A DNA stretch of 64,000 nt from Gigantopelta aegis (lineage: Eukaryota; Mollusca; Gastropoda; Neomphalida; Peltospiridae): the NCBI RefSeq assembly GCF_016097555.1, contig NC_054706.1, positions 29,590,775-29,654,774 of the forward strand. Direction: 5' to 3'. Positions 1 to 64,000 of the stretch are shown in pieces. Both the position numbers and the translations under genes were made by a program. The notes below the pieces were generated by a model that was given only the letters and a program-made list of their open reading frames with translations, searched no databases and had not been told where the DNA came from. Numbering within the stretch: position 1 is the stretch's first letter; each line of letters begins with the position of its first letter.

Positions 1-1228
1 TAGGCCACTACATCAACTTCTCTCTCACTAACCACTAACTGTCCTGGACCTACAACCCTGAGATAGTTGAACAACTCTTTGGGTGGGTGTTAGGCCACTA
101 CACCAACTTCTCTTTCACTAACCACTAACTGTCCTGGACCTACAACCCTGAGATAGTTGAACAACTCTTTGGGTGGGTGTTAGGCCACTACACCAACTTC
201 TCTTTCACTAACCACTAACTGTCCTGGACCTACAACCCTGAGATAGTTGAACAACTCTTTGGGTGGGTGTTAGGCCACTACACCAACTTCTGTGTCACTA
301 ACCACTAACTGTCCTGGACCTACAACCCTGAGATAGTTGAACACTCTTTGGGTGGGTGTTAGGCCACTACACCAACTTCTCTCTCACTAACCACTAACTG
401 TCCTGGACCTACAACCCTGAGATAGTTGAACAACTCTTTGGGTGGGTGTTAGGCCACTACACCAACTTCTGTGTCACTAACCACTAACTGTCCTGGACCT
501 ACAACCCTGAGATAGTTGAACACTCTTTGGGTGGGTGTTAGGCCACTACACCAACTTCTCTTTCACTAACCACTAACTGTCCTGGACCTACAACCCTGAG
601 ATAGTTGAACACTCTTTGGGTGGGTGTTAGGCCACTACACCAACTTCTCTCTCACTAACCACTAACTGTCCTGGACCTACAACCCTGAGATAGTTGAACA
701 ACTCTTTGGGTGGGTGTTAGGCCACTACATCAACTTCTCTCTCACTACACCAACTTCTCTTTCACTAACCACTAACTGTCCTGGACCTACAACCCTGAGA
801 TAGTTGAACAACTCTTTGGGTGGGTGTTAGGCCACTACACCAACTTCTCTTTCACTAACCACTAACTGTCCTGGACCTACAACCCTGAGATAGTTGAACA
901 ACTCTTTGGATGGGTGTTAGGCCACTACACCAACTTCTCTTTCACTAACCACTAACTGTCCTGGACCTACAACCCTGAGATAGTTGAACAACTCTTTGGG
1001 TGGGTGTTAGGCCACTACACCAACTTCTCTTTCACTAACCACTAACTGTCCTGGACCTACAACCCTGAGATAGTTGAACAACTCTTTGGATGGGTGTTAG
1101 GCCACTACACCAACTTCTCTCTAACTAACCACTAACTGTCATGAATAGACAGTTCAGATAGCTGAGGTATGTGTATGTGTCCAGGACAGCATGCTTAATT
1201 GAACTTAATTGGATATAAGCACGAAAAT
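1..1228 (+). repeat. 90-bp tandem satellite ending in a SINE tail
   Basis: About 12.5 head-to-tail copies of a 90-bp unit (some 89 bp) fill bases 1-1140. The unit holds TAGGCCACTACACCAACTTC, then CACTAACCACTAACTGTCCT and CAACTCTTTGGGTGGGTGT. The array runs off the left edge. After the last unit comes CAGATAGCTGAGG, CCAGGACAGC and GGATATAAGCACGAAAATA, which is the 3' part of the intact SINE at 39974-40215. That SINE also has GGCCACTACACC, CTCACTAACCACTAAC and TGTCCTGGAC in the same order, so the unit appears to be an amplified internal piece of this SINE family. One unit near 721-760 carries a short internal duplication. Confidence 0.92.
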
Positions 1229-1516
1229 ACATGTAAGTGTAAAGAAATTAAACACCAAACGATATGTACTGTAAATATGAAAAGTGTATATTGGAAATCC
1301 AAGGGTGTTAATTATCTTTCAAAGTACATACATGTACAGCCTTATTAAGCCTTATTAAGCTTATCTCAACACAATGTTATTAAGCTTTGTAGCATGGTTG
1401 TGTCAATTTTTGTTTAAAGTAGCATGTGCAATATACAGGCCATGAGATTTTAAATTTCATGGGAAACATTTGTTTTGTTCCATGCCTTGTTATCATGGAA
1501 ACCCCATTGGAAACTA

Positions 1517-2025
1517 CAGTGAAACCCCTCTAAACCAGACACCCTCAGAACCAAGTAAAATGTCCAGTATTAAGTGGTATCCTGAGAGGTTAAAGGCATA
1601 TTGTCACAGATCACTGACCTGTTTAATAGTCTAACAAAGTATTACCTGAACAAAAATAATTTGATTTGCCCCTAAATGTACTTTATTCAACCATCTTCAT
1701 AACCACCATACTTCATTTAGTAATGATATTTTGTAAAAATAATTGAATTATGGCAATGGTCCATAATTCAAAAACTAAAATTGCTGAGAGGGTTGACATG
1801 GATTTCACTCCATCATGTTTCAGTTAAGGTGATGCAATAGCTAGATTTGGTTTCCAACAATGCATGTAATTTTTATTTATTATCCATTTTTAGAGAAATA
1901 AGGTCCTTAAATCCGTGACAGTATGCCTTTAAGTTCTCTATCGATTTTTAAAAAACGAACGTGAAGAATGTCTGGTTTGGGGGAATTCCGGTTTACACAG
2001 GGTCCGGTTTTGAGAGGTTTCACTG
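1517..2025. mobile_element. Pogo/Tigger-like MITE, TA target site
   Basis: Terminal inverted repeats start CAGTGAAACCCCTCTAAACC at the left and end GGTTTTGAGAGGTTTCACTG at the right, flanked by TA on both sides. This terminus matches the pogo/Tigger style of Tc1-mariner elements. No transposase is present. A second element (1594-1928) sits inside it. A shorter relative lies at 29878-30044. Confidence 0.75.
1594..1928. mobile_element. TTAA-flanked MITE nested in the pogo-like MITE
   Basis: Inverted ends AGGCATATTGTCAC and GTGACAGTATGCCT are each flanked by TTAA (1590-1593 and 1929-1932). TTAA duplications are typical of piggyBac and Kolobok relatives. It interrupts the older element at 1517-2025, giving a relative insertion order. 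Confidence 0.75.
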
Positions 2026-2102
2026 TATATATATATTATTTTCGTTGAATAGTCATACTCCAGGCCTCTGAGAATTGAAAATCTGTGTGACCCATTTATT
2101 GG

Positions 2103-2428
2103 AAGGAAATGTTTTATTTAACGATACACTCAACACATTTTATTTACGGTTGTATTGCATCAGAGATATGGTTAAGGACCACACAGTTAGAGAGAGAGGA
2201 AACCTGCTGTTGCTACTTGATGAGCTACTCTTTTCAATTAGCAGCAAGGGATCTTTTATATGCACCATCCCATAGACAGGATAGTACATACCACGGTCTT
2301 TGTTACATCAGTTGTGGAGCACTGGCTAGAACGAGAAATAGCCCAATGGGGCCACTGACAGGGATTGATCCTAAACCGACAGTGCATCAAGCAAGCACTT
2401 TACCACTGGGCTACATCCCACCCCTCCC
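2103..2428 (-). mobile_element. SINE, type A' (GGGCGGGACGTAGCCCAG head, ACGACGCACTC tail)
   Basis: Read on the minus strand it runs from a GGG(C/T)GGGA-TGTAGCCCAG head with a B-box-like GGATCAATCCC region, through the central block CATATAAAAGATCCCTTGCT, to the tail GTGTTGAGTGTATCGTTAAA and TAAAACATTTCC. Short open frames here are translations of this repeat. Confidence 0.88.
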
Positions 2429-2429
2429 C

Positions 2430-3184
2430 ACAGAAATAATCCAGGTAACCCAATTCCTTGTTGTGTAACCTGTTATATCCAAGTAAATGGTGCTCCCAAT
2501 TCTGCATGCATGAAATATAGGTTATGTAAAATTAGATTTGCGCGAGCAACACATGAACAAAACAATCATTCTCGCAATTTTCAGAGGCCTGTACTTGAGA
2601 TAATAATTATGGGAAGCAAAATTTCCATTCTGTAATTTTACACACATGGTACCGGAAAAGAGTGTTTCCGTGATATCCGAGGGCCTGCAATAAGTTCCAG
2701 GGGGTGGAGCTTAGAAATGCAGTAACGTCTAGATTTCAGAAGTTATTTGATGGTCTGTTAAGCTAGGAATCCATGTGTACGTAGTACATGATGTGTAAAA
2801 AAAAAAGTTTATATATAGAAATCAATTGAAGCGCTTCCATATGTGTACACAATGTGTGTCATGCATGTTGCGTAATGCGTTGATTCCCGAACTCCTCGGT
2901 GATCGTTTTAATACCAGGAAGTAGGGAAATCAGGCATGACTTCACTGCTAAAGGCAAAATATTTTATAAACAATAAAACCCCAGCAACATCCAACTAAAA
3001 TATAAATGCGAGGTAGATTGTGTAGGCTATGTATGATGCATTTTAGTATACTTTGGAATACTGTAGGTGTCCTTTTTAAAAGTTCTACCTCCTTTCTCCA
3101 AAGAAAAATCATGCATCCACCCCAGATACATGTATGATATTATTACATTTAATATATTACATGTGTTATAGAATATTTTACATT
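2430..3184. other. No feature seen
   Basis: AT-rich sequence without recognisable exons or repeats of the families defined here. Confidence 0.5.
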
Positions 3185-3297
3185 AGACACTGATATTCTA
3201 AACAAGAAAATATCTTTAATGTAAATTATTAGTCATCAAAAAGGTTGTGTATATTGTAAACATGTTACGATGGAAGCAAACTCAGGATACTCCCTTT
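3185..3297. mobile_element. Half of a TTAA-type MITE
   Basis: Matches the right half of the element at 22696-23078: GACACTGATATTCTAAA, AAGAAAATAT and the end GCAAACTCAGGA with CTCCCTTTAA. No left half is recognisable, so it is truncated. Confidence 0.6.
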
Positions 3298-3470
3298 AAT
3301 GATTTTTCTACGTGTGTTAATTTACAATGCTTTGCACTTGCACAGTTAACTTGGGAGTCATCAGTAGGTATTGCCATCTGTAGTGTTAATTTCAATGGAC
3401 ATTTTGGATTTGTTATATATACATGTTGTAGGTCATGACCAATCAGATGTGTTTATTATTTAAATTATAA

Positions 3471-3800
3471 GGGGCAGGATTTAGCCGAGTCGACTGAGCT
3501 TGGGGTGCTTCTGTTGCATGATCGAACCACATCAGTGGATCCATTCAACTGATTGGGTTTTTTCTCATTCCAACCAGTGTATCACAACTGGTAAACGGCT
3601 GTGGTATGTGCTTTCCTGTCTGTGGGAAATATAAAAAATGCCTTGCTGCTAGTGGAAAAAATATAAAAGATGCCTTGCTGCTAGTGGAAAATTGTAACAG
3701 GTTTCCTCTCATGACTACGAGTCAGAATTACCAAATGTTTGACATCCAAAAGCTGATGATTAATTAATCAATGTGCTCTACTGGTGTCATTAAACAAAAG
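3471..3800 (+). mobile_element. SINE, type C (TTAGCCGAGTCGACTGAGC head)
   Basis: A different tRNA-like head (TTTAGCCGAGTCGACTGAGC, ATCGAACCACATCAGTGGAT) is joined to the shared central block and to the tail TTGACATCCAAAAGCTGATG and TGTGCTCTACTGGTGTCATT. An internal piece (ATGCCTTGCTGCTAGTGGAA) is duplicated in tandem. Confidence 0.82.
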
Positions 3801-3954
3801 ATACAGACTTATTTAAATTGATCTCCAACATATGTTGGATTATTTCCAAATCAATTATACCAACAAAGCTCACAGCGATCTTTAAAATGGGTGTTAAAAA
3901 AAAAAAAATCTTCAGAAATGAGTATTTTAACAAATCTGAAACTGTTTATGTTCC

Positions 3955-4188
3955 CTATGGGCTATAATGATTTGTTATGTGGCCCCATGCAGCTTGATCT
4001 GCTGTGATGAGTTTTGAAAATGACTGTTTGGAGATTGCTTCAGTGAACAAAATCAACCAGCACTGTTTTATGCATTCATCAAATTTGTCAATTTGCTGCA
4101 GGGCTTGGCTGGAAAATTGTTTTGAAGAAACAAAAAGGTTATAAATATTCACAGACTGTTGACGATAAATCCTTAACACGCCATTGTA
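3955..4188 (-). other. Coding-like open frame beside an assembly gap, unrecognised
   Basis: On the minus strand an open frame of 78 codons ends at 3955 after beginning within or beyond the gap at 4189-4388. Its residues look like ordinary protein rather than simple repeat (for example SSKQFSSQALQQIDKFDECI and ITADQAAWGHITNHYSP). A short frame across the gap (INVDEKGFESTH) could belong to the same protein, but the 200 N placeholder makes phase meaningless. It could be a terminal exon, a decayed DNA-transposon gene or chance. No family is recognised. Confidence 0.25.
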
Positions 4189-4388
4189 NNNNNNNNNNNN
4201 NNNNNNNNNNNNNNNNNNNNNNNNNNNNNNNNNNNNNNNNNNNNNNNNNNNNNNNNNNNNNNNNNNNNNNNNNNNNNNNNNNNNNNNNNNNNNNNNNNNN
4301 NNNNNNNNNNNNNNNNNNNNNNNNNNNNNNNNNNNNNNNNNNNNNNNNNNNNNNNNNNNNNNNNNNNNNNNNNNNNNNNNNNNNNNNN
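4189..4388. other. Assembly gap of 200 N
   Basis: Exactly 200 N, a conventional placeholder for a gap of unknown size. Confidence 0.99.
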
Positions 4389-4494
4389 AATGAGTGCTTT
4401 CAAATCCTTTTTCATCAACATTAATAATAGTGATCATGAAGGCTGGGACGGACTATAAGAAAATAAATATGAAAAGCGAATACATCTGGGTAAT

Positions 4495-4770
4495 TACTTT
4501 TAGGTGTTCATTATGATAGTATACGTAATTAGGATTGTATTGAAAATATATTGTATCTAAGTATAATAGGCTGCCCCTTACCTTGTTTTTATTTATTTTT
4601 GTGCGATCATTTCTATAGTATTGTATCTATCGTACATTTAACCTGATTTTGAGGTGCTGAATTAAAAAGAAATATGTTTCACATGTGGGAAATTACGTTT
4701 AAAATAATAAAAACAAAATGATAGTATACGTAATTAGGATTTTGTTGAAAATACATTGTATCTTAGGTAG
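4495..4770. repeat. Dispersed repeat, two related blocks
   Basis: ATGATAGTATACGTAATTAG followed by TTGAAAATA(T/C)ATTGTATCT occurs at about 4513 and 4720. The inverted form (AATGTATTTTCAACACAATC, CGTATACTGCC) occurs near 38860. A second shared stretch is AACCTGATTTTGAGGTGCTG here and AACCTAATTTTGATATGCTG near 38470. The element type is unknown. Confidence 0.6.
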
Positions 4771-4899
4771 TATACAGTTAATTCCCTTGTGTATCCGCGC
4801 GCGCACTTCGGTTGTTGGTTTTGCACAGTTCCAGGCTTAAATTAATTATTTAGAATAGGAAGTAAATTCTTTAGCTTAGTGATTTTTTAAAATGACAAT

Positions 4900-5000
4900 A
4901 ATTGATTAAAGCTATGGCGTGTGTTGTAGTGACGTCACACCCTATGATGGTTTTACTATTTCGTAGCACTAAGAGAGCTTCGAAAATATGGGCCCAGTAC
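4900..5000. repeat. Fragment of a palindromic MITE also seen at 30735-30930
   Basis: GTGTTGTAGTGACGTCA and TTCGAAAATATGGGCCC match the right arm at 30855-30930 (GTGTTGTAGTGATGTCAT, TTCGAAAATATGGGCCC). Confidence 0.6.
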
Positions 5001-5084
5001 AGGGGTCTAGTGCATGAATCAAGACAATGACGGTATCTCGGACTATTTGCGAACGCCGAGACTTTCACGGTAGATGATTTCAAT

Positions 5085-5165
5085 TCAATTAAATTTATTG
5101 CATATTACCAAACAAACTGGTGTCAGCAAACAGATAAAACAAATAAACATAAAGCATGTTCTTCT
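5085..5165 (-). mobile_element. LINE-like 3' end
   Basis: On the minus strand it reads ATCTGTTTGCTGACACCAGT and then GCAATAAATTTAATTGAATT, a 3' end with short A/T-rich repeats. The ATCTGTTTGCTGACACCAG stretch recurs on the minus strand near 47190-47210. No reading frame is preserved beside it. Confidence 0.5.
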
Positions 5166-5207
5166 CGATCAGCGTTGAATTTAACAGCTACTTTAGGCTG
5201 GGCGGGA

Positions 5208-5409
5208 AATGGGAGAATTTGGCTCAGTCGGTTGAGCGTTCGCATGAGGGGCTTGCGTCGCAGTATCAAACCATCTCAGTGGATTCATTCAACTGACTGG
5301 GTTTTTCTCATTCCAACCAGTGCACCACAACTGGTCAAAGGTCGTAGAGGCCTATGTGCTTTCCTGTCTGCGGGAAAGTGCATATAAAAGATCCCTTGCT
5401 GCATTCGAG
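5208..5409 (+). mobile_element. SINE, type C, lacking its 3' tail
   Basis: The head TTTGGCTCAGTCGGTTGAGC with its A-box-like core, then CATCTCAGTGGATTCATTCA and the central block GTGCATATAAAAGATCCCTT, are present. The sequence switches to unrelated DNA after CTTGCTGC. Confidence 0.82.
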
Positions 5410-5429
5410 TCCGAATTAATAAATGTTTA

Positions 5430-6010
5430 TTTCGGTTTATTTCCTTCTAGGCTACCTATGCAAATTATCAGATTATTGTTTACAAAATTAATATCTATTA
5501 TTATGTTAAAGAAATTTATAAACTGACGAATGTTTTCAATGTTAAAAATATTAATCTTTCTAACAAATTATTTTTATATAAATCTCTCATCGTTTACGTT
5601 TTGCGTGATAACCTCGCTCAAAACGACATTTAATCTTGTTACGTGATAACACAAACACACATGGCGATCCCCTGTCTGGGATAATTGGCTAACGGCATTT
5701 ACAAGTTTATTGACATCAATAAAAACCACTATTGTTTTGGAATAAAGGCAAGTTTTGTTAAGATTCTTCAAAATGACACCTATTGAAGATAGTTACATCC
5801 ATTTTAAGTATTAAAATATGCAATATCGATCTTCAGAATCGTACATCAGCAGACACTGGGGGGGGGGGGTGATACTTGATAACGTGTTTGCAAATATTCT
5901 GAAGTTATACGTTGAGAAATGCGGTATCTTGTGGGAAAAGAGGATCAGAAGTTAAGTTTGTTTTGTTTAACGACACAACTAGAGCACGTTGATTTATTAA
6001 TTATCGGCAA
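5430..6010 (+). repeat. Left arm of a distant inverted-repeat pair
   Basis: This segment is the reverse complement of 12190-13035 over most of its length. Shared landmarks include GGTTTATTTCCTTCTAGG, GATTCTTCAAAATGACACCT, TCTTCAGAATCGTAC and GAGAAATGCGGTATCTTGTG. Its G run (5858-5869, 12 bases) matches a 34-base C run in the other arm. The right arm carries two extra hairpin MITEs. The repeat includes the 3' tail of a type B SINE (about 5950-6009). Confidence 0.85.
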
Positions 6011-6577
6011 AACAAAAATACCATCTCAGTTATTAATAAAGTGACTTTTTGTAAAACGGCGTCGTTAAATACAACATTTGCTATTTCCTATTTTTGGTAA
6101 AACGCTTGGGCAAAAAAAAAAACCCCACTGCTCAGTCGATTTGACCCGCATCAGACCTGTGACGTAGCATCAGGCATTCTGTTAGTAGGTCAACATGCCG
6201 ACAGCAGAGAATGATTTGTTCGAAAAACAGCCGATTCTTAACAGACACTAGTTTGGACATTTTGATCGTAACACAATTGTACATCTACTCTAATGGCACC
6301 TCGACTGGTGAGGTAGTGATATATAAGCACGTTAACCTAGTTACCTACCTTCCTGTGAAAAGCAGGACACAAGTTCAGTTCCGACTTTTGAAAATGGGAT
6401 ATTAACATTTGACTGTAATAAAAAAAAAAATGTGTTCAGATCAGAACGCATTTAAAACAAGCAGAATAAATAACATTATTTTATTGATTAATATCACATA
6501 TAGGGATCTGAATTTATTGTCTTAGACAGACCGGTATGATGCAATGCAGGTATGAACACATACAAATAATAATATAA
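6010..6577. other. No feature seen
   Basis: AT-rich; no repeat of the families defined here and no coding signal. Confidence 0.45.
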
Positions 6578-6693
6578 GTTGTAGAAGCATCACGAGGGGT
6601 ATATGGCTTTTTATGTACCGTACCCTCTGTGTGTTCTTTTAGCACACAAGGGGCACATAAAAAGTCATATACCCCGAGAGATGCTTCTACAAC
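6578..6693. mobile_element. Hairpin MITE with about 40-bp arms
   Basis: GTTGTAGAAGCATCACGAGG and GGTATATGGCTTTTTATGT are mirrored by ACATAAAAAGTCATATACC and CGAGAGATGCTTCTACAAC, with a short GC-containing loop. This near-perfect inverted repeat would fold back on itself. Confidence 0.7.
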
Positions 6694-8350
6694 GAATTTA
6701 TCTTGCCGACATGTTAAACCATATAGTCAAATAATCAAAATAACGCCAGAGTGCTAGTGCTAATCATTTTTACATGCTCATATACCACTATAGTTTCGAG
6801 CATGTCCGTCCCGGGGCCTGTCTCTGGATAGCCAGGGGCTTGTCCCGGGACAGAAAAAAATTAAGCGGAATATTTTGAAATTTACATCCAAAAATTAAAT
6901 AGTGGGCCTTTAAAATTTTGATGCGCATCTCTAATATAATTAATAAAGAAAACTCTACTCATTAAATTTGGTCGCTAGATTAGATCGGGTAGTCAAAAAG
7001 AAATTAGATCAGATCGGTGGCCTGAGTTGAAAATGGGCAGAATTTTAAAAATAGCAATTAGTAAAAAAGGTTAACAGAATTAAAAAAAAAAAAACCCAGA
7101 AAAAGAAAAGTTACAAGCCAAAAGTAAAAAGAACTGACTGCTCGGTCGAATATTTATATAATTTGGAGCACTAGTATTTAATAATATTAAAAAAAGAAAG
7201 TAATTTTGACAAACTTTTGAACGAAGGTCTAAAAGTTTTTAAAGTCCGATCTATATGTCCACGTGAGTGGCCTCGTTAAGGCCGTTAGGGTGCACAGCTT
7301 GTAGGGACGCGATGGGTTGCATCCCGTCAAGAAAACCTCTAGATTGACAGTCAATAGACGTTGAAGGTGTAGTGCTGTGCTGAAATATAGATCTTGACAA
7401 GCCGGATCCGTCTAAACGAGAGAGAGAATCAGACTGGGGTATAGTCCAGTCGTCATGGGTTGGTATGTGCGGACGGGCTCGACTCCGGAGGATACGAGAT
7501 GGTATCACAATAAAACAAAGTAAAGTCTAGAAAAGAGTAGTAGGGGCGACCCCGCTTCCTATTTCTTCTTAGAGTGGGGCGGTCAATCTTCCAGTGCTGC
7601 TAGGACAGGCTCGGACATGTAGAGACTAAACGCGAACAACCGTGGCGTTCTGCAGAATGGCCGTCATACGAGTCACGAAAAAAACAAGGCAACACAGTCA
7701 CACGGAGAAATAACGTGGAGGCAAGGAATCTCGCTAAAAAAGAATTCAACCTGGTGACCGCATACATCCCAGTGGAAAACTTCACTTCGTTGACAAAAAC
7801 AACAAAAGTGAAGGATCCCCAAGTCGAGCCGCGAAAGCACGTGCAGTGTGCACAAACACGTCTTACCGCGACGAGCTCCATACTGGGAATGATAACGCCA
7901 GACAATAATTGTTAACAATTTATTAATGGAGCCGTACCACGCGGACGCGAACGAAACCACTTGCCAGTGACGAAAAATAGTTCCATCGATAAACGAGTTT
8001 TTAACTTAAAATGTTTGTAATACGAAATTGTCTGAAACAAATATTAATAAACAAAACAAAAACTTATTTATTTATAATCTAATTATTGCGTTAGCATTAA
8101 CTGGGGTGGCTGGAAACTGTTGGAAATTACAGACGGAGTATAAGAGAATTTAGCTCCGCCCATAGGGGTATAAGGGATTTGTCCAACGATTTATCTTGCT
8201 ACCTACACTCGTTACTACAGGCGTTATTAATTGTTTGTTAAGCATTCAAAGAGGCGCGATTATTTCATAACACTTTCTGTGGTGTCCTAGTTACTGCCGT
8301 CATTGTTAAAAGGTGACCACTGGCAGACAGTAGGTATGATCGCATGTCGG
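6694..8350. other. Unassigned stretch; GC-richer block at about 7240-7920
   Basis: No exon or known repeat was recognised. Bases 7240-7920 are clearly richer in G+C than the surroundings and hold short open frames on both strands, none resembling a known protein. It could be a fragment of an unrecognised element. Confidence 0.4.
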
Positions 8351-8354
8351 TGTA

Positions 8355-8440
8355 GACAGAACAGAACAGAACTTTATTTCTCCCAGGCCGTTACACAGAG
8401 GCATATGGGGAATATGAAATAACACTATTTGACAGTGACA
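8355..8440 (-). mobile_element. LINE-like 3' end (GTTCTGTTCTGTTCTG tail)
   Basis: Minus-strand reading ends GAGAAATAAAGTTCTGTTCT, a short tandem tail typical of some non-LTR elements. A related end is at 48055-48110. Confidence 0.45.
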
Positions 8441-8647
8441 AGATGGGTTTTTAGGGGTAAGATCGCGCGCCGGTGTCGACAGAGCTAATTACTACATGAA
8501 AGGTTCTTTTGTTCTTGAATTTGCATCCGAAGTCCAGAATAGAAGGCATCCGGTGTTGACAGATTTTTTGTTTCCTAATAAATTAACGGTAGCTGAATGG
8601 GACTTTAAAACTATGCCTGTTTAGATAGATGCCGGCTTGGACAGTCC

Positions 8648-8650
<3 letters not shown>

Positions 8651-8694
<44 letters not shown>

Positions 8695-8773
8695 GCGTGT
8701 GTGCATGTGCGTGTGTGCATGTGCGTGTGTATTATATGTGCATGCGTGTGTATGTATATACGAACTTTGTGTG

Positions 8774-8805
<32 letters not shown>

Positions 8806-8824
8806 CGCACGCACGCACGCACAA
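8651..8824. repeat. Compound microsatellite (GT)n, (TA)n, (CGCA)n
   Basis: About 40 bases of pure GT, then GTGC/GTGT variants, about 28 bases of TA and a short CGCA run. The peptides it could encode (poly-CV, poly-YI) are artefacts. Confidence 0.97.
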
Positions 8825-8884
8825 AATGTATTTAATTATGAAATACAAGCCCCATATTTTTTATCGTTCAAGGCTTGGTACCCT

Positions 8885-9035
8885 CCACTGGCGTTGGCAG
8901 GATTTTATATGTGGATTGGGGGGGGGGGGGGGGGGGGGGACCCACACTATTTATTTATGTGTATATATATGATTTTATAAAATGTAATAGTTTATTTTAA
9001 AAAATGCCCCATCCCTATGCCACTGCAGGGATGGC
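8885..9035. mobile_element. Poly-G-bearing short element (type E)
   Basis: CCACTGGCGTTGGCAGGATT, a long G run (8919-8939), ACCCACACTAT and GATTTTATAAAATGTAATAG, then CCCTATGCCACTGCAGG. The same order occurs near 41020-41120, 47380-47515 and 54200-54390, so this is a dispersed element whose ends resemble (G/C)AGTGGCGTAG and its complement. Confidence 0.6.
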
Positions 9036-9621
9036 GCATGGCCTAACACTTTTCAAACAGGCACTTTTGTGGGTTATATTTGTTATATCTGTGAAAATGT
9101 CCTCAACTGAATTTTCCACAACAGTTGACACAATAGTAGTCAAAAATTTCCGCTCTAATACCACAACAATCCTATGTTTAACGTCAAATACATTTACATC
9201 GATCATTTTCGAGTTCCTTGATTAAAAAAGAAATTCAGATAATCATTAATACACACATACACTACAGAAAGAAACCCGACAGCACCCGCATTCAGCTAAG
9301 CTTCGGCAAACTCTGGACAGCAGAATTCTAAGTTCGCCGACCTATATCGTGACGTAGCATCACATGATCGCCCACTCAGCCATTCCGTCTTCCAGGGGCC
9401 TTCTCAAAACGACAAGTGCCCAACAATCGATCACCGTCTCATAGGCCTACAATAAATTAATCGAGGTCACTAAATACGTTTTAAAAAGGAAGGAAATGTT
9501 CTTATTTAATGATGCACTCAACATATTTTTTTATTTATGCTTATATGGAGTCAAACATATATGGTTATGGTCGCCACTTCATGGAAGAAAAAGGTTTTAA
9601 AACGTATCTAACGAGCATAGA

Positions 9622-9830
9622 GGTACTTTTAAATTGACAAACATTCGACAATCTCCATTGTATTATTTTGTAAATATCTATTTAATGATAGTCTACCTAA
9701 GTTAGCATTTACTTGTTTGGGCTCTCATTAATGTACAAGGCGGTGTTTACTCTTGAAATTAAAAGAAAGATGTCGGTAAACAGGTGATTTGTGCACTTTA
9801 TTGGAACAGACTATAACACATTTTGGTCAA
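9622..9830 (+). repeat. Inverted-repeat partner of 11395-11575
   Basis: TAGCATTTACTTGTTTGGGC, GGTGTTTACTCTTGAAATT and GGAACAGACTATAACACATT appear here and, reverse-complemented, at 11395-11575. The pair lies inside the larger 5.4/12.2-kb inverted pair. Confidence 0.8.
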
Positions 9831-10138
9831 CGTGTCAATTTCATTGTTGTTACAATATGTGAGGGACTGTTTCTGATGACGGTTTACCCCTATGCCTGTC
9901 CAAAAAAAAATGTGTAGACATTTATAAGTAACTTTTGAGCAAAACTGTCAAAAACCATTCTGAGTTTGTGATCTATTATACCGGTATTGAAGGTGCTATC
10001 TCATAGTTGCATAATGATAGCTATTGCAAATTATGTTTTTATTCAATTTTGCTTTAACATATATAAATGAACATAGGAAATAATTTTACCTACTAGTAGA
10101 AAATAAATTTTTATTGGCGAATCTTTATCACAAACAGA

Positions 10139-10522
10139 AAGAAAGAAATGTTTTATTTTACGACGCACTCAACACATTTTATTTACGGTTATATGGCGTC
10201 AGACATGTGGTTAAGGACCACACATATTTTGAGAGGAAACCCGCTGTCTCCACTTCATGGGCTACTCTTTCCGATTAGCAGCAAGGAATCTTATTTGCGC
10301 TTCCCACAGGCAGGATAACACAAACCATGGCCTTTGTTGAACCAGTTATGGATCACTGGTCGGTGCAAGTGGTTTACACCTACCTACTGAGCCTAGCGGA
10401 GCATTCACTCAGGGTTTGGAGTCGGTATCTGGATTAAAAATCCCATGCCTCGACTGGAATCCGAACCCAGTACCTACCAGCCTGTAGACCGATGGTCTAA
10501 CCACGACGCCACCGAGACCGGT
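10139..10522 (-). mobile_element. SINE type A, first of three in a row
   Basis: Full-length on the minus strand: head ACCGG(C/T)CTCGGTGGCGTCG with B-box-like GGGTTCGGATTCC, central GAT(T)CCTTGCTGCTAATC, tail GTGTTGAGTGCGTCGTAAAA and CATTTCTTTC. TATCACAAACAG(A) flanks this and the next two copies. Confidence 0.93.
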
Positions 10523-10534
10523 TTATCACAAACA

Positions 10535-10800
10535 AAAAGAAAGAAGTGTTTTATTTAACGACGCACTCAACACATTTTATTTACGGTTATATGGCGTCAG
10601 ACATGGTTAAGGACCACACAGATTTTGAGAGGAAACCCGCTGTCGCCACTACATGGGCTACTCTTCCGATTAGCAGCAAGGGATATTTTATTTGCGCTTC
10701 CCACAGGCAGGATAGCACAAACCATGACCTTTGTTGAACCAGTTGTGGATCATTGGTCGGTGCAAGTGGTTTACACCTACCCATTGAGCCTTGCGGAGCT
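10535..10800 (-). mobile_element. SINE type A, second of three, head missing
   Basis: Same family. It lacks the tRNA-like head: the sequence stops at AGCTCCGCAAGGCTCAATGG (minus strand) and meets ATCACAAACAG directly. Confidence 0.9.
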
Positions 10801-11202
10801 ATCACAAACAGAAAGAAGTGTTTTATTTAATGACGCACTCATCACATTTTATTTACGGTTATATGGCGTCAGACATATGGTTAAGGACCACACAGATTGT
10901 TTTTTTACAGGAAACCCGCTGTCGCCACATAGGCTACTCTTTTACGACAGGCAGCAAGGGATCTTTTATTTGCGCTTCCCACAGGCAGGATAGCACAAAC
11001 CATGGCCTTTGTTGAACCAGTTATGGATCACTGGTCGGTGCAAGTGGTTTACACCTACCCACTGAGCCTTGCGGAGCACTCACTCAGGGTTTGGAGTCAG
11101 TATCTGGATTAAAAATCCCATGCCTCGACTGGGATCCGAACCCAGTACCTAGCAGCCTGTAGACCGATGGCCTACCACGACGCCACCGCTATCACAAACA
11201 GA
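10801..11202 (-). mobile_element. SINE type A, third of three
   Basis: Same family, nearly full length; the head ends CCACCG at 11188 and is followed by CTATCACAAACAGATG. Copies 2 and 3 share GAAAGAAGTG at the tail. Confidence 0.9.
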
Positions 11203-11394
11203 TGCTCACATATAACGTAATATAGCACTTGCAGTATTATGTAAATTTCTAATGTACGGTACTTACATTGAATTTATATTCACTAAATATGCTGGTCATA
11301 ATTAATAATTTATGCTGCAATTCAAAATAATCAGTTAACTTGCAGTTTTAAATTAAAAGTTTGTTTAAGGGTAAATAAAATTTACACATATCAT

Positions 11395-11575
11395 CAAAAT
11401 GTGTTATAGTCTGTTCCAATAAAGGTCACAAATCTGTTTACTGACATCTTTATTTCAATTTCAAGAGTAAACACCACCTTGTACATCAGTGAGAGCCCAA
11501 ACAAGTAAATGCTAAATTAGGTGGAGTATCATTAAATAGGTATTTACAAAATATTTACTTGTCAGTTTAATATGA
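11395..11575 (-). repeat. Inverted-repeat partner of 9622-9830
   Basis: Reverse complement of the segment at 9622-9830, with about 10 per cent differences judged by eye. Confidence 0.8.
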
Positions 11576-11639
11576 AAGAAATAATTGACGAAAATAAGTT
11601 TTATTCTATTTCCGACACTAGGCCCTACTTTCTTTTCTT

Positions 11640-11715
11640 TCTTCTTTCTTCTTTCTTCTTTTTTTTTTTTTATTTTTTATTTATTTTTTTATTTTTTTTT
11701 TTTATTTTTTTTTAG
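11640..11715. repeat. T-rich low-complexity tract
   Basis: TTTCTTC repeats grading into T runs broken by single A. Confidence 0.95.
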
Positions 11716-11968
11716 TATCAGGTTTATAAAGCTTAAATTGCATGTTCTTTAGGTGATGCTAAATTGTGTAGGCTAAAGCGTCGTCTTTGTTTTTGATGTA
11801 CAAGTTTAGTCAGTTGTGGGTTGGAATCCCCGACTTGAACGCACAAAAAGTTCAAATTGCATTGTTCTCAACTGTAAATTCTTGAGAGAAAAAAATATAT
11901 ATAGTGTGACGTCACATGTATGGATTAAGATTTTAAAAGGTATTGTTGGCATTTGCTCAAATTTGTCA

Positions 11969-12236
11969 AAAACGGGACGTAGCCCAGTCTAGGATCGACA
12001 CCCGTCGATGGACACATTGGGCTATTTCTCGCTCTAGCCACGACTGGCATATTAAAGGATGTGATATGTGCTATCATATCTGTTGGATGGTTCATATAAA
12101 AGATCCCTTGCTACTAATGGGAAAATATAGCGGGTTTCCTCTATACTATATTACAAAATTTCTAAATGTTTGACACTGATTAGCCGATAATTAATAAATC
12201 AACGTGCTCTAGTTGTGTCGTTAAACAAAACAAACT
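11969..12236 (+). mobile_element. SINE, type B, with shortened head
   Basis: ACGGGACGTAGCCCAGTCTA is followed by a deletion, then the central block TTCATATAAAAGATCCCTTG and the tail AGCCGATAATTAATAAATCA, GTGTCGTTAAACAAAACAAA. The tail directly joins the right arm of the large inverted repeat. Confidence 0.88.
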
Positions 12237-12334
12237 TTTAACTGTTGATCCTACTCTTTCCCCACTAGATACCGCATTTCTCAACGTATAACTTCTCGTG
12301 ATGCAGAATATTTGCAAACACGTTATCCAAGTAC

Positions 12335-12369
<35 letters not shown>

Positions 12370-12602
12370 AGAGTGTCTGATAATCGTACGATTCTGAAGA
12401 TCGATTTTGCATATTTTAATACTTAAAATGTCTGTAACTATCTTCAATAGGTGTCATTTTGAAGAATCTTAACAAAACTTGCCTTTATTTCTAAACAATA
12501 GCGGGTTTTTATTGACGACAATAAACTTGTAAATGCCGTAAGCCAATTATTGCAGACGGGATCGCCATAATATATGTGTTTGTGTTATCACGTGACAAGA
12601 TC

Positions 12603-12712
12603 TGGGCCAGGTTTCACGAAGCGATCTTAGCACTAAGATGACCTTAGTGCATAAGGTAGCTATGCACTTAAGATGATCTTAGGGCTAAGATCGCTTTGTG
12701 GAACGGGGCCCA
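12603..12712. mobile_element. Hairpin MITE 1 inside the inverted-repeat arm
   Basis: TGGGCCAGGTTTCACGAAGC and GATCTTAG at the left mirror CTAAGATC and GCTTTGTGGAACGGGGCCCA at the right. The interior also repeats CTTAAGATGATCTTAG-like palindromes. It is absent from the sister arm, so it is an insertion. Confidence 0.8.
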
Positions 12713-12713
12713 G

Positions 12714-12828
12714 GGGCCTAATTAACAAACGTCTCTTAGGCTCTGCTAGACAACAAAGCATCCTCTTTGCAAGTCTTTTAGCATTGCACTGCGAGGTCGC
12801 AAAGTTGCTAGTTTAGTGAATTAGGCCC
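12714..12828. mobile_element. Hairpin MITE 2 next to MITE 1
   Basis: GGGCCTAATTAACAAAC at the left mirrors TTTAGTGAATTAGGCCC at the right. It lies almost directly against MITE 1 and is also absent from the sister arm. Confidence 0.7.
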
Positions 12829-13139
12829 TATATGTCGTTTTGAGCGAGGTTATCACGCAAAGCAATAGTAAATGATGAGAGATTTATATAAAAATTATTT
12901 GTAAGAAAGATTAATATTTTTAACATTGAAAACATTCGTCAATTTATACATTTCTTTAACATAATAATAGATATTAATTTTGTAAACAATAATCTGATAA
13001 TTTGCATAGGTAACCTAGAAGGAAATAAACCGCGATTCAGTTATGGTTTAGTTTAGACTTCAGCTGACGGCAAATAGTCTTGATGATACAAGGCGTTAGT
13101 TATAAGTAGACGTCAAAACAATGGGCCGTGTTGTTGATT

Positions 13140-13545
13140 GTCATAAATGACTGAATAGATAACCCATGACCCAATTGAAAATTCCTTACCTTTCGACCGA
13201 CCGTTCAAAATTGCGCCAAAATTTCCTTAACAAAATTGCGCACCACTTTCTCTTTGGCATTAACGGCTCCATTCAAATTCCATAGCACCACCACCACCAC
13301 CACCACCCGCCTGCTACCGATTCAATCGGGCTACTGGTGCTCCCTTGCACCTGCCAGTGCAGGCGGTCCCTCCTTCCCCTCCCCCCACCTTTCCTGTCAT
13401 GCCAAGGCCGGCTCTTGCGCCCACGACAGGCGTGCGCTACAACAGCTTGCTCTGAATGTGCACGTAAAACCCTATGACATGACATGACATGAAAATTCCA
13501 TGACTTTCCATGATTTCCATGACCCGTACGAACCCTGTATATCTG
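13140..13545. repeat. Dispersed element ending in CATGACCCGTACGAACCCTG, split by a type D repeat
   Basis: CATGACTTTCCATG and GACCCGTACGAACCCTG at 13499-13537 are the reverse complement of the start at 32378 (CAGGGTTTGTACGGGTC, GAAAGTTATGGAATTT). The type D repeat at 13317-13482 interrupts it. Confidence 0.55.
13317..13482 (+). repeat. Type D dispersed repeat
   Basis: GGGCTACTGGTGCTCCCTTG, CCAGTGCAGGCGGTCCCTCC, then CAGGCGTGCGCTACAACAGC and TTGCTCTGAATGTGCACGT. Copies occur at 59311-59497 (+), 44814-44940 (-) and, as an end fragment, 14526-14606 (-). Frames in it are not conserved between copies. Confidence 0.8.
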
Positions 13546-14279
13546 GCCACTGAATTACATCAAATTATTTGTATTAGACCACTATGTTAAAACAAAATCC
13601 TACCACTGGCAAATATACTCCTTTATTTCACTAAATCATATTGCACAATGGCCACCTGTGGGTCAGACTAGGTAACAGTTGCAGCGACTCCGGGCAGAAG
13701 AAAGGTGGAATTTCAGACACCGATGAATTAAAGGTCTTGTTGATTGTGGAGTTACTGGATATGTCAAAACATTTGGTAGCCCGGCGAACTACCGGGGTTA
13801 AACAACTGGTAGTCCGAGTGAGAAATCGGTAGCCAAAACATTCCGGGCTACCGCTAATGTCGAGCCCTGGATCATGCTTGCTGTAAGGTATATTGCTTTA
13901 ACTTAGTTTCAATTGCTTTGTAAAATGCTTCTTTTTTTTCTTTTTTTAAAGGGATACTCGCTTAAGGCTTTTGGACTGGTATGCATATTAAACGATATAT
14001 AATGCACATTATTGCTTAATATCAACAAGTATAGTCATATAGTTAATTAATAAAACTATCTCGTGGTATATATTCTTCCACAAAATAAATTTGTGCAATA
14101 AATAGGAAGCGAAAACAACGTTTGTGAAGTTCTGTATATTTATTACATACAGAAAATATATGAAAAGCGAATACTGAAGGGAACTGAGCTAGTATTTATC
14201 AAACAACTTAAGTTTTGAGACAATGGGGGAGAGGGGGATATGACAATGTGCGCTCTGCACTACACATACAGTTGTCGGA

Positions 14280-14303
14280 AACGGGGGGGGGGGGGGGGGG
14301 GGG
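14280..14303. repeat. Pure G run
   Basis: About 20 consecutive G. A pure C run follows at about 14421-14443, with AAACGG...TAATCC and CCTTACAAAAATGG flanks. Confidence 0.95.
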
Positions 14304-14444
14304 TAATCCATGTAAAAATGCGTAGTGATTTGTTTGGATAGCTGTTTGATAGTATGCTAATACGAACGTTGTTATCCAGATTCGGACATTTTTGTTTAAT
14401 TCGTACAAAAGCCAGCCTGTCCCCCCCCCCCCCCCCCCCCCCCC

Positions 14445-14935
14445 TTACAAAAATGGGAGCCCATACGCTTATGTGTCTCGTTCCAGCCAATACATCACGA
14501 CTGGTAGCCTACATGGGAATGGGAATGGGAAAGTTGTTTAACGTGCACATTCAGAACAAGCTGTTGTAACGCACGCCTGTTCTGGGCACAAGTACCGGCC
14601 GGGTGCATATAAAATATCCCCGATTGATACTAAGCACTGGCGTAGGAAGGGGGGGGGGGGGGGGGGGCGGGGTGAAGGAGGCATGTGCTCCCCCCACTTT
14701 GTGGGAGCAGTGAAGTTTGTTTTATATATATTTATACATGTATTTGTATATACATGTGCATATGTGTGTGTGCGCCCCCACTTTTTGGCACCTTCCTACG
14801 CTCATGCTAGTGGAAACATGTAGCGGGTTTCCTCTCAAACATAGTATGTCAGAATTTCCAAAATGTGTGGCATCCAACAGCCGATGATTAATAAATCAGT
14901 GTGCTGTAGTGGTGTTCAAACTAACTAAAAAAATT
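14445..14935 (+). mobile_element. SINE, type B, broken by two insertions
   Basis: TCTCGTTCCAGCCAATACAT and ACGACTGGTA, then GTGCATATAAAATATCCCC, and GCGGGTTTCCTCTCAAACAT with GCCGATGATTAATAAATCAG belong to one SINE. A type D end fragment (14526-14606) and a type E element (about 14637-14806) interrupt it. Confidence 0.75.
14637..14806. mobile_element. Type E short element with palindromic ends and G run
   Basis: CACTGGCGTAGGAAGG, a G run of about 18, a TATA-rich middle and CACCTTCCTACGCTCATG. The ends mirror each other, and it interrupts the SINE at 14445-14935. Confidence 0.65.
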
Positions 14936-16132
14936 CGTTTCTTTTTTTTAACTCATCTTGCCTAATTTATTTGGTTCAGTGCAACCTCAATATGTGAAAC
15001 AGGAAATTGCAGAGTTATTTCCCTTAACCGTAATGAGAAGCATCTGATCATTGTGACCTGTAATCCAAAAATGGGTAATTACGTTGTTTTATTTTGTGTC
15101 GTAATGTAGGACATCCATAAAATGGGTCATGCGCCACCATAATCACTGTTAAAGAATAATTTGTTTTAGTTGTACATGCAGTATGATCTGCAACAGTGTA
15201 TTCTTTAGCGCACATCTACCCGTTGCACAAAGAAACGAACGCATCCAGGCATTGGGTACCGTGTTGATATTCGAAATAAAGACTAGTTATAAAGTAAATT
15301 AGAAAAGCGGTTTGTACTTGATATAATTTATATCGTTGATGTACATTTTCCGCCGAAACAAACATCGTCTTGATACTAATGTACGTGACCAAAAGCGAAA
15401 AACAATACGCGTTGATGTCCTTGGCGGTATGCCGCCATTTTCGTTTTACTAATTGGTGCTATGATTTACCGCAAAATGCCTAAAAAAAAACCCACTGAGC
15501 ATAGCATCCAAAATAAAAGTTATAATACACTTTAATTTAAGGTATTTACTAGTATGTGTATTTTTAAACCAAGCCTTGCCCTTTATAGAATTAAACAGAG
15601 CTAAATCAGGAACAAATCAACGTGTTCAAATTCTACTTTATTTTATAACATTATTTTTAAAAAGAATAACTAAATAATTAAATTAATTGCTACAATTATG
15701 ATTATTTGATGAACCAACTTCATCATCAGATTCATGAAGTAAGAAACATTCTTTAAAGGGTGGCTAAACTCAAATAGGAGCCTCATGAGGAGTCATGTGT
15801 TTCAAAAATTAAACATGAAAATTATGGATAATTTTAGAATTACTGGAAAAAACCAAAGAGTTTTGCTACAATATTAAACTGGGGGCAGTCATCTTGCATC
15901 CTTTTTGGTAGCCACGTTCATAACAGCCGGACGGGAGTGATGTCACTGGTCAGCTCCTACTGCAGTAAGGAAATGTGGTACGAAGAAGACTTAAACCTAT
16001 GGCCTGACCTGATAAAAAGAAGCCACTAAATAAAGATGATTACGACTGAGCAATCATAGTCATATAAAACAACTATTAATGATAATAAATAAATAAATAA
16101 CAAAATAATAACACAAAAATAATAGTAACAAT
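14936..16132. other. No feature seen
   Basis: AT-rich; no exon with usable splice sites and no match to the repeat families described. Confidence 0.45.
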
Positions 16133-16148
16133 AATAACATAGCAATTA

Positions 16149-16534
16149 AAGAAAGAAATGTTTTATTTAACGACACACTCAACACATTTTATTTACGGTT
16201 ATATGGCGTCAGACATATGGTTAAGGACCACACAGATTTTGAGAGGAAACCCACTGTCGCCACTACATGGGCTACTCTTTCCGATTAGCAGCAAGGGATC
16301 TTTTATTTGCACTTCCCACAGACAGGATAGCAAAAACCATGGCCTTTGTTGAACCAGTTATGGAACACTGGTCGGTGCAAGTGGTTTACACCTACCCATT
16401 GAGCCTTGTGGAGCTCTCACTCAGGGTTTGGAGTCGGTATCTGGATTAAAAATCCCATGCCTCGACTGGGATCTGAACCCAGTACCTACCAGCCTGTAAA
16501 CCGATGGCCTAACCACGATGCCACCGAGGCCGGT
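16149..16534 (-). mobile_element. SINE type A, full length with target duplication
   Basis: Head ACCGGCCTCGGTGGCATCG at the right end, tail TTTCTTTC at the left. It is flanked by AACATAGCAATTAA (left) and AACATAACAATTAA (right), a 14-base duplication with one change, which marks a LINE-type reverse-transcription insertion. Confidence 0.95.
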
Positions 16535-16576
16535 AACATAACAATTAATGATAATAATAATAAACCACAGGTTTAA

Positions 16577-16946
16577 AGGGACAGACCCTAGTTTTTAAAC
16601 GCTACAGCATATTTTTCAGGGTTAGGGCCGTTTCTGATCACTGAAATCAAACATTACTTATATTTTATTCTTTAGATTATCCATTTCCGTACAACCGAAG
16701 TGTTTCTGGTCATCCTGGTGTTTCCAGTATAAAAAATGCACTTTTTATATTTTTAAAAATGCACGTGCGTCTGCGAAGTAGCGAGTTATTGATTCAAATT
16801 CTAGTCTATTTTTAAGGATATTTTCCGTTTTAACGTCACAGACTCTTCTTTCACTCTATTGTAACTTTATCCAAATGAGTTACAGGTTTGTAAATTAACT
16901 AAAGTTAGTGTCCATTTTTAATGGGTTAAAACTAGGGTTGGCGCCT
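16577..16946. mobile_element. TTAA-flanked MITE
   Basis: Ends AGGGACAGACCCTAGTTTTT and AAAACTAGGGTTGGCGCCT, with TTAA on each side. A relative in opposite orientation lies at 24582-25266. No coding capacity. Confidence 0.75.
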
Positions 16947-16989
16947 TTAACTCAATAGTCTGATAAAAAACCCACAAAAATAACGGTCA

Positions 16990-17640
16990 TAATTTCCTTC
17001 CAAAATTGCATGTCCCGCCATCATATCGGACATAAAATAAATTATTTTGATGTTAGTCTTGACATTGGATCGAAATGGTCATACATACTATATGAAATTA
17101 AAAGATTTTGTTGCTATTAATACTGATTAATTAAATTTGCCACACAATAACGAGATATAAATAACGAAAAATCATAAACACAAAAGAAAAAACACCCAAG
17201 ATGGCAGCCATTTCGCCCAAACTTGTAATTGGAAGAGTAATAAACACAATTCAGACAAATATTAATGTAAACACATATTTATTAATTTGCTTTAGCCATG
17301 TACATCTGGTGTTGCCACAGAATATGGCGGAAAATGTTTTTTTGTTGACACCGCGATGATGCCAACCATACGGCTGAGTGACAGCGATCTGCAGTAACAA
17401 GGCTCATATGCTTCAGCATTCCTGTTGTGACGCGTTTTTCACCACATGACTACCTGCTCACCAGGGGCATATTTACAGCATGGAAGAAAAATGTCTGCGC
17501 CCATTATATACCATAGCCGCACATTTGTTTCGTTGTATTGATTAAATATACCAATGATATTAAGTAATAATGTACATTAACTGTTGTTGAATATGCCTAC
17601 CAGGCCAAATGCCTTGCTTAACCTTTCCTTTAAATTGATT
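16990..17640. other. No feature seen
   Basis: AT-rich sequence with no recognised element or exon. Confidence 0.45.
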
Positions 17641-17649
17641 CAACTTATT

Positions 17650-17884
17650 TTCATGCTTATATCCAATTAAGGTTCAAGCACGCTGTCCTAGCACACACCT
17701 CAGCTATCTGGGCTGTCTGTCTAGGACAGTGGGTTAGTGATTAGTGAGAAGAGAAGAGGGTGTAGTGGTCTTACACCTACCCACTGAGTTGTTAAAACTC
17801 ACTCTGGTGGGAGCCGGTACCAGGCTGCGAACCCAGTACTTATATCCTGATGTCCGATGGCCAAACAACGACACCGCCGAGTCC
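17650..17884 (-). mobile_element. SINE, type F
   Basis: Minus-strand head GGCGGTGTCGTTGTTTGGCC with B-box-like GGGTTCGCAGCC, then CACTCTCTTC-type body and the tail CAATTGGATATAAGCATGAA equivalent (TTGAACCTTAATTGGATATA). Mildly decayed. Confidence 0.85.
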
Positions 17885-17889
17885 TTTAA

Positions 17890-18830
17890 ATTAATGGCAA
17901 GTTAGAGAGGGGCTGCAACACATACATATTTGTAATTTAATATACATATTTCATTTAAAGTGATGTATTCTAAAGTCCACACTTTACAAATTACCACACA
18001 CAAATCGTGAAAAAACTATTACAGTGACACAGATTCCACATACGAGACTGTAACGATGTCACCAATATCGACTTTGCTGAGATTGCATAGGGCAAAATAC
18101 AAGCAGTTTTCTGGAAAAATCTTTATTCTCGTTTTTGATCGGTAATTGCACTGCTAACAGTTTTTAAAATAACATATATATGAAAATAGCTGAGGTAAAC
18201 AATACTCGGAATACCTTGGTTGAAGTACAAGCACAAATCAAAGACCATGTCACTTAATAGAAATCCAATGTTGGCGCAATGTTCCTATTGTATACATATA
18301 CATGCTTATGCACTATATGTTGTATGATTCGTATTTCAAAAAAATAAAACATCACAGAGAGTAAACTATTTGTTGATTGTACATGTAAGTTTCAAAGAAA
18401 TAATAAAAACTAATGACTTTGACTTTGCAGAAGGCATACAAAATGTCACACGGGTGTGATTTTTTTAACTGTTATCTGATTTCAGCGTTTTTGTGTGCAA
18501 ACATGCCGTCATGAATTTTCACAAAGTAGATTTGATTTAATCTGAAATGCTGATAAATAACCTTTATTTAGGTATAGTATAAAGATTTCAGCTTTTTTAA
18601 AGAATCATTTCAGCTCATATTTTTTTAGTGGGTATCACATCCCTGGTCACATGGTCGCAAGCTCGGTCAGAAACAAAGTTGGCCTCGTTTACGCCAAGCT
18701 AAAATGGCTAAAACTGCAAACGACACCATGCGATGTTCGAAACATTTTATGAATTCGGATATCATTATGAAAACACAGCATTATGAGTCACCCGGCAGGC
18801 TAGTGGCAGTACAGGTACTCATTTGCCTCA
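17890..18830. other. No feature seen
   Basis: AT-rich; no supported exon. The missing upstream DPF exons were looked for here and not found. Confidence 0.45.
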
Positions 18831-18831
18831 C

Positions 18832-19534
18832 GGGGCGAGACATAGCCCAGTGGTAAAGTGCTCGCTTGATGTGCAGTTACCGGCCTCGGTGGCGTCGTGG
18901 CAGGCCATCGGTCTACAGGCTGGTAGGTACTGGGTTCGGATCCCAGTCGAGGCATGGAATTTTTAATCCAGATACCGACTCCAAACCCTGAGTGAGAGCT
19001 CCGGAAGGCTCAATGGGTAGGTGTAAACCACTTGCACCGACCAGTGATCCATAACTGGTTCAACAAAGGCCATGGTTTGTGTTATCCTGTCTGTGGGAAG
19101 TGCAAATAAAAGATCGCTTGCTGCCTGTCATAAAAAGAGTAGCCTATGTGGCGACAGCGGGTTTCCTCTAAAAAAATCTGTGTGGTCCTTAACCATATGT
19201 CTGACGCCATATAACCGTAAATAAAATGTGTTGAGTGCGTCGTTAAATAAAACACTTCTTTCTTTGATGTGCAGTTGGTCTGGGATCGATCCCCATCGGT
19301 GGGCCCATTGGGCTGTTTCTCATCACAGCCAGTGCACCATGACTCCTGTATCAAAGGCCGTGGTATGTGCTATTCTGTCTGTGGGATGGTGCATATAAAG
19401 ATCCATTGCGACTAATGGGAAAATGTAGCAGGTTTCCTCTCTATGACTGTGTCAGAATGACCATATGTTTGACATCCAATAGCCTATGATTAATAAATCA
19501 ATGTGCTCTAGTGGTGTCATTAAACAAAACAAAA
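18832..19534 (+). mobile_element. SINE, type B, split by a type A SINE
   Basis: GGGGCGAGACATAGCCCAG opens it. After the inserted SINE it resumes with GGTCTGGGATCGATCCCC, the central block TGCATATAAAGATCCATTG and the tail GTGTCATTAAACAAAACAAA. Confidence 0.92.
18879..19265 (+). mobile_element. SINE type A nested in the type B SINE
   Basis: A complete type A copy from ACCGGCCTCGGTGGCGTCGT to CACTTCTTTCTTT. The 11-base sequence GATGTGCAGTT lies at 18868-18878 and 19266-19276, a perfect target duplication, so type A moved after this type B copy. Confidence 0.97.
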
Positions 19535-19907
19535 CTGCATTCGCCTGACAGTTGGTTTGCCCATTTCAGGCGAGTGCATACATTTCTGCATGATCCCAGA
19601 TATTCATCATATTGTTCTGGAACACGTACCCTCCCCCACACACCCTCCCCCACAACACCACATACATTTTAATGAAGTTTCAGAGATGTCTACTAATGTC
19701 AGGACTTTTAATTGCGGGGTGAAAAACAGGAAATTTGGAAAACCGAAAGTACAACTCTTTTTTTTTTTTCTCTCTCTTTTTTTTTTTATCTTCACAGTTG
19801 CAGTTTCCCGTTTTTCTCATACAACCGAAACCGAAATGATTGAACGTTTAAGTTAACTGCACATCACTAATTATGAAGCATTTAAATATGTTTGTGCTTT
19901 CTAGCAG

Positions 19908-20033
19908 GAAAGAATGCTGAAAGTAAGCCAGTGCCAAATACTTACTGTGACTTCTGTTTGGGAGATGCTGCCAACAACAAGAAGACTAACAAGCCAGAAG
20001 AACTCATCTCATGTACAGACTGTGGCAGATCAG
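19908..20033 (+). CDS. DPF: DPF exon encoding the start of PHD finger 1
   Basis: The acceptor is TTTCTAGCAG just before 19908 (an alternative AG at 19903-19904 would add one codon); the donor is GTATTA at 20034. The exon encodes [17 protein letters not shown] through CTDCGRS plus the first base of a Gly codon, completed by GC of the next exon. Confidence 0.93.
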
Positions 20034-23000
20034 GTATTATTATATATATGCATAGAATTCTGTTCATTCTTTTTCTTAGTAATCTTACACACCTATTGGT
20101 GAGAACATCATTTGTTATTTTTGAAAACACATACTTATTAAAAAAATATATACATGCATTAACATTTTAAAAACATACGATTGGCTGCTACTAGGTGATG
20201 ACCAGGTCACCAATGCCATACCATCCAATCGATAACTCTGTGATGTACAAGATAACCAGAAATTGACTTGTCTGCGACAAACAAGTTAATTATAAGCACA
20301 AGAGCCATAAATAGGTTTTCGTTGGAAAAGGCATTTAAATTTATTTATTAAAACTGTGGGTTTATTTTCAGGATATGTAAGAAATAGAATACCATACAAT
20401 ATTTATGTTCATTAGATACCATTTATCTTACAACTGGATGTTTAAAAACATATCCATGTCGCTTTCACTCATTAGATATATTTTACAACAAATCGTTGTA
20501 AGATAAATGGTATCTAATGGCCACTCATGAATGTAGCATTCTCTATATATTCCTGTCACTCCGCATATACCACATACTCACTGTGTGGAACCAGTGGCGA
20601 AGCGTGGGTGGGGCCACAGTGTTCGAGATTAAAATTTTTGGCCAGGATCCCAGTTGGATACTAACATTTCAAAATCTGGTATCCCAACTGAGAATTTAGT
20701 ATTATATGGCATCCCGGTGGGATACTGGGTTCTTGAAGTCTGGTATCCAAAATTAAATTCTGGTATCCCCGGGATATCGAAATACCATTAATCTCGAACA
20801 CTGGGCCACCGGGGCGGTTGCCCTGGGCGCAAAATTATGGATTGGTGGAAGGGACTCGGGGAGTGCTAACGGTCCACTGGTTAGGGGGCGCAATACTTGC
20901 CTTGCCCCGGGCGCTGACAACCCACGCTACGCCACTGTGCCAACAATGGATACCGTATTGGTGCTGTTGTAATGACAAATCTTTGTAGCACAAGTACCGG
21001 AGACAAAATAATTATTAAAGTTTTGTCTTTTATTAATGACAATGTTGCAGGTCACTCACCATTATTCAAGTGCATATAAGTTCATATAACTTTGACATTG
21101 CATAACACATTACGCATAGCGCATTTCATTCATGAAAAATTTAAATTGGTACTGTACAGCGAATTGCTATGTACACCAGCTATTAGTAAATTTTTCAAAC
21201 ATTTAAATTTATTACTCGGAATTAACTGTTGGCGTATTTGTTTGTTAGAAGTCTTAAGTAAGGGTCTATAATTGATTTGTAACTTTTAAGTTATATGTTA
21301 AAACAATTTTATTATCACATTTTAATTATCGTGTCAAGATATATAGCAAGATTATAGCTAGAACAGTACCAACATCTGCTGTCAGTTCCATACAGTGACC
21401 GGCCTCGGTGGCATCATGGTTAGGCTATCGGTCTACAGGCTGGTAGGTACTGGGTTCGGATCCCGGTCGAGGCATGGGTTTTTTAATCCAGATACCAACT
21501 CCAAACCCTGAGTAGGTGTAAACCACTTGCACCGACCAGTGATCCATAACTGGTTCAACAAAGGCCATGGTTTGTGCTATCCTGTCTGTGGGAAGCGCAA
21601 ATTAAAGATCCCTTGCTGCTAATCGGAAAGAGTAGCCCATGTAGTGGCAACAGCGGGTTTCCTTCTAAATCTATGTGGTCCTTAACCATATGTCTGACGC
21701 CATATAACCGTAAATAAAATGTGTTGAGTGCGTCGTTAAATAAAATATTTCTTTCTTTCCATACAGTGACACTGTACATGTAGCACTTTGTTGGATATGG
21801 TCTGCTTGGTTTAGAACTACAGTACATTTTGATTTGAACATTTAAATCTGCCAGGGGTATAATAAGAACTGTTGTCAGTTATGTAGCAGTTGAGTAAAGT
21901 GCCATAATGACTTTATTTTTGCATTTTTTCCGGTCAAAATGTATGTCCCCACACAAAGTCTTTTGTCTGTATATATATATTCTTAGCTGAGAATGTTAGT
22001 TACAAAACCTGCAGGGATCGAAATTGCTTCCATCTCGATCACTTTTGGCCAGTGGTAATCATCACGGTCCAGAAGATGTAACATTTGTATGTGCCAGCCT
22101 GACAGACAGATAAGTTTTTGCAGACAAAAAACAAATCAGTGTTTTATTATCCCATTAAATTTTTTTTTGTAATATCAAAGACGAGGCGCTTTGAAATGAC
22201 ATCATGTTTTATTTGTATATCTTACAATGTGGAATCGACCATGGGTGGTGACTGGTCACATGGTATGTTTTGATTCAGCAGCCATATTTTTTAACCATGC
22301 CTAATCTTGCCGGCAAAATTAAGTTTTCTTCACTGAAAGTCGACTCAAGTCGCAGAGTTATTAGCAGCAGTGAGAAGTCGAAGTCACCATCATATTTTGG
22401 ACATAATCCGACTTCAAAAACAAAATAACAAAACAGATGTCAAGACCCCAATGTTTTTAGTGTCATAGTTCACTTGGCACCTTGTTGCAGTATGTCGGTT
22501 AGTGTTTTCACGTTGGCAGCAGTCTGTACATTAACGCATGTCACACTGTTTGCTGTGACCAGTCAGGCGTTGTTAATTCTCGGCCACATTCATTTTAGTT
22601 AAGCCAGAAAATACTAATTACTTTTATTTTAATATAACAATACATTATCAACTACTTAATAATAGCACATTTTTCATTAAAATACACTTCTTTAAAGGCA
22701 CAGTCCTGAGTTTGCTGCAATGTTTAAGATGTTATCGACTAACAGAGACTTTTTAACGATTGTAATTAAATATCAAATATATTTTCCTGCATAAAATATT
22801 AGTGGCTGTATATTAAACATGTTTCTGATCGTTCTAATTTTTTGTACTGGGTTAAATTTCGTTTTATTTCCTAAAATATATTTTTTCGTACGTACGAAAT
22901 TATTTTAAGACAAAATCCAGTTTGGGCTTCTTACAAATATTAAGATGACCAGAAACACATTGAATATACAGACACTGATATTCTAAATAAGAAAATATAT

Positions 23001-26000
23001 TTAACATGTAAGTTTAATCGTAGAACTATTTTATTAGTCGGAAACATCTTACAATGCAGCAAACTCAGGAATGTCCCTTTAAATTTTATTTCTGGAAGTA
23101 GTAGTATTTTATATCAATTAAAACCGAGTGTATAATTCAGAATTTTTTCCGAATTCATGCTAAACATGGCGAAACGTCATGAAATGTACTGATAAATGTT
23201 CACTTCACCTCTTTTCATCAAACATCTCCCCTTTCTTCTGGAAAGGGAGAAATCAATTTTTCCAACTTTTTCAGTTCTAGATTCACTTTCTAGATTAGGA
23301 CCTGACCATCCAGACTGAATGAGAAGCACATATGTGAGCCAAATTTGACGACTGACCTGTATAATGTTTGCATCTATAAAACTGTGCTCTTATACAATAC
23401 CAAACTTTCCTCATTGTGTTTCTGTTGCAGGCCATCCCTCGTGTCTCCAGTTCACCCCAAATATAATGATGTCTGTGAAGAAGTATCCATGGCAGTGCAT
23501 TGAATGCAAGACGTGTAGATTTTGTGGTACTTCAGAAAATGATGTAAGGCACATGTTTGTTGTTTTGTTTTACTTTTTAAATTTAATTATATAATCTGTT
23601 GCTTCTAGAATTTTTATAAAATCCACTAGCTATGGGATCAGTGATTTAAAAAATGTTTTTAGCCACAATTAAAAATTCACTAGCCCAACTTTACTTTAAG
23701 TTAATACAATTTTACTAAATAATAGTAATAATTGGATATAATACCTAAAGAGAAGGATAGAGCTCAAAAACACTAACATTGGGAGGTGGGGTGGGGGCAG
23801 GATATTCATATTTACAAAATAGACTTAACTGCATCATTTGACCAAAAATAATTCACTAGCCGTCAGGCATGGCAATAGTAGTTATTTACTAGCCCAACAT
23901 TGAATATCACTTGCCATGGAGGTGGGGCTACCATAATCTAGAAGCCCTGTATAATCTTTGAAAGGGTGAAATTGAATTCACCTATGATGTATTAATTTTT
24001 TATGGCCAGGGTGTACTATACCAAATAAAACTAACTATATACAATATATCAACCAAACTATGACTCATAAATATCACTATTACAACCCCTACCTCAAAGT
24101 ATTAATTGAAAAAAATTGTAGCTTTCATTTTCGGCATAACCAGATGTTTTTACAACACTCCTAGTTTCGCATAAAATTTGAGTACTTTTTTGTACAGGTA
24201 CCCGATACATGTTTCCATCTCAAGGCTACTTGACAGTGGTACTAGATGAAATAAAATTGCATACATTTTTGCCTAGATGAACTAATTTTTTTTTTACAAC
24301 AAACACATTCACATTTATCAAGAGTTAGGTGCACCTAAAATTTTTACCCAGCCGGATGTTATTTGGTTTAGTACTACCCATTACACACTTTACAAGTGAT
24401 AATTGAGCAGGGAAGATAATTTGACTCGCTAGTATATGGATTATCTCCCATGTTTTGCTTCCAGTCAAACTGGAAAAAATATGCAACACCAGTCTGTCCT
24501 CCTTGACTGGAAATGACAATTCAGCAGCAGGCAGTTTTAATTTCAGTAAGGCCAGGTAGCTGAAATGAGTGTAAACCTTAAAGGGACAGACCTCAGTTTC
24601 AGCCCATGAAAAAAAAAAAAATGTTTTATTTAACTATGCACTCAACACATTTTATTTACGTTTATATGGCATCGAACATATGGTTAAGGACCACACAGAT
24701 ATTGAGAGAGAAAATCCACTGTTGCCACTTCATGGGTTACTCTTTTCGATTAGCAGCAAGGGATCTTTTATATGCACCATCCCACAGACAGGATAGTACA
24801 TACCACAGCCTTTGATATACCAGTCGTGGTGCACTGGCTGGAACGAGAAATAGCCCAATGGGCCCATCGACAGGGATCGATCCCAGGCCAACCGTGCATC
24901 GAGCGAGCGCTGTACCACTGAGCTACGTCCCGCCCCAGCCCATGAAAATGCACACTCAGTTTGGTTAATCCACAAACCTGTAACACATTTAGATAGTTAC
25001 AGTTGAGTGAAACATGAGTCTGTGACTTTGACACATGGTGAAATACCCTCTGAAAATTGACTAAAACTCAACTCCTGTTACTCCTCAGATGCACACGCGT
25101 TTTTAAAAATATGAGAAATGCATTTTGTGATATTAAAAACACCAGGAATGTACGGAATGCATTTTGTGATATTAAAAACACTTGAATATACGGAAATGGA
25201 TAATCTAAACAATAAAATCTAAGTAAAGTATGATTTCAGTTATCAAAAACGGCTCTAATAGTCAAAAATCGATCCGCGTTACTGGGCCCATTGGGCTATT
25301 TCTCATTCCAGTCAGTGTGACACGACTGGTATATCAAAGGCCTTATACCATATTTCAGACGGACTTTGCTAGCTATATTTTGAAACCTGACCAAATCTTT
25401 GTTGTATGTTGTAGGATCAGTTGTTGTTCTGCGATGACTGCGACCGTGGATACCACATGTATTGTCTGACTCCAAAATTGCAGGAGGCACCCGAAGGTAA
25501 AGTATTTCTGCTATTTTGATCGTACTCAATACTGTAAAACCCTTCATTTTCACATTGAGAAGAATTGTTAAAAAGAATCAATGCAGAAATTATATAATAC
25601 CCAATTGTAAGACCGTAGTAGCGTGTCCATTTTCAAACAGCATAATATACACATCACTTCATATCAGAAAACATGCACACACAAATTATGGTATATTGAT
25701 AAAAAGAACAAAAGGACCACATAATAGTAAAACATATTGTGATTGCTACCAGAACCCCCATCCATAATATTATCATAGGTTATCTGTGTTAGTGACATTC
25801 AGTCTCACATTTTTATAGTATTTTCCTTAGCTCGTTTTAGCATGGTGTGGCACCATGCCTTAATCAGTGCCATGCTGCCCTGAGATTAAACAAGCCTTTT
25901 TTCAATAATCAATTCTAAAATTGTCTTTATATTGTATGTATATAGGAGATGGCCTAGTAATTTGTTTATGCAGTAAAATATGTTTTCAATCAAACCAGAC

Positions 26001-26127
26001 ACCTAACCACGTGGTATTTCAGCTGTACATGTTGTATTTGTCAATCATTTGTTCTTCAGGTAACTGGAGCTGTCATCTGTGTACGAAAGAGATTCACGGT
26101 GAAAAGAAAGAAAATGAAACGCAGTGA
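19908..26127 (+). CDS. DPF: d4-family double PHD finger protein (DPF/BAF45 type), C-terminal four exons
   Basis: Joined coding exons at 19908-20033, 23431-23543, 25415-25496 and 26060-26127 encode the tandem PHD fingers and the stop. Finger 1 reads YCDFCLGD, then [20 protein letters not shown] and WQCIEC; finger 2 reads [10 protein letters not shown], then [20 protein letters not shown] and WSCHLC. Spacing and wording are those of vertebrate DPF1/2/3. In that family the two fingers form one unit that reads acylated and unmodified H3 tails for the BAF (SWI/SNF) complex in the nucleus; this function is known from the family, not shown here. The tail after finger 2 is short ([14 protein letters not shown]). 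All junctions are GT-AG and keep frame. The N-terminal requiem domain and the C2H2 finger expected upstream were not found and are probably left of the window or in missed exons. Which vertebrate paralogue it matches cannot be said. Confidence 0.95.
20410..20519. mobile_element. Hairpin MITE in DPF intron
   Basis: CATTAGATACCATTTATCTT is matched by the exact complement AAGATAAATGGTATCTAATG at the other end (24 bases perfect). The loop repeats part of the arm (CATTAGATATATTTTACAA). Confidence 0.8.
20592..20937. mobile_element. Palindrome-ended element with another element nested in it
   Basis: CAGTGGCGAAGCGTGGGT at the left mirrors ACCCACGCTACGCCACTG at the right. These ends resemble the type E G-run elements. 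It sits in a DPF intron. Confidence 0.7.
20618..20802. mobile_element. Nested MITE with 7-bp target duplication
   Basis: AGTGTTCGAGATTAA and TTAATCTCGAACACT are inverted ends; GGGCCAC precedes and follows (20611-20617, 20803-20809). The interior repeats TGGTATCC(C/A) motifs. A 7-8 bp duplication suggests a hAT-like mover. Confidence 0.75.
21398..21756 (+). mobile_element. SINE type A in DPF intron, with target duplication
   Basis: ACCGGCCTCGGTGGCATCAT to ATTTCTTTC, with a small deletion of the GAGTGCTCCGCAAGGCTC segment. TTCCATACAGTG flanks both sides (21386-21397 and 21757-21768), a perfect 12-base duplication. Confidence 0.96.
22290..23318 (+). repeat. Type H dispersed repeat in DPF intron, split by a TTAA MITE
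   Basis: The segment matches, reverse-complemented, the PTEN-intron copy at about 60060-60640: GTGACCAGTCAGGCGTTGTT, TCTCGGCCA, then CGAGTGTATAATTC, ACTGATAAATGTT and TTTTTCAGTTCTAGAT. A third partial copy is at 56580-56830. No open frame of note. The class of element is unknown. Confidence 0.75.
22696..23078. mobile_element. TTAA-flanked MITE inserted in type H repeat
   Basis: Ends AGGCACAGTCCTGAGTTTGC and GCAAACTCAGGAATGTCCCT are flanked by TTAA (22692-22695, 23079-23082). The PTEN-intron copy of the surrounding repeat shows the uninterrupted site (GATTTAATTTTATT). Confidence 0.85.
23431..23543 (+). CDS. DPF: DPF exon: end of PHD finger 1, start of finger 2
   Basis: Acceptor TTTCTGTTGCAG, donor GTAAGG. 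It encodes [37 protein letters not shown]. Phase fits both neighbours. Confidence 0.96.
23598..23949 (-). mobile_element. hAT-like MITE with perfect 8-bp duplication
   Basis: TATAATCT lies on both sides (23590-23597, 23950-23957). On the minus strand the element opens CAGGGCTTCTAGATTATGG and ends in a mirrored TTCTAGAAGCAAC. CACTAGCC/GGCTAGTG occurs repeatedly near the ends. A second copy is at 61993-62392. It lies 50 bases after a DPF exon. Confidence 0.9.
24582..25266. mobile_element. TTAA-type MITE in DPF intron, right end lost, carrying a SINE
   Basis: The left end AGGGACAGACCTCAGTTTC follows TTAA. The interior (GGATAATCTAAACAATAAAA, GATTTCAGTTATCAAAAACG) is the reverse complement of the interior of 16577-16946. 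The right terminus is replaced by a SINE fragment at 25268. Confidence 0.7.
24613..24936 (-). mobile_element. SINE, type A', inserted in the TTAA MITE
   Basis: Tail ATTTAACTATGCACTCAACA at the left, head GGGGCGGGACGTAGCTCAG at the right. AGCCCATGAAAA flanks both sides (24601-24612, 24937-24948), a clear target duplication. Confidence 0.94.
25268..25356 (+). mobile_element. SINE type B fragment next to a DPF exon
   Basis: CTGGGCCCATTGGGCTATTT, CTCATTCCAGTCAGTG and GACTGGTATATCAAAGGCC. It ends about 60 bases before the exon at 25415. Confidence 0.8.
25415..25496 (+). CDS. DPF: DPF exon: core of PHD finger 2
   Basis: Acceptor TATGTTGTAG, donor GTAAAG. Encodes [20 protein letters not shown] and KLQEAPE plus one base of Gly. 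Confidence 0.96.
26060..26127 (+). CDS. DPF: DPF last coding exon
   Basis: Acceptor TTGTTCTTCAG. Encodes the rest of Gly, then [21 protein letters not shown] and TGA. WSCHLC holds the last zinc ligands of finger 2. Confidence 0.95.
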
Positions 26128-26260
26128 AGAAAGGATCTGATGAATATTCATATGAAACTCACAAATTATGTTTTCCAATTTAGTAACTATCTACTGTATT
26201 TAATCTAACTTTTAAATAACGTTTTCTAAGTGTAAATAAAGGGAGATAATTATGCTGATG
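26128..26260 (+). terminator. Start of DPF 3' UTR with possible poly(A) signal
   Basis: AATAAA at 26235-26240, about 110 bases past the stop, is the nearest possible signal. A longer UTR cannot be excluded; another AATAAA in good context is at 34273-34278. Confidence 0.4.
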
Positions 26261-26581
26261 GGGAGATTATAGGTAAAGCTTTGGTATACGCCTCTGGACA
26301 TTGCATGAATGATCGTTCGCGTGTTACTCTCGGAAGCAGTTTAGGGTTTAAGTTTAAAACATCATTGTCATGTGGCAAATGTGTTATCTGAATTTGATTT
26401 TGCATTCATAAATTCTTTACTCAAATTTTCCGTTCTTGATAACCTGCCTTGACTGGTGCAAATTATTATGTTCGTTCTAAATGTAAGTACTGTAATAGTA
26501 ATGTAAAAATATAAAATTGTTTATACAAATGTATTATAATAAGATAATGGGAATCACTCATGAAAAAATAATTACAAGTGC

Positions 26582-26689
<108 letters not shown>

Positions 26690-26777
26690 AACTAGTTAAT
26701 GACTTTGGATATCATGAAGGTAAGCATTCGGCCTGAACAGGATAAAGCCAATAGTTATTATCTTTATCCTGCATACC

Positions 26778-27090
26778 GAGGGCGGGACGTAGCCCAGTGG
26801 TACAGCGTGCGGTCGGTGTGAGATCAATCCCTGTCGGTGGGCCCATTGGGCTATTTCTTGTTCCAGCCAGTGTACCACGACTGGTATATCAAAGGCCGTG
26901 GTATGTACTACCCTGCCTATGGAATGGTGCATATAAAAGATCCCTTGCTGCTAATCGAAAAGAGTAGCCCATGAAGTGGCAACAGCAGGTTTCCTCTCTC
27001 AATATATGTGGTCCTTAACCATATGTCTGACACCATGTAACTGTAACTGTAAATAAAATGTGTTGAGTGCATCGTTAAATAAAACATTCC
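26778..27090 (+). mobile_element. SINE, type A', with target duplication
   Basis: GAGGGCGGGACGTAGCCCAG to AAATAAAACATTCC. TTTATCCTGCATACC (26763-26777) and TTTATCCGGCATACC (27091-27105) are the duplicated site, one difference. Confidence 0.95.
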
Positions 27091-27109
27091 TTTATCCGGC
27101 ATACCATAC

Positions 27110-28005
27110 AAATTAAGTGGAAATGCTATTATTTCTGTTATTTTAGCTACATTGTATGATAACCTAGAGGTTAAATGAGCGATTTTGTAAGGTAGCTATG
27201 CATGTGATGTCACATGAGTGACATCAAAAGTCATATCCTGCTACTGTACGTTTATGACTTTTCTTTATCCGTCATAATCAGTCAATAGAAACAGTGGTTG
27301 CAGGATAAAAGAACTATAGATTGAAATAAGGAGCCGTCTCAAAATTCTGGCACATCACTCCACATGAATAACATACATTTGAGGGAGGCTGGGTTAACGA
27401 CACTTCTGTTTGTAACTTGACAACAAACTTATCGATTTCCAGCAAACGAAAAGCATTTTAAAACATAATTATTTTAAACATCAGCACTGGCAAACATTGG
27501 TCATGTGCTGTAATATCACAAAGCATGGATATTAGTTTTAATGGTGGAAACTCGGGGTTAGTCCTGGGTGAGCAAAATATTTTGCCAAATTGTCTTAAAA
27601 AAACCTTCACAAATTGCAGTTATTTTCTTTAAAATGTCAGTTATTACCAAAAATTATTTCGCCAAATTAAAATAAAATCTGCCAAAGCTTTCAAAATTCG
27701 CAATTGGCGAATGTCAGAGCTAGCCTTGAAACTGGTTTATTGACTGGTGGCGACATTAATTGTATAGCCTGCACTAAATCGAGTGCTTCCATATCTTAGT
27801 TTGAGTTGTAGTGTCAGATATTTAGAGTAAATGCAAGTGCAGCTCTGATGTTATTATTGTTTATCATGTGAAAGAAAAGGAGATCGGATTCAATCCTGTA
27901 CAAACAATGCGATGAACATGATTTTTATAGATGGCCAGTAAGCATGAAAATAGTTTTCAAATTGAGACAAACATCATCAGCCTGTTTGTTTGTTGTTTAT
28001 ACTTC
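27110..28005. other. No gene seen; one decayed repeat
   Basis: A possible short element lies around 27530-27735 (CCAAATTGTCTT, GCAATTGGCGAATGTCAG), resembling 40690-40865. Nothing coding. Confidence 0.4.
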
Positions 28006-28007
28006 TT

Positions 28008-28252
28008 TCCGTACTTATAATCAAATTAAGGTTCAAGCATGCTGTCCTGGGCACACTCGCCTAAACTATCTGGACTCTGTTCAGGACAGTGGGTTAGTGG
28101 TTAGTTTAAGAGAAGTCAGTGTAGTAGCCGAACGCCTTACCCAATGAGTCACTAAACTCGCTCTGGGTGGGAGCCTGCTGGTACCAGGCTGCGAACCCAG
28201 TACCTGCCAGCTTTAAGTCCGATTGTTTAACCACTACAACACCGAGGCCGGT
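28008..28252 (-). mobile_element. SINE, type F
   Basis: Minus-strand head ACCGGCCTCGGTGTTGTAGT with GGTTCGCAGCCTGG, body with GTCCTGAACAGAGTCCAG, tail TTGAACCTTAATTTGATTAT. Confidence 0.88.
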
Positions 28253-28259
28253 CACCAGC

Positions 28260-29860
28260 TTGACAACAGGACTGTTTATCAATGAACTGGTGTTTACGCA
28301 GTTTTAATTCAATACAGATGAATGTTCAGTCTGTGTATCTTTTCTAAAGACCGACCATGTTCGGGGAGGGTATAGCAGAAATAGAACAAATTTGATATAC
28401 TTTTTTAGTTCAAAATCTGGAGTAATGATCTTATATCACCACCATAATACTGTTTGTAAATTTTCTTACTAATAACACCATTTGTATTTTTCATCGGGCT
28501 ATTATGTCATTTGCACAGTGATTTTTACGATAAAATGGGTCTACTTTTATTCCATTTTGAAAAGTAATGGTTAGGGGCATATTTGAAAGAAAGAATTTTT
28601 TTTTTGGAAAAACACTTGATGAACAATATATATTATATCTTCTTATATTATTAAACAGTATTGTTACTGTTTCACTTTTGTTAATTTTTAACCTATAAGC
28701 ATACTGTTTTTGTTTTTTGTGGGGAGGGGGATGTTAAAAATAATTTTATAGATTTTTAATAACACAGTTTTGTGCGATAATGTATGCTTTTTTTTTTTTT
28801 GTCTTTATCAAAATGAATATAAACTGCCAGCCTAAAAATATGTGAGAATAGTATTAAAGTGATTTGAGATGTGTGACTGGTCATCCACTTTGACATGAAT
28901 ATGAAATCAAAACTTTATCCAGTAATTTTTAGCCATCTGGGGGCCTAGATATTCCTCTTAATTGACTCTCTTTTTTTTTTTTAAATAATTAATTTTTAGC
29001 TGTACAAAACTGCCCCGGACAGTTTAGATTTAGGTGAAAGTGTAATGAAAATAAACAATTTCAGATACACAGTCAATACTCTGCTATTTCATGTTATGTT
29101 CTTTTTTGTTATCTTCGTGTTTTGTCACTTGTAGTACTATTCTAGATCAGCTACTGACATTGTTTTTTTGTTTGTTTGTTTGTTTGTTTGTTTTTTCATA
29201 ACAAAACCATACCAAGTGGCATCATAGTTCATTACAGATTTTCATGAATACAAACCAAGGCTTTTCAGGGCACGATATTTGAAAATTTTAGGTCACTGGA
29301 AGTTGATTAATGTGATTTGTATTTAGGTAAACCAGTTGTAGTGTTTATGAATTATGTAAACCTAACACTTTTACAGGTAGACTGTGCATTGTGTCTTATG
29401 GGTAGCACTCACCTGAGTTATAATGGGTCATGGGATTGGTCACCTAGATAGATGCATTGGGGTGCCTCCACGGCTGGTGTGTCAAAGAACGTGGTTTGTC
29501 AGGGGTTGAAATAATCAGAAGGCCTAATTGCCAATGGTGACCACGTTTTTGTTATTTGAATAAGCCCCTAGAAAATATAGTGTTAATCACATATAGCACC
29601 AAACTGGCCTCTACTTTGATTCATCCTGGGGGTTGTGTTAGCTGTTGGTCTCTGAACCTCTACATATTTCAACCATGGTATGTGCTGCCCTGCCCTGTGG
29701 GAAAATGCATATAAACCTCCCTTGCTGCTATTTTAGCAGAGTTTAGTTGTTTCTGTTCGGAGCACATTGATTTATTAATGATCGGCTATTTGTAATTGTG
29801 ACATGAAGTCTTCAGATGAAACCCACTATACTTTCCCATTAGAAGGAAACAAATGTTTTT
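28260..29860. other. No gene seen; decayed SINE pieces at about 29420-29800
   Basis: AT-rich. ATGGTATGTGCTGCCCTGCC, AAATGCATATAAACCTCCCT and ACATTGATTTATTAATGATC are remnants of an old type B-like SINE. Confidence 0.45.
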
Positions 29861-29877
29861 TAATATACGGTGAAACC

Positions 29878-30044
29878 CCTGTAAACCGGACACTCTAGGG
29901 ACTAATTAAAAATGTCTGGTTTTTAGAGGGATCCGGTTTAGAGAGGTTCAATTATGTACTGGTTTTGAAAAGGGGACTTTGAAAAACTTCCGGTTGTGAG
30001 GGTATTCCAGTTTACAGAGGGTCTAGTATTGAGAGGTTTCATTG
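29878..30044. mobile_element. Short pogo/Tigger-like MITE
   Basis: CGGTGAAACCCCTGTAAACC and GTATTGAGAGGTTTCATTG are inverted ends flanked by TA. Related to 1517-2025. Confidence 0.7.
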
Positions 30045-30125
30045 TACACTTCCCCACAGATGAGTCAGAAATACCATGTTCTTTGGTATGTCAATTGTGA
30101 GGCCTTGGTTGGGACGAGAAAGAAA

Positions 30126-30498
30126 AACAGTGGATCCGTCGAGGTGATTTGATCCTAGAGACCCAAGCACTTCATGTGAATGCTCTGACTTCAGCTAGAA
30201 GTAGTCTTTGTGACAACAGTGTTGTTGTATTTTTTTTACTGAGTTGACCAAATGTTACAACAGCCATCTAAAGACACCCACAGTTTAACTTGGTGCTGAG
30301 ATGTCCATTGAAACAGTGGATCCGTCAAAGTAGTTTGGTCCTAGAGACCCAAGCACCTCAGGTGAATGCTCTGACTTTAGCTAGAAGTAGTCTATGTGAC
30401 AGCAGTGTTGTTGTATTTTTTACTGAGTTGACCAAATGTCACAACAGCCATCTAAAGACACCCATAGTTTAACTTTGTGCTGAGATGTCCATTGAAAC
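30126..30498 (+). repeat. Tandem duplication, 186-bp unit, two copies
   Basis: CAGTGGATCCGTC begins each copy (30128 and 30314), and GAGATGTCCATTGAAAC ends each. The copies differ at only a few bases, so the duplication is recent. Confidence 0.95.
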
Positions 30499-30734
30499 GA
30501 ACATTTCTCTTATCTCGTTCATGCCTAATATGAACTTGTGTCAGAGGTCATGTATTTTATGAAAGGATGGTCCATTTTCCTGGTTTACTATTTCGCACCC
30601 CTGTACTCCACTTTGACCTGGTCCATATTAGTAAGCAGGGTAAGATTGAGATAAATTTAAAACATTTATTTCAGTGTTCCAACTATCAGGTGTTTTGTAC
30701 AGGTCTGATTTTATGAAACAGGCTATAGAATTTT

Positions 30735-30930
30735 TAATGTATCTTGGCTCTATGATATTGTAAAACCACTGTTGGCTATGACATCACTACAACACATGCC
30801 ACAGTGATGTTGTAGCCAACGATGTAATAGTTTGTTGTATTTCTGCATCACTATTGCATGTGTTGTAGTGATGTCATAGCCTACGATATCATAGCATTAA
30901 GATACCTTCGAAAATATGGGCCCTGGATAA
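30735..30930. mobile_element. Palindromic MITE
   Basis: GCTATGACATCACTACAACA and CATGC are mirrored exactly by GCATGTGTTGTAGTGATGTC and ATAGC. The interior again holds partly inverted copies. A fragment is at 4900-5000. Confidence 0.75.
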
Positions 30931-30934
30931 TAAC

Positions 30935-32375
30935 TTCACATAATGTTTGTATCATATTTTATATCATCTTTTCATAAACATTCAGGCTTTTTAGGGGGAT
31001 GGGATGGGTGGTGGAGCTTCTGGGTTTTTAAAAAAAATTTAGTATAGTGCTTTCTTTGCTTGAAGCTACATGTATTTATGCTTTGTTTCCCGGGTGGTCT
31101 CATTACGCTGTTTCTTTAGTTGTTAGAGGATCATTATAACATTTAATCACTAATTCCGCAGAGTTCCGGATCACCGTACAATGTCATAATTCTTGGAGTT
31201 GAGGAATGGGGAGGGACTTAGTCATATAGTCTTTTCTTTCACTGTTTAAAAAATGTTTGTCAGTAATAATGGAATAGTTTGTTTTATTTGCGTGTCATTC
31301 AAGATATACAGGATAATATAACCAGTATAACTCACGTGTCATAACAATTTCACGTAGCCAAAGAATGATGTAATTTTGGGAAACCACATTATAACATAAA
31401 GTGGCTTCCCCAATCTTAACTATGTGCATGTGCAAAATGACATCATTTCGTTGTCTCCTTCTAGTTACATTTGAAACATTTTGAAATGGTCCTGGTTATT
31501 CATCCGACACACACAAGCTCGTATAGTAATCTCTTTTAATGTTACAAATGACAGATATTAACTACTGCATTATTTGTCCAAAACAGCCTATTGGTAGTCT
31601 TTATTGAAATCACTGTAGTTGTATAAATGTTTTTACTGTTGGAATGACTGGAGTGAGATGGAAACTGCAGAATTAACCTGTAAAAAAAAAAAAATAGTGT
31701 GTTCATTATTGTGACATGCTTGTATTTTGTTCCTTTATGTTTTTTCTACATCAGTATTAAACCGTTTCATTCATTGCTGCAGTTTACTCACATTGTTAGA
31801 ACCATTGTTTCTGGACCACATTAAAAACCCAAACTTTTTACAGATGTATTGTTTTACATTTTTTAATTGTTATTTTGTTTTTGAGGCTTCCTGAAATTGA
31901 CGAAAAGAATGTTCTGATTGTCAGTTAATGATCGATTGCAAAATGTTAATGGTTGTATATGTGTATTTTATTAACTATTAATAATAAATGTTTCTCATTG
32001 TTTTTGTTCATATTTACTCTCCCTTGTTTTAGAATAGACACTTATTCAGGGAACATTTTGTTTTCAAAATCTTGATTAGCGATATTTCTACATCAATTGA
32101 AAATTGATTAGCAACTACTGTTTAATGTTTAAGAATTGTGTAACGATTTCTGAAACTTGCACAGTGAATTGCGACGCGATACTGAACAAAATGTTTTCTG
32201 TTCTGGAAGAAATGTGTATTGTTGAATTGTTTAAACTACCCAGTATTGTGAACGTACATGTTACTTGTATAATGTTACTTGCATAACCGAAGACTGTTGT
32301 TGATAACCATTGTCTGTTGTTCCCACTGAAAGGCAGTCAACCTGTATGTGACACCACATGAGGACAGTACACATT
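30935..32375. other. No feature seen
   Basis: AT-rich, little recognised repeat. It could be intergenic or part of a long 3' UTR; there is no evidence to decide. Confidence 0.4.
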
Positions 32376-32443
32376 ACACAGGGTTTGTACGGGTCGTAGA
32401 AATCCTCGAAAGTTATGGAATTTGCTAGTTCGTTTCTACTTAA

Positions 32444-32674
32444 CCTGACCTCAAACAAAGGCATATTCTGCTAGTGATATTAGATTAAACTGGAGCAAAG
32501 AAAAAAAAGACGTCCAAACCAAGCCAGCGAAGGGGGAAAGAAGGAAATATCGGTCATGTGACTGGAACAGGCAGTAGACGACTTGTTGGAATATTTTTAG
32601 CTATCCCATCGGCTGTTGGGATGTTCTGAGCAGACTAATATTCCTAGTGGAATATGCCTTTGTTTGAGGTCAGG
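32444..32674. mobile_element. MITE with 25-bp perfect inverted ends, TAA flanks
   Basis: CCTGACCTCAAACAAAGGCA(TATTC) is mirrored by (GAATA)TGCCTTTGTTTGAGGTCAGG, with TAA on each side. A 3-bp TWA duplication suggests a PIF/Harbinger-type mover. Confidence 0.8.
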
Positions 32675-32765
32675 TAAAGTATTCTTAAAAGAGAAAACAC
32701 TCCTAAGTTTTCTCATGTCATTTTCCAGGTCTGGAAAGTCATGGAACTTCATTTTGATCATCATG

Positions 32766-33009
32766 CAGGGTTTCTGCCAGGGTAAAACGGGTATGGCGCC
32801 AAACCCAAATTTTAATTTTTTTTAAGTTAACATTTTGACAAAATTAATGACTCTTATCATTATTGTATGATTTTCTCGACTTTAAACCTAAATGTAACTC
32901 ATTTTCTCTGTGGGGGAGGCCCCCCCCCCCCCCCATAGCCCCTGTTGACTGTGGTTGCATTCAATTCCATAGTGCCATACCCAAAATTTTCTTTCTGGCA
33001 GAAACACTG
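32766..33009. mobile_element. hAT-like MITE with internal C run
   Basis: CAGGGTTTCTGCCAGGG and GGGTATGGCGCC at the left; GTGCCATACCC and CTGGCAGAAACACTG at the right. The flanks share ATCAT. A C run of 14 lies at about 32919-32933. Confidence 0.7.
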
Positions 33010-33044
33010 ATCATGGGAAGTCTTGAAAATTGGTCTAGAATTTA

Positions 33045-34360
33045 TTTTGTTAATTTTTATTTACTAAATACTAGTATACTTACAAGAATATTTAGGTATT
33101 TTTGTAATTTGTTTTTATATCTAATCAGATTCATTTATGACAATAGACGACATGCCAGTTGTTTTGAGTCAGGAAGGTAGGGGATTACTCCAGTGTGACA
33201 TGGTGGTAGGTGTCTGTTAAAAAGAAGGGTGTCACTTAAATTTTGAATGTCTCTTTAGAATACTATGTAGTAATAGAAATCTGTCTTTAGGTGCTCTCTA
33301 GTGAGCTGGAGTGTCTTAAAGCAGCATTATCAGGTTTGGAATTGGCTTGGTTAAATATATTTCAGTTGTATAATTATACTGAATTGCAGAACATTCTATA
33401 TATTTAGTCATTTTTGTTTCCTAAATGCTTGTATTATGATAATCTGCAGGGAACTGATAAGCGAACTTGGGCCTGTTCAGAATTTTGTTTTTATTTCTTC
33501 ACTTGATGTCACAAGTTTCATTTATATGGAGCAGGTTCCTAATAAATTATTTTAAATGGGTTAAACTTTGTGTTGCACTGTATTATTAAAGTTGGAACTG
33601 TAGTTTAAGATGTGTTACATCAAGAGCACAAATAGCATTGTTCCATATGTCATAACATCAATAATGTTGCTTTAAGATGTATTTTACTTCCTAGTGTTTT
33701 CAGCATTGAAAATGTTGTTAACTTGCATTAGGCTTCACTTTGCTCAGTGCACACCACATTGTAAATTTCAGGTCCATCCAAATTTGAAAAAGACAATAGA
33801 ACAGAATTTTTGTTTCTTCAAATACTAGCATGTGAGGCCATTTGAGAAGGGAGTTGGTGCCAGCATTCCTTCATGAAAAAAAAAAAAAATGATGTTAAAA
33901 ATATTCCTTAATTTTTTTTTAATTTTTTTTTAAAATTGTGTACACTTTCAGGAGCAGGTGGGGGTTACCCCTTCAAAAAAAAAAGGAGAAAAGGAGTTTG
34001 TATGTTCATGAATTTAAAATGTTTATAATTAATTGTGAATCAAAGATTTTATTTTTTTTAATTCTTTAAAACTAAAATATTTAGATATTTGTTAAAATTG
34101 TTTTGAAATGTGAAAATTGCATTTGTCATTAATTCACATTTAAAATTAGGAATGTACGTCATTGGGCCTGAAATAATGAGAAGACACACGACACGTGTAT
34201 AAATACTACAGTGTGTCATCTGTCTGGTACATTGCAGAAGTGTTTGTGCAATATCATACCTGTAATCTGCAAAATAAACTTCATGTCATCAGAATAAATG
34301 TCATAACAATGATGTCTTTGTATTTTGCTTTGTCTATGGTTTAAAGTCATTGTAGTTACA
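33045..34360. other. No coding feature; possible mRNA 3' end near 34273
   Basis: Bases 33045-34300 are AT-rich with few repeats. AATAAA at 34273-34278 follows CATACCTGTAATCTGCAA and could end a transcript, but there is no exon to attach it to. Confidence 0.35.
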
Positions 34361-34362
34361 AA

Positions 34363-34750
34363 ACCGGCCTTTGTGGCGTCGTGGCAGGCCATCGGTCTAC
34401 AGGCTGGTAGGTACTGGGTTCGGATCCCAGTCGAGGCATGGGATTTTTAATCCAGATACCGACTCCAAACCCTGAGTGAGTGCTCCGCAAGGCTCAATGG
34501 GTAGGTGTAAACCACTTGCACCGACCAGTGATCCATAACTGGTTCAACAAAGGCCATGGTTTGTGCTATCCTGCCTGTGGGAAGTGCAAATAAAAGATCC
34601 CTTGCTGCCAATCGGAAGAGTAGCCCATGTAGTGGCGACAGCGGGTTTCCTCTCAAAATCTGTGTGGTCCTTAACCATATGTCTGACGCCATATAACCGT
34701 AAATAAAATGTGTTGAGTGCGTCGTTAAATGAAACATGTCTTTCTTTCTT
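34363..34750 (+). mobile_element. SINE type A
   Basis: ACCGGCCTTTGTGGCGTCGT to ACATGTCTTTCTTTCT, full length; TTGTAGTT occurs at both flanks as a probable target duplication. Confidence 0.95.
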
Positions 34751-34800
34751 TGTAGTTCAACCATCTACGTGTTATTCAGATATCACTTGCATTTGTGACG

Positions 34801-35830
34801 TTAGGGTGGGACATAGACCAGTGGTCAAATGCTCGCTTGATGCACGGTCAGTCTGGGATCGATCCCCGTAGATGAGCCCATTAGGCTATCTCTCTTTCCA
34901 GCTAGTGCACCGCGACTGGTATATCAAAGGCTGTGGTTTGTGCTATCCTGTCTGTCGGATGGTGCATATAAAAGATCCCTTGCTACTAATGAACAAAATG
35001 TAGCAGGTTTCCTCTCTACGACTATACATGTAGGTCAAATTGACACCCAATAGCCTAGGATTAATAAATCTAGTGGTGTTGAAACAAAACTACGACTATA
35101 CATGTAGGTCAAATTGACACCCAATAGCCTAGGATTAATAAATCTAGTGGTGTTGAAACAAAACTACGACTATACATGTAGGTCAAATTGACACCCAATG
35201 GCCTAGGATTAATAAATCTAGTGGTGTTGAAACAAAACTACGACTATACATGTAGGTCAAATTGACACCCAATAGCCTAGGATTAATACATCTAGTGGTG
35301 TTGAAACAAAACTACGACTATACATGTAGGTCAAATTGACACCCAATAGCCTAGGATTAATAAATCTAGTGGTGTTGAAACAAAACTACGACTATACATG
35401 TAGGTCAAATTGACACCCAATAGCCTAGGATTAATAAATCTAGTGGTGTTGAAACAAAACTACGACTATACATGTAGGTCAAATTGACACCCAATAGCCT
35501 AGGATTAATAAATCTAGTGGTGTTGAAACAAACTACGACTATACATGTAGGTCAAATTGACACCCAATAGCCTAGGATTAATAAATCTAGTGGTGTTGAA
35601 ACAAAACTACGACTATACATGTAGGTCAAATTGACACCCAATAGCCTAGGATTAATAAATCTAGTGGTGTTGAAACAAAACTACGACTATACATGTAGGT
35701 CAAATTGACACCCAATAGCCTAGGATTAATAAATCTAGTGGTGTTAAAACAAAACTACGACTATACATGTAGGTCAAATTGACACCCAATAGCCTAGGAT
35801 TAATAAATCTAGTGGTGTTAAAACAAAACT
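34801..35830 (+). mobile_element. SINE type B whose tail has expanded into an array
   Basis: GGGTGGGACATAGACCAGTG opens the element; the central block GGTGCATATAAAAGATCCCT follows. From 35017 the 3' part is repeated in tandem, and the last unit ends with GGTGTTAAAACAAAACTTTA, the usual SINE tail. Confidence 0.93.
35017..35829 (+). repeat. 74-bp tandem array made from a SINE 3' end, 11 units
   Basis: Units start TACGACTATACATGTAGGTC at 35017, 35091, 35165, 35239, 35313, 35387, 35461, 35534, 35608, 35682 and 35756. Each holds ACACCCAATAGCCTAGGATT and ATCTAGTGGTGTTGAAACAA, which correspond to the SINE B tail (GACATCCAATAGCCGATGAT, CTCTAGTGGTGTCGTTAAAC). One unit is 73 bp; others differ by single bases. 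Confidence 0.97.
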
Positions 35831-35939
35831 TTAATTGTGACATTACTGTTTTACAAACTTGGCATCTACCAGCATAGGAATGGCTTAACCATTGCACTAG
35901 TATTGAGAATTATATTTGATTAATTTTTTCCCACCATGT

Positions 35940-36120
35940 ATCAAACAACCCAGCTGGTATATCAAAGGCTGTGGTATGTGCTGACCTGTGGAAAAGTGTA
36001 TCTAAAAGATTCCTTGCTGCTGATGGTAAAATTAAGTGGGTTTTCTTTAAGACTATATGTTTCACATCCAGTAACTGATGATCAGTGTGCTCTACTGGTG
36101 TCGTTGAACACAAACTTTTA
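35940..36120 (+). mobile_element. SINE type B, 5' truncated
   Basis: CAGCTGGTATATCAAAGGCT, GTATCTAAAAGATTCCTTG and GTGCTCTACTGGTGTCGTTG. Confidence 0.75.
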
Positions 36121-36184
36121 TTGAGGTCAATACTCTTGGTCATTGTGAAGAACACTATAAAATGAGTGGTGAGTTTAATGCCTT

Positions 36185-36505
36185 TGGGTGATAAGTCAAC
36201 ATGCTCTAGTGTCATTCAGAAAACACTTTTATTGAGCACATTAATCATCGGCTGTTGGACGACAAACGTGGTAATTTTGATTTATAGTCCTGGAGAGGAA
36301 ACCAGCTACATTTTTCCATTAGTAGCTAGGGATCTTTTATATGCACCATCCTACAAACAGGATAACACATACCACGACATTTGATATACCAGTTAATGTG
36401 CACTGGCTGGAATGAGAAATGGCGCAATGGACCCACTGACGGAAGTCGATCCTAGACCGACGGTGCATCAAGCAAGCGCTTTACCACTGGGCTATGTCCC
36501 GCCCT
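36185..36505 (-). mobile_element. SINE type B
   Basis: Minus-strand head GGGCGGGACATAGCCCAGTG at 36505, tail GTGCTCAATAAAAGTGTTTT near 36220. It faces the SINE at 35940-36120, tail to tail. Confidence 0.88.
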
Positions 36506-37254
36506 GTGTGAAACAAAAATAATGTCACATTGTGCTAAAAGATGGATTCAAAACCTTTATAAAATAGGGGGATCTTTTTTATTATTATTTACATGGGGGT
36601 TTCTTTCTCTTTCTTTTTTTTTTTTTCTTTTTTTTTTTGGGGGGGGGTATTTTGTGTGTGGTTTGGGGAGGGAGATGTCTTGATCACCATCATTACAAAT
36701 ATACGGAGAACATAATTAAGCAACCCTTGTTTTTCTACCATGACTGTGTAACAATATAATTTTACTCTCATCCAGTCTGAAATCTGACAGAAAAATTAAT
36801 ATCAGAAAGATGGGTATTGACCAACAAAAACACAAATAATGATGGCAGTGTTTCATATTATAATTGTGTTGATTTAATAAAGTTTTTAAATTACTGAATT
36901 TGAGGTACAATTGGGTCCCAGTGGCAGATCCAGAAAATCCTCTTCTTTTTCTTTTTTGGGAGGGGGTAACAGTGACATGTTCAAATGCCACATATGTTCC
37001 TGGAGGGGTTCCTCAGATTCTACTTAATTAAAAAAAATTAAAATAATAATAATTGTAAAATTAGGGGTAGTGGCCGGAGCCTCCCTTAGATCTGCCACTG
37101 TTCCGAAAAGTTCTACAATCAGGTATAATTGAGCATTTTCCCTGAATGTGTTCGAAGTAATCTCATAAAGGCAACTCCAGTCCAAAAAAGTTGGTAGTGA
37201 GTGGATCTGCCATTTGCCTGAATAAGTTATAATAGTCTCTACCCTTCTTATTTC

Positions 37255-37415
37255 CCTGCTTATACCTGGGCTGTCTGTCCAGGACAGTGGGTTAATAGTT
37301 AGTGGTTAGGTAAAAAGAAGTTTGGGTAGTGCCCTTAAACCTCCCTCTTTGAGAATCTCTCTGTCCGTCTCTCTCTGTCTCTCCCTCTCTCTCTACCTCT
37401 ACCTCTCCCTCCATC

Positions 37416-37480
<65 letters not shown>

Positions 37481-37595
37481 TTCCCTCTGTCTTGTCTGTC
37501 TCCATCTCTTTGTCTGTGTGAGTCGTTAATGGGATACAAACCCTGTAGGTTTAAGTCCGATGGCTTTACCATTACATCACCGAGGCTGGTAACTG
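37255..37595 (-). mobile_element. SINE type F with a (CT)n expansion
   Basis: GGGCTGTCTGTCCAGGACAG and GTTAGTGGTTAG at the left and TTTAAGTCCGATGGCTTTAC, ATCACCGAGGCTGGT at the right belong to type F on the minus strand. Its middle is replaced by CT-rich DNA (37355-37510), which is an expansion of the family's own CTCTCT stretch. Confidence 0.8.
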
Positions 37596-37819
37596 CCACT
37601 TAATTTGTCTACATGGGCCATTATCAGATAAAGTCCCAAATTCACGTTTTTACTTTCAGAAATAAAAAGGCACTATTTAAACAAATTAATTATTTGATGA
37701 CTTAATAAAATAAACATCAAGGGATCGTATAACAGTGTTAGCAGCGCACTTTTCTTCATTGTGTTAGTACATTAACATGATTGTAAATAATCGCAAATTA
37801 ATAACAATATACATTATCA

Positions 37820-38100
37820 AAACCTCGTAGCCCAGTGGTAAAGCTCTTGCTTGTTGCCCGGTCGGTTTGGGATTGATCCCCGTCGGTGGGTCGGCCCATT
37901 GGTCTATTTCTCATTCCAGCCAGTGCACCACGACTGGTATATCAAAGGTCGTGGTGTGTGCTATAAAGATCCCTTGCTACTAATGGAAAAATGTGGGTTT
38001 CCTCTCTAAGACTATGTGTCAAAATTAGCAAATGTTTGACATCCAATAGCTGATGATTAATAAATCAATGCGCTCTAGTTGTGTCCTTAAAACAATTTTT
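37820..38100 (+). mobile_element. SINE type B
   Basis: CTCGTAGCCCAGTGGTAAAG, GGGATTGATCCCCGTCGGTG, shortened central block AAAGATCCCTTGCTACTAAT and tail GTTGTGTCCTTAAAACAA. Confidence 0.9.
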
Positions 38101-38419
38101 TAATTTATTTTTTTAAGTTGAGCTTGTTTTTTGTTTTTTTAATAGCTTTATAATGAATTTAAAGTGATACATCGCATTACGGTACTGACATGAAACTTTG
38201 CGACAGTGTAGGCTAACTAAACATTTGCCTTCCAAATATTTTTAGTAAACGAAATTGATGTTTATCTGCTGTAATATGAAGAAAATAACTTTTAATAATA
38301 TCAGTAACTGATTTGTTTGTCAATTATTCACCCATATCTATAATAGCCATGACAATATATCTTCCCCATGTAGCCTAGACATTAGTCAGGTCCCATTTTC
38401 CAGAAATGTGATATGTCAT

Positions 38420-38504
38420 ATGTAGGCCTACGGGCATTTGTTTTAGGATTTGGTCCAACATAGATTTTTAACCTAATTTTGATATGCTGAAACAAACAAA
38501 AACA

Positions 38505-38549
<45 letters not shown>

Positions 38550-38583
38550 TTTGTGGTTGTTGTTTTTTTTGGGTTTTTTTTTT

Positions 38584-38614
<31 letters not shown>

Positions 38615-39070
38615 GTCATAATATGAGCGTGTACAAAATTATTAGTGCCGATAATACGTTGTATCCAAATATAAAGACGTGTTTTTGTGTTTTGTTATTT
38701 TAACTACAAATAAGCATTATTTTTCAAATGGCCAACATTTGTTTTTGGATTTAGCATATTTAAATTTGGTTAGAAAAGTATGTTGGATACAATCCTAAAG
38801 AAATTATCGCACACAAACAGATATAACCATAATCTGTAACACTATTATATTTACATCTAATGTATTTTCAACACAATCCTAATTTCGTATACTGCCATTT
38901 TTGTATTTGTCATTTTGACCCACTAAACGTAATTTCTTAGATGGCCAACATATTTTGTTGTTGTTGTTGTTTTTGTGTTTTTTTATTCTGCACCCCATAT
39001 GTGGTTAGAAAACTATGTTTGATATAATCCTTTAAAAAAAATGCTCGTACTTCAATAAATAAGCACTTTT
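38420..39070. repeat. Dispersed repeat with internal repetition and T/G runs
   Basis: TGGCCAACAT(A)TTTTG, TTGGTTAGAAAAGTATGTTG and GATACAATCCT recur within the segment and relate in inverted form to 4495-4770. A T run and a pure G run (38573-38613) interrupt it. Confidence 0.5.
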
Positions 39071-39329
39071 TATAAAAAAAAATGGGATCTTACTTTGTTA
39101 ACACGTGAGAGCATTAGTAAAAATAATAATAATAAATAAAAAAATCCTAATCAGCGAATCTGAGAAAATTTATCTTGGGTTGAATAATGTCTTTATGGTG
39201 TTATTTGCTATTAAGTTACAAAATCATGAGAATCTTGTATTATTGTAAGAATTAGCCCATATATCAAAGGCTGACGACATCAATTTGGGACTTTTATCTG
39301 ATAACTCATTTTATATATATGTAAGAGCA

Positions 39330-39627
39330 AAGAAAGAAAGAAATGTTTTATTTAACGACGCACTCAACATATGGTTAAGGACCACACAGATTTTGAGAGG
39401 AAACCCGCTGTCGCCACTACATGGGCTGCTCTTTCCGATTAGCAGCAAGGGATTTTTTATTTGCGCTTACCACAGGCAGGATAGCACAAACCATGGCCTT
39501 TGTTGAACCAGTTATGGATCACTGGTCGGTGCAAGTGGTTTACACCTACCCATTGAGCCTTGCGGAGCACTCACTCGGGGTTTGGAGTCGGTCTCTGGAT
39601 TAAAAATACCATGCCTCGACTGGGATC
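39330..39627 (-). mobile_element. SINE type A, 5' truncated, with target duplication
   Basis: The tail AAAGAAAGAAATG is at the left; the element stops at GATCCCAGTCGAGGCATGGT (minus strand), lacking the head. ATGTAAGAGCA lies at 39319-39329 and 39628-39638. There is also a small deletion near the tail. Truncation plus duplication is the mark of LINE-driven insertion. Confidence 0.95.
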
Positions 39628-39633
39628 ATGTAA

Positions 39634-39860
39634 GAGCAGAACGTAGCCCAGTAGTACAGCGCTCGCTTGATTCGTGGCCGTGGTATGTGGTGTCTTGTTT
39701 GTGGGACGGTGTATTTAAAATATCCCTTGCTACTAATGGAAAAATGTAGCAGGTTTCCTCTCTAAGACTATGTCAAGATTAGCAAAACTTTGACATCCAA
39801 TAGTCGATGAATAAAAAATCAGTGTGCTCTAGTGGTGTTGTTAAACAAAACAAACAAACA
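39634..39860 (+). mobile_element. SINE type B with internal deletion
   Basis: GAGCAGAACGTAGCCCAGTA jumps after CGCTCGCTTGAT to GTGGCCGTGGTATG, losing the rest of the head; the tail GTGTTGTTAAACAAAACAAA is complete. Confidence 0.88.
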
Positions 39861-39973
39861 TAAATAGTATGTCAATTTAGAGGGATCCAGGAGTGGTCTT
39901 GTTGCTGTTCTTTGAGTTTTATTGCCCCTTGTAATTTTTTTTTACATGTATATGGATTAGCATTCAGAATATT

Positions 39974-40215
39974 CCGGCCTCGGTGGTGTCATGGTTAAGC
40001 CACAGGACATAAGGCTGGTAGGTACAGGGTTCGCAGCCCGGTACCGACTCCCACCCAGAGCGAGTTTTAACGACTCAATGGGTGTAAGGTCACTACACCC
40101 TCTTCTCTCTCACTAACAACTAACCCACTGTCCTGGACAGACAGCCCAGATAGCTGAGGTATGTGCCCAGGACAGCGTGCTTGAACCTTAATTGAATATT
40201 AGCACGAAAATAAAT
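39974..40215 (+). mobile_element. SINE type F, full length
   Basis: CCGGCCTCGGTGGTGTCATG, GGTTCGCAGCCCGGTACC, CACTACACCCTCTTCTCTCT, CTGTCCTGGACAGACAGCCC and TTGAACCTTAATTGAATATT. This is the best copy with which to compare the 90-bp satellite at 1-1140. Confidence 0.93.
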
Positions 40216-40219
40216 TAAA

Positions 40220-40880
40220 ATGAAATGCAGAATATTAAATTTTGTTACCATACCCCTCTGGCTCACATCACGATAAATGTATTCTTAATACAAATATTAC
40301 GCATTCAAACATAATATATATGTGGGGGCTTGCACAACCAAATTTATATACTTGTACGTCCTACTGTATAATCTTTATAGTGACACGCGACTGCATACCA
40401 TAAATATAGATCATCGCTTCATCGATCACGTTTCAAATGTCCCGAAATAGAGTACAGGTCACTTCAGATTAATCTCATTTTTGTTTTCTTACAACATCAC
40501 GTGATCGTGTGGTCACTGACCGCCAATGTACTTGGTTAGGAAAATGGCGTACGTTTATTTAACAACACACTTTAAAATCGTATTTTAAACTTTGTAGAGA
40601 TACCTATAGGGAGGGGTGGTGTGGGAAGAGACTACCCCCTCCCTCCCCACAACTGCTGCCAACATGCGAAAATAAAATTGGTAATTAAACAGGGCTCACA
40701 CGGGAACAAATTTTGTCTTGGCCAATTTTCAGAAATGTATATTATTCCCTTTAAAATCATTAATCTGTGGTTAACTTGAGGAATATTTTATCAGCTAAAG
40801 TCTAAATTTTGTAGTCATTATGTATACAAATTAGCAATTGGCTAATTTGGCAATGTACAGGGTTTGCCCAGATAAAATCG
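40220..40880. other. No feature seen
   Basis: No exon; a possible decayed element around 40690-40865 bounded by CAGGGCTCACACGGG and CAATTGGCTAATTTGG. Confidence 0.4.
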
Positions 40881-40984
40881 CCATAAGAGAGTCAAATTAT
40901 ACAAATAGCCCATCCACATAGATATAATATATTGGGGTGGAGTGTGTGCAGGGAACACACTTGCACTCCATGCAGCAAGAAGGG

Positions 40985-41130
40985 GCACTCCCTCACGCAC
41001 CCACCCCACACGCCGTGTGTGTGTATGTATGTGTGTACATGTATGTATGTATGATTTTATAAAATTTAATATTTTTTTTTTTTAAAGTTTGATTGGGGGC
41101 ATGGTCCCCTCCCTTCGCCAGTGTTTGATG
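40985..41130. mobile_element. Type E element fragment
   Basis: GTGTGTATGTATGTGTGT, GATTTTATAAAATTTAATA and GGGGGCATGGTCCCCTCC match 8885-9035 and 54200-54390. Confidence 0.5.
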
Positions 41131-41454
41131 GTGGGTAATAAAATGTCACACTCGTTTTCGCTAAATACAATTTTTACGAAACTTTCGTTCGGTCAAATAC
41201 TAACATGGGAACTTTATTAATTTCGTAAACATTATATCTAGCGAAAACGAGTGTAGTATTCAATATAAATTGCTCGCCATAATCTAAATTAGGGAAACAA
41301 TTAATCACTCCCCTCAAACCTCTAGAAACTTGGCTCACTCACCCCCCTCAAACCCTAGAAACTTGGCTCGCCACAATCTAGACCCCTCCTCCCATCACAA
41401 TTTTCTGCACAAACGCCAGACAAAATAAAACGAACAAAAATACATTTAAACTAC

Positions 41455-41957
41455 TTCGTAGTGGTTGTGATGGAAGTGGTGGTTGTGGTGATGACACACT
41501 TAGACTACTACGTGGTGGTGGTGGTGGTGGTACTAGAAATAGTAGTAGTAGGCCTAATGGTAATAATAGTAGCCTAGTCGTAGGAGGAATAGTAGTCGTA
41601 GTGATTGTGGTAGTTGTAGTAGTGGTGGTGGTGGTGGTGGGACTAGAAATAGTAGTAGTAGGCCTAATGGTAATAATAGTAGGCTAGTAGCCTAGTCGTA
41701 GGAGGAGGAATAGTAGTCGTAGTGATTGTGGTAGTTGTAGTAGTGGTGGTGGTAGTTGTAGTAGTAGTAGTAGTAGCAACAGCAGCAGTGGTGATAGTTG
41801 TAGTAGTAGTAGTAGTAGCAGTCAGGCGAGGGCCCAAGCCCCCTATTTTTGGTCAAATAATATATATTACATAATACACCAAAAATGCAAACTTATCCCG
41901 ACCATCTGTCAAGGATCTGGGCCCCCTTTATTAAAAAATCCAGGATCCACGCCTGGC

Positions 41958-42035
<78 letters not shown>
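41455..42035. repeat. GTA/GTG trinucleotide field with an internal 120-bp duplication
   Basis: Imperfect GTG and GTA triplets. The block ACTAGAAATAGTAGTAGTAG, GCCTAATGGTAATAATAG, TAGTCGTAGTGATTGTGGTA appears twice (about 41531 and 41641). A pure (GTA)n run fills 41956-42031. Confidence 0.95.
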
Positions 42036-42036
<1 letters not shown>

Positions 42037-42380
42037 ATGTTATAATTATCAGAGTTGGCAGTTCCCTCCCCAGTATTTCTGCAAAAAACTATTTATTTTA
42101 ATAAAAACAGTCATGATTATGATAGTATATAATGTATTTTACCAAAAATAGGTTACACGAAAATAAACTTGGTCATTAAGTGAATCAAATTATTCAAATA
42201 GCCCATTCACATAGGTATGATATATGGGAGGGGGGGGGGGGGTTGCGGGGAACACACACCCCTCACGCACACACCTTATTGGCCTGCGCCTCCCCAGTGC
42301 CAAATGTCTTCCGATACCTTGTTATTGATATGCATATATTCGTAGACCTAATGACATTTTTGCAAGAACTAATGACTGCT

Positions 42381-43137
42381 TACCAGCCTCGGTGGCTTCG
42401 TGGTTAAGCCATCGGACATAAGGGACCATTCAAATATTACGTAACGCTTAGGGGGGTGGGGGTGTAAGTCCAAGCGTTATGTGGCGTTACAAGGGGTGGG
42501 GGTGTATTGAACAGCGTTACGTAACACAATTTTGTTTTCTTTTAAACGTGCCATGCCATGACAACAATATATATTAGTAATATTCAATTAGGGTCTGGTA
42601 TAATTTTTCTTTGTCAACCTTGATGGTGATCAATTAAAATGGCGCAAGTGAAAACCCGCGGGATTTTGTTCCCCCGCTGTACAGCAATACGTCACATTAA
42701 TGACGTCATCGTAGTATACATGGGTATAAATAAACATTGCCACGTTGCTTTGTCTGTGTGTTGGGGGGGGGGGGGGGGGGGGATATTTCCGAGCGTTACG
42801 TAATATTTTGGGGGTGTATGGTCTAGCGTTACAAGGGGGTGGGTGGGTGTCTAATTTTGACAAAAATAGCGTTACGTAATATTTGAACGGCCCCTAAGGC
42901 TGGTAAGTACGGGATTCGCAGCCCAATACCGGCTCCCACACAGAGCGAGTTTTAACGACTCATTGGGTAGGTGTAAGGCCACTACACCCTCTTCTTTCTC
43001 ACTAACCACTAGCAATTAACAAGTAACCCCCTGTCCTGGACAGACAGCCCAGATAGCTGAGATGTATGCCCAGGACAGCGTGCTTGAACCTTAATTGGAT
43101 ATAAGCACGAAAAGAGTTGAAACGAAATAAATAAAAT
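42381..43137 (+). mobile_element. SINE type F split by a Harbinger-like MITE
   Basis: ACCAGCCTCGGTGGCTTCGT and TTAAGCCATCGGACATAA are continued after the insertion by GGCTGGTAAGTACGGGATTC and the tail TTGAACCTTAATTGGATATA. Confidence 0.93.
42422..42894. mobile_element. PIF/Harbinger-like MITE, 473 bp, TAA duplication
   Basis: GGGACCATTCAAATATTACG and TAACGC at the left mirror GCGTTA and CGTAATATTTGAACGGCCCC at the right. TAA precedes and follows, and the SINE sequence joins perfectly without it. The interior carries GGGGGTG(T) strings and a G run (42763-42782). Confidence 0.9.
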
Positions 43138-43139
43138 GA

Positions 43140-43500
43140 CTATTTTAAATTCGTTTTATAAGTTTTCTTCTGGTATTGTAATAGTTAAATATTTAAGTCA
43201 TTTTATTCCTAGTATTACTGACTATAACATGTACCATAATGTATATGCTGTCTAATTTCCAGCTAAAAATAATATTGTGTTGAAAACAAATATGGAGTTG
43301 GTTTTTAAACAATAACTGTGATAAGTACCTATTTAGCCATAGATAATACAAGAACTAGCATTAAAAATGAAAGTTCTTCTTTTGTTCAGATCATAAAACT
43401 AGTTACCAATAGTGTACTAGATGTTGTCATTTTAATATTTTAAAGAAACACACTGTCAACAAACACAAAATTCTTTAGAATAGGCGCCAAAATAATTAAT
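43140..43500. other. No feature seen; upstream of the protamine-like gene
   Basis: AT-rich, free of the repeat families described. Confidence 0.5.
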
Positions 43501-43519
43501 GTAAACAAACTCGCCAGTA

Positions 43520-43576
43520 GCTTCTTTTACGTCCGCCTGACTGCTATAAATAACAATGACTCATTGTATGACGTCA
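43520..43576 (+). promoter_or_regulatory. Core promoter: TATA box and CRE
   Basis: TATAAATA at 43545-43552 and a perfect cAMP-response palindrome TGACGTCA at 43569-43576. The stretch CTTCTTTTACGTCCGCCTGA just upstream resembles CTTTCTTTCGCGTCGGCACT at the other sperm-protein gene. Transcription should begin near 43575, so the CRE would overlap the start. Confidence 0.75.
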
Positions 43577-43612
43577 TTCTTTTTTAACTTGTTGGAAACG
43601 GAAAACATCAAA

Positions 43613-44002
43613 ATGAAAGAACCGCGATCGCGATCAATTTCTCCCCGATCCGGGTCCCAACCACGATGCCAAGCTGTGTCCAGATCACGAACTCGATCAA
43701 GAACTAAGTCTCCGGTCGTAATGGTAGAAGCCAAGCAGAGTAACAGAGGTCCCCTGAAAGGCAGATCCAGGAGCCGAGGTCGTTCGAGGGGCAGTAAGCG
43801 AAAGAGATCTCAAAGCAAAAAGTCTAGATCTCGTTCAAAGAAACGAAAGCGAGGAGCCAGCTCCAAAAAAAGGAAAGGCGGGAAAGGAAAAAAGAAAGGA
43901 GGGAAGAAAGGCGGAGAGCCAGCAGCGAAGCCAAAAGGAACTCCCAAGACCGCGAGTGAAGGAACTGAGTCCACCACTCCCACAGAGGAAAAGACCGAGT
44001 AA
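43613..44002 (+). CDS. Protamine-like sperm nuclear basic protein without a winged helix
   Basis: A 129-residue intronless frame. Residues 1-35 are RS-rich (EPRSRSISPRSG, SRSRTRSRTKSP), 48-80 alternate RS and RK (GRSRSRGRSRGSKRKRSQ), 81-105 are almost only K and G, and 118-129 form an acidic tail (ESTTPTEEKTE). No globular domain is visible. The earlier in-frame ATG at 43556 lies about 19 bases before the expected transcription start, so 43613 is preferred. The TATA box, CRE and histone-type 3' end match the H1-like gene at 52699, and the two proteins share RS and KKGGKK styles. It probably compacts sperm DNA in the nucleus. An SR splicing protein is the alternative, but no RNA-binding domain is seen and the histone 3' end argues against it. 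Confidence 0.78.
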   Translation: MKEPRSRSISPRSGSQPRCQAVSRSRTRSRTKSPVVMVEAKQSNRGPLKGRSRSRGRSRGSKRKRSQSKKSRSRSKKRKRGASSKKRKGGKGKKKGGKKGGEPAAKPKGTPKTASEGTESTTPTEEKTE

Positions 44003-44069
44003 GAACATGGGAGGACGATGATTGCGGAATGTAGGCATGCCTGCAGGAAGCAATCAACACAATTCACAA

Positions 44070-44107
44070 GGCCCTTTTAAGGGCCACCTACATCTCACGA
44101 ATGAAAG
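44070..44107 (+). terminator. Histone mRNA 3' stem-loop and downstream element
   Basis: GGCCCTTTTAAGGGCC (44070-44085) folds as a 6-bp stem with loop TTTA, preceded by CACAA and followed by ACC, as in replication-type histone mRNAs bound by SLBP. GAATGAAAG at 44099-44107, 13 bases later, is where the U7-pairing element is expected. The hairpin starts 67 bases after the stop codon. Confidence 0.93.
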
Positions 44108-44129
44108 CTTATACCTCTTCCAATACACC

Positions 44130-44300
44130 AACTTTATATGAATAAGAATTTATTTACGTAACACCCTTGTATGGGGCAGCGTAATAACCATGATACGGCC
44201 TATACATTTATATACAAGAATAAGAATAATTTATTTGCATAACACCCGAATATGGGCAGAGCAAAAATAACAATATAATATACATTTATCTGCAGTAAGA
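44130..44300 (-). mobile_element. LINE-like 3' end, two partial copies
   Basis: Minus strand: GTTATTACGCTGCCCCATAC, GGGTGTTACGTAAATAAATT; a second, weaker copy follows (GCTCTGCCCATATTCGGGTG). Another is at 46975-47055. Confidence 0.5.
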
Positions 44301-44810
44301 ATAACATAAATATACATTAATTACATGAACAAACATCTGAATCAACAAATACATATGTAATTTAAGCCTTATTACTAGTGATATTAATATTTAGGTAAAA
44401 GCAAATATTGTCAGAAGTGTACAGCACAATAACATGTTCCAATACATCAACGTTATAAGAATTTATTTGCGCAGGCCCGTATTGGGGAGGGGGGGGGGGT
44501 TCGTCCGAACCCTCCCGCAAACGTTGTTTAGGACTCCCCTTCTCCCCTTATCAAAGCTATACAATGTACATTATTCAGAATTCTAACTAATCTGGCAAAA
44601 AAAAAATTATAATAAAAAATAAACAACCCAAAGGAATCTACATGATTGTAGCAAAAATATTTAATTGTACTTTCTTCTATATTGATGACCTCGTAGTATT
44701 CGATAATTAAATAACAATGACAGCAGTTCTCCTTCCATTGATTTATTATTCAAAGAAATACGAGGTTAACAACAGCAAGTAATCCTGTTAGGTCAGGTCA
44801 GATTATAGGT
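44300..44810. other. No gene; G run at about 44487
   Basis: CAGGCCCGTATTGGGGAGGG and CCCTCCCGCAAACG surround a G run. Otherwise AT-rich. Confidence 0.45.
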
Positions 44811-44813
44811 TTC

Positions 44814-44940
44814 AACGTGCACATTCAGAACAAGCTGTTGTAGCACACGCCTGTCATGGGCGCAGGTGTCGACTTTGGCCGGCTCCACCATGCAGGACAG
44901 GAAAAGGTTTCGGGTGGGTCAAACTGGGGGTCAGAAGAGA
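44814..44940 (-). repeat. Type D dispersed repeat
   Basis: AACGTGCACATTCAGAACAA, GCTGTTGTAGCACACGCCTG is the reverse complement of the right end of 13317-13482. Confidence 0.8.
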
Positions 44941-45247
44941 ACACAAGCAGCCCGACCAGGGTCGGTAATACGCGAGGGTTGGTGTTGGTGCTATTGAATT
45001 TGCAAATATCCCGTAGGATTAAAGCCAAATAGAAAATGCTGCGTAATTTTTAAGGTAATTTTGACGTATAATTTAGAATGATTCATCATTACTGAAAATG
45101 GAGCTAATTGGTTGATTTGACTTAGTTGATCGAAAGGTAGCTTCTGTCGAAAACTCCTTATCTTTATATAGAGATTCAAATCGTCACTGGCTTCTATATT
45201 TCTATATATATTAAGAATATTCCAGCGTCGGATTATGCTTTAGGTAA

Positions 45248-45269
45248 GGGGGGGGGGGGGGGGGGGGGG
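45248..45269. repeat. Pure G run
   Basis: 22 G after GCTTTAGGTAA. Confidence 0.95.
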
Positions 45270-45279
45270 TGTTCCAAAA

Positions 45280-45895
45280 CAATATGTAAATGTTTATAAT
45301 TTGAAATTATAAATTTTATGTGAATATCAATTCAGATCTACGTGGTGGGGTTGGGTTTGTTAGCCAGGGGGTGGGCGTGCAACTGGGGAAACGGTTATTT
45401 CAAGTATTTCGAATCTGTTTATGACCAACATGTAGATGCCACTTTGATGATATGACGCGTCAGTGACACAAATGAAATGGGATGCAATACCTTATGCTGA
45501 AAACGTTTGAAGACTGCAACTGTAAATCTACTTATAACAGGGGCTGCATGATACACAATTTTAAGAACGTTATTGTTTCATTTTTCACAAATATGTTCAT
45601 CATTAAAGGAACTGATTATAGTTCTGACGTACACGTACCTTTTTTGTTTGTACGGTTATACTAAGCAGTTGACATAAATATTTAAAATATACATCGGGTC
45701 AATACCCGGAATTCCTGTTGTGTGGTAGAATTTCATTATCTTGAATTTTAAAAATAAAAAATAGCCTTAATAGCAAAAATATAATCTACAAAATAGTCGT
45801 AAATCGTTTGGTTTAAAATATCATTTTTCAAATTCCAGATGCCAGGAAAACGCGTTCTAGGCTGTCAGAGGTTTCATAATTTCCAGGGAACAACA
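45280..45895. other. No feature seen
   Basis: AT-rich, no exon or family repeat. Confidence 0.45.
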
Positions 45896-45897
45896 AC

Positions 45898-46285
45898 AAA
45901 AAAGAAATGTTTTATTTAACGACGTACTCAACACATTTTATTTACGATTATATGGCGTCAGACATATGGTTACGGACCACACAGATATTGAGAGAAGAAA
46001 CCCGCTGTCGCCACTTCATGTGCTACTCTTTTCGAATTAGCAGCAAGGGATCTTTTATATGCACCATCCCACAGATACGGTAGTACATACCACGTTCTTT
46101 GATATACCAGTCGTGGTGCACTGGCTGGAACGAGAAATAGCCCAATGGGCCCACCGACGGGGATCGATCCCAGACCGACCGTGCATCGAGCGACAATCTA
46201 ATTAAAATTAGCTCCACTATTACATGTGGATCTAACAGCAGCCAGTTGAAGCTCATGTCCACCAATCAAAACCTTACTTGCAGAA

Positions 46286-46342
<57 letters not shown>

Positions 46343-46918
46343 ATGCCAGTTATTTAAAAATAATTTGAAAACATTCCGAATTATCCTGAGGGTATACATG
46401 TTTCGTGTGAATTACGAATGCCGTAAAACATGTTTTATTTTATAAAATAAATAATTTGTAATGTAAAACTGAAGACTGATAACCCATCCCGTACGTATTG
46501 GTATGGTTCGCTGTACTGCGGCCACTAAAATAGACTCGCCCGATATTTTTAGAATTTGTATGCTCCCAAATAACGTTATAAAAGGCGAAGGTTGACTGGT
46601 CAATATTTAAATTATTATTTACAGACGAAATGTTACCTGGACATTGGAGACTACGCAGTGTTGTTAGCAATCTGATTAAAATTAGTTCTACTGGTCTAAA
46701 TAAGGCATTCGTAATTCACATGAAACATATCGTATACCCTCAGGATAATACGGAATATTTTCAAATTATTTTCAAATCACTGGCATGATTCTGCAAGTAA
46801 GGTTTTGATTGGTGGACATGAGCTCCAACTGGCTGCTGTTAGATCCACATGTAATAATGGAGCTAATTTTTATTAGATTGATCGAGCGAGCGCTTTACCA
46901 CTGGGCTACGTCCCGCCC
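45898..46918 (-). mobile_element. SINE type A' split by a foldback element
   Basis: The tail and body lie at 45898-46193 (AAAGAAATGTTTTATTTAAC to CGTGCATCGAGCGA). The head resumes at 46890 (GCGCTTTACCACTGGGCTAC, GTCCCGCCCC). Confidence 0.94.
46194..46880. mobile_element. Foldback / MULE-like element, 687 bp, 9-bp duplication
   Basis: Two arms of about 170 bp mirror each other: CAATCTAATTAAAATTAGCT, ACATGTGGATCTAACAGCAG, CATGTCCACCAATCAAAACC, TTGCAGAAT at the left and their complements at the right, ending TTATTAGATTG. ATCGAGCGA occurs at 46185-46193 and 46881-46889. Long arms with a 9-bp duplication fit Mutator-like or foldback elements. The middle (about 46430-46690) has no transposase. A 56-base C run (46287-46342) interrupts the left arm only. 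Confidence 0.92.
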
Positions 46919-47242
46919 CTCCAGAGAACATGCCCCAGCAAATACCTAGTCGAACCCTCCCACTCAAAATGCTGGCTACGGACCTGTTTGCATTACACCC
47001 TTATATGGGGCAGAGTAATAACCATAATAGGGCCTATACATTTATATACAGCACAATAACATATATATTCCCATTTCAGTTTTAAAATACATCCGCTGTA
47101 CTCTTTATGGATTAGTCAGGGCACACTCACATTAGCCAAAGTAGGATACTCTGACCAATTCAGTTAGTGTATTGCCCAATATCAAATAATCTGGTGTCAG
47201 CAAACAGATATAAGAATGATATAACATCAATAACAACAACAA

Positions 47243-47515
47243 ACCCCCCCCCCCCCCCCCCAAAAAAAAAAAAACCCCCCAACCCAACCCAATAATAATA
47301 ACAATATTAATGTACAGGCTAGACGGAGACACAAAATTTGTATTCTATTTATAGGACTACAATGACTATATAGCCCATAGGCGTGACCAGAATTTTATAT
47401 GGGGGGGAGGGACCCACTATGTATGTGTGTATGGTTTTATAAAATCTAATACAATAAAAAAAAAAGTGCTCATGTGCTCTCCCCCCCCCCCCCCCCCCCC
47501 CCCGCTACGCTACTG
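47243..47515. repeat. C/A/G homopolymer cluster and a type E element
   Basis: C run then A run at 47245-47275. From 47378, GGCGTGACCAGAATTTTATA, GGACCCACTATGTATGTGTG, GGTTTTATAAAATCTAATAC, a C run (47480-47503) and GCTACGCTACTGA form a type E copy. Confidence 0.65.
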
Positions 47516-47627
47516 ATATAGTCTAATAAATAAAGTATTTTTATAAAAATGAAATGGTCGAAGTACTTGGATATATATTAAATTACTGCCCCACTGATAG
47601 CCGGAACAAGAACTTTACAATAAAATG

Positions 47628-48000
47628 TTAATACATGGTTAGAATTTCAGTATCACCATTATTGTATGACATAATTAATATAAATTGTAAATTGCTATCA
47701 ACAGTCGAAAAGTCGGAAAAGGAGTTTAACGTATCAAATAGTTGTTGCCTTTCAGCAAAATAAATAGAACAGTCTAAAATAAAATGTTGTTAATTTTCCA
47801 CAGCTTGGGAAATATAAACAAACAAATCCTCATTTTAATTAGTTTTTAAGGTTTACATAATCCCCCATATGATGATAGAAATTTGATGTCCAGAGCAGTT
47901 AGCTATCCAATTTAAACTCTGATTTGAATACACTGTATATTCTGAGTTTAGAATCATTGTTTAGAATAGTAGCCTATCCTACCTGAATTTTATTTATTTC
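47628..48000 (-). pseudogene. Decayed LINE ORF2 3' end
   Basis: On the minus strand 47628-47790 reads QHFILDCSIYFAERQQLF, then DTLNSFSDFSTVDSNLQF and a stop, preceded by VEN and an in-frame stop. The H-F-x-x-D-C pattern with following ERQQLF is the C-terminal zinc-knuckle region of many non-LTR reverse transcriptases. Farther upstream (about 47900-47960) LRIYSVFKSEFKLDS resembles the stretch usually preceding it, in a broken frame. This is a dead LINE remnant. Confidence 0.65.
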
Positions 48001-48054
48001 GACTGGAGTTCTAGTTTTTAACTTACGTGTATCTCTTTGAGGGTATTGTCAGAA

Positions 48055-48110
48055 GAGAACAGAACAGAACTCTATTACACTTAGGGCCATCGTTCGATGG
48101 AATTTGAGGA
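48055..48110 (-). mobile_element. LINE-like 3' end (GTTCTGTTCTGTTC tail)
   Basis: Minus strand: CGATGGCCCTAAGTGTAATA, GAGTTCTGTTCTGTTC. Similar to 8355-8440. Confidence 0.5.
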
Positions 48111-48114
48111 ATAT

Positions 48115-49015
48115 ATATATACACAGTGTAACATTTACAACTACATGTATATACAAATGTAATTCATATATTTAGCATACATGTACAATTCAATTAATTA
48201 TTATTGTGTCACCTTCCAATTATGCAATAATTTAGTCGTGAGGTAATTAGGGGCTCGCAAGCAGACCAATAAGCGTGAAACTAAATTACACCAATCAAGA
48301 ACACTTAAAGGGCCGATTTCATATGTCTGGGTTATCAATGTGTTTTGGAAACATATGGGTTAAACCTAGGATAAACCCTGGGTCATGTTTACTGTGCATT
48401 TCACGTGTTAGTTTTTCAATAACCCTAGTTTAACACTGGGTTACAATTGTATTGCTTGTACCTGCCCTTGAGGTGGGTTTTTTTTTTGCTGAGTTTGCAA
48501 GGCCGTACCCCGAGAATCTCACTTTTTTATATATATAAAACTCCAAAAGAGCAACTAAAATCACTGCCTAAAAATTAGTAATTTTGCTATTCAGATGCCA
48601 AGAAATCGTGTCTACGGCTATGTAAATAAAATAAAATAAGAATTTAATTCTTGGGTTATAATACCACGCCAAATAATCCTTAAAATAGTAAACAAATTAT
48701 TATTTAAAAATGGTTAATTTTGCTAAACGTTTTGGCACGTGCACAACAACCATGACTATGCCTTCTTAACGGGTGAGGTCTGGTGTATTTACGGTCATGT
48801 GAATAAAATAAACCCTCCGACGGGTCTGCATTTGCATACCGTGATATTTAGTACAATCATTACTAGACTATAGTAGATGACCCAGTATGACGTAGGTATT
48901 TTATACGTAAAATATATATGCCCTAATTAACCTAGCATAGCCATGATTTTATATTGGGAGTGGGACCCATACTATATACCCATACCCATATATCTATTAA
49001 TGTATGAATATCTAT
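48115..49015. other. No feature seen
   Basis: AT-rich, no exon; a short repeated GGGTTAAACCTAGG / AACCCTAGTTTAACACTGGG inverted motif near 48355-48450 is the only structure. Confidence 0.4.
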
Positions 49016-49019
49016 ATAT

Positions 49020-49344
49020 TGTATGGATGTCGAGGTTGACTGTTACATACATAGATAGTAACGCACTGGCGCAGGGGATAATTAAATCCTTTCTGGCCTC
49101 ACAAATTGTCCCATGCTGTTGCTGGGACTCGAACCTATGGCACCGAATCGTATTGTATGTATGTCGAGGTTGACTGTTACATACATAGATATTAACGCAC
49201 TGGCACACGGGATAATTAAATCCTTTCTGACCTCATAAATTGTCCCATGCCGTTGCTTAGACTCGAATCTGTGGCACCGAATCACCCGCAAATTGCAGAG
49301 TCAAATGCAGACTAACCATGATGCGCTCTGAGCTATTGAGGCAT
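49020..49344 (-). mobile_element. SINE, type I, with its body duplicated in tandem
   Basis: Minus-strand head TGCCTCAATAGCTCAGAGCG with A-box- and B-box-like parts (GATTCGAGTCTAAGC), then a 134-bp body repeated twice; the second repeat carries GGTTCGAGTCCCAGC. GTCGAGGTTGACTGTTACAT marks each copy at 49029 and 49163. Confidence 0.75.
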
Positions 49345-49532
49345 CCATAAAAAAAGATGCTCTTTAACTCAACCACATGCATGGGGCCTTATGTATGCAT
49401 CATGTTATACAAATTTAATAGTTAAAAAAGGTTTGGTTGGGTGGGGGATTGGAGCATGGCGTCCTTGTTCCCCATCACTGCGTACTCTTTCAATATATTT
49501 ATTCAAAACAGTTACCCGTGTTATATATTTGG

Positions 49533-49790
49533 ACGGCCCATTGGGCTATTTCTCGTTTCAGCCAGTGCTGCACAACTGGTGTAACAAAGGCCGTGGTATG
49601 TACTATCCTGTCTGTGGAATGATTCATATAAAAGATCCCTTACTGCTAATCGAAAAGAGTAGCCCATGAAGTCGCAACAGCGGGTTTCCTCTCTTAATAT
49701 CTGCGTGGTCCTTAACCATATGTCTGGCGCCATATAATCATAAATAAAATGTGTTGAGTGCGTCGTTAAATAAAACATTTCCTTCCGTCC
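49533..49790 (+). mobile_element. SINE type A', 5' truncated
   Basis: Starts at GGCCCATTGGGCTATTTCTC and runs to AAATAAAACATTTCCTTCC. Complete tail. Confidence 0.93.
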
Positions 49791-49870
49791 TTCCTTTATT
49801 GGACGGTGTAAAATAAATACAGCAGAGTAGCCTACTCGGGTTATATATTAGTACGCCATTTAGCCATGCT

Positions 49871-50020
49871 TCTCACAAACAGGATAGCACATACCACGGT
49901 CTTTGATATACCAGTCGTGATGCACTGGCAGGAAAGAGAAATAACCCAATGAGCCCAGAGACGGGGATCGATCCCAGATCGATAGCGCATCAGCGGACCA
50001 CTCATCACTTGGCTACGCCC
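49871..50020 (-). mobile_element. SINE head fragment
   Basis: Minus strand GGGGCGTAGCCAAGTGATGA to CCTGTTTGTGAGA; only head and first third are present, ending in a C run. Confidence 0.8.
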
Positions 50021-50260
50021 CCCCCCCCCCCAAAAAAAACCCCTATAAAGACAGGCACGGTGGAGAGCAGGGGGCTCTAGTCTCTCCCCCCTCCCCCCTC
50101 ATAATTTCGAATAAAATATATTGGTAGTAAATCTTAAAGCAGAGATGAATTTTACTTGTAGAATGCAGGAAATTGCATTTCAGGACATCTAGTTTTCCAA
50201 ATTGTTAAAATGAGCATACCTCGAACCCCCTAGAAAGTTTGCTTTGCGCCTTCGATCTCA

Positions 50261-50286
50261 GTCACACACACACACACACACACCCG

Positions 50287-50342
<56 letters not shown>
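50261..50342. repeat. (CA)n microsatellite
   Basis: Two CA tracts split by CCCGT. Confidence 0.97.
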
Positions 50343-50344
<2 letters not shown>

Positions 50345-50345
<1 letters not shown>

Positions 50346-51075
50346 GTCTACTTGCTTCCGCCGTGCCCGAAAGACCTGTACTTGGTCCTCTTACAACAGT
50401 GACTTTTATAATATTTGTCTAGAACTTCATTTCTGGTGTGAACTAATACACATTTTACATCTAGTCATGTGTATTGTATTCGTCCAGCACATCACAAGGT
50501 CAATATTTAAGATTTTATTTGGAGACTTACAAAATCCACAGGTCTATAGATCATAAAAGTTAAGTTGAACGCCAAACGATCATATCAAAACACCATTTCA
50601 ATATTCTATAGAAATTGGGACAACCTAGAACACTGGATACACAGAAATCAATATTTAAGTTGGAAGTTTCAAATGTAGGTAGACCTACATTGGTTTTAGC
50701 CGTCTATACAAATACATTTTACCAACTATACTCTTTAAAAAAAGTAGGGGAACTCTAATAAGAATTTACAATTGCCCAAATTGTAAGGTATATTAGCTGT
50801 GGGGAATGGTTATATGATAATAGTGAATTAATTGGGAAAACATTATAACCGGTAGTTCAGTATTACAGTAGGTTTTATGACCAGCAAAGATCTTGAAGGA
50901 CAAATGGGGTCAGAAGTGAATTTTGAAAATTGACGTGTTTTTTTATCAGTAAATCGCAAATTCAAACAATAAAAATTACTAAAAACAAAACAATAACAAC
51001 TGTATGATCAACAGAATGAAAAAGATTGACAGAAATAATGTTCCACAGTGATTAATGGACCTTCCTGGAAATGGT
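50345..51075. other. No feature seen
   Basis: AT-rich. AAAAAGTAGGGGAACTCTAA at 50739 is echoed, inverted, by GGTTCCCCTACTTTTTTTTT at 51641, a possible pair of element ends about 900 bp apart around the SINE. Confidence 0.4.
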
Positions 51076-51090
51076 CAAAATCGAGAATGA

Positions 51091-51489
51091 AAAAAATAAA
51101 GAAAGAAGTGTTTTATTTAACGACGCACTCAACACATTTTTTTTAAATTTACGGTTATATGGCGTCAGACATATGGTTAAGGACCACACAGATTTTTTTA
51201 GAGGAAACCCGCTGTCGCCACATAGGCTACTCTTTTACGACAGGCAGCAAGGGATCTTTTATTTGCGCTTCCCACAGACAGGATAGCACAAACCATGGCC
51301 TTTGTTGAACCAGTTATGGATCACTGGTCGGTGCAAGTGGTTTACACCTACCCATTGAGCCTTGCGGAGCACTCACTCAGGGTTTGGAGTCGATATCTGG
51401 ATTAAAAATCCCATGCCTCGACTGGGATCCGAACCCAGTACCTACCAGCCTGTAGACCGATGGCCTGCCACGACGCCACAGAGGCCGTT
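51091..51489 (-). mobile_element. SINE type A with target duplication
   Basis: Tail AAAGAAAGAAGTG at the left, head CGGCCTCTGTGGCGTCGTGG at the right. AAATCGAGAA is at 51078-51087 and 51490-51499. Confidence 0.96.
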
Positions 51490-51886
51490 AAATCGAGAAC
51501 GACACCCCACGCACGTGTACGGGGAACTGGGTGATGCATGTGCAAAATATGAAATGTGTTTCGGTGTGTTGATAAAGAGACCTGAACGTCAAAACGTATG
51601 TTCAGTTTAATAGTTTATATTAACATTAATATTTCAGGTTCCCCTACTTTTTTTTTTTAAAGAGTATATATTTATATAACAAACTAGCCTATTACATATA
51701 GACTGTTATAATAAAGTTGTATCTCGTTTAATAATTATATTTTATAAATTTGAACAATTGTGTAAATCACATAAATATATCTATGGATTGGAACGTTTTT
51801 AATTCAATAAATGTTTTGGGGATTTAAATTCTAAAACATTTGTGCACGTTTAGCAACTATGTTCATTAATGTAACATGTATAGTAA

Positions 51887-52050
51887 CAGGGGCGCTGCGT
51901 GATCTGGACCTGGGGGGGGGGGGGGGGGGGGGGGGTCGAATATGAACCAAGTGGACCTTTTTCTATTTTGTTTTTGCACCACCAGAAACTCCATATGTAT
52001 AAACCTGTATGTTTTAGTTCTGCTAGCGGACCCCCTAGCCTACGCCCCTG
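51887..52050. mobile_element. Type E-like short element with G run
   Basis: CAGGGGCGCTGCGTGATC, a G run (51913-51935), and GGACCCCCTAGCCTACGCCC, CTG. The ends mirror each other loosely. Confidence 0.6.
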
Positions 52051-52054
52051 AGTA

Positions 52055-52620
52055 GGCCTATAAGAAATATGTTTAATTAAAATAAGTTTACATCCATTTA
52101 TAGGGCTCATATATTATTGTTTGTTTCCGCAATAAATAAAGAACAAAATATCGGAATACTTGATATAGACCAAAATCTGAGTTTTTAAAAAAAAACGTTA
52201 CAGACCTAACTTGTTTTATGTGCATGCGTACGGTGCTATTATGTGAAATATATTATTAACATACAAGCCTGCTCTCTGGAGTTTAGTTTTTAATTGTTAT
52301 TCATAGTGTTCTGGGATATGTTGGTAAATATTAAACAATGCTAGTTTAAATTATTGTTACAAATATGAATATTAATCATGCAGTTAGGCGTACATGACCG
52401 TTCTAAAGTGCTTTATTAACAATTTCTTGAATCAGTACTTTTATCTGTTGTGAAAAAAAAGACAACAAACGGGACGTCAAAATATCTCAAAACTACTTTT
52501 AACTGATTTTTTTAAAGTAATATGATATTCATAAAGTTTTAATTATTATGATAGTTTACAGAAAAACACACATGAATTAAAATTAACATTTTGACGTCGT
52601 TTTTAACAGTAGCAGCGTGT
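52055..52620. other. No feature seen; upstream of the H1-like gene
   Basis: AT-rich and free of recognised repeats. TTTTGACGTCGTTTTTAACA near 52590 is a partial CRE-like site. Confidence 0.45.
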
Positions 52621-52621
52621 G

Positions 52622-52673
52622 TGCTTTCTTTCGCGTCGGCACTGCACAGGCATAAATAGGGCCTATGACGTCA
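52622..52673 (+). promoter_or_regulatory. Core promoter: TATA-like box and CRE
   Basis: CATAAATA at 52651-52658 and a perfect TGACGTCA at 52666-52673. The upstream string CTTTCTTTCGCGTCGGCACT aligns with the promoter of the gene at 43613. The expected start is near 52680, giving a very short leader. Confidence 0.75.
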
Positions 52674-52698
52674 ACAATCACATAATCCAAACTTAAAA

Positions 52699-53343
52699 AT
52701 GACCGGTTCAAGACGCTCTAGATTGCGTTCGAGATCTAGTCGATCACGATCGCGATCGCGATCTAGGTCCCAAAAATCTATACCGATGTCCCGATCTAGG
52801 AGAAGTAGGTCTAACCGATCTAGCACCAGGTCAATGGAGAATGCAATTTCTCGCAGATCTCGACAACCTACTTCGTCTGTGGAACTACCATCCACTATGG
52901 TCCTAAAAGTAATTGATGCAATCACTCAGGACAAGGATATGAAGGGATCATCTCTTCAGACGATCTGCAGACGAATTGCAGCCGATTATAAGGCTATGCC
53001 TGTCAAACTGCTGAATGGACAAATCAAGAAGGCGATTATCAAGGGACTCAGCAGAGGATTTATAGTTCGTCCAAGAGGCTCGAAGGCCAAGGGTACCGTT
53101 GGACGCTTTCGCCTTGGGAGGATCCCTATTTTAATGGAATCTCATCGTTACTGGTCACGTGGAAAGGCAGACAATGACGATGATGGCGACAGCAAGGGCA
53201 AATCCCATAAAAAACGTAAACGCAGTAAGATCAGTAAAAAGGGAGCCTCAAAGAGCAAGAGCCGAGGTCGCAGCAAGAAACAAAAAGGCAAAAAGGGCGG
53301 CAAGAAATCAAAGTCGCGCAAACAAAAGAAAGGCCGAAAGTAG
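52699..53343 (+). CDS. H1-family protamine-like sperm protein with RS-rich N-terminus
   Basis: A 214-residue intronless frame. Residues 1-57 are RS-rich (LRSRSSRSRSRSRSRSRSQK). Residues 63-141 form a linker-histone winged helix: MVLKVIDAITQDKDMKGSSL, QTICRRIAADYKAMPVKLLN, GQIKKAIIKGLSRGFIVRPR, then GSKAKGTVGRFRLG, matching the family pattern of three helices and a basic wing. An acidic spacer (DNDDDGD, 158-164) precedes a K-rich tail (165-214). This architecture is that of mollusc protamine-like PL-I proteins, which pack sperm chromatin; that role comes from the family. The 3' end is histone-type. The codon run CGATCACGATCGCGATCGCG behind the RS repeat shows slippage-prone growth. A somatic H1 is less likely, because somatic H1 lacks a long RS N-terminus. 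Confidence 0.92.
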   Translation: MTGSRRSRLRSRSSRSRSRSRSRSQKSIPMSRSRRSRSNRSSTRSMENAISRRSRQPTSSVELPSTMVLKVIDAITQDKDMKGSSLQTICRRIAADYKAMPVKLLNGQIKKAIIKGLSRGFIVRPRGSKAKGTVGRFRLGRIPILMESHRYWSRGKADNDDDGDSKGKSHKKRKRSKISKKGASKSKSRGRSKKQKGKKGGKKSKSRKQKKGRK

Positions 53344-53368
53344 GCCAGATTACAACCACAATTACAAA

Positions 53369-53404
53369 GGCCCTTTTAAGGGCCACCAACCCTCCCGAAT
53401 GAAA
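53369..53404 (+). terminator. Histone mRNA 3' stem-loop and downstream element
   Basis: GGCCCTTTTAAGGGCC at 53369-53384 with flanks TTACAAA and ACCAAC; GAATGAAA at 53397-53404, 12 bases later. The hairpin begins 25 bases after the stop. It is identical to the one at 44070, and the sequence before it (ACCACAATTACA here, AACACAATTCACA there) is also alike. Confidence 0.95.
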
Positions 53405-53435
53405 CTTTTTTCCATCCAATTCTATAGCAACACAC

Positions 53436-53436
<1 letters not shown>

Positions 53437-53475
<39 letters not shown>

Positions 53476-53525
53476 TAATGATAATAATAATAATAGGCCT
53501 AATAGTAATGATAATAATAAACAAA
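53437..53525. repeat. (AAT)n microsatellite
   Basis: AATAATAAT runs with minor breaks. Confidence 0.97.
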
Positions 53526-53671
53526 TTAATTTAGAACATAATTTTAGTAATACCAAAACAATTGTTAATAGGTCTATGTATCAAAAACAAATACTAAGGT
53601 GGAAAAATGTCATCAAAAATACAACCATTCACGCTCCAAGACACCCCCCTTTGTCTCTTTGTAACCAGTTG

Positions 53672-53997
53672 GGGGCGGGACGTAGCCCAGTGGTAAGACG
53701 CGCGGTCGGTGTGGGATCGATCCCCGTCAGTGGACCTATTGAGCTATTTCTCGTTCCAGCCAGTGCACCACGACTGGTATATCAAAGGTCGTGATATGTA
53801 CTACCCCACCTGTGGGATGGTACATATAAAAGATTATTTGCTGCTAATCGAAAAAGGTAGCCCATGATGTGACGACAGCGGGTTTCCTCTCAATATCTGT
53901 GTGGTCCTTAACCATATGTTTGATGCCATATAACTGTACATAAAATGTGTTGAGTGCTTCGTTAAATAAAACATTCTTTCTTTCTTTCTTTCTTTCA
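53672..53997 (+). mobile_element. SINE type A' with target duplication
   Basis: GGGGCGGGACGTAGCCCAGT to a (TTTC)n tail. TAACCAGTTG lies at 53662-53671 and 53998-54007. Confidence 0.96.
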
Positions 53998-54189
53998 TAA
54001 CCAGTTGAGGGGGTGGAAGAGTTCCGCTCCAATCAAAAAACAAGAAAAAAAAGAAAAGAAGAAACATCCCATGTAAAAGTTAGTCTCTTATAAAAACGAA
54101 TAGTATACCATTTTATCATGACATGTCCAAGGGTCACTCCCTTTAGTTGGACAATCTAGTCATAACCCAACTAAATAAATATATAATAT

Positions 54190-54390
54190 AATAGGTCAAA
54201 TAAATATTTTTTAGATTGGGGGGGGGGGGGGGGGGGTCACTATGAGGGCCCAACCCACACTATGTATGCATGTATGATTTTATATATAAAAAAATAATAC
54301 TGTAGAAAAATAAGTTTTATTGAGGGGGGGGGGGGGGGGGGGGGCATGGCCCCATGCGCCACCCACCCACTCCCTTGCTAAGCCACTGAC
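54190..54390. mobile_element. Type E element with two G runs
   Basis: G runs at about 54219-54237 and 54324-54343 around CCCACACTATGTATGCATGT and GATTTTATATATAAAA, ending in CATGGCCCCATGCGCC and GCTAAGCCACTGACC. Confidence 0.65.
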
Positions 54391-54439
54391 CTCGCCTGGT
54401 CATTTCGTGGTTTAAAGGGAGGTGGGCTTTTTGTAAAAA

Positions 54440-54521
54440 TAAATAAATACAAAATTAAAAAATTAAAAAATTAAAAATGAAACAAATAAATAAGTAAGTA
54501 AATAAATAAATAAATAAAAAA

Positions 54522-54552
<31 letters not shown>

Positions 54553-54600
54553 AATTAAATATATGGATCTTCCATCATTTTTTTTTTTTTAAATATTAAA
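54440..54600. repeat. A/T low complexity, (AAAT)n
   Basis: AAATAAAT units ending in a T run. Confidence 0.95.
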
Positions 54601-55505
54601 TTCCCCAATGTAAAGCCTAGAGGGTATGTACCTATCGCAGCCCCTGAAAAAGCTAATTTTTAGTGAAAGAATTTTAAAATATAAAATAATATGTCTGACG
54701 TCTTCCTTCCTTTAATTTTTTTTATAATATAACACAACTGTCAACAACACTGATTGCTTCTGATATTCTACCTCTCAGCGTAATATACTGTCACTCTAAT
54801 TAATGTCATGATCATAACCTGTAGCAATTAGTATTTTTCACATACCACTTGCTTTGAAAACAATCATGCGTGAACGCTAGTTGCAGGTTTATGCAGCGGT
54901 CAGTGGGTCACATTCAGCACTCAAGGTTCATTTGACCTATTTACCCGACGACGGAGGTCATTGAAGTGGGTCTTTGGAACTTCAAGATATCTGATCTTTG
55001 ACCCGATCTCAATAAGCTGCAGGAGTTGTTTATACCATCGTTCGCTTAATAAATACTCCGCACAACGAATATTTAACTAACCATTACTTTGCTTAATTTA
55101 ATAAATGTATCACAAGTTGTTTTCCTGTTAATAATTACAGTTAAATGTTTAGAGAAATCCGCCCTATTTTGTATACTTACCGCGCATTAATATTATAAGG
55201 AAGCCGCCATTGATTATGGAGACATGGTTTCCGTAGGTTAAACTGAGAATCGGTAGACTTTCTGCCTACAAAATGTTGTTTTCTTTTATTAATGGATAAC
55301 ACTGCTGAAGTGGCAACGTTTGATGGCGTAAATATGTGACGAGATCTGTCAGTGTGTGTGGAAAATATGGATATTGTGTGTGATTTGGAGTTCATAAATT
55401 TCATGACGGGCCAATGAGGATGTTGATACAAACCTTCTCTAGTTGATTCCTGAATTAAGTTCCTGTTAGCCGTCAACTTGGTGACATACTAAACGGCACC
55501 AGAAG
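54600..55505 (+). promoter_or_regulatory. Presumed PTEN promoter and 5' UTR
   Basis: Less repetitive than its surroundings. No TATA box in a convincing place. The leader just before the start codon reads ACTAAACGGCACCAGAAG. Inferred only from its position before PTEN exon 1. Confidence 0.45.

Positions 55506-64000
<8,495 letters not shown>

Follow-up and report, generated by a model that had tools for sequence, protein, structure and literature searches.

Two intronless genes with histone-type 3' ends

The window, the whole stretch of 64,000 nucleotides of the Gigantopelta aegis genome that was analysed, holds two intronless genes. Each has a TATA-type box, TGACGTCA, a histone-type hairpin and, 12-13 nt later, GAATGAAA, an architecture described in a first-pass annotation and confirmed by the coordinates:

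43530..43536, + strand: gene 1 promoter box CGTCCGC (inside TTCTTTTACGTCCGC)
43545..43552, + strand: gene 1 TATA box TATAAATA
43569..43576, + strand: gene 1 TGACGTCA, CRE-like, 3' of the TATA box
43613..44002 including the stop, + strand: gene 1 coding sequence, 129 aa, RS/K-rich, without a winged helix (class B)
44070..44085, + strand: gene 1 histone-type 3' hairpin GGCCCTTTTAAGGGCC (RF00032, 33.6 bits)
44099..44106, + strand: gene 1 histone downstream element-like GAATGAAA, 13 nt past the hairpin
52634..52640, + strand: gene 2 promoter box CGTCGGC, a variant (CGTCCGC in the paralogs L054 and L055)
52651..52658, + strand: gene 2 TATA-type box CATAAATA (TATAAATA in L054 and L055)
52666..52673, + strand: gene 2 TGACGTCA
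52699 (ATG)..53343 including the stop, + strand: gene 2 coding sequence, 214 aa (class A)
53369..53384, + strand: gene 2 histone-type 3' hairpin (RF00032, 36.7 bits)
53397..53404, + strand: gene 2 histone downstream element-like GAATGAAA, 12 nt past the hairpin

The TGACGTCA of gene 1 probably lies at about the expected transcription start. The start codon of this gene was taken as the ATG at 43613 and not the in-frame ATG at 43556, which lies a few bases past the TATA box and 5' of TGACGTCA; L053, L072 and L073 have no equivalent of this upstream ATG in their frames.

Gene 2 encodes an RS-rich N-terminal tail, a winged helix (Pfam match at residues 71-139) and a K/R/S-rich C-terminal tail, and is rich in both arginine (16.4% of its 214 residues) and lysine (15.9%). 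The H1/H5 winged-helix model PF00538 matches it at 5.4e-13 (49.4 bits, cut-off 22.4), its top PDB sequence match is the linker histone 'Protein B4' (5.5e-10), and a relative carries the source name 'sperm-specific protein PHI-2B-like [Gigantopelta aegis]'. A winged-helix alignment search, in which 7,988 candidates were scored, matched the Gigantopelta proteins P0001-P0003 as well as P0004, a 234-aa protein with the source 'lgn' (1.1e-6). A low-confidence AlphaFold model made with four sequences (mean pLDDT 46.8) predicts helices at 64-78, 86-96 and 102-114. The one NCBIfam match to gene 2 (15.1 bits, where the cut-off is 255) was at chance level and was discarded. On sequence grounds, gene 2 is a linker-histone/protamine-like protein, and its earlier placement in the linker-histone family is upheld by the PF00538 match and the PHI-2B-like relative.

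The 129-aa gene 1 protein, whose C-terminal end is E/T-rich, matched no Pfam domain; its identification as an SR splicing factor was rejected, as an RRM beside the RS domain is absent. A word-based search of the protein set returned no homologue of gene 1 at E <= 0.1 among 7,991 candidates scored.

The hairpin, its downstream element and the promoter

The hairpins of both genes are perfect, with a 6-bp stem and a 4-nt loop. Allowing up to 3 mismatches, the window contains 4 hairpin matches (two sites, each on both strands); shuffles averaged 0.40, and 0 of 100 had as many as 4. Gene 2 scores above the Rfam Histone3 gathering score of 34, and gene 1 falls 0.4 bit short of it. The hairpin alone is nevertheless weak evidence and was rejected as such, because the 16-mer has 336 copies genome-wide (control 0) and all 10 of the loci inspected, the first ten listed and all on contig C1, are repeats: each resembles one or more of the other nine across the hairpin, and in several pairs the similarity starts at or beside the hairpin. 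The genome also contains another repeat, in which a GDSL-lipase-like frame is paired with a histone-type end.

It is the combination of hairpin and downstream element that is distinctive. In 1.15 Gb the hairpin is followed by GAATGAAA at 8 sites (control 0), all of them on C8, a chromosome-scale contig that makes up 7% of the genome. The earlier reading of the 3' ends of both genes as histone-type is sustained. A looser form of hairpin and element occurs 41 times, 39 of them on C8 (control 0), and the 3' end typical of the family is the hairpin followed by the purine-rich GAATGA(A/G)A. A search with PF00538 alone gave 14 winged-helix genes. In 8 of them the hairpin follows within 160 bp of the stop, and in 2 more it lies farther downstream; with no hairpin inside 160 bp in 6 of the 14, some of these genes may be polyadenylated. 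The count of 21 tabulated genes with a hairpin is to be read with the fact that 13 of them are hairpin-ascertained (12 found through the hairpin, and gene 1, which was given with it). L083, an intact class F-like frame behind a promoter, has no hairpin in the stretch read. The U7 snRNA model RF00066 had no match in the genome, nor did it match any control genome; a second U7 specific to the germline was considered and dropped.

Canonical H1 genes with hairpins occur in the same genome (GGCCCTTATCAGGGCC...CACGAAAGTG in 14 loci), which could suggest that the genes described here are ordinary replication-dependent linker-histone duplicates accompanied by chance low-complexity RS/K frames. This we regard as highly improbable, as the canonical H1 loci differ in both loop and element and sit on other, small contigs, and as the gene 1 class is kept across four copies.

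The promoters likewise follow one design. The CGTCCGC box or a one-base variant is present in 24 of 27 tabulated family genes, the distance from box to TATA (start to start) is 16 or 18 bp in 23/23 genes having both, and an ACGT/CRE-type site is often found near the start, with an exact TGACGTCA within 150 bp upstream in 11/27. A genomic search for TTYYDTTRCGTCCGC with a TATA close behind returned 26 distinct sites, 24 of them on C8 (control 2); the pattern was derived from the tabulated genes, which account for 17 of the 26 sites, and of the 9 new ones 8 are on C8 and 1 is on C12. Eight of the 26 have no looser hairpin match; two of these belong to winged-helix genes already known, L062 and L063, and the remaining six, judged by eye, are all family members or relics. 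A narrower pattern, TTACGTCCGC...TATAAA, proved noisy and was set aside (18 matches, 13 on C8 and 1 on C6, against 12 in the control).

A cassette family on one chromosome

Genes 1 and 2 appear to be members of a cassette family with several dozen copies, some intact and others decayed, of which almost all lie on C8. The typical cassette has its own compact promoter, an intronless frame and a histone-type 3' end. The family includes 13 winged-helix genes of 213 to about 1,200 aa, the longest of which, L049, has a C-terminal tail of about 1,030 residues, and 4 intact copies of the winged-helix-less gene 1 class; other members encode either short basic proteins or small ones of weak or no basic character. 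Left out of the winged-helix count were L059, which by eye we take to be KAT6-like, L064, an exon-like frame, and L067, a 99-bit H1-like gene at 40.85 Mb without a hairpin. What had been called a small cluster is, instead, a family that extends over tens of Mb of one chromosome. The earlier observation that winged-helix and winged-helix-less kinds stand side by side remains valid and recurs at two other places on C8, so that in three places, the window pair included, a gene of the gene 1 type has one of the gene 2 type 7-9 kb away.

Many of the cassettes have decayed or short, uncertain frames (L068-L071, L077-L079, L084 and L086-L088), and part of the cassette count therefore does not represent functional genes. 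The gene 1 class (B), with a pN/pS of 0.65 over 4 copies (95% bootstrap 0.47-0.90), is by this measure under purifying selection. The values for class E (0.95) and class A (0.75) have intervals that reach 1, such that constraint is not significant.

The decayed copies, together with a tandem array of cassettes at 28.91 Mb, are also what might be expected if the cassettes were a mobile element carrying small genes with a histone-type 3' end. Similarity within class A and within class B spans about 1-1.5 kb and stops within about 100 bp of GAATGAAA, and the GDSL-lipase-like repeat offers a second pairing of a frame with such an end. We consider a mobile element quite unlikely, however, given that confinement to one chromosome is unlike the spread of genome-wide elements, that the class D copies L056 and L057 are similar over longer stretches than members of class A or B, and that the gene 1 class is under purifying selection.

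The kinship of gene 1

According to the first-pass annotation, one gene of the pair kept the winged helix and the other lost it or never had it. Derivation of gene 1 from a winged-helix gene of the C8 family, through loss of the winged helix, would be consistent with the promoter design that the two genes have in common, with their common 3' flank (CACAATT, then ACAA before the hairpin) and with the three neighbouring A-B pairs on C8. Proteins were compared by local shuffling for all B-A, B-C and B-E pairs in a chosen set (4 class B, 5 class A, 5 of 9 class C and 4 class E sequences), the criterion being 12 or fewer of 300 shuffles. Class B passed this level against the long-tailed winged-helix class C in 5/20 pairs, and the class E protein of L074 reached 5 of 300 against gene 2, both of which speak for a loss. 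Against gene 2's own class A, however, only 1/20 pairs passed, whereas 16/16 did so against the short basic class E; gene 1 and gene 2 themselves gave 34 and 20 of 300 in two runs. At the DNA level the gene-to-gene matches listed include none that links class A with class B, and the sole B-E match, L072-L082 (2.7e-9), spans the promoter plus the beginning of the RS part and therefore does not settle coding descent. The claim of a lost winged helix is thus unsupported, and we hold such a derivation to be doubtful, if still conceivable.

A putative germline chromatin set

The directly observed part of the explanation proposed here consists of the architecture, the concentration on C8, the intact frames and the purifying selection on the gene 1 class. 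Judging from the sequences, we think it probable that the cassettes, a family near-confined to C8, form a co-regulated germline chromatin set that turns over fast, probably acts in spermatogenesis and has non-polyadenylated messages. SLBP and the U7 snRNP would cut the messages a few bases past the hairpin, yielding mRNAs without poly(A) tails, and a single germline programme, most likely spermatogenesis, would switch on the whole set. The products of gene 2 and of the long winged-helix genes may bind nucleosomes or DNA in the manner of linker histones while their tails condense chromatin; the short basic proteins, that of gene 1 among them, would be their winged-helix-less partners, and the small proteins that are not or weakly basic may take part in the same programme.

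The germline set could instead be a maternal/embryonic or primordial-germ-cell linker-histone set. Frog B4/H1M is a maternal/embryonic linker histone, and 'Protein B4' is the best PDB sequence match of gene 2; histone-type ends would fit storage and the rapid S phases of cleavage stages. An oyster PHI-2B/PHI-3 gene is described as peaking in primordial germ cells and as broad in early embryos, beyond sperm (PMC12551290). The RS/K-rich tails, the fast divergence and the PHI-2B-like name nevertheless suggest, by analogy, sperm nuclear basic proteins, and we judge the maternal or embryonic reading unlikely. More tentatively, and with more doubt than confidence, C8 may carry a germline regulon restricted to that chromosome. 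Several protein families (winged-helix protamine-likes reaching about 1,200 aa, basic proteins that lack the winged helix, and small proteins with hardly any basic character) would then have a common promoter and SLBP/U7 histone-type 3' end. Their amplification and decay would reflect genetic conflict, brought about by sex linkage or suppressed recombination of C8 or of its 20-31 Mb part.

Sperm packaging proteins evolve fast, and the route from linker histones to protamine-like proteins in molluscs is an open question. Here, one genome has many winged-helix, long-tailed and winged-helix-less copies with one promoter design and mostly one type of 3' end, and birth, change and decay can therefore be read from its sequence. 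The family further suggests a use of histone-type 3' ends by a whole set of non-histone and even hardly basic proteins. Such messages would escape RNA-seq with poly(A) selection. This may be one cause of the missing protein-set match of gene 1, beside low complexity and the word-based search.

Comparison with known systems

Like replication-dependent histone genes, the C8 cassettes are intronless and have a TATA box, a hairpin and a purine-rich downstream element; unlike them, they encode protamine-like and small, hardly basic proteins, and hairpin loop and element set them apart from the canonical H1 loci of the same genome. The male-specific stem-loop histone variants of Oikopleura are described as testis genes whose stem-loops are conserved and which are co-regulated as clusters (PMC3156773), to which the C8 family, with its presumed germline expression, can be likened. 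In that account the Oikopleura variants are core histones whose transcripts have poly(A) signals and no downstream element, unlike the C8 cassettes (PMC3156773). Sperm nuclear basic protein genes of Drosophila are reported to be amplified on sex chromosomes, and amplification and decay concentrated on particular chromosomes are features that the C8 family shares with them (PMC9917458). Histone-type 3' ends and a common promoter are traits of the C8 family not met in that Drosophila account (PMC9917458).

In protein layout there is a likeness to mollusc PL-I/PL-II (PHI-2B), the H1-derived sperm nuclear basic proteins, as gene 2 similarly joins a winged helix to K/R/S-rich tails. Compared with bivalve PL-I/PL-II, the present family belongs to a gastropod, has 13 copies on one contig and its own promoter box, and includes the C-terminal tail of L049. 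Mussel PL-III, or PHI-1, lacks a winged helix, and winged-helix and winged-helix-less protamine-like genes are already known to coexist in mussels. By description, gene 1 is like PL-III, the gene for which is mentioned for mussel (PMC5550673), in being short, basic and winged-helix-less in a genome that also has winged-helix protamine-like proteins, and it differs from PL-III in its E/T-rich C-terminal end and its class E kin.

The gene pair

The pair of genes reported in the first-pass annotation is real, with gene 1 and gene 2 running through 129 and 214 uninterrupted codons, respectively, and both carrying a TATA-type box and TGACGTCA.

Genes of the pair (window coordinates)
43613-44002, + strand: gene 1, RS/K-rich protein without winged helix (class B)
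52699-53343, + strand: gene 2, winged helix with basic tails (class A)

The hairpin GGCCCTTTTAAGGGCC is present in both genes and is followed by GAATGAAA, 13 nt downstream in gene 1 and 12 nt downstream in gene 2. The gene 2 hairpin scores 36.7 bits with the Rfam Histone3 model, above the gathering score of 34, and that of gene 1 falls slightly below it (33.6 bits). In databases, the gene 2 protein (P0001, 185 aa) lacks its first 29 residues (window 52699-52785), and the protein of its class A relative L055 (P0002) lacks its first 28; both L054 and L055 conserve the upstream ATG of gene 2 along with the promoter.

Histone-type 3' ends across the genome

The pair had been taken for a small cluster, but searches with the 3' end, the promoter and PF00538 indicate that it is a sample of a far larger set on one chromosome. 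The hairpin 16-mer by itself is not diagnostic and has 336 genomic copies (control 0). Ten of these loci were read (the first ten listed, all on contig C1); each resembles one or more of the other nine across the hairpin, and in none does GAATGA occur in the 60 nt that follow the hairpin. Hairpin plus GAATGAAA gives 8 genomic matches (control 0), all on C8, a contig of 81,591,406 bases that makes up 7.1% of the 1.149 Gb genome. The published genome description gives 1.15 Gb in 15 pseudo-chromosomes (PMC7895826). A looser pattern (both loop letters allowed, followed by A and, 8-18 nt on, by ATGA) gives 41 matches genome-wide, 39 on C8 and 2 on C6 (control 0), counts that gauge concentration and not separate events since the paralogs are mutually non-independent. 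On C8, 37 lie at 20.3-30.7 Mb, one at 52.4 Mb and one at 53.5 Mb. As this pattern was modelled on genes already known, it matches those genes by construction, but its near absence outside C8 is not by construction. The Rfam Histone3 search of the genome gave at least 67 matches, at least 24 of them over the gathering score and at least 15 of those on C8, all lower bounds because 75 of 306,794 candidates were scored; one of 14 control genomes gave a match, below the cut-off.

Two repeats carry the same hairpin. In L002:964-1560 and L009 (C1, 7.68 and 28.67 Mb; copies 67% alike over this part), a GDSL-lipase-like frame, seen in L002 (PF13472, 8.6e-12), stops shortly upstream of the hairpin, which is followed by GAAAGTGA, as at canonical H1 ends. 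The L002 end belongs to a group of 16 Histone3 matches, spread over 10 contigs, that all score 32.7 bits, a pattern suggesting that this repeat is a mobile element with a histone-type 3' end. In L003, L005, L008 and L010, a dispersed repeat, similarity starts at the 16-mer or no more than about 10 bases from it, and GGCCCTTTTAAGGGCC is followed by, for example, CCTATGGGCAACC, without the downstream element; this repeat may account for many of the 336 copies.

A common promoter

Members of the set share an upstream element, TTCTTTTRCGTCCGC or a near variant, followed by TATA. Of 27 tabulated genes, 25 of them on C8, 24 have the box or a variant differing at one base; 23 have box plus TATA, always with a start-to-start spacing of 16 or 18 bp. 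An exact TGACGTCA occurs in the 150 bp upstream of 11 of the 27, and 21 have the hairpin no farther than 160 bp from the stop. Genome-wide, the pattern TTYYDTTRCGTCCGC with TATA 4-24 nt further on gave 34 rows, equal to 26 distinct sites (control 2): 24 on C8, one on C6 (a class E gene) and one on C12. The tabulated genes from which this pattern was derived make up 17 of the 26, leaving nine new sites (8 on C8, 1 on C12). Eight sites have no looser 3'-end match, namely the known L062 and L063 and six fetched as a test; judged by eye, each of these six is a family member or a relic.

Promoter sites fetched as a test
L083: class F-like frame, 80 aa; no hairpin within the stretch read
L085: class D copy; imperfect hairpin
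L084, L086, L087: decayed
L088 (C12): winged-helix gene, broken

Winged-helix genes

The PF00538 profile search gave 43 matches. Canonical H1 accounts for 13 at 106.1 bits, on small contigs and often several on one; canonical ends (GGCCCTTATCAGGGCC...CACGAAAGTG) were seen in 14 of the fetched loci. C8 has 16 matches, 13 of them protamine-like (213-1,198 aa), and one further protamine-like gene, L066 (195 aa), lies on C9. An H1-like gene (L067) and two exon-like matches (L059, L064) were left out. These 14 winged-helix genes were found independently of the hairpin, which nevertheless follows the stop by no more than 160 bp in 8 and lies farther downstream in L051 and L062 (about 0.6 and 1.1 kb).

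The tails of L049 (C8:20.31 Mb, 1,198 aa) and L050 (C8:20.88 Mb, 1,174 aa) consist of numerous short repeats rich in K, R and S. The only PF00538 match in L049 is close to the N-terminus, and no hairpin was found in the 7.5 kb read for L050. L066 (C9:39.14 Mb) and L065 (C8:45.69 Mb) have TGACGTCA 60 bp upstream of the ATG, with no CGTCCGC box within 150 bp and no hairpin in the stretch read, and may represent an older branch whose 3' end is of another kind.

Short proteins, kinship and selection

Classes B, D, E and F were located through the histone-type 3' end.

Short protein classes
Class B: gene 1, L053, L072, L073; 121-142 aa
Class E: L074, L075, L082 (C8), L076 (C6, the one of two hairpin matches there that was read); short basic, 101-115 aa, EARRRRRENN-like motif
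Class D: L056-L058; 67 aa, acidic and basic residues roughly equal in number
Class F: L080, L081; 86 and 95 aa, weakly basic

The remaining cassettes have short or uncertain frames only. In L068 (C8:28.911-28.919 Mb), 12 or more units with the hairpin follow one another in tandem at intervals of about 400-870 bp, with 12 looser 3'-end matches and short frames only in the 1.8 kb read.

Protein kinship was assessed with 300 shuffles preserving local composition, a pair being counted at no more than 12/300. Classes D and F are related (0/300 in both pairs tested); one protein of each had no Pfam match. Class B and class E were counted in 16/16 pairs, whereas class B reached 5/20 with the long-tailed winged-helix class C (5 of 9 members used) and 1/20 with class A, making class E the clearest kin of gene 1. 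Gene 1 against gene 2 gave 34/300 and 20/300 in two runs; between E and A, L074 with gene 2 gave 5/300 and L082 with L054 111/300. The proposal of a protamine-like pair holds in part: the pair is real and gene 2 is protamine-like in type, but these shuffles do not bear out loss of the winged helix in gene 1, and classes B and E may or may not descend from a winged-helix gene.

Gene 1 is not a decaying remnant, given that the pN/pS of class B is 0.65 (bootstrap 0.47-0.90). The values for the others are 0.75 (0.55-1.04) for class A (gene 2, L054, L055), 0.31 (0.06-1.44) for D, 0.95 (0.65-1.40) for E, 0.60 (0.36-1.15) for F and 0.87 (0.67-1.14) for L062/L063.

A gene 1-type copy adjoins a gene 2-type copy at three places, and a fourth (26.268 Mb) has no gene 2-type partner among the looser 3'-end matches.

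Class A-class B neighbors
Window: 9.3 kb apart, same strand
22.659/22.666 Mb: 7.2 kb apart, divergent
23.135/23.142 Mb: 7.7 kb apart, divergent

Similarity inside class A and inside class B covers about 1-1.5 kb and stops within about 100 bp of GAATGAAA; in class D copies it extends over longer stretches.

Mechanism and known systems

The anatomy, the concentration on C8, the common promoter and 3' ends, and the constraint on class B are established. SLBP/U7 would process the messages of the set, which would be without poly(A), the genes would be co-expressed in the germline, likely in spermatogenic cells, and the winged helix with its basic tails would condense chromatin.

Literature searches, mostly without subscription journals, found no paper on Gigantopelta and protamine together and no title describing such a set for protamine-like stem-loop genes or, among the matches listed, for gastropod protamine-like expansion or non-histone genes with histone-type ends. 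The nearest frame for the C8 set is the mollusc H1-derived protamine-like proteins. Histone-type ends on mussel PL genes were reportedly described by Eirin-Lopez and colleagues in 2006. Further sources give PL-II/PL-IV as well as PL-III sequences in a mussel (PMC5550673), stem-loops on testis histone genes of Oikopleura (PMC3156773), and, in Drosophila, SNBP genes amplified on sex chromosomes (PMC9917458).
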